NCBI GenBank assembly: GCA_020428405.1
Contig: JAGQMZ010000005.1
Span: forward strand, 1 to 36,014
Direction: 5' to 3'
Length of the DNA: 36,014 nucleotides
Source: Candidatus Saccharimonadota bacterium
Lineage (GTDB): Bacteria; Patescibacteriota; Saccharimonadia; Saccharimonadales; JAGQNJ01
Shown: positions 1-36,014 of the stretch, one piece after another
How positions within the stretch are numbered: the first letter of the stretch is position 1
Layout: the number at the start of each line of letters is the position of its first letter
Notes under the pieces: generated by a model
Seen by the model: the letters and a program-made list of their open reading frames with translations, nothing else
What the model was told of the DNA's origin: nothing
Databases searched by the model: none
Program-made: the position numbers and the translations under genes

Positions 1-1922
1 TATGGGCTTCCAGCGTAATGTTTGGCAGATTTAGAATCAGCGGCAAAAACTAGAGCCACTCTTTCTTCTTCTACTGGTAAGCCGTCTGGGTGAATATTTG
101 TTTTATCATGTGTTTTGTTAACTTCATAAATTGCAAACTCACCGTGGCCAGCCTTGATGTTGGCATGGATTTTATCAAGTAAGCTTGGTAGTAAGCTTAA
201 GCGATAGTACTGCAAATCGGGGCTTAGAGCATTATTTAACTGATATGCTAACTTTTTATCTTGACCAACTTGTTCAAACAGTTTGCCATGGACAAAACTG
301 TAAGTTAGAACCTCATTAGCGCCTGCTGCTGAAAGAACCTCACGAATTGTCTGTTTGGTTTTTATTAGTTTATTGCTACTAGCAGGGTCAAGACCGCGTT
401 TTGGTAGTTCGATTGGCAACTTATCATAACCATGCAAACGCCCAACTTCTTCAACTATGTCCTCTTGAATTTCAATATCAGTACGCCAAAACGGTGCTTT
501 TATTCTTAATTCTTCGCCTGTGGATTCTACCGTGAACTCGACGTTTCTAAGAATGGTTGAAATATCTTTGCTATTCAAATCAGACCCAAGGCGCTCATTG
601 ATAAACTCTTTGGTAATTTTAATTGATTGATTGTGGTTTTTTGGTTTAGTTTCATCAGAAAGCTTACTTGCCGCTTGGCCATTAGCAAGCTTCTTAACCC
701 AAGCTACTGCATAAGCCATGATTAGTTTATTTTGCAGAGGGCTTTGGCCTTTATTAAAACGAGTGACTGCTTCTGTAAATACACCGTGCTCCATAGCAGT
801 TCGCCTAATAGAGTACATGTCAAAATTTGCACATTCTAGAATGATGTTTTGAGTATTGTCATCTACTTCTGTTTCTGCGCCACCCATTACTCCACCAAGG
901 CCAATTAGCTTGCCTTTGCTGGCTATGCAAATTGCATCTTGTCTTGGTTCTACTGTTTTACCATCAAGCAACAGTAACTTCTCGCCTTTCTTAGGCTTCC
1001 TGACCACAATATTGGCAGTTTTAGTGTTATCTAATGCCAGCAGTTTGTCATAGTCATAGGCATGCATAGGTTGAGCAGTTAGCATCATGACAAAGTTAGT
1101 TATATCAACAATATTATTGATTGGCTTTACGCCCACGCGGCGCAAAAAGCTCTGAATCATTATTGGTGACTTCATAATCTGAATATCGCTCATGGCAATT
1201 GCTGTAAATCTTGGCACTAGCTCTGGCAATTTATTATCAACGATAACTTCTAGTTTTTTATCACTAGTTTGTTTAAAAGCATCTAAAGCCTCTCTATACC
1301 ACTCAGGTGACTTAAACTCAATACCCTGAATACCGGCAATCTCGCGCGCCACACCAAGTTGGCCAAAGCAATCTGGCCGATGGGTGAACATCTTGTTCTC
1401 TACATCAATTATGTAATCGTCAAGTTTGTAAACTTCTAATATTGGTGTGCCGTTTTCACAAGGTTTATCAAGTATCAAAATGCCATCGTGGCTATCATTT
1501 ATGTCTAGCTCTTTACCACTTGCAATCATTCCGTTGCTCATTACTCCGCGGAGCTCCCTTACTTCTAGGGTAAACTTTTCACCGTCAAAAGTGCTTGGCA
1601 CAATTGCGCCTGGCGGAATCCATGCTATCGTAATGCCTTTACGTACATTTGGTGCGCCACAAACTACCTGTACCAAGCCGTCTTCATCGCGCTTAACATT
1701 CTTTACCTTGTTGCCGTCATCAATTTTACAAACACTTAGCTTGTCTGCATTTGGGTGCTTATCGCAACCTACAACTTTAGCAGTTACGATTCCCTCGTAG
1801 CGTTCGCCAATATTTATAACCTCGTCAACTTCACCTAGTTGAGCACCAATTTTAGTAACTAGCTCATCAATACCGAGCTTTAAATCAGTAAATTCTTGAA
1901 TCCAATTCAAACTAATTTTCAT
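1..1922 (-). CDS. pheT: Phenylalanine--tRNA ligase beta subunit, partial (3' end outside window)
   Basis: This is the large subunit of the alpha2beta2 PheRS, which charges tRNA-Phe in the cytoplasm. The minus-strand reading frame opens at ATG 1922 (MKISLNWIQEF) and stays open to the window edge, giving about 640 codons of a protein usually near 790. Visible parts are the N-terminal OB-fold tRNA-binding domain (about residues 40-150, with GIVTAKVVGCDKHPNADKL), the B3/4 editing region (MFTHRPDCFGQLGVAREI and VDITNFVMMLTAQPMHAYD), and the B5 and catalytic-like regions (VGRLHGYDKLPIELP). The C-terminal anticodon-binding domain is not in the window. The start overlaps the stop of the upstream hydrolase as ATGA, so translation is probably coupled. 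It is the last gene of a cluster that starts with pheS. The identification is firm. Confidence 0.97.
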   Translation of the reverse strand, partial: MKISLNWIQEFTDLKLGIDELVTKIGAQLGEVDEVINIGERYEGIVTAKVVGCDKHPNADKLSVCKIDDGNKVKNVKRDEDGLVQVVCGAPNVRKGITIAWIPPGAIVPSTFDGEKFTLEVRELRGVMSNGMIASGKELDINDSHDGILILDKPCENGTPILEVYKLDDYIIDVENKMFTHRPDCFGQLGVAREIAGIQGIEFKSPEWYREALDAFKQTSDKKLEVIVDNKLPELVPRFTAIAMSDIQIMKSPIMIQSFLRRVGVKPINNIVDITNFVMMLTAQPMHAYDYDKLLALDNTKTANIVVRKPKKGEKLLLLDGKTVEPRQDAICIASKGKLIGLGGVMGGAETEVDDNTQNIILECANFDMYSIRRTAMEHGVFTEAVTRFNKGQSPLQNKLIMAYAVAWVKKLANGQAASKLSDETKPKNHNQSIKITKEFINERLGSDLNSKDISTILRNVEFTVESTGEELRIKAPFWRTDIEIQEDIVEEVGRLHGYDKLPIELPKRGLDPASSNKLIKTKQTIREVLSAAGANEVLTYSFVHGKLFEQVGQDKKLAYQLNNALSPDLQYYRLSLLPSLLDKIHANIKAGHGEFAIYEVNKTHDKTNIHPDGLPVEEERVALVFAADSKSAKHYAGSP

Positions 1923-2620
1923 TTCAGCATCTCCCCAACCTTAGTTAGCAGCTTTTCTCTGTTTGCACCAGTAAAGTTATGATCGGATTCTATTGACTGA
2001 AACGAAATATTATCGCTATTTCGCAAGTCTTTATAAGCTGTCTCGCCAATAACTTCATCTTTTTTTGTTTGCACAATATCAATCATGTGATTTTTTGATA
2101 GTTTTAAAATTTCTTCCTGTGGATCAATATTTCTGATCTCGCTAAAAAATCCAATAGGTATGTGTGTTTTTGTCCCGTCTTTTCTATGAATAATCAATTC
2201 TTTATCATTTTTTATTACTCCTGGATATTCTTCAAAGTACTTCTCCATTTTGCTACCAAATAACTCAGCAGGTGCAAGGAATATTATTTTACCATTTGCA
2301 GCACTTACTTCTGCAGACGCAGTTATTGTACAGCCCATTGAATGTGCAATTATATGTATCTTAATATTTGGATTATTTTTAGAAACTTTATCAATGATTT
2401 TATTCAATTGCTCAATCTGGTCTTTATAACTACTTACATAGACCTCATTATTTTTAACTTCGTATAAATCAAACAATACAGAGCCCCATTCAGGTGGTAA
2501 ATACTTTTTTATATCTGTAAACATACCCCTGGAATCCCAACGAACTCCAAAACCGTGCACAAATATAACTATGTCTGATACGCCAGTTGGTATATTTTTC
2601 TTTACTACAGCGTCACCCAT
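1919..2620 (-). CDS. Alpha/beta hydrolase family protein
   Basis: This is a 233-aa soluble protein with the alpha/beta-hydrolase layout. An oxyanion-hole HG motif follows a beta strand (IVIFVHGFG, residues 17-25). The nucleophile elbow is AHSMG (Ser94), with Ala in place of the first Gly of GxSxG. A late His in SDHNF (His214) is the likely catalytic histidine. The substrate cannot be read from sequence; esterase, lipase or peptidase-like acyl hydrolase are all possible. It has ATGA overlaps on both sides: its start (ATG 2620) overlaps the PNPOx-like gene's stop, and its stop overlaps pheT's start. It is therefore embedded in the pheS-pheT transcript, although no direct link to tRNA charging is evident. 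The family assignment is good; the function is unknown. Confidence 0.8.
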   Translation of the reverse strand: MGDAVVKKNIPTGVSDIVIFVHGFGVRWDSRGMFTDIKKYLPPEWGSVLFDLYEVKNNEVYVSSYKDQIEQLNKIIDKVSKNNPNIKIHIIAHSMGCTITASAEVSAANGKIIFLAPAELFGSKMEKYFEEYPGVIKNDKELIIHRKDGTKTHIPIGFFSEIRNIDPQEEILKLSKNHMIDIVQTKKDEVIGETAYKDLRNSDNISFQSIESDHNFTGANREKLLTKVGEMLK

Positions 2621-3033
2621 CAGAAGTTACTCGTTTCGAAAATTTGTTCTTCTTTAGTGTAGTCTGTAAAGCGTAGCCATGTTGGGGTTATCATAAAATA
2701 AGTTTGACCTTCTTGGTTTGCATAGTTACCACTTTCTGGAACCTGCCTAATGTGCTCACTAACCAATGCCGGTTTGTCTTGCCCTGAAATTTCTTTGGCG
2801 ACTCCTTCTATCTGAGCTGTTTTCGGGCCCTTAACTCCCACAACTATAGCGACTTTTGAGTTGTGCAAAATGTTCTGGTATTTTCTTGTTTTTTTATTTG
2901 TTCCAAAAACAAGCTTACCGTCCTGAACAGAAAACCCAACTGTCGCGGCCTGCGGTTGGTTATCTAGCCCGATCGATGCAACAACGCATTCTTCATACTC
3001 ATTCAAAAATTTCTTAACGTTTTCTATGTTCAT
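2620..3033 (-). CDS. Pyridoxamine 5'-phosphate oxidase-like (FMN split-barrel) protein
   Basis: This 137-aa protein has the small PNPOx-like split-barrel pattern. It opens with a helix (VKKFLNEYE), then beta strands VVASIGLDNQPQAATVGF and KLVFGTNKKTRKYQNIL, then KVAIVVGV and a strand ending IEGVAKEI. Family members bind FMN, F420 or heme and often reduce small molecules; the substrate here is unknown. The start ATG 3033 overlaps the previous gene's stop (ATGA), with a GAGG upstream as a weak ribosome site. A second PNPOx-like domain occurs in this window as the C-terminal half of the protein at 32623-33519. Confidence 0.8.
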   Translation of the reverse strand: MNIENVKKFLNEYEECVVASIGLDNQPQAATVGFSVQDGKLVFGTNKKTRKYQNILHNSKVAIVVGVKGPKTAQIEGVAKEISGQDKPALVSEHIRQVPESGNYANQEGQTYFMITPTWLRFTDYTKEEQIFETSNF

Positions 3034-3344
3034 TTGAGCTGCCTCAATCTAGCCGCCACGGCGTAAGGTAAAAGATAGTTATCCATACCACTCTTTTTAT
3101 GAGCCATCGTTTTTTGTAATAACTGACTTTTAAATTGTTCTATTTCAGCTTTTTGGGCTTTATTTAGCTGTGATACCTCTCCTGCATATGCAATAATTTC
3201 TCCCGCGCGTGCAGATGCCTGATCGGCTAGGTCAAATTGTTTTTTTTCTATAGCCGAGTCATAGCGTGAAACCTCTGCGTAAATTGAGCCCATAATTGTA
3301 AATATGTCGGCATCCTCTAACACGGCAGTGTGGTAATTACTCAT
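3030..3344 (-). CDS. Small helical hypothetical protein in the phe operon
   Basis: Family not recognised. The 104-aa protein is predicted to be almost all helix, with Ala/Gln/Lys-rich segments (KKQFDLADQASARAGEIIAYAGEV and KAQKAEIEQFKSQLLQKT), no Cys and no membrane segment. The frame is open to a TTG at 3359. ATG 3344 is chosen because GAGG lies 6 nt before it and the overlap with the DUF5674 gene becomes a compact ATGAGTAA. Its stop overlaps the start of the PNPOx-like gene by 4 nt. A role in RNA or protein binding is possible but would be a guess. Confidence 0.7.
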   Translation of the reverse strand: MSNYHTAVLEDADIFTIMGSIYAEVSRYDSAIEKKQFDLADQASARAGEIIAYAGEVSQLNKAQKAEIEQFKSQLLQKTMAHKKSGMDNYLLPYAVAARLRQLK

Positions 3345-3678
3345 GGACAACCTCGTCAATAATATTTTTTATTTTAGAACGTAACTTGCCTGATTTAATT
3401 GTCATACCTGAATTATCTTGTTTCGGTTTTATGTTTATCATGGATTCAAACATAACAAAGTCGTTCGTCCCATACTTTGCTGGAATTAGGTTAATACCCC
3501 ATAAATCCGACTGTTTAGAACCCCTCTCTAGGAGCTTTTGCTCACCTTCAAAGTGCATTGGCATATCAATAATGACAATTTTATTTGCAACATCTACATC
3601 AGCCTTAACAATATTGCCATCCATTTTTTGTGCCATTTGTCCTAGTTCTTTGATTGATACTTTCTTTACTATTTTCAT
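3337..3678 (-). CDS. DUF5674 family protein
   Basis: The 113-aa protein matches the DUF5674 pattern as I know it. It starts with an N-terminal VKKVSIKELGQMAQKM, continues with a VKADVDVANKIVIIDMPMHFEG strand pair, has the core GSKQSDLWGINLIP, and then FESMINIKPKQDN. The family is a small single-domain group common in CPR bacteria and has no established function. Conserved acidic and Trp residues suggest a binding site but nothing more can be said. The start ATG 3678 overlaps the pheS stop (ATGA). The linkage to pheS is tight, so it shares the pheS promoter. Confidence 0.75.
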   Translation of the reverse strand: MKIVKKVSIKELGQMAQKMDGNIVKADVDVANKIVIIDMPMHFEGEQKLLERGSKQSDLWGINLIPAKYGTNDFVMFESMINIKPKQDNSGMTIKSGKLRSKIKNIIDEVVHE

Positions 3679-4661
3679 TTAAATTGCCTTAAAAAACTTA
3701 ACTTGCCAGATTCAAAATGCCGTACATCTTCTATGCCATGTTTAAGCATTACTAGCCTATCTATGCCAAATCCCCAAGCAAAACCGGTATATTTTTTGGG
3801 GTCTATTCCACCCTCCTTAAGAACATTTGGGTGAATCATACCGCAACCTAAAATCTCCATCCAGTCGCGTCCAGGACGTTTTATAGAGTATTCAAAACTT
3901 GGCTCAGTAAACGGAAAGTAAAAGGGTTGGGTTCTAACTTCTAGCTTCTCTTGAAAATATTCTTCTAAAAACGTCTTAAGTGTGGCAATTAAGTTTCCCG
4001 CGGTTACGCCATCGTCAACGTATATGCCCTCTAACTGGTAAAAGGTGTGCTCATGTGTTGCATCTAGGTCTTCGTTCCTGAAAACTCGGCCTGGAATAAC
4101 CATTTGAATGGGTGGTTTGCGTGATCGCAACACGCGGTTTTGCATAGTGCTGGTATGCGCCGGTGCAATTAAACCCTCTGTGGTAATAAAAGTGTCATAA
4201 TCATCGCGAGCCGGGTGGCCCTCAGCAAAGTTAAGCGCCCCAAACATATGGTAATCGTCATCGAGCTGGCGAGACTCTACAGCCTCAAAACCCATGCGCT
4301 CGAATATTCCTAAAATATCTTGTAGCTCTTTCATAAGTGGATGGATTGAGCCTTCATCTGCAGTAAGTAGCCTTGGTTTTTTATCTTCTTTGGTGTTTAC
4401 ATCAAAAGGGGCTGTTACATCAATTGTGTCTAACTCTTCTACCTTTTCTTGCTCGGCCTTAACTTTCTTTTCAAAATACGATTTTAGCTGGTTTAGTTCT
4501 TTACCAAACGCGGCGCGTTCTTTAGGCTCTAGCTTTGGAATCTCGGCTACTAGAGCCTTAAACTCTGCCGAGCGCAAAATAGTAGATTTGTCATTTAAAC
4601 CCTCAAACTTTTTATCAAGCTTGCTGGCAACATCCGCAATCTTCTTATTTTGATACGTCAT
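3675..4661 (-). CDS. pheS: Phenylalanine--tRNA ligase alpha subunit
   Basis: This is the catalytic subunit of PheRS. It is 328 aa, the usual bacterial length. An N-terminal coiled coil (about residues 1-75) precedes the class II core. Motif 1/2 signals are HPLMKELQDILGIFERMGFE, VLRSRKPPIQMVIPGRVFRNEDLDATHEHTFYQLEG (motif 2) and GFAWGFGIDRLVMLKHGI (motif 3). GDP-type substrate pocket residues are in PFYFPFTEPSFEY. It heads a six-gene run in which every junction overlaps, ending with pheT. A -35/-10 pair lies immediately upstream and leaves almost no 5' leader. Confidence 0.97.
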   Translation of the reverse strand: MTYQNKKIADVASKLDKKFEGLNDKSTILRSAEFKALVAEIPKLEPKERAAFGKELNQLKSYFEKKVKAEQEKVEELDTIDVTAPFDVNTKEDKKPRLLTADEGSIHPLMKELQDILGIFERMGFEAVESRQLDDDYHMFGALNFAEGHPARDDYDTFITTEGLIAPAHTSTMQNRVLRSRKPPIQMVIPGRVFRNEDLDATHEHTFYQLEGIYVDDGVTAGNLIATLKTFLEEYFQEKLEVRTQPFYFPFTEPSFEYSIKRPGRDWMEILGCGMIHPNVLKEGGIDPKKYTGFAWGFGIDRLVMLKHGIEDVRHFESGKLSFLRQFK

Positions 4662-4669
4662 TCTTATCT

Positions 4670-4698
4670 ATTATAAGGCAAGGACTAATCTTTTGTAA
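4670..4698 (-). promoter_or_regulatory. pheS operon promoter, leaderless type
   Basis: Read on the minus strand, TTACAA (4698-4693), a 17-nt spacer and TATAAT (4675-4670) lie 8 nt before the pheS ATG at 4661. Transcription would begin 1-2 nt before the start codon. There is no Shine-Dalgarno. No attenuator or T-box structure fits in the gap. Confidence 0.65.
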
Positions 4699-4738
4699 CC
4701 CAGTGCTAGTTGCTATCATGAAAGTGTTTTTAAATCTT

Positions 4739-5188
4739 CTACAGTTGCCCGGTTTGTCTTAGCTCTTCAGCTAGATAATTAACATACATAACTTTTATTA
4801 TTGTTATTCCTAGCTGGTGCAGTCTGTGTGATGGATCAGATTCAACGACGTCGTCCAGGCTATCTGAGATATATGATGAAGGCGCAGATATTAAACCATC
4901 ATTCATCCATAAGTTGTAGGTTAAATCTCCTCCTGGATCAAGACTCAGAGTAACTGGTTGGGCTTTTTCTTCTCTACCTTCTGGTTGCTTTAGATAAATA
5001 TGAGCCTTATCTTCTGGTGCCCAGCCTTCTGTTTGAAGGCCATGTAACATTCCAGCAAACCTATTCATTGAATATCTTCTGTCTGGATCTACCAAAGCAT
5101 CAATGTCTTCTCTTTTCAGTTCTAAAGTCAAAATATTTCCTGAACCTAATCTTGAGTCCACGAGTGCACCTTCACGCATGATATCCAT
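4739..5188 (-). CDS. Hypothetical protein, 149 aa
   Basis: Family not recognised. It is a soluble acidic protein with no signal peptide and no Cys. Notable stretches are LTLELKREDIDALVDPDRRYSMNRFAGMLHGLQTEGW and YISDSLDDVVESDPSHRLHQLGI, suggesting an alpha/beta fold. The frame extends to a TTG at 5206. ATG 5188 is preferred because a TTGATG/16 nt/TACATT promoter-like pair ends 6 nt before it, matching the leaderless arrangement of other first genes here. It lies 70 bp downstream of pyrD on the same strand but probably has its own promoter. The next gene downstream is pheS. Confidence 0.6.
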   Translation of the reverse strand: MDIMREGALVDSRLGSGNILTLELKREDIDALVDPDRRYSMNRFAGMLHGLQTEGWAPEDKAHIYLKQPEGREEKAQPVTLSLDPGGDLTYNLWMNDGLISAPSSYISDSLDDVVESDPSHRLHQLGITIIKVMYVNYLAEELRQTGQL

Positions 5189-5227
5189 AGTAATAATGTA
5201 ATTCAATAGAACATATCATCAAAGCAC

Positions 5228-5247
5228 AAGCAAAAAGCAGGCATACT
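5228..5247 (+). repeat. Copy of the divergent-promoter sequence found at 7417-7436
   Basis: This 20-nt stretch is identical at 18 of 20 positions to 7417-7436, which carries the -10 region of the glycoside hydrolase promoter. Here the same sequence sits between pyrD and the 149-aa gene, and no plus-strand start codon follows it. The two copies bracket pyrC-pyrD exactly. Confidence 0.6.
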
Positions 5248-5258
5248 TTGTGACATAT

Positions 5259-6206
5259 TTAGAGCTCAGCTAGATCAGACAACAGCCTATCAGTGTCTTC
5301 TTGCCAACCACTCTTGGATTCGTAAAAGAATGTCGTACCTGCACCAGCAACAGCACCAGAACCTAATGCAACTTTTAACTCCACAGCATTAACAATTCCA
5401 CTTGATCGAACAACATCTATGCCCGTGTTATTAAGCGCTTCAACCATTCTTGTTAATTCTCTTTGCGCTGGACCAGCCATGTATGGACCACTTTTCCCGC
5501 CTACACCACCTGGAACTTCTAGGAGTGGTTTGCCCGCACCATCTACTGCTTTATACCCGGGCCAAGTGTTAGGGGTAAAGACAGCAGCTACTGTTCCACT
5601 TTTTATTATTGATTGTGCGACAGACTCAGTCTGTTCAATAGTTTCAAGTGGAGAGGTTCTCAAAAACACAGGGGAATGTTGAGTTAATCCCACATGCCCA
5701 AGTTCTGCTAAAATCATCAAAAGTGACGTTGGATCTCTAGATAATAGCTCGTGCCTCCCACCATCCTCAGTAATAACATTGGGGCAACCAGCGTTAACAA
5801 GCACGGCATCTGCCCCGGCAGCTTGTGCTCGAACAACAAGCTCTCTGGTTTCAATAACCGTTGTGGGCATTGATTGCACAGGCGCCACGTTAACAACTAA
5901 TTTTTTATTGTGAGCATGAGCAATCGCTGCCATTTCTGGAATTTCGGCTTCAACTACATCCATTCCTTTATTTGGCATACCCAGGCTATTATATGTAGCT
6001 TCTTCTGTTTGATCATGCCAATAAACAATCTCTCCATTTGGGCTATTGCCAACTCTAGGCTCTAACGTATAAGAACCAGCCTCTATCCAACCAACACCGG
6101 TATGAGCCATAAGTTCTACATCTTCAACGGTTTTAACAACTCCACCCGCATTGCCCCAAGGCGACTCGATTCCTTCTAGGTGACCAATTCTTCCTTCAAA
6201 CGCCAT
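5259..6206 (-). CDS. pyrD: Dihydroorotate dehydrogenase-like protein
   Basis: This 315-aa TIM barrel is of the PyrD class 1 type. It is an FMN enzyme oxidising dihydroorotate to orotate in pyrimidine synthesis. Signals in order are GNAGGVVKTVEDVELM (N-terminal strand), EAGSYTLEPRVGNSPNGEIVYWHD and TYNSLGMPNKGMDVV (the orotate-side loop), then VNAGCPN. The last corresponds to the family's NxSCPN segment and has Cys as the likely catalytic base. GGVGGKSGPYMAGPA and VRSSGIVNAVELKVALGSGAVAGAGT fit the FMN phosphate site. There is no membrane anchor, so it is cytosolic class 1 rather than class 2. It lies 19 nt after pyrC with an AAGG ribosome site. Several motif positions are unusual (NAGCPN for NLSCPN), so substrate specificity should be held loosely. 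Confidence 0.82.
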   Translation of the reverse strand: MAFEGRIGHLEGIESPWGNAGGVVKTVEDVELMAHTGVGWIEAGSYTLEPRVGNSPNGEIVYWHDQTEEATYNSLGMPNKGMDVVEAEIPEMAAIAHAHNKKLVVNVAPVQSMPTTVIETRELVVRAQAAGADAVLVNAGCPNVITEDGGRHELLSRDPTSLLMILAELGHVGLTQHSPVFLRTSPLETIEQTESVAQSIIKSGTVAAVFTPNTWPGYKAVDGAGKPLLEVPGGVGGKSGPYMAGPAQRELTRMVEALNNTGIDVVRSSGIVNAVELKVALGSGAVAGAGTTFFYESKSGWQEDTDRLLSDLAEL

Positions 6207-6225
6207 TAATTTACCTTTCGTTTAT

Positions 6226-7359
6226 CTAAATAATTGAACCGTTTCTAACAACAGAGCTATTTCTATCAGCTAACAGCCCTTGGTTAATAACAGTCTTTTC
6301 TCCAACTTTCATACCTATAACCTTTCCAACTGCTAGTTTACCCTGGAACGGCGTCCAACGAGACCCAGACACTACACCTTCATCACCTATTCTGTATTCA
6401 TGACTTAAATCCCAATCAACAGAGGTCCTATCCGAAAGATTCACACCAATAATTCTTGCTGGCGCGGTACTTGTTACTTCAACTAATCGTTCCATTGATA
6501 TACGGCCAAGTTTAGCTTGGTAAAACAACATAGGCAATGCAAACTCAATGTTAGTAACACCAAAACAAGAAGCCCCATCCTCTTCACAAGTAGGGTTTTC
6601 ACTTTCAACTTTCTGTTTGGCATTTAATGAGTGTGGAGCATGATCAGTTTCAACAATATCTATGTCCCCGTTTACCAACATGTCAAACAATTCTTCGGCG
6701 TCGCCCTGCTCGGTTAATGGTGGTTGCATTCTGGCAAACCAACCTTCTGTTCTTGTGTCAAAAGAAGATTTAAACAGGTGGTGTGGGGTAACACCTTTGG
6801 TGACGGTTAAACCGTACTGTCTTTCCATAGACTGAATTCTTCTTACCGTTTCTGGGCTATTTACATGACAAAAATGAAGCGGTTGTTTTGTGTCCACGGC
6901 CACCATTCCAATTATGCCTTCAATGTCTTCACCTGCATGGGCCATGACTAGCTTTGTGGGATCAGTAACGTGAATTTGCTCAGTTCCTTCTCTAAAATCT
7001 TCGGGGCCTAATTCTATGTCATTGTCCTGTGTCTTTGTGTAATATTGCTTGAATGCCGTAACTAGCGGTACCATTTTTGGTATCTCGGTAAGATTATCTG
7101 CTTCAGGCTGCATTCCTCCAATAACCCCTGTCGGTATATATGAATCTCTTTCAATTATTTCATATTTTTCTTCAACACGTTCTGCTGTCCAGGTTTCATG
7201 TTTAGGTGTGTTTGGCATATCGTTTGCTATTACATAGCCTCCAATTGCCGCCGCTTGTGTGCCGGACTGAAAATCTTCAGCATTATTATGTTCACTAGGA
7301 GCTCTAAAATGATCATGTAAATCAACTGCCCCTGGATGCCTAAATAATGTTTCGCTCAT
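6226..7359 (-). CDS. pyrC: Dihydroorotase-like amidohydrolase
   Basis: This 377-aa amidohydrolase resembles dihydroorotase, which interconverts carbamoyl aspartate and dihydroorotate. Metal-site signals are DLHDHFR (His15 and His17), NDMPNT, AFKQYYT (a likely carboxylated Lys), MAHAGED, HFCHVNSPET and the catalytic-Asp segment ETDHAPH. The C-terminus has the small beta-sandwich typical of the family (GDEGVVSGSRWTPFQGK). The start ATG 7359 has a strong Shine-Dalgarno (AGGAGGG, 4 nt away) and a leader of about 20 nt, unlike most first genes here. The pairing with pyrD supports the pyrimidine role. Allantoinase or hydantoinase activity is the alternative. No carAB, pyrB, pyrE or pyrF is visible in the window. 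Confidence 0.85.
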   Translation of the reverse strand: MSETLFRHPGAVDLHDHFRAPSEHNNAEDFQSGTQAAAIGGYVIANDMPNTPKHETWTAERVEEKYEIIERDSYIPTGVIGGMQPEADNLTEIPKMVPLVTAFKQYYTKTQDNDIELGPEDFREGTEQIHVTDPTKLVMAHAGEDIEGIIGMVAVDTKQPLHFCHVNSPETVRRIQSMERQYGLTVTKGVTPHHLFKSSFDTRTEGWFARMQPPLTEQGDAEELFDMLVNGDIDIVETDHAPHSLNAKQKVESENPTCEEDGASCFGVTNIEFALPMLFYQAKLGRISMERLVEVTSTAPARIIGVNLSDRTSVDWDLSHEYRIGDEGVVSGSRWTPFQGKLAVGKVIGMKVGEKTVINQGLLADRNSSVVRNGSII

Positions 7360-7383
7360 AAATCCCTCCTTATCAATTTTTTT

Positions 7384-7436
7384 ACTATATTTAAACTACC
7401 GATTAAATACAACCATAAGCAAAAAGTAGGTATACT
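7384..7436. promoter_or_regulatory. Divergent promoters of pyrCD (minus) and the glycoside hydrolase (plus)
   Basis: On the minus strand, TTGTAT (7412-7407), 17 nt, TATAGT (7389-7384) gives pyrC a leader that includes its Shine-Dalgarno. On the plus strand, a weak TACAAC (7408-7413), 17 nt, TATACT (7431-7436) ends 7 nt before the ATG at 7444, predicting a leaderless transcript. The two -35 hexamers occupy nearly the same bases, so the promoters should compete. Confidence 0.6.
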
Positions 7437-7443
7437 ATTTGTA

Positions 7444-8754
7444 ATGAGCCACGACGAACTAGCTCAAGCTTGTAAAGAAGTCTTAAAGAAAAACGATAAA
7501 GGGTCGTTTACTGTTCCAGCCAGTCCGCTTTATCCGCACCAATGGCTATGGGATAGCTGCTTTATTGCAATCGGGTTAAGGCACATTGATATTAAACGAG
7601 CTCAAGTAGAGATAAAAAGTTTGCTACGTGGCCAATGGAGCAACGGCATGGTACCGAATATGGTACTTAGCACTGACGAGACATCACAGGCTGGGTCATT
7701 TTGGCGAAGCAGTGTTTCACCATTTTCGCCAGACAATGTAGCGACTAGTGGCATTACTCAACCTCCGGTTATTGCGGAAGCAGTTGTAAGAATTGGTGAA
7801 AAACTAGATAAACAAGAAAGGCGCAAATGGTATCAAGACGTCTTCCATGCTTTGCTGGCTTATCATCAGTGGCTTTATGCCGAACGCGACCCTCATCAAG
7901 AAGGTTTGGTGTTACAAGTACATCCGTGGGAAACAGGCCTAGATAACACACCACCGTGGATGTTCGAACTCCATCAACATCAAATGCCAACCTGGATTAG
8001 AATAGTCGCGGCATTAAAACTAGATACCATTATTGGCTTTTTTAGACGCGATTCTACACTATCAATGCCTGGCGAAAGATTATCCACCTTAGATGGCTTA
8101 GCTTTTTATTCTATTCAACGCAGACTAAGACGCAAGCGTTATGATATTCAGTCAATCCTTAGTCACTCACACCTTTCTATTGAAGATGTAACATTTAATG
8201 CCATATTTATAAGGAATAACCATCACTTAAAAACTATTGCTAAAGGTATTGGCAAAAAATTACCAGAAGACTTACTAAAAAGGATGCGGCAAACCGAGGG
8301 TGCTTTTGAAAAATTGTGGGACACCTACACCAATCAATATTATTCAAGAAACTTTGTTACGCATAAAATGATTAAAGTTCCTTCTATTGGCGCACTAATG
8401 CCGTTATACGGCGGACACTTGGCAAAAGAACGAGCTAAAGATCTTGTAAAAATGCTAACTGACAACAAGCAGTTTTGGCTAAAATACCCTGTGCCTTCAG
8501 TGCCAGTAAACTCTGAATGGTTCCATGAACATAGATATTGGCAGGGTCCTACCTGGATAAATACTAATTGGCTAATTATTGCCGGTTTAGAGCGTCACGG
8601 ATTTATCGAAGAAGCAAACCACATCAAAGAACAAACAATAAAGCTTGTTTCTAAAAATGGGCTGAGCGAGTATTTTTCGCCAAAAGATGGCGCGCCAGTC
8701 GGGGCAGAAAATTTTGCTTGGACGGCAGCTTTAGTGCTAGATATGCTATGCTAA
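7444..8754 (+). CDS. GH63/MGH1-like (alpha/alpha)6 glycoside hydrolase
   Basis: This is a 436-aa protein without signal peptide. It shows the (alpha/alpha)6-barrel pattern shared by GH63, GH37 and mannosylglycerate hydrolase-like enzymes. Signals are YPHQWLWDSCFIAIGLRHID (substrate-entry helix), HPWETGLDNTPPW (the Asp is the likely general acid), WFHEHRYWQGPTWINTNWLI, and GLSEYFSPKDGAPVGAENFAWTAAL (the Glu is the likely base region). These enzymes invert alpha-glucosidic or alpha-mannosyl linkages such as those in trehalose-like compatible solutes. The cytosolic location suggests turnover of a small internal or imported glycoside. The exact substrate is not readable. The 3' end overlaps the convergent 74-aa gene by 9 nt. 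Confidence 0.8.
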   Translation: MSHDELAQACKEVLKKNDKGSFTVPASPLYPHQWLWDSCFIAIGLRHIDIKRAQVEIKSLLRGQWSNGMVPNMVLSTDETSQAGSFWRSSVSPFSPDNVATSGITQPPVIAEAVVRIGEKLDKQERRKWYQDVFHALLAYHQWLYAERDPHQEGLVLQVHPWETGLDNTPPWMFELHQHQMPTWIRIVAALKLDTIIGFFRRDSTLSMPGERLSTLDGLAFYSIQRRLRRKRYDIQSILSHSHLSIEDVTFNAIFIRNNHHLKTIAKGIGKKLPEDLLKRMRQTEGAFEKLWDTYTNQYYSRNFVTHKMIKVPSIGALMPLYGGHLAKERAKDLVKMLTDNKQFWLKYPVPSVPVNSEWFHEHRYWQGPTWINTNWLIIAGLERHGFIEEANHIKEQTIKLVSKNGLSEYFSPKDGAPVGAENFAWTAALVLDMLC

Positions 8755-8970
8755 CAAATCTGTGTCGTCCGTTACTGGAGGTGAAGTTGAGTTGTCCGAC
8801 CTTGAGATTGCCTTTTCATAAGCTTCATCTGGTGTTACTCCTTCAGAAATGGCTCGTTTATATGCTTCTAAGGATATCCATACTGTACCCTCAGCCGTAT
8901 CCATAAATAATTTTTCAAGATATGGATCAGTATTATCTTCTGGGAATAACCGTTCAAGAATTTCACTCAT
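8746..8970 (-). CDS. Small acidic hypothetical protein, 74 aa
   Basis: Family not recognised. The protein is acidic and soluble, with a helical middle (LEAYKRAISEGVTPDEAYEKAIS) that resembles a short helix-turn-helix repeat, and a disordered Ser/Thr/Asp-rich tail (SDNSTSPPVTDDTD). The ATG at 8970 lies 33 nt after the ndh stop on the same strand, so it may be the last gene of the ndh operon. No Shine-Dalgarno is visible. Its 3' end overlaps the glycoside hydrolase on the other strand. Composition and coding periodicity look real, but support is limited. Confidence 0.55.
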   Translation of the reverse strand: MSEILERLFPEDNTDPYLEKLFMDTAEGTVWISLEAYKRAISEGVTPDEAYEKAISRSDNSTSPPVTDDTDLLA

Positions 8971-9003
8971 ATAGCAACAATCATTACATATTACTTAAAA
9001 ATA

Positions 9004-10179
9004 TCAATACTGTGCAGAGTTATTGCCTTTACGCCAGCGTTTAACCGCACGTTTGTAGGGCTCAAAATTTTTAAAAATATCTAGGTCGGCACGACGCCTG
9101 AGTAGCCATGCCCTAGCACCACTCAGTTGGCTTTTGTCTGTTTGTAGTACAGCCCACTTTGGCCCAACTGGTACTGCATAAATTGGTCTTTTAGGTTCAT
9201 AGGATTTTAGCTTTTTACCTTTGTGTTCTCTAACTAAATTATTTGCGACAAAAACAGCGTCATAAAGTGCGGTTTGAGCCATACCGGTGTATTTTGTTGC
9301 AGCATTGTCACCAATCACATAAATGTTGCTATGACCAACCGTCTGCAAATGATTATTAACCTTAATGCGACCACGTTCTAGCATGAATGCCTCTTTGTTA
9401 TTCTCATAAAATTCTGGTATTTTGCTACCGGCCGTCCAAACAATAATATCGGCATCAATATCACCAGTATCTAAACAAACCTTGCCCTGTTCGCACGAAT
9501 TTACCTTGGTGCTAAGTTTTATATCAACTCCCAGCGCTTTTAATCTTTTATAAACTTTGGCAGAGAGCACTGGGTCAAATATTGGCAATAATCTATCTGC
9601 TCCTTCAATTAAGATTACTTTAGGCTGTACGTACTTTTTGTTGTGACGCGAGGTTACTTTTTTAGCAAAGTTATCAAGCTCGCCAGCAAGCTCAACGCCA
9701 GAAGGACCACCACCAATAACGGCTATGATCACTTCTTTTCTAGATTTAAACCTGCTGATAAGCTCGTGCCTCAGCGCAATGGTGTGTTTGATGGTGTTTA
9801 TGCAAAAAGTCTTGTCTTCCATGCCATCAAGGCCAAAGTAGTTTATTTGATTTCCTAGTGCCAAAATTAATCTGTCGTATTCGTACCTTCTGCCAGACGC
9901 GCTTTTTACACTTTTAGCCTCTGGGTTGAGGCGCTCAATTTCATCAAGCACAACTTCTACGTTTTTTGCTCTATCAAAGATTTCCCTAAGCGGTATTACA
10001 ACTTCAGATGGAGAGTTGCCCGTAGCGGTTCTATATAGTGCACCGTGATAATCAAAGTTTGTGGTTTTACTTATAAGTGTTACATCAAAGCCAGGTTTAT
10101 TGGCAATTTCAAGCGCAGCTTTTGTGCCACCAAAGCCGCTACCAATAATCACCACTTTTTGACTTTTAGATTTACTCAT
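9004..10179 (-). CDS. ndh: Type II NADH dehydrogenase / FAD-dependent pyridine nucleotide oxidoreductase
   Basis: This 391-aa flavoprotein has two Rossmann dinucleotide sites: VVIIGSGFGGTKAALEIA (FAD, residues 9-26) and VIAVIGGGPSGVELAGEL (NADH, about residue 150). The C-terminal FAD contact is IYVIGDNAATKYTGMAQTALYDA. The overall layout matches NDH-2, which passes electrons from NADH to quinone without pumping protons and sits on the inner face of the membrane through its C-terminal helix. The C-terminus here is basic (PYKRAVKRWRKGN) and could serve as that peripheral anchor. The start ATG overlaps the previous gene's stop by one base (TAATG). The upstream neighbours are two Cys-containing membrane-anchored paralogues, so a redox partnership is possible. 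A quinone pool cannot be confirmed from this window. Confidence 0.88.
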   Translation of the reverse strand: MSKSKSQKVVIIGSGFGGTKAALEIANKPGFDVTLISKTTNFDYHGALYRTATGNSPSEVVIPLREIFDRAKNVEVVLDEIERLNPEAKSVKSASGRRYEYDRLILALGNQINYFGLDGMEDKTFCINTIKHTIALRHELISRFKSRKEVIIAVIGGGPSGVELAGELDNFAKKVTSRHNKKYVQPKVILIEGADRLLPIFDPVLSAKVYKRLKALGVDIKLSTKVNSCEQGKVCLDTGDIDADIIVWTAGSKIPEFYENNKEAFMLERGRIKVNNHLQTVGHSNIYVIGDNAATKYTGMAQTALYDAVFVANNLVREHKGKKLKSYEPKRPIYAVPVGPKWAVLQTDKSQLSGARAWLLRRRADLDIFKNFEPYKRAVKRWRKGNNSAQY

Positions 10180-10448
10180 TAATAATTATTCTCCGAACCA
10201 CTCTTTAAAAAGTTGAATCTAGGAACCCAGCATTCACCGTCAATAACTTTTCCATTGCAGTAATTATTATCACAATCAACATAATTATTTGTTGACTTGA
10301 GTCCTTGGCAAAGCCCTCTTGGGTTATGTACATATGTCTCATCTTTTGTGTAAAGAATTTGTGGAAAATTTACTAAAGAGTAAATTAATAAACCTACGAA
10401 TATAGCAATTAATGAAAAAATTGTTACTTTTTTTCTAGGTAATTTCAT
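10179..10448 (-). CDS. Membrane-anchored Cys-containing small protein B (tandem paralogue)
   Basis: This 89-aa protein has a short basic N-terminus (MKLPRKKV), one transmembrane helix (IFSLIAIFVGLLIYSLVNF) and an outside domain with four Cys (GLCQG, VDCDN, YCNG, GECW). It is homologous to the next gene upstream (10435-10683). Both share KL-RKKV, SLIA-F, the Cys spacing, a G-CW signature and a final R-x-x-F-L. No known family is recognised. Four cysteines in an extracytoplasmic domain suggest two disulfides. The gene overlaps its paralogue by 14 nt and touches ndh, so all three are probably co-transcribed. Confidence 0.65.
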   Translation of the reverse strand: MKLPRKKVTIFSLIAIFVGLLIYSLVNFPQILYTKDETYVHNPRGLCQGLKSTNNYVDCDNNYCNGKVIDGECWVPRFNFLKSGSENNY

Positions 10449-10683
10449 TCAAAAATCCTATTCTGTGCTCCCAGCATGCACCTTCTACTATCCAGCCAGT
10501 ACATATTACTTTTATCCCACAATCAAGATCATCGCAAATCCTATCTTCACTATATTTTTCTAGCCTGTAATGCCCAGTAGCAATCATTAATGCAGCAGGT
10601 GCAAAAACGGTTAGGTAAGCAATTAGTGCTATGAACAAAGCTATCAGTGAAGGAATTATTACTTTCTTTCTTAGTTTAACCAT
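10435..10683 (-). CDS. Membrane-anchored Cys-containing small protein A (tandem paralogue)
   Basis: This 82-aa protein has the same build as its neighbour: a basic start (MVKLRKKV), one transmembrane helix (IIPSLIALFIALIAYLTVFAP) and an external part with four Cys (RICDD, LDCGI, VICTG, GACW), ending RIGFLNEIT. The start ATG 10683 is 14 nt after the rmuC stop, so it may be read from the rmuC promoter. No Shine-Dalgarno is obvious. The function is unknown. The two copies have diverged well in sequence but kept the Cys positions and the CW motif, which points to selection on fold. Confidence 0.65.
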   Translation of the reverse strand: MVKLRKKVIIPSLIALFIALIAYLTVFAPAALMIATGHYRLEKYSEDRICDDLDCGIKVICTGWIVEGACWEHRIGFLNEIT

Positions 10684-10697
10684 AACGTTAGTGCTTA

Positions 10698-11771
10698 CTA
10701 TACGTCATCTGTTGATGGCTTATCAAGTAGTTGAGATTCTAGTACTGTATCGCCACCACCGATTTTTACTATGTCCTTATCTATTTTGCCTAGTTCTTTG
10801 CTAGCATTGTTGTAGTGGCCAACCGTTGCACCAAGCGAGTTGCCAACACGCTTAAAGTAGCCATCATATGCCACCAAATGTTTTTGCAGTTGCTCAATGT
10901 TTTTTCTAATAATATCTGTATCTTTTTGAATCTCTAAACTCTTTAAGCCCTGAACAATAACTTGAAGCATGGCAGATAAGTTACTTGGCCCAACAATCAC
11001 CACATGCTTATCAACCGTGGCGTACTGCATAAAATCACGCCCGTTTACGCCGCTAGCACCAACTTTGTTGGCCAGCAAATCGTAGTAAATTGCCTCGCTA
11101 GGAATAAACATCATGGCGTAATCTAGCGTGCCTTTCTTCGGCTGAATATACTTGGCGGTTTCATCAATACGTTTTTTTAGATCATCCTTAAAGGCTTTTT
11201 CTAGGCGCTCACGCTCGGCCTGTGATTTGGTTTCAATAAGCCGGTTGTAATTCTCTAAACTAAACTTACTGTCTATTGGTAGTAGCTTGCCGTCTAGGTC
11301 AATCGCGGCGTCCACCACGTAGCCGTCGGCTATTTTATGTTGTAGATGGTAAGAGCCTGGTGGCAAAACATTTTGTAGAATTTGATCAAGATAAAACTCA
11401 CCAAGCACACCACGCTGCTTTGGATTTTGCAGAACATTTTGCAGGGTTTTAAGCTCTGTTGCGATGTCGCCAACTCTTGTGTTGGTACTTTCTAGCTTTT
11501 CTAACTTTTGAGTAACATCACGAATAATCTTAGTGCTAGATTCATACTGCTTAGCCATGGCCTCCTGTGTTTTATCTAATCGGCTAGTCAAGTGATCTTT
11601 TAGGCCATCATTTAGCTTTTGTAGGCTGTCATTTACGGTATTAATATCTTGTTTTAAAAGTTGGGTAGCGGAATCACTCTTAAGTTCTTTAAGTTTCATG
11701 CTCATAAAAAGCACCACGGCACCAAAACCGATCATAAGAATAACAATTACGGCAACCAGCGTCCCATCCAT
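10698..11771 (-). CDS. rmuC: RmuC family DNA recombination-associated protein
   Basis: This 357-aa protein starts with a transmembrane helix (VAVIVILMIGFGAVVLFMSM). A long coiled coil covers about residues 28-110, followed by the RmuC nuclease-like core. Core signals are RGVLGEFYLDQILQNVLPPGSY, VDAAIDLDGKLLPIDSKFSLENYNRL and DYAMMFIPSEAIYYDLL. The IDSKF/acidic residues fit a restriction-endonuclease-like fold. RmuC limits DNA inversions at short repeats in E. coli; its mechanism is uncertain. The start codon lies 7 nt after a TATAAT, with no Shine-Dalgarno. Confidence 0.92.
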   Translation of the reverse strand: MDGTLVAVIVILMIGFGAVVLFMSMKLKELKSDSATQLLKQDINTVNDSLQKLNDGLKDHLTSRLDKTQEAMAKQYESSTKIIRDVTQKLEKLESTNTRVGDIATELKTLQNVLQNPKQRGVLGEFYLDQILQNVLPPGSYHLQHKIADGYVVDAAIDLDGKLLPIDSKFSLENYNRLIETKSQAERERLEKAFKDDLKKRIDETAKYIQPKKGTLDYAMMFIPSEAIYYDLLANKVGASGVNGRDFMQYATVDKHVVIVGPSNLSAMLQVIVQGLKSLEIQKDTDIIRKNIEQLQKHLVAYDGYFKRVGNSLGATVGHYNNASKELGKIDKDIVKIGGGDTVLESQLLDKPSTDDV

Positions 11772-11778
11772 GTCTATT

Positions 11779-11807
11779 ATTATAGTTTAATCACTTATGA
11801 TTATCTA
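11779..11807 (-). promoter_or_regulatory. rmuC promoter, leaderless type
   Basis: On the minus strand a perfect TATAAT (11784-11779) ends 7 nt before the ATG at 11771. The -35 is poor (TAGATA, 11807-11802, 17-nt spacing) and overlaps the stop codon of the ZIP gene. Confidence 0.55.
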
Positions 11808-12677
11808 CTGGTGGTCGTAGTATTCTTCGTAATCATGGTCGTGATCAACACCAGACTCATGCAAGTAATCATGATCATCAAATTCATGTAAAGCAGGCTC
11901 GTCATCGTGCTCATGACCAGCATCAATATATTGATGAGAAACAGTAGTTATTAAGCCGACTACCAGAACACCCGCCAGTAAAAGCAGCGCCTGAACATCA
12001 AACATGCGCTTCTTAGCATGATTTTCGTGAATCGACGGAATCACATCACTAGCCGCAATGTATAGCAAGAACCCAGCACTCAGCCCAAGTAAAGCCCCAA
12101 TAGGCAGACCATCTTCACTACCGATCACGTAAGTTAAGACTGCAAAAAATACGGTTGCTAGCGCGCTCATTAAATTTACTAAAAGTACATTTCTGCGGCG
12201 CATGCCTTTAGAAAGTAGTAAGCCAAAATCGCCAATTTCTTGCGGAATTTCATGGGCCGCCACAGCAATGGTTGTAACGATGCCTGTTGGCACACTAACT
12301 AAAAAGGCCGCAGCAATTGCTACACCATCTAGCGCGTTGTGAACAGTATCACCAACCACTATCAACCAGGTTGCTGGATCTTTAGTGTCCTCGTGCGAAT
12401 GGTGGTGATGAAACCAGGTCAAAAAGCCTTCTGCTAAAAAGAATATGATCATTCCCGCTAGCGCCGCCAAAAGTACAGTCTCTGCATTACCTATTTCTAC
12501 TCCTTCTTTTAATAGATCTAAAAAGACTGCAGCAAGTAACGCTCCACCCGCAAATGGTGTGGCGTATTTGGCAAGTTGGCGGGCTGATTTTTTACTTCTT
12601 AGTAGCCAGACTCCGCCAATTAAGCTAACTACTCCACCTAAAATTGAAAATATAATTACGTATCCTAATGTATTCAT
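11805..12677 (-). CDS. ZIP family divalent metal transporter
   Basis: This 290-aa membrane protein moves Zn2+ or a similar divalent cation into the cytoplasm. It has eight predicted helices. The two metal-site helices are visible: DTVHNALDGVAIAAAF (TM4, HNxxD) and AAHEIPQEIGDFGLLLSKG (TM5, HExxxE-type). The cytoplasmic loop carries WFHHHHSHED. The C-terminus is rich in His, Asp and Glu (HEHDDEPALHEFDDHDYLHE and onward), a likely metal-sensing or buffering tail. The longer open frame to 12764 is rejected because the extra 29 residues are not ZIP-like and would cross the promoter. ATG 12677 lies 7 nt after TATAAT. It is divergent from a Fur-family gene, which makes metal-dependent control likely. 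Confidence 0.92.
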   Translation of the reverse strand: MNTLGYVIIFSILGGVVSLIGGVWLLRSKKSARQLAKYATPFAGGALLAAVFLDLLKEGVEIGNAETVLLAALAGMIIFFLAEGFLTWFHHHHSHEDTKDPATWLIVVGDTVHNALDGVAIAAAFLVSVPTGIVTTIAVAAHEIPQEIGDFGLLLSKGMRRRNVLLVNLMSALATVFFAVLTYVIGSEDGLPIGALLGLSAGFLLYIAASDVIPSIHENHAKKRMFDVQALLLLAGVLVVGLITTVSHQYIDAGHEHDDEPALHEFDDHDYLHESGVDHDHDYEEYYDHQ

Positions 12678-12684
12678 GAGCAAA

Positions 12685-12736
12685 ATTATATATAGCCTAA
12701 GTATTTTTGCAAATTTGTCGCAATTTTTGTTAAAAT
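12685..12736. promoter_or_regulatory. Divergent ZIP / Fur-family promoters sharing one palindromic -35
   Basis: The hexamer TTGCAA (12707-12712) is its own reverse complement and serves as -35 for both directions. Leftward there are 16 nt to TATAAT (12690-12685), then 7 nt to the ZIP ATG. Rightward there are 18 nt to TAAAAT (12731-12736), then 7 nt to the fur ATG. A TTGC-N9-GCAA inverted repeat (12707-12723) overlaps the -35 and is a candidate operator for the regulator. Confidence 0.65.
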
Positions 12737-12743
12737 TGCAGAT

Positions 12744-13163
12744 ATGAACAGGGAAGCCATACAATTTGCAAAAATTCTAAAAAAGAGTGGTCATTCATTA
12801 ACAGACCCAAGAAAACGATTATTTAAATTACTTGGTTCTGGCAAAGCAATGTCTGTAAACGAGATTGTCTCTGCCCTTCCCTATGACCGCTCTACTATTT
12901 ACCGCACGCTCGAGCTGTTTCAAAAACTCGGTATCGTAGTTGAAGTCCACCTTGGCTGGAAGCACAAGTTTGAGCTAAGTGATATGTTTCAGCACCACCA
13001 TCACCATTTAACTTGTATTAATTGCGGAAAAGTTTTGCCACTTAAAGAAGATAAAGAGTTAGAAAACTCCATTGCACACCTTAGCAGCAGAAGCTCTTTT
13101 AAGCCAGTCGATCATCAGCTAGAGATACGTGGTTTCTGCATGAACTGTCAAAATAAATACTAA
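12744..13163 (+). CDS. Fur family metal-responsive repressor (Zur/Fur/PerR type)
   Basis: This 139-aa protein has an N-terminal winged helix (residues 7-70; recognition region YDRSTIYRTLELFQKLGIV) followed by a metal-binding dimerisation domain. Metal ligands visible are the run HHHHH at 84-88 and two CxxC pairs (Cys91/Cys94 in CINCG, Cys132/Cys135 in CMNCQ) that form the structural zinc site. Whether it senses Zn, Fe or Mn cannot be decided from sequence; divergence from a ZIP transporter favours a Zur-like role. It probably represses both itself and the transporter at the shared promoter. The start is 7 nt after TAAAAT and has no Shine-Dalgarno. Confidence 0.92.
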   Translation: MNREAIQFAKILKKSGHSLTDPRKRLFKLLGSGKAMSVNEIVSALPYDRSTIYRTLELFQKLGIVVEVHLGWKHKFELSDMFQHHHHHLTCINCGKVLPLKEDKELENSIAHLSSRSSFKPVDHQLEIRGFCMNCQNKY

Positions 13164-13173
13164 TAAAATTTGG

Positions 13174-13197
13174 GACCCCGGCTTATTAGCCAGGGTC
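13174..13197. terminator. Hairpin between convergent fur and mpg genes
   Basis: A 10-bp stem with one mismatch (GACCCCGGCT / AGCCAGGGTC) and a TATT loop lies 11 nt after the fur stop. The plus-strand T-run is weak (ATTT). On the minus strand the stem is followed by CCAAATTTTATT, so it may work in both directions. Confidence 0.5.
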
Positions 13198-13255
13198 ATT
13201 TGGAAGCCTCACACTTCCTGTATTAATCATAACCATTTTACATACTCAAAACAAC

Positions 13256-13870
13256 TTATTTTTTAGAAACAAACTTGTTATTTTTTATATAAAAACGCCA
13301 TGGTTTTTGCTGTTCTTTGGAGATTCCAATACGAGTAGAAGCTTGTATTTTATCAACTGGAAGTATTGGATTAATTATAAGCCTCAAAGGATCCTGTGAT
13401 AGATTATGCCCGTTGAGAGTTTTGTCAATCTTCATAGCCTGGCAAAGTTTGGCCGGACCATTTGATAAACTTACGCCATTTGCTCCGATTCTATTTTTTT
13501 GCATAACTTCATGGCCGATTATAGGCTCGACCGCCCTGATTAATACAGCGCTTGCCTCGCCCTCTTTACCCGTAACAATATTCATGCAGTAATGCATACC
13601 ATAAGTAAAATATACGTACGCTACGCCCGGTTTACCAAACATTACAGAGTTACGTTTTGTTTTACCTCTATAGCTATGACTAGCAGCATCTGATTGATGA
13701 TAAGCTTCTATTTCTACAATTCGGGCTTTAACTGGTTTGTCCTCTATAACTCTAATGATGTCACAGCCCAATAACCTTTGAGCAGCATAAACAACATCAC
13801 CTTCAAGAAAATTAAACACATATGTATTGTATGCACTATATTGAGCTTGCGACAACCACCTTAAGCACAT
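13256..13870 (-). CDS. mpg: 3-methyladenine DNA glycosylase (AAG/MPG type)
   Basis: This 204-aa base-excision repair enzyme removes alkylated purines. Family signals are AQRLLGCDIIRV, RIVEIEAYHQSDAASHSYRGKTKRN (catalytic Glu in VEIEAY; Tyr intercalation region), VMFGKPGVAYVYFTYGMHYCMNIVT and LSNGPAKLCQAMKID. The open frame continues to 14056, but the extra N-terminus is antisense of the ABC gene. ATG 13870 is used because the typical family N-terminus follows it and TATACA ends 6 nt before it. It is divergent from the ABC exporter, and the two promoters overlap. Confidence 0.92.
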   Translation of the reverse strand: MCLRWLSQAQYSAYNTYVFNFLEGDVVYAAQRLLGCDIIRVIEDKPVKARIVEIEAYHQSDAASHSYRGKTKRNSVMFGKPGVAYVYFTYGMHYCMNIVTGKEGEASAVLIRAVEPIIGHEVMQKNRIGANGVSLSNGPAKLCQAMKIDKTLNGHNLSQDPLRLIINPILPVDKIQASTRIGISKEQQKPWRFYIKNNKFVSKK

Positions 13871-13882
13871 ACAATGTGTATA
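13847..13882. promoter_or_regulatory. Overlapping divergent promoters of mpg and the ABC exporter
   Basis: On the plus strand, TTGCGA (13847-13852), 17 nt, TACAAT (13870-13875), then 8 nt to ATG 13884. On the minus strand, TATACA (13882-13877), then 6 nt to ATG 13870, with no clear -35. Only 13 nt separate the two start codons, so the two -10 elements are side by side and the plus -10 includes the first base of mpg. Simultaneous use looks impossible. Confidence 0.6.
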
Positions 13883-13883
13883 A

Positions 13884-14819
13884 ATGAAAAAAGGCAATGT
13901 TGTGATTTCAGTTAAAGGCCTCACCAAAAAATTTGGAAATTTTGCGGCGCTTGACGAATTTAACCTTGAGGTAAAAAAAGGTGAAGTACATGGTTTTCTT
14001 GGGCCAAACGGCGCAGGAAAATCTACAACTATTCGAGTATTGCTAGGTTTACTCAAAAAAACTAGTGGCGATGTAACTATGCTTGGTAAAGATCCCTGGG
14101 CTGATGCTGTGGAACTTCATAAAAGTATTGCTTATGTACCAGGTGAAGTTAATCTGTGGCCTAATCTTTCTGGTGGCGAAGCTATAGACTTAATTGCTTC
14201 CTTGCGTGGTGGAATTGATAGAAAACGCAGAGACGAGCTAACGGAAGCTTTTAAGTTTAATCCTAAAAAAAAGTTTAGAGCTTACTCTAAAGGCAACCGA
14301 CAAAAAGTGGCAATTATTGCCGCTCTAGCATCTGATGTTGATGTTTATATTTTGGACGAACCGACATCTGGGCTTGACCCGTTAATGGAGTCTGTATTTC
14401 AACATTATGTTGACAAACTAAAGAAAAAAGGTAAAACAATATTGCTATCCAGCCACATCCTGGCCGAAGTTGAAAAACTGTGTGACCGCATCACTATTAT
14501 TAGAAACGGCAAGACCATTCAGTCTGGCACATTATCAGAAATGCGCCACCTGACAAATACAACTATTACTGTAGATACTAAACAGCCTGTGGTTGGGCTT
14601 TCAAAGGTTGCTGCAATTCATAACGCAAATATTGAAAAAAACCATACCAAGTTTGAAGTTGCCGGAAAAGATCTAGACAAAGTATTAAAACACCTAACAA
14701 AATTTGGAATTCAAAGCATAACCAGCCACCCACCAACACTAGAGGAAATGTTTATGAGCCATTACAATGAAGATCCAAACCTTGAACAAGAGCAAGAAGC
14801 AAACAAAAAGGAATCATGA
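13884..14819 (+). CDS. ABC transporter ATP-binding protein (exporter type)
   Basis: This 311-aa nucleotide-binding subunit has Walker A GPNGAGKST (residues 40-48), a Q-loop region (SIAYVPGEVNLWPNLSGG), signature YSKGNRQKV (a drug-exporter variant of LSGGQ), Walker B VYILDEPTSGLDP and switch His in LLSSHILAE. The C-terminal 90 residues form the regulatory domain usual in multidrug or antibiotic exporter ATPases, with an acidic tail. It pairs with the permease that overlaps it by 4 nt (ATGA). The likely role is export of a lipid, drug or peptide; the substrate is unknown. Confidence 0.92.
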   Translation: MKKGNVVISVKGLTKKFGNFAALDEFNLEVKKGEVHGFLGPNGAGKSTTIRVLLGLLKKTSGDVTMLGKDPWADAVELHKSIAYVPGEVNLWPNLSGGEAIDLIASLRGGIDRKRRDELTEAFKFNPKKKFRAYSKGNRQKVAIIAALASDVDVYILDEPTSGLDPLMESVFQHYVDKLKKKGKTILLSSHILAEVEKLCDRITIIRNGKTIQSGTLSEMRHLTNTTITVDTKQPVVGLSKVAAIHNANIEKNHTKFEVAGKDLDKVLKHLTKFGIQSITSHPPTLEEMFMSHYNEDPNLEQEQEANKKES

Positions 14820-16444
14820 CATCATTTACAGGCACATGGCGTTTAACAAGGCTGGCTCTTAGAAGAGATAGAGTCAAATTACCGATTTGGATTCTAGCTA
14901 TTGCAGGCATAATGCTTGTTAGTGTGCCGGCACTTAGCGATGTTTATGGAGATCCGGCTGCACAGGTAACTTACGCGGTTACCAGTGCTAGTAGCGTGGC
15001 CGCCAGAGTCTTTGGTGGAACAGTTGACGGACCGAGCCTTGGCTCAATTACAATGGTTGAAACATATCTTTTTTTAGCAGTTTTAGTGGCTTTTATGTCT
15101 ACCCTTTGCGTGATAAGACATACCCGACAAAATGAAGAACTTGGTCGTTCAGAACTTATTGGTTCAACACCAGTGGGTAGATACAGCGAGCTTTCTGCGG
15201 CAATTATTGTATCTTTGTTAGCAAATCTTGTTACCACGTTACTGCTTTTTTTGGCATTAAGCATTGAACCTGAGCTTTCTAGGAGCGGCTCGTTGGGCCT
15301 AAGCCTGAATTATTTACTTGTTGGCATATCTTTTACCGGAATTGCAGCTTTGACAGCACAATTATCTGAAAGTTCAAGAGGAGCAAATAGCTTTGCAGCA
15401 ATTGCTATTGGAGTATTTTTTGTTCTGCGTGGCATAGGCGACGCTATTGGCAGTGTATCGGCTGATGGCATGAGAGTTATTTCTGGATGGCCGACATGGC
15501 TATCACCTTTTGGGTGGGGTCAACTTGTTCACCCTTATACACAGGGGAATTGGAACATATACTGGCTGTTTATATGTTTTATTGCTGCGATTTTTAGCGT
15601 AAGCGCGATATTAGTTAAACACCGAGACAGCGGTAGCGGGATTCTTCCTGCCCGGAATGGCCCACGCTACGCTAAAAAATCATTATTATCCGTAAATGGT
15701 TTAACTTGGAGGTTACAAAAAGGAACAATGATTGGTTGGGCAATTGTTGGACTGGCCCTAGGTATAACATATGGTAGTATAGCCAATCAATTCTCAGATA
15801 TGCTTGAAACCAACGAGCAATTCGCCGAGTTTATTGGCGCAATGGGTGGCCAAGAAAATATTACAAATATATTCTTTGGGGCAATGTTTAGTTTTACTGC
15901 AGTTATTATTGCAGGATATGGGCTGCAAGCCCTGCTAAAAACTAGAACAGAAGAATCAACGGACAGGTTAGAACAAATACTGGGTACACATGTAAGCCGA
16001 GAGCGCTGGCTAGGAAGCCACATTATTATTACAGTATCTGGCATGACAGTAATTTTGTTGACTATTGGTATTAGTGCGTCCATTACAAACGCTATTGTGT
16101 CTGGCTCCGGCTGGAACGGTCTTGTATCATTGTCGCTTGCGCCGCTTGTACATTTACCAGCTATGGCAATCATGTATGGAATTGGCGTGTTTTTATTCGG
16201 CTCAAAACCTAGTTGGATGATTGCTGGGGTTTGGTCAATATTTGGTTTATTTTTAGTAATTGGGCAATTTGCAGTTCTTCTAAAACTACCCGATTGGGTA
16301 ATTAATGTTTCTCCCTTTAGCCATGCACCATTACTGCCGTCTGACTCACTAAAAATTGTGCCAATTGTAGCTTTAAGTACTGTAGCTACAGTACTAATAC
16401 TTAGTGGCACAGTTTTATTTAGACGTAGAGATCTTCAAATTTAA
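14816..16444 (+). CDS. ABC exporter permease (COG3559-like)
   Basis: This 542-aa integral membrane protein has about twelve predicted helices in two similar halves. It opens TWRLTRLALRRDRVKLPIWILAIAG, the pattern of permeases annotated as exporters of polyketide antibiotics (TnrB3/COG3559). A second repeat starts near residue 290 (LTWRLQKGTMIGWAIVGLALG). A good Shine-Dalgarno (AAGGA) precedes the overlapping ATG, as expected for an internal gene. It probably forms the membrane part of the exporter with the ATPase upstream. Its 3' end is one base from the convergent MauE-like gene. Confidence 0.85.
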   Translation: MTSFTGTWRLTRLALRRDRVKLPIWILAIAGIMLVSVPALSDVYGDPAAQVTYAVTSASSVAARVFGGTVDGPSLGSITMVETYLFLAVLVAFMSTLCVIRHTRQNEELGRSELIGSTPVGRYSELSAAIIVSLLANLVTTLLLFLALSIEPELSRSGSLGLSLNYLLVGISFTGIAALTAQLSESSRGANSFAAIAIGVFFVLRGIGDAIGSVSADGMRVISGWPTWLSPFGWGQLVHPYTQGNWNIYWLFICFIAAIFSVSAILVKHRDSGSGILPARNGPRYAKKSLLSVNGLTWRLQKGTMIGWAIVGLALGITYGSIANQFSDMLETNEQFAEFIGAMGGQENITNIFFGAMFSFTAVIIAGYGLQALLKTRTEESTDRLEQILGTHVSRERWLGSHIIITVSGMTVILLTIGISASITNAIVSGSGWNGLVSLSLAPLVHLPAMAIMYGIGVFLFGSKPSWMIAGVWSIFGLFLVIGQFAVLLKLPDWVINVSPFSHAPLLPSDSLKIVPIVALSTVATVLILSGTVLFRRRDLQI

Positions 16445-16445
16445 A

Positions 16446-16964
16446 TTAAAGCGCAATAGACGTCACCAGTGAAATTGCGGATAGCACTACAATAATTGTA
16501 TTCTCAATAATTGATACTGTTGAAAATCTTAGACCAATTATATTACCTAAATATGATAGTCTTATTTGCCCTCGAGTTGATAATATTTTAATCATACCTA
16601 TTAACGACGAAAGACCAAAAACTAATGAAACAGTAGCTGTAAATGTCTGGAACAGCCCGATTATAAACATCATACCCAAAAAGACTTGAACAAGCGGATA
16701 AAAATATTTATAAGGTTTAAACATTTTAGCAATTAAATCATATAGGGGAGCAATTTTAATAAAAACTTCGATTCCAATTAGCTTTAGGCCACCAAATACG
16801 ACCATAAAACCACCCATAAACCAACGAATCCATTCTAAGCCGTCAAACCCATCTAGTGTTCCCATAAGAGTCGCGGCCATTGAAATAAATAAAATTATTC
16901 CAGCTAGCTTTAGTTTTTCCTTGCCCGAAGAACTGGCCTGCATTGGAGCAATGTTTGTTTTCAT
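16446..16964 (-). CDS. MauE/DoxX-like redox-associated membrane protein
   Basis: This roughly 172-aa protein has four predicted helices. The segment RWFMGGFMVVFGGLKLIGIE, then YDLIAKMFKPYKYFYPLVQVFLGMMFIIG, then GIMKILS and LGNIIGLRFSTVSIIENTIIV, aligns by eye with the MauE/DoxX family. Many relatives carry cysteines in the loop before LGT (for example CACLGT); here the same place reads IRLSYLGN and the protein has no Cys at all, so a thiol-redox role is doubtful. The frame also has an ATG at 16976, but TATAAT (16982-16977) directly abuts it, so transcription would start inside; ATG 16964 is preferred. Confidence 0.65.
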   Translation of the reverse strand: MKTNIAPMQASSSGKEKLKLAGIILFISMAATLMGTLDGFDGLEWIRWFMGGFMVVFGGLKLIGIEVFIKIAPLYDLIAKMFKPYKYFYPLVQVFLGMMFIIGLFQTFTATVSLVFGLSSLIGMIKILSTRGQIRLSYLGNIIGLRFSTVSIIENTIIVVLSAISLVTSIAL

Positions 16965-17007
16965 GTAATAAACCATATTATAAACTACTCAATGATTTGA
17001 TACCAGT

Positions 17008-17036
17008 TTGACATTACCTTTGATGCGATTTAGCAT
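17008..17036 (+). promoter_or_regulatory. Potassium channel promoter, leaderless type
   Basis: A perfect TTGACA (17008-17013), 17-nt spacer and TAGCAT (17031-17036) end 7 nt before ATG 17044. The TTG of the -35 is also the first possible start codon of the frame, which is why the longer reading is rejected. Confidence 0.7.
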
Positions 17037-17043
17037 TAAAGAT

Positions 17044-17373
17044 ATGGCAAAAAAGAAAAAAGAGCAAGGCAAACCGAGAATTGGCAGAATTTTGTTATTC
17101 GGCTTTGCAATTATTTTGGTTGGAACTATTTCCTCACACATCCTAGAAGACTTAAGCTGGGTTGACTCTTTTTACTTTAGCGTAATAACACTAACAACCG
17201 TTGGCTATGGTGACATAACACCGCACACTGATGCCGGAAAAATATTCACCTCTATCTATGTTCTTGTAGGCATAACCATGTTGGCAGCAATTGCAAATTA
17301 TCTTTTAAACAGCACACTTGTTCTAAGGCTTAAACAACGTCAGCTAGAACGACACGAAGATACAGATTCTTAA
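17044..17373 (+). CDS. Two-transmembrane potassium channel protein
   Basis: This 109-aa protein has a basic N-terminus (MAKKKKEQGKPRIGR), TM1 (ILLFGFAIILVGTISSHIL), a pore helix and selectivity filter (FYFSVITLTTVGYGDITP) and TM2 (IFTSIYVLVGITMLAAIANYLL), ending in a short basic coil. TVGYGD is the K+ filter, so four copies should form a channel. It is close to a minimal KcsA/Kch-like pore with no RCK domain. The start at 17044 follows from the promoter position. The last 4 nt overlap the convergent bactofilin-like gene. Confidence 0.9.
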   Translation: MAKKKKEQGKPRIGRILLFGFAIILVGTISSHILEDLSWVDSFYFSVITLTTVGYGDITPHTDAGKIFTSIYVLVGITMLAAIANYLLNSTLVLRLKQRQLERHEDTDS

Positions 17374-18503
17374 ACTTTCTGGTTGGGCTTAGGTAGCCTT
17401 TGGCCAGCCTCAATTAATATCATGCCAACACCAAAAATGTATGCACCAAGCATTGCTAACACACCTATTATTGGAATCAAATAAACCAGTAGTAATATAC
17501 TTGAACCAAGTAGCATTAATAAAATTGGTCGTTTATTATTCTTCATTAAAGCTCTTCCTATTGTATAGCCAGCGAATGGACCGCTAAGGAACCCAATAGT
17601 TAACCAGACCAGGATAGCCAATATTGCTAATGGAATGCCAATTATAGAAATAAATAGTGCTATTATGCTGATTGGCGCTAATACTATTGCAACAAAACCA
17701 ACCAAGGCTGTCTTACCTGGCTTTTTGATAGTATTATTTGCGCTCTCATGTAAGATTTGCGGTATTAACAGTACCAGTGCTGCAGCTACCACAAGTAGTG
17801 CTAACAATAAGTAGACTACCCAGCCTATCGTTATTCCAATAAACGCAGACTTATCGGCTTCAGTGGGTTCATTTCTGGTGGTTGTTCCAGCAATCTGGCT
17901 ACCTTCAGTAATTACAATGTCGTTTGAACTGGTGTATTCTATATCACCATCAACTGCACCGGATGAACCTATAACTAAGTTGTTAACTTGGCTAGTTATA
18001 TTCCTACCCACAACTCCATTAATTGTTGCAGAACCTGATCCGGCAACTAAGTCTCGGTTAACCGTACCATTTATGGTTAGAGTTTCAACACCACCTAGCA
18101 AATCACGTTCTATATGACCACCTTCTTCAACCACAAACGACTGCGCGCCAACTGTGACACTAGTGCTAACACTACCGCCAAGATTTACTGTCTGGCCAGC
18201 AATCCTCACACCCCCGTCAATTGTTCCGCTAATATTAACTGTTTGGCCGGCACAGAACACATCGCCCTTGACCGTACCGCTAATATTAACTGTTTGGCCA
18301 GCACAGTAGACGTCACCATTCACAGTTCCTGCAATATTTACATTGTTTCCAGCAGCAAATAGCATACTATCGACGGTTTCATCTGGCGCTACTGATGCAG
18401 TGTCGCCCGTTTTAAAGCCTTGGGCATTTGCGATACCCACAAAGGCAAAAAATGATATGACCAAAAAGCCCATTCCAATTATTAAAAATTTTGTTTTACT
18501 CAT
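17370..18503 (-). CDS. Bactofilin-like beta-helix protein with C-terminal membrane domain
   Basis: This 377-aa protein has a cleavable or anchoring signal (FLIIGMGFLVISFFAFVGIANAQG). A right-handed beta-helix of short repeats follows at about residues 45-205 (units such as GTVNGDVYCAGQTVNISGTV). Four or so hydrophobic helices then follow (about 222-370). The repeat is of the polymer-forming cytoskeletal (bactofilin) type, but the signal peptide places the helix outside the cytoplasm. Two near-identical repeat units are encoded by near-identical DNA (about 18215-18310), a sign of recent repeat growth. It has a real leader and Shine-Dalgarno (GGAG, 8 nt before ATG 18503). A role in envelope structure is plausible but inferred. 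Confidence 0.78.
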   Translation of the reverse strand: MSKTKFLIIGMGFLVISFFAFVGIANAQGFKTGDTASVAPDETVDSMLFAAGNNVNIAGTVNGDVYCAGQTVNISGTVKGDVFCAGQTVNISGTIDGGVRIAGQTVNLGGSVSTSVTVGAQSFVVEEGGHIERDLLGGVETLTINGTVNRDLVAGSGSATINGVVGRNITSQVNNLVIGSSGAVDGDIEYTSSNDIVITEGSQIAGTTTRNEPTEADKSAFIGITIGWVVYLLLALLVVAAALVLLIPQILHESANNTIKKPGKTALVGFVAIVLAPISIIALFISIIGIPLAILAILVWLTIGFLSGPFAGYTIGRALMKNNKRPILLMLLGSSILLLVYLIPIIGVLAMLGAYIFGVGMILIEAGQRLPKPNQKV

Positions 18504-18575
18504 AGCAATTACTCCAACAATTTTATAGTCTAATTATAACCTGTTTTGTAAACCAATTGAAATTCGTCTATGTAC

Positions 18576-19661
18576 TTACTGATATCTACGCTGTTCAAAA
18601 TTTTTTAGTAATTGTTTTTTTCTTGCATGAGAAAATATCGCAAACAATACATATATAAAACATAAAACTACAATTATTAATACTCCCAATCTACTAAGCC
18701 CGAATAACTTAATACTTAATCCTCCCACAATACATAGAGCAAAAAACATAATTTCGTACATTGAACCAAAAATTTTTAATTTTGAGGTTTTGATATACGG
18801 AGTAGTATATAATTTTGCCTGAGTTGAGTGAGTATAAATGTTACCACTAATTAGCTTCTTTTGAATTTGATCTAAGATCTTATCAACTGTATTAAATATA
18901 TCTTTATACTGTTGATAAGATCTTGGAGTCTCCGGCCAAATAAAATATAGCTTATTATCAATTATTTCTATATCGCACTTTGCTGCGAACTGCATTAAAG
19001 TCTCCATTACGTCTGGCGCTATTAAAGTTAAAGCAGTAACTCCGTATTTATCTGGAGCATACAACGCAAAATATTTATAAAAATCACCTTCTAATTCAAT
19101 TTTTTGGGAACTATCAAATATTATGGGTAGTACGGAACCCTGAGACGTACCACTTTCTATTAAAGAATCTATAACTATATGAGGCAACTTTCGTGGCAAA
19201 GTAATTTCAAAAATTTGTACGTAGTTTACTTTTGAAGACTCCCCGCTACCAGTAGTATAGTTATATGAATATAGCTCAAACGAAAGATTGTTATAATCTC
19301 CTGCAATGATATTCCAAGAAGTTTTGTGTCTTCCGTGACTAAAAATTGTACCTCGCTTACTATCATTTTGATCCTTTCCCATTATGTAAGAAAAATTATT
19401 AATCTTAGCAAAATTTTTTAAAGTTTCATTAAACTTTTTTTGAGATAAATAAACTGACCATACTATCCATGCTACTAGGATCAAAAAACCTAAAAAATAT
19501 AATAGTAGTGCTAGAGCGATAAATAATGGATTAATGATAGTAGCTATTGCTGTAATAACAATACTGGTTGCAAACCCTATTACAATAGCTTTAATTGGAA
19601 TATTTTGTTTTTGAGACCTTAGTGGTTCAAAGTTTATATCTTCATATTTCTTGGTTTTCAT
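18576..19661 (-). CDS. Unknown membrane protein, 361 aa, next to corA
   Basis: Family not recognised with confidence. Two helices lie near the N-terminus (about residues 24-70), a soluble alpha/beta domain spans about 75-300 (including SHGRHKTSWNIIAGDYNNLSFELYSYNYTTGSG), and two helices near the C-terminus (about 303-345) precede a basic tail. The layout resembles the DUF3137 class of membrane proteins with a long loop, but this was judged by eye only. It starts 3 nt after the corA stop, so the two genes are one transcript and may act together. Confidence 0.65.
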   Translation of the reverse strand: MKTKKYEDINFEPLRSQKQNIPIKAIVIGFATSIVITAIATIINPLFIALALLLYFLGFLILVAWIVWSVYLSQKKFNETLKNFAKINNFSYIMGKDQNDSKRGTIFSHGRHKTSWNIIAGDYNNLSFELYSYNYTTGSGESSKVNYVQIFEITLPRKLPHIVIDSLIESGTSQGSVLPIIFDSSQKIELEGDFYKYFALYAPDKYGVTALTLIAPDVMETLMQFAAKCDIEIIDNKLYFIWPETPRSYQQYKDIFNTVDKILDQIQKKLISGNIYTHSTQAKLYTTPYIKTSKLKIFGSMYEIMFFALCIVGGLSIKLFGLSRLGVLIIVVLCFIYVLFAIFSHARKKQLLKNFEQRRYQ

Positions 19662-19664
19662 TTT

Positions 19665-20591
19665 CTATAGCCATTTGAGCTTTTTGAAGAAGTAGACTAT
19701 CAGTGCAGTTATTACACCAATTACGCCAACTATTTCCCAAAAGGCATATGGGCTATTTTCATTCGGCAGCAATACGTTCATTCCATAAAGGCTAGCTACA
19801 ATTGTAGGAACAGCCAAGAAGATTCCAATACTTGTAAGTCGTTTGAAAATTTTGTTTAGATTGTTAGCCATAATTGTTGAATACGCATCACGAATGTTTG
19901 AAATAGTTTTAAGCCTTGCCTTTATTAAGTCAGTAAGCTCCTGAGAGCTTAGAGATAAATCTTCAACTAGGTCTTTATCATCTTCATACAAAGGCAAAAA
20001 CCTACCGTTTAGTAGGTTTCTATACATTACAGCCTGCGGCTGAAGTGCGGTGAGGTATTCATTTAGGCTTTCTTCAATACCTATAAACTCAATAAAATAT
20101 TCATTTCTAATATCTGATTTACTTAATTTACTTCTAAGACTAAGTGTCAGTTTATTTATTTTGTACATATTGCGCTCGTATGAATTATTGATTGCACTCA
20201 AAATTTGCAGAAAAGTTTTGGTTTTTTGAGTTGTGGCCACTGGTTCTTTACCTGCAATCATTTTGTCTAATAAATCCGTTTTGCTTCTTAGGACAGTAAT
20301 TAACCTTTTCTCGCTATATACAATTAATATTGGTTGGGTTGCAATATCTCTACCTTCAGGAAAGCAATACCGTGCAAAAACGTAAGTATCTCCGTCTTCC
20401 CTTTCAATACGTGGAGTTTCATAGATATCCATCGCATCTTGGAGTAAATCAAGATCTAAATTATAACTTTCGCTTATTTTCTCTAGTTCACCCTCACCAG
20501 GGTCAACAACATGAACCCATGCACCAACTTTGTCTTGTTTCTGCTTAACAAGACGTGGTGCACGGTTGGTACTGTGATAAATATCAATCAT
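19665..20591 (-). CDS. corA: CorA-type magnesium/cobalt transporter
   Basis: This 308-aa protein has the CorA plan: an N-terminal alpha/beta cytoplasmic domain (WVHVVDPGEGELEKISESYNLD; RIEREDGDTYVFARY), long stalk helices (about 130-245), then two C-terminal helices. The signature GMN is present in ASLYGMNVLLPNENSPYAFWEIV, between TM1 and TM2, and the chain ends in a basic KKLKWL. It forms a pentameric Mg2+ channel in the membrane. The gene is oriented away from tRNA-Gln, with 73 bp between them. Confidence 0.92.
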   Translation of the reverse strand: MIDIYHSTNRAPRLVKQKQDKVGAWVHVVDPGEGELEKISESYNLDLDLLQDAMDIYETPRIEREDGDTYVFARYCFPEGRDIATQPILIVYSEKRLITVLRSKTDLLDKMIAGKEPVATTQKTKTFLQILSAINNSYERNMYKINKLTLSLRSKLSKSDIRNEYFIEFIGIEESLNEYLTALQPQAVMYRNLLNGRFLPLYEDDKDLVEDLSLSSQELTDLIKARLKTISNIRDAYSTIMANNLNKIFKRLTSIGIFLAVPTIVASLYGMNVLLPNENSPYAFWEIVGVIGVITALIVYFFKKLKWL

Positions 20592-20664
20592 AATTATATT
20601 TGTGTTTACTGTATTATTACTAGAAGTATACCACCTTTTTTGTTAAAATTACATCTGTTCATTT

Positions 20665-20739
20665 TGGGACGTCGCCAAGTGGTAAGGCACCGGGTTCTGG
20701 TCCCGGCATTCGGGGGTTCGAATCCCTCCGTCCCAGCCA
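20665..20739 (+). tRNA. tRNA-Gln (anticodon CTG)
   Basis: This is a complete 75-nt cloverleaf including an encoded CCA. The acceptor stem TGGGACG pairs with CGTCCCA, the D-arm contains GCCAAGTGGTAAGGC, the anticodon stem CCGGG/CCCGG encloses TTCTGGT (anticodon CTG), and the T-arm is GGGGG-TTCGAAT-CCCTC. The discriminator is G73, and a U1-A72 pair is typical of tRNA-Gln. Its 3' part is repeated near 26882, marking it as an integration site. Confidence 0.95.
20715..20739 (+). repeat. Left attachment-site repeat (3' end of tRNA-Gln)
   Basis: This is the last 25 nt of tRNA-Gln, from the T-loop through CCA. It recurs at 26882-26906 with 23 of 25 matches in the same orientation. This is the usual footprint of tRNA-targeted integration. 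Confidence 0.7.
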
Positions 20740-20788
20740 GGCTTTTTGCTAAACTTAACCGATAGATATGTTGACTAATTCGCAACAG

Positions 20789-20817
20789 AATAGTTCGAGT
20801 CCCTTTTGGCCCTCCGT
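20789..20817 (+). other. Truncated tRNA 3'-end-like fragment
   Basis: The sequence has a T-loop (GTTCGAGTCCC) followed by TTTTGGCCCTCC, which reads as an acceptor 3' strand. There is no matching 5' acceptor, D-arm or anticodon upstream, and the T-stem does not close. It is best read as a remnant of a second tRNA or attachment site. A related stretch in opposite orientation lies at 25307-25321. Confidence 0.45.
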
Positions 20818-20827
20818 TAAGAAAACA

Positions 20828-20850
20828 GCTCACCAATGGTGGGCTTTTTT
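20828..20850 (+). terminator. Rho-independent terminator after the tRNA-Gln region
   Basis: The stem GCTCACC/GGTGGGC (7 bp with one G-U), loop AAT, is followed by six T. It lies 89 nt after the tRNA and 11 nt after the tRNA-like fragment, so it may be the original tRNA terminator pushed away by an insertion. The remaining stretch to 21016 shows no gene, only another T-arm-like piece on the minus strand near 20863-20885. Confidence 0.75.
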
Positions 20851-21016
20851 CTTGGTTGACGTGTTAACCGAGACTTGAACCCAATGCGGTTCGATAATCC
20901 CCCACCAACTTGTTGGCAAACGGGCGGACTATACTCCAGTATTCCCAGATAGCCCTCCAATCCGCTTATGCTTAAAATAGAGATGTGATAATCTCTGTTT
21001 TTGTTACAATCAGAGT

Positions 21017-21256
21017 ATGAGAAAAAGATGGGAAATGCCAGGCGATGTGCAAGAAGCAATCACATCGAGCGGCCTACAGCAAGAATATGATAGTCGTCCG
21101 CCCTATCAAAGAAACGACTACATTGGCTGGATTACTAAGGCTAAACGAACTGAAACAAGACAAAAAAGAATAGAACAAATGCTATCCGAATTAAAAGTCG
21201 GGAACGTTTATATGAAAATGTCCTGGAGCGGACAAAATAAATATTCTAATAAATAA
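21017..21256 (+). CDS. YdeI/OmpD-associated (OmdA) C-terminal-like small protein
   Basis: This 79-aa protein matches the short OmdA/YdeI domain: MPGDVQEAITSSGLQQEYDSRPPYQRNDYIGWITKAKRTETRQKRIEQMLSEL. Full family members have an additional DUF1801-like domain, and this is the stand-alone version. The function is poorly known (reported links to bacteriocin or envelope stress protection). The start is 6 nt after TACAAT (21005-21010), a leaderless arrangement. A terminator follows at 21361. Confidence 0.72.
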   Translation: MRKRWEMPGDVQEAITSSGLQQEYDSRPPYQRNDYIGWITKAKRTETRQKRIEQMLSELKVGNVYMKMSWSGQNKYSNK

Positions 21257-21300
21257 CGTTCGATCTCTGTCATTAAGATACCAATATCGAAATTTGGAAC

Positions 21301-21333
21301 TTAGTTGCAACAAGAAGCACAGTGGCCCTCCAA
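21301..21333 (+). repeat. Left 33-nt direct repeat of the copper module
   Basis: This stretch matches 24590-24622 at 30 of 33 positions in the same orientation. It lies 75-100 bp before the csoR promoter. The end TGGCCCTCC also occurs in the tRNA-like fragment at 20809-20817, so it may be an attachment core. Confidence 0.7.
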
Positions 21334-21360
21334 AGTAAATTACAACACTTCTTGTGTAAA

Positions 21361-21386
21361 AACGTCTCTGTGTAGGGGCGTTTTTT
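21361..21386 (+). terminator. Rho-independent terminator before csoR
   Basis: A 9-bp stem with two G-U pairs (AACGTCTCT / AGGGGCGTT), loop GTGT, is followed by T4. It insulates the copper operon from the OmdA-like gene. Confidence 0.75.
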
Positions 21387-21399
21387 GTTGCATGAGTAG

Positions 21400-21429
21400 T
21401 TGCATGAATACCCCCCTTGGGTATATAGT
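21400..21429 (+). promoter_or_regulatory. csoR-copB promoter with CsoR-type operator in the spacer
   Basis: TTGCAT (21400-21405), 18-nt spacer, TATAGT (21424-21429). The spacer holds the inverted repeat ATACCC-N5-GGGTAT (21408-21424), the G/C-tract palindrome bound by CsoR/RcnR-family repressors. Binding there would block the polymerase directly. The csoR ATG at 21436 is 6 nt after the -10. Confidence 0.85.
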
Positions 21430-21435
21430 ATGTCT

Positions 21436-21717
21436 ATGATTCAAGATATTAAAAAACGCGCTACACATCGATCAAAGATTATTGAGGGACAGTTCAAGGG
21501 ACTGGTTAAAGCTATTGAAAACGAGGAATATTGCATAGATATTCTCACCCAAAGCTTGGCCATTCAGCAGTCCCTCCGTTCACTAAATAAACTCGTGCTG
21601 GAAAATCACATGAAGACCCACGTAAAAGAAGGTATGCGTGAAGGAGACGATAAGACTCAGCAGGAAATTATTGATGAGATGTTAAAGATTTATGACTTAA
21701 CCAACATACGAGGTTAA
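21436..21717 (+). CDS. csoR: CsoR/RcnR family metal-sensing repressor
   Basis: This is a 93-aa all-helical repressor (MIQDIKKRATHRSKIIEGQFKGLVKAIENEEYC). Metal ligands by alignment are Cys in EEYCID, His in LENHMK and, four residues later, His (KTHV) where classic copper CsoR proteins have a second Cys. The C-H-H set resembles RcnR-like or formaldehyde-type members more than Cu(I)-CsoR, although the gene leads a copper ATPase operon. Earlier starts at TTG 21400 and ATG 21430 would lie in or against the promoter; ATG 21436 fits a leaderless start. The copB start is 3 nt after its stop. Confidence 0.88.
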   Translation: MIQDIKKRATHRSKIIEGQFKGLVKAIENEEYCIDILTQSLAIQQSLRSLNKLVLENHMKTHVKEGMREGDDKTQQEIIDEMLKIYDLTNIRG

Positions 21718-21720
21718 GTC

Positions 21721-23730
21721 ATGGATCACCACGAACATCATAGTCACTCGAACCAAGGTGAGCACGATCACGACAAACATGCTGGCCATAGCCCAGACAT
21801 GTTCAAGCAGAAATTTTGGTTGTCATTCTTTTTAACACTCCCTGTTCTATACTTTTCACAGACCATACAAGATTTACTTGGATATAAAGCTATTACATTC
21901 AATGGTAGTGAGTACATACCAGCAATATTTGGTATCTTCATATTCTTCTATGGTGGCTTGGTATTTCTAAAGAGCGCCAAAACTGAGCTTGCATCGAGAA
22001 AACCCGGCATGATGACGCTTATATCGCTAGCAATTAGTGTCGCTTTTGTTTATAGCTCACTTATAACGCTAAACATAGTTGATGGCATGGACTTTTGGTG
22101 GGAGTTGGCCTCACTGGTCACTATTATGTTGCTCGGGCACTGGCTGGAGATGGCATCAGTCATGAATGCACAAGGGGCATTAAACGAGCTTGCAAAACTA
22201 CTTCCGGATGAGGCTGAGCGAATAATTAAAGATGGTACGGAAAAAGTAGCGGTTTCTGAGCTAGAGGTTGGCGACAGAGTGTTGGTTCGGCCAGGTGCTC
22301 AAATTCCTGTTGATGGAACTGTTATTAAGGGCGAGTCCAAGGTGAACGAGTCGATGCTCACCGGTGAGTCAAAGCCAGTCGATAAATCTAAAGATGATAA
22401 TTTGGCAGCTGGGACAGTCAACGGCAGCGGTTCATTAACTATGAAAGTAACGAAGGTCGGTAACGACACTGCTCTTGCAGGGATTATGCGACTTGTCTCT
22501 GACGCACAGTCCAGTAAGTCGAAGACACAGTTATTAGCAGATAAGGCAGCTGCTTACCTTTTCTACATTGCCCTAGGTGCCGCTTTTGTTACAGCAATTG
22601 GCTGGTCAGCTGCAGGAGAGTCAAGCGGTTATGTTTTAGAGCGAGTAGTGACTGTTCTCATAATAGCTTGCCCTCATGCACTTGGCTTGGCTATTCCGCT
22701 CGTTACTGCAATTTCAACCAGTAAAGCGGCTAGTGCAGGTGTCATAGTGCGTGAACGCAGCGCCCTTGAACTTTCTCGAAATGTGGACGTCGTGCTATTC
22801 GATAAAACCGGAACTTTAACAACTGGCGAACAAGGCGTTGTCGATATTATTACTGATAATGAAGAAGAATTGCTCGCTATTGCTGCTGGTATTGAAAACG
22901 ACTCAGAACACCCCATAGCTCGAGCAATAATTGCGAAAGCAGAAGACAAGAAAATTAAACCCAAGCTTGCTAAGAATTTCAGCGCACTCGAAGGCCGTGG
23001 TGCTAAGGCATCGATCGGTAAAGACACCTACTCAATTGGTGGGCCTCAGCTTCTCAAAGAAAAGAAAGTTTCTTTGAATAAAGATCTATTAACTGCAACG
23101 GAAAAGGCTCATAAAAACGGCCAAACTGTCGTGTATGTACTTAAGGAAAAAGAAGTCTTCGGGTCTATCATGATTACCGATATAATTCGACCTGAATCTA
23201 AATCAGCAGTTGCATTCTTGCAGAGTTCTGGCAAGAAAGTAGCCATTGTAACAGGAGATTCAGAAGGCGTCGCTAAGTGGGTTGCAAGCGAGTTGCACAT
23301 TGATGAGTATCACGCTGAGGTATTACCAGAAAATAAAGCTGCGGTTGTTAAGCAAATGCAGTCTGATGGATCAAAGGTTGCTTTTGTTGGCGATGGCGTA
23401 AACGACGCACCTGCACTTACGACTGCCGATGTTGGAATCGCCATAGGAGCAGGAACGGATGTGGCGATTGAGTCTGCTGGAATTGTGCTTGCCAGCAGTA
23501 ACCCGCAAGGAGTAGCCAAAATCATCAACCTATCGAAGGCTACGTATCGTAAAATGCAGCAGAACTTGGTCTGGGCAACAGGCTACAACGTCATTGCAAT
23601 ACCTCTTGCTGCTGGTGCTCTAGCTGGGGTTGGCTTTGTACTGTCGCCAGCTATTGGAGCAGTTTTAATGTCATTATCGACAATTATCGTTGCATTTAAT
23701 GCTCAATTACTAAGAACTAAGGAGGTGTGA
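21721..23730 (+). CDS. copB: Copper-translocating P1B-type ATPase (CPH type, CopB-like)
   Basis: This 669-aa pump exports copper (or silver) using ATP. The first 27 residues are His-rich (MDHHEHHSHSN and onward) in place of a CxxC HMA domain. The membrane ion site is CPH (Cys317-His319, in IIACPHALGLAIP), which defines the CopB-like P1B-3 class. The phosphorylation site is DKTGTLTTG (Asp361). SEHPIARAI and GDGVNDAPAL complete the nucleotide and hinge regions, and TGES (in MLTGESKPV) is the actuator. Length is normal. It is co-transcribed with csoR and the anchored protein that follows. Confidence 0.95.
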   Translation: MDHHEHHSHSNQGEHDHDKHAGHSPDMFKQKFWLSFFLTLPVLYFSQTIQDLLGYKAITFNGSEYIPAIFGIFIFFYGGLVFLKSAKTELASRKPGMMTLISLAISVAFVYSSLITLNIVDGMDFWWELASLVTIMLLGHWLEMASVMNAQGALNELAKLLPDEAERIIKDGTEKVAVSELEVGDRVLVRPGAQIPVDGTVIKGESKVNESMLTGESKPVDKSKDDNLAAGTVNGSGSLTMKVTKVGNDTALAGIMRLVSDAQSSKSKTQLLADKAAAYLFYIALGAAFVTAIGWSAAGESSGYVLERVVTVLIIACPHALGLAIPLVTAISTSKAASAGVIVRERSALELSRNVDVVLFDKTGTLTTGEQGVVDIITDNEEELLAIAAGIENDSEHPIARAIIAKAEDKKIKPKLAKNFSALEGRGAKASIGKDTYSIGGPQLLKEKKVSLNKDLLTATEKAHKNGQTVVYVLKEKEVFGSIMITDIIRPESKSAVAFLQSSGKKVAIVTGDSEGVAKWVASELHIDEYHAEVLPENKAAVVKQMQSDGSKVAFVGDGVNDAPALTTADVGIAIGAGTDVAIESAGIVLASSNPQGVAKIINLSKATYRKMQQNLVWATGYNVIAIPLAAGALAGVGFVLSPAIGAVLMSLSTIIVAFNAQLLRTKEV

Positions 23731-23731
23731 A

Positions 23732-24571
23732 ATGGAAAAGCAAGAAACTATGAAAGATGTACCTGAGAACGAAGTGGCATCAAAATCTAATAAGAAAAGC
23801 TGGTTCATTAAAGGTGGTATCGTCGCTCTGGCGCTATTACTCTTTAGTGGAGGGTACTATGGCTATCTTTACGCATCGACCCCATCGCATTTACGAAATC
23901 CTGAGTTTGAGCATTATCACTTCAGAACACAGATTATTGTTGATGGCACATCCGTTGACTTTTCAGAAGAAGAATTCCAACAAGATACTCCGGGTACATG
24001 TAGCGTTGAAGTAAGCGGTACACCTATAGACTTTCATGACAATACTGATCAGATGACGCACATCCATTGGGATGGCATAACTGGTGGTGAGTTTTTGAAA
24101 TATTATGGATGGAACTTTATTGGTGGTAGCGATGACAGTCTAGGACGCAGGCATGACGAAGGGTTTATGCGAATGCATAGCGTCGAGCGTTTCGGTAATT
24201 TATTGCCAGACATTTCCGAAGGCTCAAATTTCTATGTCTACACTGGCGACGCAGATGGCTATGAGCAAAAGAACTGGGATGACTTTCTAAGCCAGGATCT
24301 GGAAGTGTTTTTTGGTAAGAACAGTAGCTTGAGCAAGGACGAGCAAGCATCGTTACTAGAAAAGATATTCTTCCCTAAAGCATACGCACATGGTAGTGAA
24401 GTAGACGAGCACATAGTAGAAAGCGATAAAACCGAAGAAGAACTAACTCGCATCAATAATCTTATTGGTAACGTCGTAATCTTTGTTCAAGACACCGAGC
24501 CAACTGAGCAACAGATTCAAGAGCGATTCGCCAATCTAGTTCCACTTAGCGATAGTGTTTGTGGAGGTTAA
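23732..24571 (+). CDS. Unrecognised His-rich anchored extracytoplasmic protein of the copper operon
   Basis: No family recognised. The 279-aa protein has a charged cytoplasmic start, one transmembrane helix (about residues 24-48) and a large outside domain. The outside part has possible metal ligands: EHYH (His61, His63), His102, THIHW (His110, His112), His141, MRMH (Met146, Met148, His149), His220 and His227, plus two Cys (90 and 277) that could form a disulfide. Two similar blocks open with strand-rich HYHFRTQIIVDG and MTHIHWDGITGG. A very strong Shine-Dalgarno (AGGAGGTG) overlaps the copB stop, so it is the third gene of the operon. It could accept, buffer or oxidise copper released by CopB. 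That role is inferred from context. Confidence 0.75.
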   Translation: MEKQETMKDVPENEVASKSNKKSWFIKGGIVALALLLFSGGYYGYLYASTPSHLRNPEFEHYHFRTQIIVDGTSVDFSEEEFQQDTPGTCSVEVSGTPIDFHDNTDQMTHIHWDGITGGEFLKYYGWNFIGGSDDSLGRRHDEGFMRMHSVERFGNLLPDISEGSNFYVYTGDADGYEQKNWDDFLSQDLEVFFGKNSSLSKDEQASLLEKIFFPKAYAHGSEVDEHIVESDKTEEELTRINNLIGNVVIFVQDTEPTEQQIQERFANLVPLSDSVCGG

Positions 24572-24589
24572 GCAGTTTCTGTCTGTATT

Positions 24590-24622
24590 TTAGTTTCAAC
24601 AAGAAGTACGGTGGCCCTCCAA
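24590..24622 (+). repeat. Right 33-nt direct repeat of the copper module
   Basis: Partner of 21301-21333 with three mismatches. It begins 19 nt after the stop of the anchored protein, so the pair frames exactly the csoR-copB-anchored protein unit. Confidence 0.7.
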
Positions 24623-24647
24623 TTCAACTATGCAATAATTTCTCAAC

Positions 24648-25124
24648 TTAACTTATCTTGTCATCAAGCTTAGTCAGATGAATGAGCTTCCAAGCTAACG
24701 ACGATGAACTTGTTCTCCTCATCAGTTCCTGACTATTATTTTGAGACAGAACATTTAGACTACCTTCCCAAACTATAGTTCTATCTAATATCACAAGCTT
24801 TCTGTGTAAGTTCTTTGTAAAGATAACTTGTATTCCTAGTTCTAGTAGTGAAGATAGCGCGTGCTGGGCATCTATCTTCATGAAACCTTTATGTTCATTA
24901 GGATCTCTAGTATTAATTATTACCTTAACTCGGTTACTTTTTAGTTCAGTTAGTAATGGTAGTAATTTGGTTAGTCTTGTCTTTGTTATGAAGGGACTTT
25001 CAATGATTACTTCAGCTCTCACTTTCTTTAAGTCTTTAGTTAGTTTTTGGTAAAACTGGGTTTGGTCATATAAATCAGCATCTAGATAGGTGTTGTTGGT
25101 GAGTTTAGTGAGTAGGTCTAGCAT
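24648..25124 (-). CDS. PLD-superfamily nuclease-like protein (single HKD motif)
   Basis: This 158-aa protein has one phospholipase D motif: HRKLVILDRTIVWEGSLN, with His, Lys and Asp in place and the trailing GSLN. Before it comes EVIIESPFITKTRLTKLLPLL, the usual strand-helix lead. Single-HKD proteins of this kind dimerise and often act as nucleases or serve as C-terminal domains of helicases. ATG 25124 has a good Shine-Dalgarno (GAGGAG) lying inside the decayed gene tail upstream, whose stop (25118-25120) overlaps this start. It was therefore once the second gene of a coupled pair. A partial domain cut from a larger protein is the alternative. Confidence 0.75.
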   Translation of the reverse strand: MLDLLTKLTNNTYLDADLYDQTQFYQKLTKDLKKVRAEVIIESPFITKTRLTKLLPLLTELKSNRVKVIINTRDPNEHKGFMKIDAQHALSSLLELGIQVIFTKNLHRKLVILDRTIVWEGSLNVLSQNNSQELMRRTSSSSLAWKLIHLTKLDDKIS

Positions 25125-25260
25125 TGTGACTCCTCACTATCACTATTCATGATATCTTTAAGTTGTTGTATATCTATTTCATCTAAGTCTTCTTCACCAA
25201 GAAAAGTTCCATTAACGTACTTCCTCCCCAGCCAAACTTATTTTCAACTAATGCAATCAA
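25118..25260 (-). pseudogene. Decayed 3' gene tail, copy A
   Basis: On the minus strand the frame encodes KYVNGTFLGEEDLDEIDIQ and QLKDIMNSDSEESQC, then stop, but there is no start and a frameshift lies near 25220 (the part before reads ENKFGW in another frame). The same tail occurs at 26420-26560 with about 80 percent similarity. It overlaps the PLD gene start by 7 nt, a normal operon junction, so the lost gene was the PLD gene's partner. The identity of the parent gene is unknown. Confidence 0.6.
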
Positions 25261-25333
25261 ACTTTTACAGATGAGGGATTTTGTTGTGGTCGTTTGAGTC
25301 GTATTTGGGATTCGAACTATTAGCATAAGAAAA

Positions 25334-25362
25334 TTGACTTAATCGTATCAGCGTGATACGTT
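25334..25362 (+). promoter_or_regulatory. fic promoter with a perfect palindrome operator
   Basis: TTGACT (25334-25339), 17 nt, TACGTT (25357-25362), then 8 nt to ATG 25371. A perfect inverted repeat CGTATCA-GCG-TGATACG (25344-25360) fills the spacer and enters the -10. A further half site TGATACG lies just inside the gene (25376-25382). The protein's own winged-helix domain is the obvious candidate to bind it. Confidence 0.7.
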
Positions 25363-25370
25363 TAACATAT

Positions 25371-26411
25371 ATGAATGATACGAATAAAAATATACTGTCT
25401 CTGTTCCATAAAGAAACCCATTTTAGTTCCTCGGAGGTACATAGTAAGCTTAAGGACGTATCTCTAGTTACTGTAAAACGTCGACTATCAGAACTAACTG
25501 ATATAGGTTTACTTGAACAAACGGGAGCGGGTAGGTCAATAAAGTATACCCTTTCTAAGAGCGGTATTTTATTAAAACCCTTTGACGTAAAAGCTTATCT
25601 TTTAAAAGATCCTGATAGCCGAGAAGGTAGTGATACATTCAACTATGATCTTTTCGACAAACCTTATATTGCATTGTTTTCTGAAGACGAGATAAGTCAA
25701 CTGGATGCTGCTACAACTAATTTTCATAATAATGCTAAACACACTGATCCAGGTGTACATAGTAAAGAATTGTTACGTTTTATTATTGAATTCTCATGGA
25801 AGACATCGCAAATTGAGGGTAATACATACGATCTTCTCTCAACTGAACGTCTTCTGCGTTTTGGTGAAAAATCAAAGAAAAACACTGAATTTGAAACTCA
25901 GATGATACTTAACCAAAAGGAAGCGCTAGAGTCTATCTTGAAAAATCTAAGTAGTTGGAAAAAACCTACTGTCTCCCAACTTGAACAACTCCATACTAAA
26001 GTAGGTAAAGATCTTGATATTACTCGAAACCTACGTAAAGGACTCATAGGTATAACTGGCACTAACTATCGCCCACTTGATAATGAATTTCAGATTAGAG
26101 AAGCTCTGGATAAATTGTTTAAATGGATCCAATCAACAGACAACTTTTATGAAAAATCATTATTATGTGTTCTTGGCATAAGCTATATACAACCATTCGT
26201 TGACGGCAACAAAAGAACTAGCAGATTAATAGGGAATGCTATTCTTCTAAGCGGAGGCTTAGCTCCACTTTCATATCGAAGCGTTGACGATAAGGACTAC
26301 AAAGAAGCTATGTTGGTATTCTACGAGCAAAATAGTATAGTTCCGTTCAAAAAGCTTTTCATTGAACAATATAAATTTGCCACAACAAACTATAATATAT
26401 CAACCGATTAA
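25371..26411 (+). CDS. Fic family protein with N-terminal winged helix and altered catalytic motif
   Basis: This 346-aa protein begins with a DNA-binding winged helix (about residues 8-65, SSSEVHSKLKDVSLVTVKRRLSEL). A Fic domain follows. The inhibitory-helix motif (S/T)xxxE(G/N) is present as TSQIEG (Thr145-Gly150). The core motif reads IQPFVDGNKRTSR: the catalytic His of HPFxDGN is Gln274 (CAA), and the glycine after the Asn is Lys as in Doc-like proteins. Fic enzymes transfer AMP or other phosphate groups; loss of His should greatly reduce that. The protein may instead work as a regulator. The frame has a GTG at 25353, but that lies inside the operator. Flanked by two copies of a decayed gene tail. 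Confidence 0.88.
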   Translation: MNDTNKNILSLFHKETHFSSSEVHSKLKDVSLVTVKRRLSELTDIGLLEQTGAGRSIKYTLSKSGILLKPFDVKAYLLKDPDSREGSDTFNYDLFDKPYIALFSEDEISQLDAATTNFHNNAKHTDPGVHSKELLRFIIEFSWKTSQIEGNTYDLLSTERLLRFGEKSKKNTEFETQMILNQKEALESILKNLSSWKKPTVSQLEQLHTKVGKDLDITRNLRKGLIGITGTNYRPLDNEFQIREALDKLFKWIQSTDNFYEKSLLCVLGISYIQPFVDGNKRTSRLIGNAILLSGGLAPLSYRSVDDKDYKEAMLVFYEQNSIVPFKKLFIEQYKFATTNYNISTD

Positions 26412-26419
26412 TCATTTTT

Positions 26420-26560
26420 TCATGGTACTTCACTATTCATCATATCTTTAAGTTGTTGGATAGCTATCTCATCCATCAACTCTTCATCTGAAAAAGTTTG
26501 ATTAACGTACTTGCCTCTCCAGCCAGTATTTTGAAGACAGTCTCAATCCTTTGTTTCAAA
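26420..26560 (-). pseudogene. Decayed 3' gene tail, copy B
   Basis: The minus-strand frame encodes NTGWRGKYVNQTFSDEELMD, then EIAIQQLKDMMNSEVP and a stop at 26420-26422. Upstream the frame breaks (a TGA, with the likely continuation RIETVFK in another frame). It is a paralogue of copy A at 25118-25260. No PLD gene follows this copy; the convergent fic gene ends 9 nt beyond its stop. Confidence 0.6.
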
Positions 26561-26568
26561 TGAACTTA

Positions 26569-26844
26569 CTACAGATTTTCTAGAGGTACGCCAGTCTTTT
26601 CAGAAACTTTACGTGCCCAAGAGAGAAGTTTTTCAAATTGATGATCACGTGAAGCCTGTTCAGTTTCGTATTTATCAATACGACTTATAAAGCCATCGAT
26701 AGTATTTACTAAGCTGTCATATTTCTTGTCAAGTGTATCAAGTCGGCTATTAACTTCATCGAATTGTACCGATACTTGGGACATGAAATCTTTTACGATT
26801 CCTATAACTTCATCAATGTCATTTCGTGTTGCCATGTTGCTCAT
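26569..26844 (-). CDS. Small coiled-coil protein, 91 aa
   Basis: Family not recognised. Almost the whole chain is predicted coiled coil (DEVIGIVKDFMSQVSVQFDEVNSRLDTLDKKYDSL in heptads), ending in LSWARKVSEKTGVPLENL, a short helix-turn segment. Similar short coiled-coil proteins are common on CPR and phage-like elements, but this is memory, not a search. TATAAT (26856-26851) abuts an ATG at 26850; the next ATG, 26844, is 6 nt after the -10 and is preferred, the same spacing as in csoR. Confidence 0.6.
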   Translation of the reverse strand: MSNMATRNDIDEVIGIVKDFMSQVSVQFDEVNSRLDTLDKKYDSLVNTIDGFISRIDKYETEQASRDHQFEKLLSWARKVSEKTGVPLENL

Positions 26845-26881
26845 AGTCATATTATATCACTCCTACACAAATAATAGCTAA

Positions 26882-26906
26882 GGTTCGAATCCCTCCACCC
26901 CAGCCA
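26882..26906 (+). repeat. Right attachment-site repeat (tRNA 3' end copy)
   Basis: Matches 20715-20739 at 23 of 25 positions. The two changes turn the acceptor 3' strand CGTCCCA into CACCCCA, which would pair with TGGGGTG, a common tRNA-Gln acceptor. It ends in GCCA like the gene copy. No other tRNA parts precede it. Confidence 0.7.
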
Positions 26907-26996
26907 AGTACAGCACAATAATTTAAAGACCGGGTTAGTGACCATTACATAGTTAAGCATTTGGGTTCTCGCTAGGATAATATTAACGCTTTGTCA

Positions 26997-27356
26997 TTAC
27001 TCGTCTAAACCATCTTCAATTCGTCTAAGCTCATAGGCCGTAGTTGCAATTGAAAACATTTCTAAAATAAATTCAGCACCCCTTTCAAAAACAATGTCGG
27101 GTTTAATGCGGCCTTCTTCTATATTTACGGTCATGGCAGATGCTAGGGATCCTATCATTTCCTGCAAATGAGGGTTTTCTTCTAAAATCTTCTTGGCATT
27201 AATATTGCCTTCAACGTGACCAGTGTTTCCGTCTTCTACAACTTGGCCACGTTCAGCTCTACGGCTAACAATACTACGGTATTGAGCCCATGCTTCATCT
27301 AGTTCATCAGCACTGGGAATTAATAGAAAATCTCTAGTACTACCTCTTTCAGTCAT
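26997..27356 (-). CDS. Hypothetical protein, 119 aa
   Basis: Family not recognised. It is a soluble acidic helical protein: SADELDEAWAQYRSIVSRRAERG, a polar linker, then AKKILEENPHLQEMIGSLASAM and FILEMFSIATTAYELRRIEDGLDE. It has no Cys and no membrane segment. The start ATG 27356 is 6 nt after TATAAT (27368-27363) without Shine-Dalgarno. It is the first gene outside the island on this side. Confidence 0.65.
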   Translation of the reverse strand: MTERGSTRDFLLIPSADELDEAWAQYRSIVSRRAERGQVVEDGNTGHVEGNINAKKILEENPHLQEMIGSLASAMTVNIEEGRIKPDIVFERGAEFILEMFSIATTAYELRRIEDGLDE

Positions 27357-27438
27357 ACCTTAATTATACTTCGCATGCTCAATACAAACATGAGCATAAT
27401 TATGTTATCTGACGTTCTAGGTCCAGACTCTAAACTTA

Positions 27439-27555
27439 TTAATCTTGAAAAACTCTTTTTGCAAAGAAAGCAATTGCCAAAACTAAAATTGTAAGGCCTA
27501 GCATCTTATAACTTACAACCGAGTGTTCAACTGATACGTGAGCAAAATAATCCAT
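27439..27555 (-). CDS. Possible 38-aa single-pass membrane peptide
   Basis: A short frame encodes MDYFAHVSVEHSVVSYK followed by a hydrophobic helix (MLGLTILVLAIAFFAKRVF) and QD. It starts 39 nt after the 49-aa gene and could be co-transcribed. There is no Shine-Dalgarno; a TATGTT ends 4 nt before the ATG. The membrane pattern is the only support. Confidence 0.35.
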   Translation of the reverse strand: MDYFAHVSVEHSVVSYKMLGLTILVLAIAFFAKRVFQD

Positions 27556-27594
27556 AATAAACATACTGTACTACAAAATCAAATGCGAATATTA

Positions 27595-27744
27595 TTATAA
27601 GTATTGTTTTTGTTTCTTTGGCTGTTTTTTGCGTATTGTTAGTCTTTTATATTTTTTGTCCCATAACTGATTATCGTCTTCAACAACATAAGACAACCAT
27701 GCCGCATCTTTTGTCGGTAAGCCGTATACTTGATAAGTCTTCAT
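27595..27744 (-). CDS. Small basic hypothetical protein, 49 aa
   Basis: A short frame starts at ATG 27744 with an excellent Shine-Dalgarno (GGGGAGGTG, 5 nt spacer). It encodes MKTYQVYGLPTKDAAWLSYV, then VEDDNQLWDKKYKRLTIRKK and a Lys/Gln-rich tail. The strong ribosome site and typical composition make it likely real. The fold is a strand pair followed by a basic tail, possibly nucleic-acid binding. No family recognised. Confidence 0.65.
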   Translation of the reverse strand: MKTYQVYGLPTKDAAWLSYVVEDDNQLWDKKYKRLTIRKKQPKKQKQYL

Positions 27745-27818
27745 AATTACACCTCCCCAAATGCAATTAATTTACGCTACATTTTTATATTAAATAATAT
27801 AGCTTTGGTCTGCAGTGC

Positions 27819-27851
27819 TAATTGTCACCATTTTTAAAAGATAATTGTCAC
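27819..27851. repeat. Two 10-nt direct repeats spaced 23 bp
   Basis: TAATTGTCAC occurs at 27819-27828 and 27842-27851, just past the ackA stop and upstream of the 49-aa gene on the minus strand. The spacing is about two helical turns, as for a regulator binding side. The distance to the 49-aa start (75-100 nt) fits an upstream activator site. Function inferred only. Confidence 0.4.
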
Positions 27852-27853
27852 AT

Positions 27854-29026
27854 TTATACATTTTTTGCTTGCTTAATCATTTGTGAATTTTCCTGAGAAT
27901 GTAGAACGATTATTTTTCCTGCATGGTTTGATTTACTGACAACAACTGGTAGTTCAGGAGAGAACACCTTACTGTTTGCCGCATGATCAATAATTAACCC
28001 AAGATACATTAGATTTGCTGCTATACGTTGACGTATTTTGTGTGATCGTTCACCAATGGTGCCAGCGAATACTACAGCATCTACACCCCCCATAGCTGCT
28101 GACATTGCGCCAATAGCTTGTTGAATTTTGTAAACGAAAATCTCAAGTGCTAGTTTTGCGCGAGAATCAGATTCTTCTTGCTCAAGTAAATCCCTAACGT
28201 CGCTCGATGTTCCACTTAGACCAAGTAAACCACTCTGCATATTAAAGTAATCGTGTAAATTTTGGTTTGTTAAATGTTTAGAGCGCTTAATTGATTCATA
28301 TGCTAACATATCTACGGTACCGCTTCTAGTAGCCATGACCAAACCTTCAATAGGTGAAAATCCCATAGTGCTATCAATAATCCTACCATTTTCTACGGCG
28401 GCAACACTACAACCGCCACCAAGATGACAAATGACAATCCGCTTAGATAAAAGTTTATTCGACTTTAGTTGGTTAACGGCAGACTCAAATGACAAACCGT
28501 GGTAACCAAACCTTTTTATGTCAAGTTTATTGGCATCATGCAGAGGGATACCATAATACATGGCTCGGTTTGGTTTTTCACTCAAGAAGCTACTGTCTGA
28601 CACGCCGACAAATTTAACTTTTTGAAATGTTTTTTCAAGTATTTTATGTTCGGCTAGCGTAGCGCCAATGTGCAGGGGTGCAGTCGACTCAAGACGTTCT
28701 AGGCGTTTTAACACGGCCTTTGTTAAAACATGGTTGCGCTGAAAAAACGAAGAGGGCGCAACAACTCTAAGCATAATTAAATTCAGTGTTTCTATAATGG
28801 ATTCATCTAGCTCTTTAGCAATAATATCCGGAAGCTTAGTGGCAGAAAATGTAAGATGAACCAAGCCCGCTGGTCGTGAATATGGATGATTGGATGTCGA
28901 GTATACCACCTTGTTTTTTTCATACTCAAAGTGAATGCTCAGTAATTTTTTTGCCCCCTTATAGACAGCATATTTTCTACTAGCAGAACCTGGATTTGCA
29001 ACTAATATTATCTTGTCCAGTGCCAC
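27854..29026 (-). CDS. ackA: Acetate kinase
   Basis: This 390-aa ASKHA-fold kinase makes ATP and acetate from acetyl phosphate and ADP. Signals are VANPGSASRKYAVY (N-terminal phosphate loop), FGYHGLSFESAV, VICHLGGGCSVAAVENGRIIDSTMGFSPIEGLVMATRSGTVD and AVVFAGTIGERSHKIRQRI. The start is GTG 29026, overlapping the end of xfp by 19 nt, with GAGG about 10 nt before it. The overlap shows that the two enzymes are made together, as needed for the phosphoketolase-to-acetate route. Confidence 0.96.
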   Translation of the reverse strand: MALDKIILVANPGSASRKYAVYKGAKKLLSIHFEYEKNKVVYSTSNHPYSRPAGLVHLTFSATKLPDIIAKELDESIIETLNLIMLRVVAPSSFFQRNHVLTKAVLKRLERLESTAPLHIGATLAEHKILEKTFQKVKFVGVSDSSFLSEKPNRAMYYGIPLHDANKLDIKRFGYHGLSFESAVNQLKSNKLLSKRIVICHLGGGCSVAAVENGRIIDSTMGFSPIEGLVMATRSGTVDMLAYESIKRSKHLTNQNLHDYFNMQSGLLGLSGTSSDVRDLLEQEESDSRAKLALEIFVYKIQQAIGAMSAAMGGVDAVVFAGTIGERSHKIRQRIAANLMYLGLIIDHAANSKVFSPELPVVVSKSNHAGKIIVLHSQENSQMIKQAKNV

Positions 29027-31338
29027 GTTGAAATATCCTCCATATCAACGCCGTGTACTTTTATGTATGCCGTGTTTTGATCAAGTTTGGATTGATACTT
29101 ATGTATTAATTGCTCAGCCACGTCATGACTAACTACATTTGTCGAAGCCAGTTTTTCAACCACGTCAATTGCTAGATGGAATCTATCTGTCCCATTTCTA
29201 ACATGCATATCAAACGGCGTGGTAGTTGAGCCGGTCTCTTCATAGCCATGAACACTAAATCTTTGTGGAGAAGTATGAATGTAGTCATATAGTATCGCCT
29301 TAAGGGTTTGTGGGTATCCATGAAAGTTACATATAACTGGCTTGTCGGGTGTAAAAAGCATGCTAAAACCCTCTTTAGTTAGGCATGTGGCGCTTCTACC
29401 AAAACCACAGCTGGTCAACGACATAATATTGACAAACCTAAGCCTTACCTCCGGTAGATCATTTTTTAAAATATCTATTGCAGCTAGTGATTCGGTTGTT
29501 AAATAGTCACCGGCTGCCGTTAGAACAGCATGCGGATCTTCATCACTTGCAAAATCCCAAACCATTAAGCCTGCATCTACATTCTTTTTGGCAAGTTCGG
29601 GTGTTAAATATCTCGGTTCTTGAGTTTTGCCGGCTACAATTACATTAATTTGATCTACCGTACTTAAACAGTGCTCTAAAACAGCCAGGGTTGAATTACC
29701 GTCAGGAGGGAAGTAGACATCTACAAAATCACCCTGCCGTTGTAGTACGTCATCAATAAAACCGGGGTTTTGGTGAGAAAATCCATTGTGTTCTTGCCTC
29801 CAACCCGAAGAAGTAAGTATGTAATTAAGCGATGGTATGTCGCCATGCCAATCGACTTTGCGGGATTGGTGTAAAAATTTGGCATATTGATCTACCATAC
29901 TGGCAATAACCTGAATGAATGCTTCATAACTCGCAAAAACAGCATGACGACCAGTTATTACATAGCCCTGAAACAAACCTTGAAGGTTGTGTTCACTTAG
30001 CATTTCAATAACTCTTCCATCTGGCGATAGGTCTTTATCCCATTCCATAATTGGTAAAGTCCAGCCACGTTTTGTGGTATCAAAAACTTTATCTAATTTG
30101 TTAGAGTATGTCTCATCAGGCGAGAAAAAACGGAAGTTATTGGCGTTACGTTTAAAGACCTCCTCAAGATATAAACCAGCCCGCCGCATGCTACTTGAGC
30201 CAATAGTTCCTGGTTTTTCAGCATCCTCGGCAAACATATCGGCGGATGGCAAATCTAGTGCCCTGTAAACAGGCTCTCCACCATAAGCATGTTTGTTTTT
30301 TCCCATTCGTTTATCATCAATTGGTACAAGGTCATGAAGAAAATCTCCAAAACCAGACTCTTTATTAAATAACTCGTTAAAATTATACGAACGCAGCCAT
30401 TGTTCAAGCATTTGAAGCTGCTCAGGCTTAGATTTGGCTTCTGTTAATACAACCTGGTGCGATAAGTTATTGCCTTCAACTTTTTGACCATCTAGTGTTT
30501 TAGGCCCAGTCCAACCTTTATCTGTACGAAGAATAATCATAGGTAGTTTAGACCTCTCACTAAGTGGGCTGTGTTTGGCATCTATAATCATTTTATATGC
30601 GTGATTCAATGTATTTTGAAAATCATTGTGTATACGGGTTGACTGTTGAACAAGGTATGGTTCATAGCCGTAACCGCTAAACAGATTTGCCAGTTCTTCA
30701 TCTTTCATTCTGCCAAAAATAGTCGGAGCAGAAATTTTATAGCCGTTTAAATGCAGTATTGGCAGAACCGTGCCGTTGATACTTGGGTGAAGCATTTTGT
30801 TGATGTGCCAAGCGCCGGCAGTAGGACCGGTTTCTGCTTCGCCATCACCAATAAGACAAGCAACTATTAAATCTTTGTTATCAAGCGATGCACCATAAGA
30901 TGTAGATAGAGAATAACCGAGCTCTCCTCCTTCTAGAATTACACCGGGGGTACCAGGATTGCTATGACTAGGAAACCCATATGGCCAACTAAAATTTCTA
31001 CATAAAAAACCGATGCCCTCATAAGTTTGTGTAGCGCTTGGGTAGTAGTCTTTTAAAGTACCCTCTAAAAATAAATTTGCTTGCAGGGCGGGGAAGGCGT
31101 GACCAGGACCAAGCACGAACAAAATTTCTTGATTTTTGTCTTTGGCTAGTTTATTAAGATGACTATATGCTAAGTTTACTCCAGGACCAGAACCCCAATG
31201 ACCAAGCAACCTAGGCTTAATATCCTCAGTCCTCAGTGGTCGTTCGAGCAGAAAGTTGTCTTGTAAAAAAATCTGTGCCGCGGTTAAGTAATTTGCTGCC
31301 CGAAAGTATTGTTCAAACGATTTATTCTGACTATTCAT
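29008..31338 (-). CDS. xfp: Xylulose-5-phosphate/fructose-6-phosphate phosphoketolase
   Basis: This 776-aa thiamine-diphosphate enzyme splits xylulose 5-phosphate (and often fructose 6-phosphate) with phosphate into acetyl phosphate plus a triose or tetrose phosphate. N-terminal signals are LLGHWGSGPGVNLAYSHLN and FVLGPGHAFPALQANLFLEG. The TPP-binding motif is CLIGDGEAETGPTAGAWHIN. Later signals are SGWRQEHNGFSHQNPGFID and VYFPPDGNS. Length is normal. It supplies acetyl phosphate to AckA, encoded by the overlapping next gene. The start is 9 nt after TACAAT. Confidence 0.97.
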   Translation of the reverse strand: MNSQNKSFEQYFRAANYLTAAQIFLQDNFLLERPLRTEDIKPRLLGHWGSGPGVNLAYSHLNKLAKDKNQEILFVLGPGHAFPALQANLFLEGTLKDYYPSATQTYEGIGFLCRNFSWPYGFPSHSNPGTPGVILEGGELGYSLSTSYGASLDNKDLIVACLIGDGEAETGPTAGAWHINKMLHPSINGTVLPILHLNGYKISAPTIFGRMKDEELANLFSGYGYEPYLVQQSTRIHNDFQNTLNHAYKMIIDAKHSPLSERSKLPMIILRTDKGWTGPKTLDGQKVEGNNLSHQVVLTEAKSKPEQLQMLEQWLRSYNFNELFNKESGFGDFLHDLVPIDDKRMGKNKHAYGGEPVYRALDLPSADMFAEDAEKPGTIGSSSMRRAGLYLEEVFKRNANNFRFFSPDETYSNKLDKVFDTTKRGWTLPIMEWDKDLSPDGRVIEMLSEHNLQGLFQGYVITGRHAVFASYEAFIQVIASMVDQYAKFLHQSRKVDWHGDIPSLNYILTSSGWRQEHNGFSHQNPGFIDDVLQRQGDFVDVYFPPDGNSTLAVLEHCLSTVDQINVIVAGKTQEPRYLTPELAKKNVDAGLMVWDFASDEDPHAVLTAAGDYLTTESLAAIDILKNDLPEVRLRFVNIMSLTSCGFGRSATCLTKEGFSMLFTPDKPVICNFHGYPQTLKAILYDYIHTSPQRFSVHGYEETGSTTTPFDMHVRNGTDRFHLAIDVVEKLASTNVVSHDVAEQLIHKYQSKLDQNTAYIKVHGVDMEDISTWHWTR

Positions 31339-31347
31339 GTTTACTTA

Positions 31348-31406
31348 ATTGTATAGTTATAACGCTTATGCTACAAGGTTAATCATTATTAGTCTTATGT
31401 TAATAT
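31348..31406. promoter_or_regulatory. Divergent promoters of xfp-ackA and the APC permease
   Basis: On the minus strand, TTGTAG (31376-31371), 17 nt, TACAAT (31353-31348), then 9 nt to the xfp ATG. On the plus strand, TAATAT (31401-31406) ends 7 nt before the permease ATG 31414, with a weak TTAATC -35 (31379-31384). Confidence 0.6.
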
Positions 31407-31413
31407 CTAGTTG

Positions 31414-32622
31414 ATGCCCGTAGCACACCTGAAAAGAAAAATTGGCTTAGTTTCATTAACTCTATATGGTTTGGGGAATATTTTAGGTGCCGGTATTTAC
31501 GTGCTCGTTGGCAAAGTTGCCGGTTATTCAGGTGGCAATACAACTTTGGCTTTCATAATTGCTATGACAATTGCAGCCCTGACAGCCTTTTCTTATATGG
31601 AACTGTCTGCCAGATACCCAGTTAGTGCAAGCGTATCAGTTTATTCATATAAAGCCTTTGGTAGAAAATGGTTATCGCTTAGCGTTGGATTAATCATGAT
31701 CGCTGGAGGTATAACATCTGCTGCGGCTCTGGCTCAGGGCTTTGGTGGATATTTAAGCGAGTTTATTGCCATCCCTATTGCATTTTCAAGCGTCATACTT
31801 TTAGTTATTGTTGCATTACTTGCCGCCAAAGGTATTGGTGAATCAGTAAAGTCTGCCGCAATACTCACATTAATTGAGTTAGGTGGGTTACTTTTGGTTA
31901 TTTGGGTTGGCCGAAGCACGCTAGGTAATTTTGATTACGGAAACGTATTTTCACTAGACCCATCAGTTGGCATTGCTGGTTTGTTAACTGGAGCCTTCCT
32001 GGCATTTTATGCATTTATTGGCTTTGAAGATATGGCAAACGTTGGCGAAGAAGTAAAAAATGTTAAACGCGTTATGCCTACGGCCATACTTTTATCATTA
32101 TTAATATCAACTTCTGTTTATTTACTTATCGTGGTAGTTTCATTATCTACGGTATCAGTTAGTCAACTATCTAACAGTGATGCACCCTTAAGTCTGGTAT
32201 ATAACCTAAACGGTGGCAGGTTTCCGCAAGTCTTAAGTTTAATTGGAATGGTTGCGGCGGCAAACGGTATAGTTGTTCAGATGATTATGGGATCTCGTTT
32301 TTTATATGGTCTAGCTAAACAAGGCTGGCTAGACCAACGACTTGGCAATGTTAACAGTAAAACCAGTACGCCATTGATAGCTACCTTTACCGTGGCATTA
32401 CTAATGATAATCAGTACATTATTACTACCACTAACAGCACTGGCAAAAATTACTAGTTTTTTAATTCTTGGAATATTTGCACTTGTTAATGGCTCACTAA
32501 TTACCATCAAAAGGCACCATGACAAAAAAGTAAACAGTATTACGGTTCCAATTATTGTACCAATTCTAGGTCTTGTTACTTGCCTTAGTTTAGCAGGATA
32601 TCAAGTTTATGTTTGGCTTTAA
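31414..32622 (+). CDS. APC superfamily amino acid permease
   Basis: This 402-aa protein has about twelve helices. TM1 carries the APC unwound-helix signal (LTLYGLGNILGAGIYVLVGKVAG). Other family signals are FSYMELSARYPVSASVSVYSYKAFG, FLAFYAFIGFEDMANVGEEVKN and MGSRFLYGLAKQGWLD. It probably takes up or exchanges an amino acid or amine, a key function for an organism with limited biosynthesis. The frame starts at TTG 31411, but ATG 31414 fits the leaderless promoter. The stop abuts the convergent gene's stop. Confidence 0.92.
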   Translation: MPVAHLKRKIGLVSLTLYGLGNILGAGIYVLVGKVAGYSGGNTTLAFIIAMTIAALTAFSYMELSARYPVSASVSVYSYKAFGRKWLSLSVGLIMIAGGITSAAALAQGFGGYLSEFIAIPIAFSSVILLVIVALLAAKGIGESVKSAAILTLIELGGLLLVIWVGRSTLGNFDYGNVFSLDPSVGIAGLLTGAFLAFYAFIGFEDMANVGEEVKNVKRVMPTAILLSLLISTSVYLLIVVVSLSTVSVSQLSNSDAPLSLVYNLNGGRFPQVLSLIGMVAAANGIVVQMIMGSRFLYGLAKQGWLDQRLGNVNSKTSTPLIATFTVALLMIISTLLLPLTALAKITSFLILGIFALVNGSLITIKRHHDKKVNSITVPIIVPILGLVTCLSLAGYQVYVWL

Positions 32623-33519
32623 TCACTGCTGTGACTTGTAGTCTGAAAACTTATAGATTGTAGGTTTTATACAAACAACTACATACTCACCAGCCGGTAA
32701 GTACATAATTGGAGGCATCTCGGCATGTTGTCCATCAAATCTTGGCCGAAGAATATCATGAAATATTTTCTCTTTTATTTTTTGATCCTGCTCAATATGA
32801 GCTATACCACTTAACTGTATTGTTTGCATGCTACTTGTATCAAAAACCGTGAAAGCAACTTTTGCATTACTCTGAATATTAGAAGCCTTGTGTGTTTTTT
32901 GCTTGGTCACGACGTATAAGTAGTTATTGCTATCAGATGCATAATAAACAACCGCGCCATGAGGAATGCCGTTTCCATCAATAGACGACAACACACCAAT
33001 GTCGTGTGATACCAAAAAAATTCTAGCTCGTTGTGAAAGCTGCACCGGGTTTTGACCGTTCTCCATAGCAAAAGCTGGTAACTTAACGTCTGGCTCTGAC
33101 TTTTCAGAGATATCCTTCTCGATCTGTCTTTTTTCAATAAATTTTACAAATCTCTTGGCGGCTTTAGTGTTTACATACCTTAACTTAAAATCGCCCGCTC
33201 TGGTATGCAGAATAACTGCCGAGTGACCACCTTGCTGATTAATGCTTACGCCACCAATGATGTCGTATGATAATTCATCGTTCTTGTGGTACAAAAATTT
33301 ATGATCTAAATAAATTACTCTTAGGTCTGTAGCTACGATCATAGCAGAGCCGTTATCGTTTAACCCGTAAACAACACCACCGATATGCTCGTTGTCATGA
33401 ACTAGAGAAGGAAGGTGTTTTGTTTCAAATTTAAGTAAACCATAGTTGGTCATACCGGCATTAATTAACTCTTTGCGGATTCTTTTTACATGTTCGGCTT
33501 TATCGTCACTCTTACTCAT
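32623..33519 (-). CDS. Fusion of a bacterial PH-like domain and a PNPOx-like flavin domain
   Basis: This 298-aa protein has two parts. Residues about 25-130 form a PH-like/YokE-type barrel (GLNDNGSAMIVATDLRVIYLDHKFL and the following DIIGGVSINQ). Residues about 160-290 form a PNPOx-like split barrel (SHDIGVLSSIDGNGIPHGAVVYYASDSNNYLYVVTKQKTHKASNI). The second half matches the 137-aa protein of the phe operon in general pattern. A PH-like domain could bind lipid, protein or the membrane. TAAAAT ends 9 nt before ATG 33519, with no properly spaced Shine-Dalgarno. The cofactor and substrate are unknown. Confidence 0.75.
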   Translation of the reverse strand: MSKSDDKAEHVKRIRKELINAGMTNYGLLKFETKHLPSLVHDNEHIGGVVYGLNDNGSAMIVATDLRVIYLDHKFLYHKNDELSYDIIGGVSINQQGGHSAVILHTRAGDFKLRYVNTKAAKRFVKFIEKRQIEKDISEKSEPDVKLPAFAMENGQNPVQLSQRARIFLVSHDIGVLSSIDGNGIPHGAVVYYASDSNNYLYVVTKQKTHKASNIQSNAKVAFTVFDTSSMQTIQLSGIAHIEQDQKIKEKIFHDILRPRFDGQHAEMPPIMYLPAGEYVVVCIKPTIYKFSDYKSQQ

Positions 33520-33601
33520 CTCCAGATTATTTTATCACTCCAGACAAAAAGTATCATCATTATTGCAATGTGATTACGCTTATGTTTTTATTAATGTTAA
33601 G

Positions 33602-34159
33602 ATGCCTCTGCTTTCAAAACATAAAAAATTCCCAAATTTACTTAGGCAGTTAAACATAATCTCATTTTGTTTTATTATATTTTTTTCAATATTTCTAGGA
33701 GTTAATCAGGCATGGAAACTTCAAACACCCGATGTTATAAAGAATCAATGGATAGCACTACTGATAACTGCAACTTTATTTTTAATAATTTTGATACTGT
33801 CGTTAAAAAAGAAAGCTAGCCATGGTTACTATTATTCGTTAGTTTTCAGTCAAATAGTAACTTATACAGCTTTTATCTCTTATATAATCTACGCCCAGAG
33901 AGGGATGGCAAGCTCGGCAATTATTCTTTATGTCATACCAATATTAATTGCTGCGCTAACCAGGGCTTCTTGGGTTGTCATAACCACTTCGGTGTTGGCG
34001 GGCGCTTCTTATAGTTTATCGGCTTATAAGTATTTTGCTGATTTTCCAAGCGAGGGCTATAAAGCAGAACTATACGGTCAGATGTTATTCTACTTTTTGA
34101 TTTTAATCCTTATAGGACGTTTAGTGCACATAGCTTTGGTCGAAAACAATAAGTATTAA
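33602..34159 (+). CDS. Multi-pass membrane protein of unknown function, 185 aa
   Basis: Six hydrophobic segments follow a basic N-terminus (MPLLSKHKKFPNLLRQ). The layout resembles the membrane sensor part of some histidine kinases or MASE-like modules, but no kinase or cyclase domain follows. ATG 33602 is chosen over the longer frame (33446), which overlaps the divergent gene and is antisense to it. TTGCAA (33565-33570)/17 nt/TTTTAT lies upstream. Function unknown. Confidence 0.65.
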   Translation: MPLLSKHKKFPNLLRQLNIISFCFIIFFSIFLGVNQAWKLQTPDVIKNQWIALLITATLFLIILILSLKKKASHGYYYSLVFSQIVTYTAFISYIIYAQRGMASSAIILYVIPILIAALTRASWVVITTSVLAGASYSLSAYKYFADFPSEGYKAELYGQMLFYFLILILIGRLVHIALVENNKY

Positions 34160-34243
34160 ATGTAAACTTTACAATTGTTTTGGTCTTATGCTTACTTTGT
34201 AGTAGTGTAAATAGTGTAATAGTAATTTAGACAAGGAGATACC

Positions 34244-34456
34244 ATGGACGATCAAAACCCAGGTACACAACCACCAGCACCAGCTGATCCAATGCCAACG
34301 GATCCAGCTGCAACACCACCAGCACCAGCTGATCCAGCTCCAGCAGGTCCAGTAACACCACCAGCACCAGAAGCACCAGCTCCAGGCGCTGAAGGCGGTG
34401 ACCAAGGTGTAGCACAGCCAGGCGAGAACGTACCGCCAGCTGGTAGCCCTATGTAA
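34244..34456 (+). CDS. Pro/Ala-rich acidic low-complexity protein, 70 aa
   Basis: The protein is built from Pro, Ala, Gly, Asp, Glu, Thr and Gln. It has no Lys, Arg, His, Leu, Ile, Phe, Tyr, Trp or Cys at all. The motif PPAPADP occurs twice, from a 21-nt exact repeat in the DNA 45 nt apart. It must be disordered and strongly acidic. There is no signal peptide or membrane segment. A clear Shine-Dalgarno (AAGGAG, 6-nt spacer) and a dedicated terminator make it a real and probably well-expressed monocistronic gene. Confidence 0.75.
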   Translation: MDDQNPGTQPPAPADPMPTDPAATPPAPADPAPAGPVTPPAPEAPAPGAEGGDQGVAQPGENVPPAGSPM

Positions 34457-34476
34457 ATAAGTCTTTCGACTTAACT

Positions 34477-34508
34477 AAACAGCCCATAACTTTGGGCTGT
34501 TTTTATTT
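34477..34508 (+). terminator. Strong rho-independent terminator
   Basis: The stem AAACAGCCCA/TGGGCTGTTT (10 bp) with a TAACTT loop runs into a T-rich tract. A smaller hairpin (AAGTC-TTTC-GACTT, 34459-34472) lies just before. Together they close the transcript of the Pro/Ala-rich gene. Confidence 0.9.
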
Positions 34509-34536
34509 ATAAGCAATTGTAGTAAAGTACTGGAGT

Positions 34537-34929
34537 ATGTTTAGAGTTTCACAGAGTGAGTTTGAAGAACTTGTTAATAAGGCTATAGATGCCTTGCCAA
34601 AAAAATATTTAGCGAGATTAAACAACGTAGTAATTGTAACCGAAGACGAACCTACACCCGAACAAAGAATTAAGCTGCACCTGCATAACGGTCAAACTTT
34701 ATATGGTTTGTACGAAGGCATACCAATGACCCAAAGAGGCACCAACTACAATATGGTGTTGCCAGATAAAATTACCATCTTCAAACTACCTATAGAATAC
34801 GGAGCCAATAATTACACTGAGCTACAAGAGCAGGTAAGGCACACTCTGTGGCACGAAGTAGCCCACTTCTTTGGGCTTAACCATGATGCAATATATCAAA
34901 GAGACGGCACACATCCGCCCGAAAAATAG
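34537..34929 (+). CDS. Minimal zincin-like metallopeptidase (PF06262/MtMMP type)
   Basis: This 130-aa protein has the extended zinc motif HEVAHFFGLNHD (His106, Glu107, His110, Gly113, His116, Asp117), the metzincin-like HExxHxxGxxHD of the small bacterial minigluzincin/DUF1025 group. An N-terminal helix (SQSEFEELVNKAIDALP) and a strand VIVTEDEP precede it, as in the family. It is cytosolic by lack of signal. The peptide substrate is unknown and activity of the family is weakly documented. TAAAGT ends 8 nt before the ATG. Confidence 0.88.
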   Translation: MFRVSQSEFEELVNKAIDALPKKYLARLNNVVIVTEDEPTPEQRIKLHLHNGQTLYGLYEGIPMTQRGTNYNMVLPDKITIFKLPIEYGANNYTELQEQVRHTLWHEVAHFFGLNHDAIYQRDGTHPPEK

Positions 34930-34943
34930 GCTATAATATAATT

Positions 34944-35534
34944 ATGAAAAAACTTAAGAGAAATCTACCTTGGCTTCTAATTATAACGAGTGTAATTGGC
35001 TTATTAGCTTCATTTATATTAACAATGGACAAAATAGAGCTGTTAAAAAACCCCGACTACAACCCTTCATGTAACTTAAATCCAGTTCTCAGTTGTGGTT
35101 CGATTATCGGTACAGATCAAGCTGCAGCTTTTGGATTCCCAAACCCTGTTATTGGTCTTGTTAGCTTTTCTGTCATTATTACTATCGGTGTCGGCATATT
35201 GGCTGGTGCAAAATACAAAAAATGGTTCTGGAAAGGCCTGAATATAGGTGCCTTACTTGGATTTATTTTTATTCATTGGCTAGTTTATCAAAGTTTATAT
35301 ACGATCGGCGCACTGTGTATTTACTGTATGATCGTATGGACTATGACTTGGATTATACTATGGTATGTAACCCTATATAATTTGGACGAAGGCAATATTA
35401 AGGCTCCAAAAAGCTGGGATAAACTTGTATTTTTTGCCAAAAAACATCATCTTGATATTTTATTGACTTGGTTTGTAATAATTATCGCCTTAATTATTGA
35501 GAACTTCTGGTACTACTGGGAAACTCTCCTTTAG
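34944..35534 (+). CDS. Vitamin K epoxide reductase (VKOR) family membrane protein
   Basis: This 196-aa protein has five predicted helices. All four canonical cysteines are present: Cys43 and Cys51 in the outer loop (CNLNPVLSC) and the active CxxC Cys125-Cys128 (CIYC), with the family Ser/Phe context around them. Bacterial VKOR reoxidises DsbA-like oxidases by passing electrons to quinone, so it drives disulfide formation outside the cytoplasm. There is no fused thioredoxin domain. It could serve the Cys-rich anchored proteins seen in this window, and shares the quinone pool with NDH-2. TATAAT (34932-34937) ends 6 nt before the ATG. Confidence 0.93.
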   Translation: MKKLKRNLPWLLIITSVIGLLASFILTMDKIELLKNPDYNPSCNLNPVLSCGSIIGTDQAAAFGFPNPVIGLVSFSVIITIGVGILAGAKYKKWFWKGLNIGALLGFIFIHWLVYQSLYTIGALCIYCMIVWTMTWIILWYVTLYNLDEGNIKAPKSWDKLVFFAKKHHLDILLTWFVIIIALIIENFWYYWETLL

Positions 35535-35567
35535 AATTACAGCTTTTATAAGTACAATATTGTCTAC

Positions 35568-36014
35568 ATGGACAAATTTGAGAATAGTTATAGTTTACTA
35601 AATAAGCAGCAGCGTGAAGCAGTAGACCAAATTGATGGGCCATTGTTAATAATTGCTGGCCCCGGAACCGGCAAGACACAACTGCTCAGCACACGGGTGG
35701 CAAACATTCTTAAAAAAACTGATGTTCAGCCTAGCAATATTCTTTGCTTAACATTTACTGAGTCTGGCGCACACAACATGAGAGACAGACTTAAAGATAT
35801 GATTGGTGATGAAGCTTATGATGCGACAATAAGTACTTATCATAGTTTTGGCAGCGAGATTATCAAAAATTATAGCGAATATTTTCAGCAAATTAGTATC
35901 GAACGTACCGACGACATTAGAATGGAACGGCCAATTGATGAATTGGCCCAGATTCAAATTGTAGAAAAAATTATCGAAAACTTGCCATTTGATAACCCCT
36001 TATTGTCAGCTCGT
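35568..36014 (+). CDS. UvrD/PcrA-type superfamily 1 helicase, partial (N-terminal part)
   Basis: The frame opens at ATG 35568 and continues past the window end, with 149 codons seen. Motifs are the Q motif LNKQQREAV, Walker A AGPGTGKT, motif Ia ILCLTFTESGAHNMRDRL and ISTYHSFGSEII. These are the first part of a 3'-5' SF1A helicase used in repair or replication. Whether it also carries a C-terminal nuclease (PD-(D/E)xK, AddB or RecB-like) cannot be seen. TACAAT ends 9 nt before the start. Confidence 0.92.
   Translation, partial: MDKFENSYSLLNKQQREAVDQIDGPLLIIAGPGTGKTQLLSTRVANILKKTDVQPSNILCLTFTESGAHNMRDRLKDMIGDEAYDATISTYHSFGSEIIKNYSEYFQQISIERTDDIRMERPIDELAQIQIVEKIIENLPFDNPLLSAR

Follow-up and report, generated by a model that had tools for sequence, protein, structure and literature searches.

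A membrane-anchored protein encoded with a CsoR-type repressor and a P1B-3-type copper pump in a small Patescibacteria genome: a candidate extracytoplasmic copper acceptor

On balance, we favor the view that the protein encoded by the third gene of a csoR-copB operon in the window (the whole 36,014-nt stretch of DNA that we analyzed) is an extracytoplasmic copper acceptor or sink and the partner of a CsoR-controlled P1B-3 (CPH) pump. The window comes from a genome of 0.81 Mb whose closest named relatives are Saccharibacteria. Operons built on this logic are already known; in the libraries that we searched, the protein family is new.

Operon, operator and flanking repeats

An earlier note, made from the sequence alone, had placed the gene third in a csoR-copB operon, and the open reading frames together with Pfam and NCBIfam searches confirm this order. 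The first gene, csoR (21433-21717, + strand), encodes a CsoR/RcnR-family metal-sensing repressor (Pfam PF02583, Trns_repr_metal, E = 1.8e-20); its match to the NCBIfam RicR model (3.5e-15) falls under the cut-off of that model. Metal ligands of CsoR follow a C-H-C pattern, and the putative ligand positions here read C-H-H, not C-H-C. The csoR genes of loci L032-L050 likewise mostly carry C-H-H at these positions, yet CsoR-type boxes precede them. The second gene, copB (21721-23730, + strand), encodes a P1B-3-type copper ATPase of 669 residues (NCBIfam TIGR01511, E = 6e-179). Published P1B-3 motifs comprise CPH in TM6, GYN(X)4P in TM7, MSxST in TM8 and a His-rich N-terminus (PMC5552934), and all of them are present in CopB as ACPHALG, GYNVIAIP, MSLST and 9 His within the first 60 residues. 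The third gene (23732-24571, + strand; hereafter the window gene) is a frame of 279 codons running from the ATG at 23732 to the stop at 24569-24571. Since it starts 2 nt past the copB stop and its ribosome-binding site AGGAGGT (23720-23726, + strand), read directly from the sequence, lies within the end of copB, the two genes are almost certainly on one transcript.

A perfect CsoR-type operator, ATACCCCCCTTGGGTAT (21408-21424), precedes the csoR start by 8 bp and abuts a TATAGT -10-like box. The pattern ATACCN6GGGTAT occurs as a single palindromic site in the 36 kb and was found 0 times in 100 shuffles. The operator agrees with the published CopX box of S. aureus, ATACCctggGTGGGTAT (PMC10233261). 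Of the orthologous loci scanned that carry csoR, most have an equivalent CsoR box at the start of this gene; L035 has none there.

The operon is bracketed by a 33-nt direct repeat (21301-21333 and 24590-24622, both + strand), the downstream copy being 91% identical to the upstream one. This element of about 30 nt, TAGTTGCAACAAGAAGTACGGTGGCCCTCCA, is found in only 5 of the 198 genomes of the order, and in two other genomes it lies downstream of equivalent operons. In addition, window positions 21677-25234 are 99.4% identical over 3.6 kb to a locus from another family (L037, on contig C92 of genome G087). The operon looks like a mobile cassette because of this near-identical block and because the bracketing repeat recurs beside equivalent operons; the block itself possibly reflects either recent transfer or misbinning, both genomes being fragmented many-contig drafts. 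Elsewhere, copies of TAGTTGCAACAAGAAGTACGGTGGCCCTCCA sit directly behind gene ends (G000:C10:237-262, L034:9760-9785 and L037:8972-8997), and the element resembles the recombination sites of gene cassettes. Two further repeats were noted in the region. A repeat of 83-86 nt occurs at 25140-25222 and 26430-26512 of the window and at L037:7191-7276 and L037:8360-8445; one copy borders the 3.6-kb block common to both loci and may have been where recombination took place. A second copy of the 3' end (20715-20739) of a tRNA-Gln gene (20665-20739) occurs 6.2 kb downstream at 26882-26906, with the operon in between, which resembles the ends of tRNA-integrated elements.

Conserved residues and predicted fold

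The window gene encodes a protein of 279 aa that, judging from its reading frame, its orthologues and its AlphaFold model, is extracytoplasmic with a single anchor. DSSP analysis of the model places an N-terminal membrane helix at residues 21-49 (23792-23878, + strand), with a Lys-rich cytoplasmic side, followed by an outer part of about 230 residues (229 counted), in line with the single anchor and large outside domain that had been proposed. The absence of a recognized family was likewise borne out: neither the protein nor its profile matched Pfam, NCBIfam or PDB sequences, hmmscan against Pfam-A returned nothing up to an E of 10, and searches of viral contigs and, with the protein itself, of plasmids gave no match. 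We refer to its subfamily as T1 of an unnamed family.

Eight residues are invariant among 17 aligned orthologues. They are H61 and H63 of an HxH pair (23912-23920) in the first beta strand (59-70), C90 (23999-24001), H102 and D103 of an (H/D)FHD motif (24035-24040), H110 and H112 of a second HxH pair (24059-24067) in the second long strand (108-113), and C277 of a C-terminal CGG (24560-24562), all encoded on the + strand. In a broader set of 42 homologues, H110 is retained in 42/42 and C90 in at least 90%. C90 and C277 are the only two Cys of the protein, and it contains no CxxC; their invariance supports the possible disulfide of the earlier note, in which they would be the putative partners. 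The description of the protein as His-rich, with several HxH and MxMxH sites, did not hold up. Composition is only weakly His-enriched (10 His in the 229 outer residues), there are two HxH (61-63 and 110-112, vs 0.39 expected by composition, p ~0.05), MxMxH is absent, and the one MRMH (146-149) is not conserved among orthologues. The case for a putative His site is thus one of conservation, composition alone being insufficient.

The first half of the window protein aligns with a family of anchored Saccharibacteria proteins of about 210 residues, here T2 (hhalign, 97.8%; 98.5% with a deeper alignment). A T2 profile of 34 members has exactly five invariant columns, all of them His; four of the five are kept in the window protein and the fifth is D100. 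AlphaFold models were confident for both the window protein (pLDDT 87.7, pTM 0.82) and T2 (pLDDT 89.9). In the window model, H61 and H63 lie on strand 59-70, and H110 and H112 on strand 108-113. Residues i and i+2 of a strand point to the same side, and from the model we infer a metal-site geometry in which the members of each HxH pair would do so. The window model matched no PDB fold. The best fold matches of the T2 model were haptocorrin (prob 0.93, E = 0.043), intrinsic factor, transcobalamin and 3u7z, none of them significant; the last, annotated as a putative metal-binding protein, gave a TM score of 0.55-0.60 by target length. A search of viral structures with the T2 model was not informative. 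PF14478 (DUF4430) did not match the window protein and reached E = 0.19 for one haloarchaeal relative, and a haloarchaeal relative has a match to ThiS, which is also a beta-grasp family. According to a fold review, the main yield of a literature search on DUF4430, one clade of the beta-grasp consists of binders of ligands or metals (PMC1949818); neither copper nor histidine is mentioned in that review. From the models, a beta-grasp belonging to this clade is thus a good guess, not a result.

Linkage to copper pumps and the wider family

One-protein and profile searches detected orthologues of the window gene in 15 of the order's 198 genomes, as well as in other classes and families of Patescibacteria. 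To assess without bias the proposed partnership with CPH-type ATPases, all 198 genomes were scanned for a CPHALG DNA pattern as a proxy for the pump. The pattern was present in 14/15 genomes bearing the gene and in 38/183 without it (Fisher p = 2.1e-8, an optimistic value given that related genomes are not independent), and 13 of 16 gene copies lie at most 9 kb from a CPH pump site. The shorter paralogue family showed no enrichment in the same test (CPH pump site in 10/42), a contrast that speaks against an artefact of sampling. The tie of the window gene to copper export is therefore statistically strong. We also looked for a match to a known non-metal family and for a co-occurrence unrelated to copB, the outcomes named beforehand as counting against a copper role, and saw neither.

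Genes next to the orthologues encode CsoR, CopB, CopM/DUF305, F510_1955, DUF3105, a plastocyanin-type cupredoxin, CDF exporters and DsbA-like proteins; one representative per type was tested by Pfam or NCBIfam and the rest were assigned by sequence inspection. Some copies (L045, L095 and L096) are remote from a recognized pump or copper gene. One genome harbors two divergent orthologues (L097:4936-5724 and L098:4865-5782) that have lost most conserved His. The F510_1955 BNR-repeat protein (NF045728, named glycosylhydrolase) is a frequent neighbor of the copper gene, at L032:3802-4677, for which the assignment was tested, and as equivalents in L034, L036, L041, L042, L043, L050 and L051. Its annotated function as a glycosylhydrolase looks doubtful.

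T2 members have matches among proteins encoded on plasmids of Actinomycetota and haloarchaea, and more relatives were found from one such protein. A profile of seven bacterial distant relatives aligned with T2 over the whole domain (98.4%). Compared directly with the actinobacterial profile, the window subfamily gave a weak match (hhalign, 5.5%) in which the same motifs are aligned; for this reason, the link from the window subfamily to the distant family runs through T2. The actinobacterial members are without the Cys pair. Loci of distant relatives were chosen from the match list before their neighbors were known, and several proved to be metal loci. In Curtobacterium, a CsoR box occupies the intergenic stretch directly before the gene, and the order is heavy-metal P-ATPase, HMA protein, [gene], metal-sensitive regulator, DUF305 and multicopper oxidase. 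Similarly, the order is DUF305, P-ATPase, DUF305 and [gene] in Pimelobacter, and merR, P-ATPase and [gene] in Streptomyces and Mycobacteroides, the Mycobacteroides copy being broken by a stop. In Pseudarthrobacter, the gene follows merA and merB. No metal-gene neighbors were found for the Haloarcula, Polaromonas and Anoxybacillus relatives. The pumps beside distant relatives are of CPC or CSC type.

Coupling to CPH pumps thus stands for the orthologues, whereas the wider family is not exclusive to them, its members also accompanying CPC or CSC pumps, mercury genes and ATP-synthase genes. A link of the entire family to copper pumps, considered earlier, was rejected in view of the 10/42 of the Saccharibacteria T2 branch, several copies of which lie beside ATP-synthase genes. 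Specifically, T2 genes adjoin the gene for the ATP synthase a-subunit in many Saccharibacteria, at L052, L058, L063, L066, L067, L069 and L070. On an Anoxybacillus plasmid (L133:5354-7390), the family match falls inside a stretch annotated as the integral membrane protein SkfF, which is part of the sporulation killing factor system. A literature search on the motif returned nothing relevant. Overall, profile comparisons place the window protein in a broad, unnamed and apparently metal-associated family. As a wider and more tentative proposal, this might be a family of extracytoplasmic metal proteins, spread over Patescibacteria, Actinomycetota, Proteobacteria and haloarchaea, that carries a conserved multi-His copper site on a transcobalamin-like beta-grasp, an undescribed use of this fold, with one Patescibacteria branch as the dedicated partner of CPH pumps.

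Proposed role, alternatives and related systems

In the mechanism that we propose, excess metal, most likely copper, would lift CsoR off its operator, and csoR, copB and the window gene would be induced as a single unit. Copper would be exported by CopB. The window protein, anchored by its one N-terminal helix with the folded domain outside, would bind the metal at a surface site formed by the two HxH pairs on neighboring strands and the HD loop, the C90-C277 disulfide holding the domain together. Such binding would prevent copper from re-entering the cell and from contacting thiols of surface proteins, as is thought for CopL beside CopX/CopB. The new extracytoplasmic copper acceptor of the earlier note therefore keeps its support from CsoR control, the conserved outer His site and the coupling to CPH pumps; that the His bind metal, that this metal is copper, that the Cys are bonded and that the protein acts as a sink or acceptor rather than in catalysis is what we infer. 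Copper is preferred over another metal on the basis of pump type, CsoR box and copper neighbors. Some caution is due, as the C-H-H ligands of CsoR leave room for a metal other than copper. The proposed role is also weighed down by the weak His enrichment, the loss of most His in L097 and L098, the copies remote from a recognized pump or copper gene, and the mercury and ATP-synthase neighbors of the wider family.

The alternative that survives best, which we nevertheless consider unlikely, is a role in redox protection: together with DsbA-like thioredoxins, the disulfide and the metal site would prevent or repair the oxidation that copper drives in thiols outside the cytoplasm, in the manner of ScsC-type copper-tolerance isomerases, so that copper binding would serve redox chemistry, not storage. 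Indeed, four Patescibacteria genomes encode fusions of the domain with a DsbA-like thioredoxin, assigned through Pfam in L100 and L103 and by reading the sequence in L115 and L120. A DsbA-like gene also adjoins the orthologues at L035/L094 and L099, and one lies within a gene or two at L044, L046, L047 and L048, where it was assigned by sequence inspection only. The two invariant Cys fit this picture, and Cu(I) binding is documented for the DsbA-like copper-tolerance protein ScsC (PMC8900818). The window operon, however, contains no thioredoxin, C90 and C277 are distant in sequence and form no CxxC, and the actinobacterial members do without them.

It is quite improbable that the protein is a metalloenzyme working with copper or another metal (e.g. 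a Cu(I) oxidase or a hydrolase), with HxH, HD and HxH as its active site. The strictly conserved H/D set does lie in one region of beta-sheet, and one relative is co-located with a multicopper oxidase gene, but we found neither a sequence match to an enzyme, cupredoxin or multicopper-oxidase family nor a convincing match to an enzyme fold, and in S. aureus the equivalent niche is filled by a recognizable multicopper oxidase encoded in the copBmco operon (PMC5947656). There is similarly little reason to expect an adaptor or sensor whose outer domain would report exported metal, or regulate the assembly or activity of CopB, without storing metal; although the ribosome-binding site inside copB, the single anchor and the near-obligatory CPH linkage of the orthologues are compatible with such a role, the protein has no recognized signaling domain, and its relatives are found beside unrelated CPC or CSC pumps or with no pump. 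Identity as a multicopper oxidase or cupredoxin was rejected for want of any Pfam or NCBIfam match, and the oxidase function once suggested for the protein finds no support, no other enzyme signature having been detected.

Under the acceptor or sink reading, an unannotated family of several bacterial phyla and probably haloarchaea would gain a concrete role in copper handling, with named residues. Genomes below 1 Mb that have lost most pathways would then carry, and probably exchange, copper-defense operons with a dedicated surface protein, and the DsbA fusions would tie copper export to extracytoplasmic thiol chemistry.

Among known systems, CopM (DUF305) and cupredoxins are extracytoplasmic copper proteins encoded next to orthologues, with no sequence match to the window protein. 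ScsC-type proteins are copper-linked thiol-disulfide proteins and recall those relatives fused to a DsbA-like domain, but the window protein has no thioredoxin domain. The beta domain of transcobalamin and intrinsic factor and the DUF4430-like beta-grasp (SLBB) provide the best fold matches of T2, at E values that are not significant and with no match in sequence. Another is the unnamed HxH...HTHD...IHIE family of Actinomycetota, Proteobacteria and, by tblastn, haloarchaea: the chain of profiles (98.4% and 98.5%) points to the same domain, and its proteins share the HxH, HxHD and H motifs, are anchored or exported and repeatedly lie beside metal pumps or regulators. It differs in having no Cys pair, in its CPC or CSC pumps and in the weakness of the direct match (5.5%).

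The known functional parallel is CopL, a surface lipoprotein of tandem DUF1541 domains that is thought to bind copper and belongs to the CsoR-regulated copXL/copBL of S. aureus (PMC5947656, PMC8546587). Both systems combine CsoR control, an operon with a P1B-3 ATPase (CPH, His-rich N-terminus) and a membrane-attached extracytoplasmic partner, and the copXL locus spreads horizontally (PMC5947656, PMC10233261), as the window operon seems to. In contrast to CopL, the window protein has no DUF1541 (hmmscan, E up to 10) and no lipobox, its Cys being far from the N-terminus, and is anchored by a helix instead of a lipid; CopL has been modeled with clusters of Met and His, whereas the window protein has a putative His/Asp site. 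By analogy, the window protein may act like CopL, yet it is not CopL, and a similar task may be carried out on an apparently unrelated scaffold.
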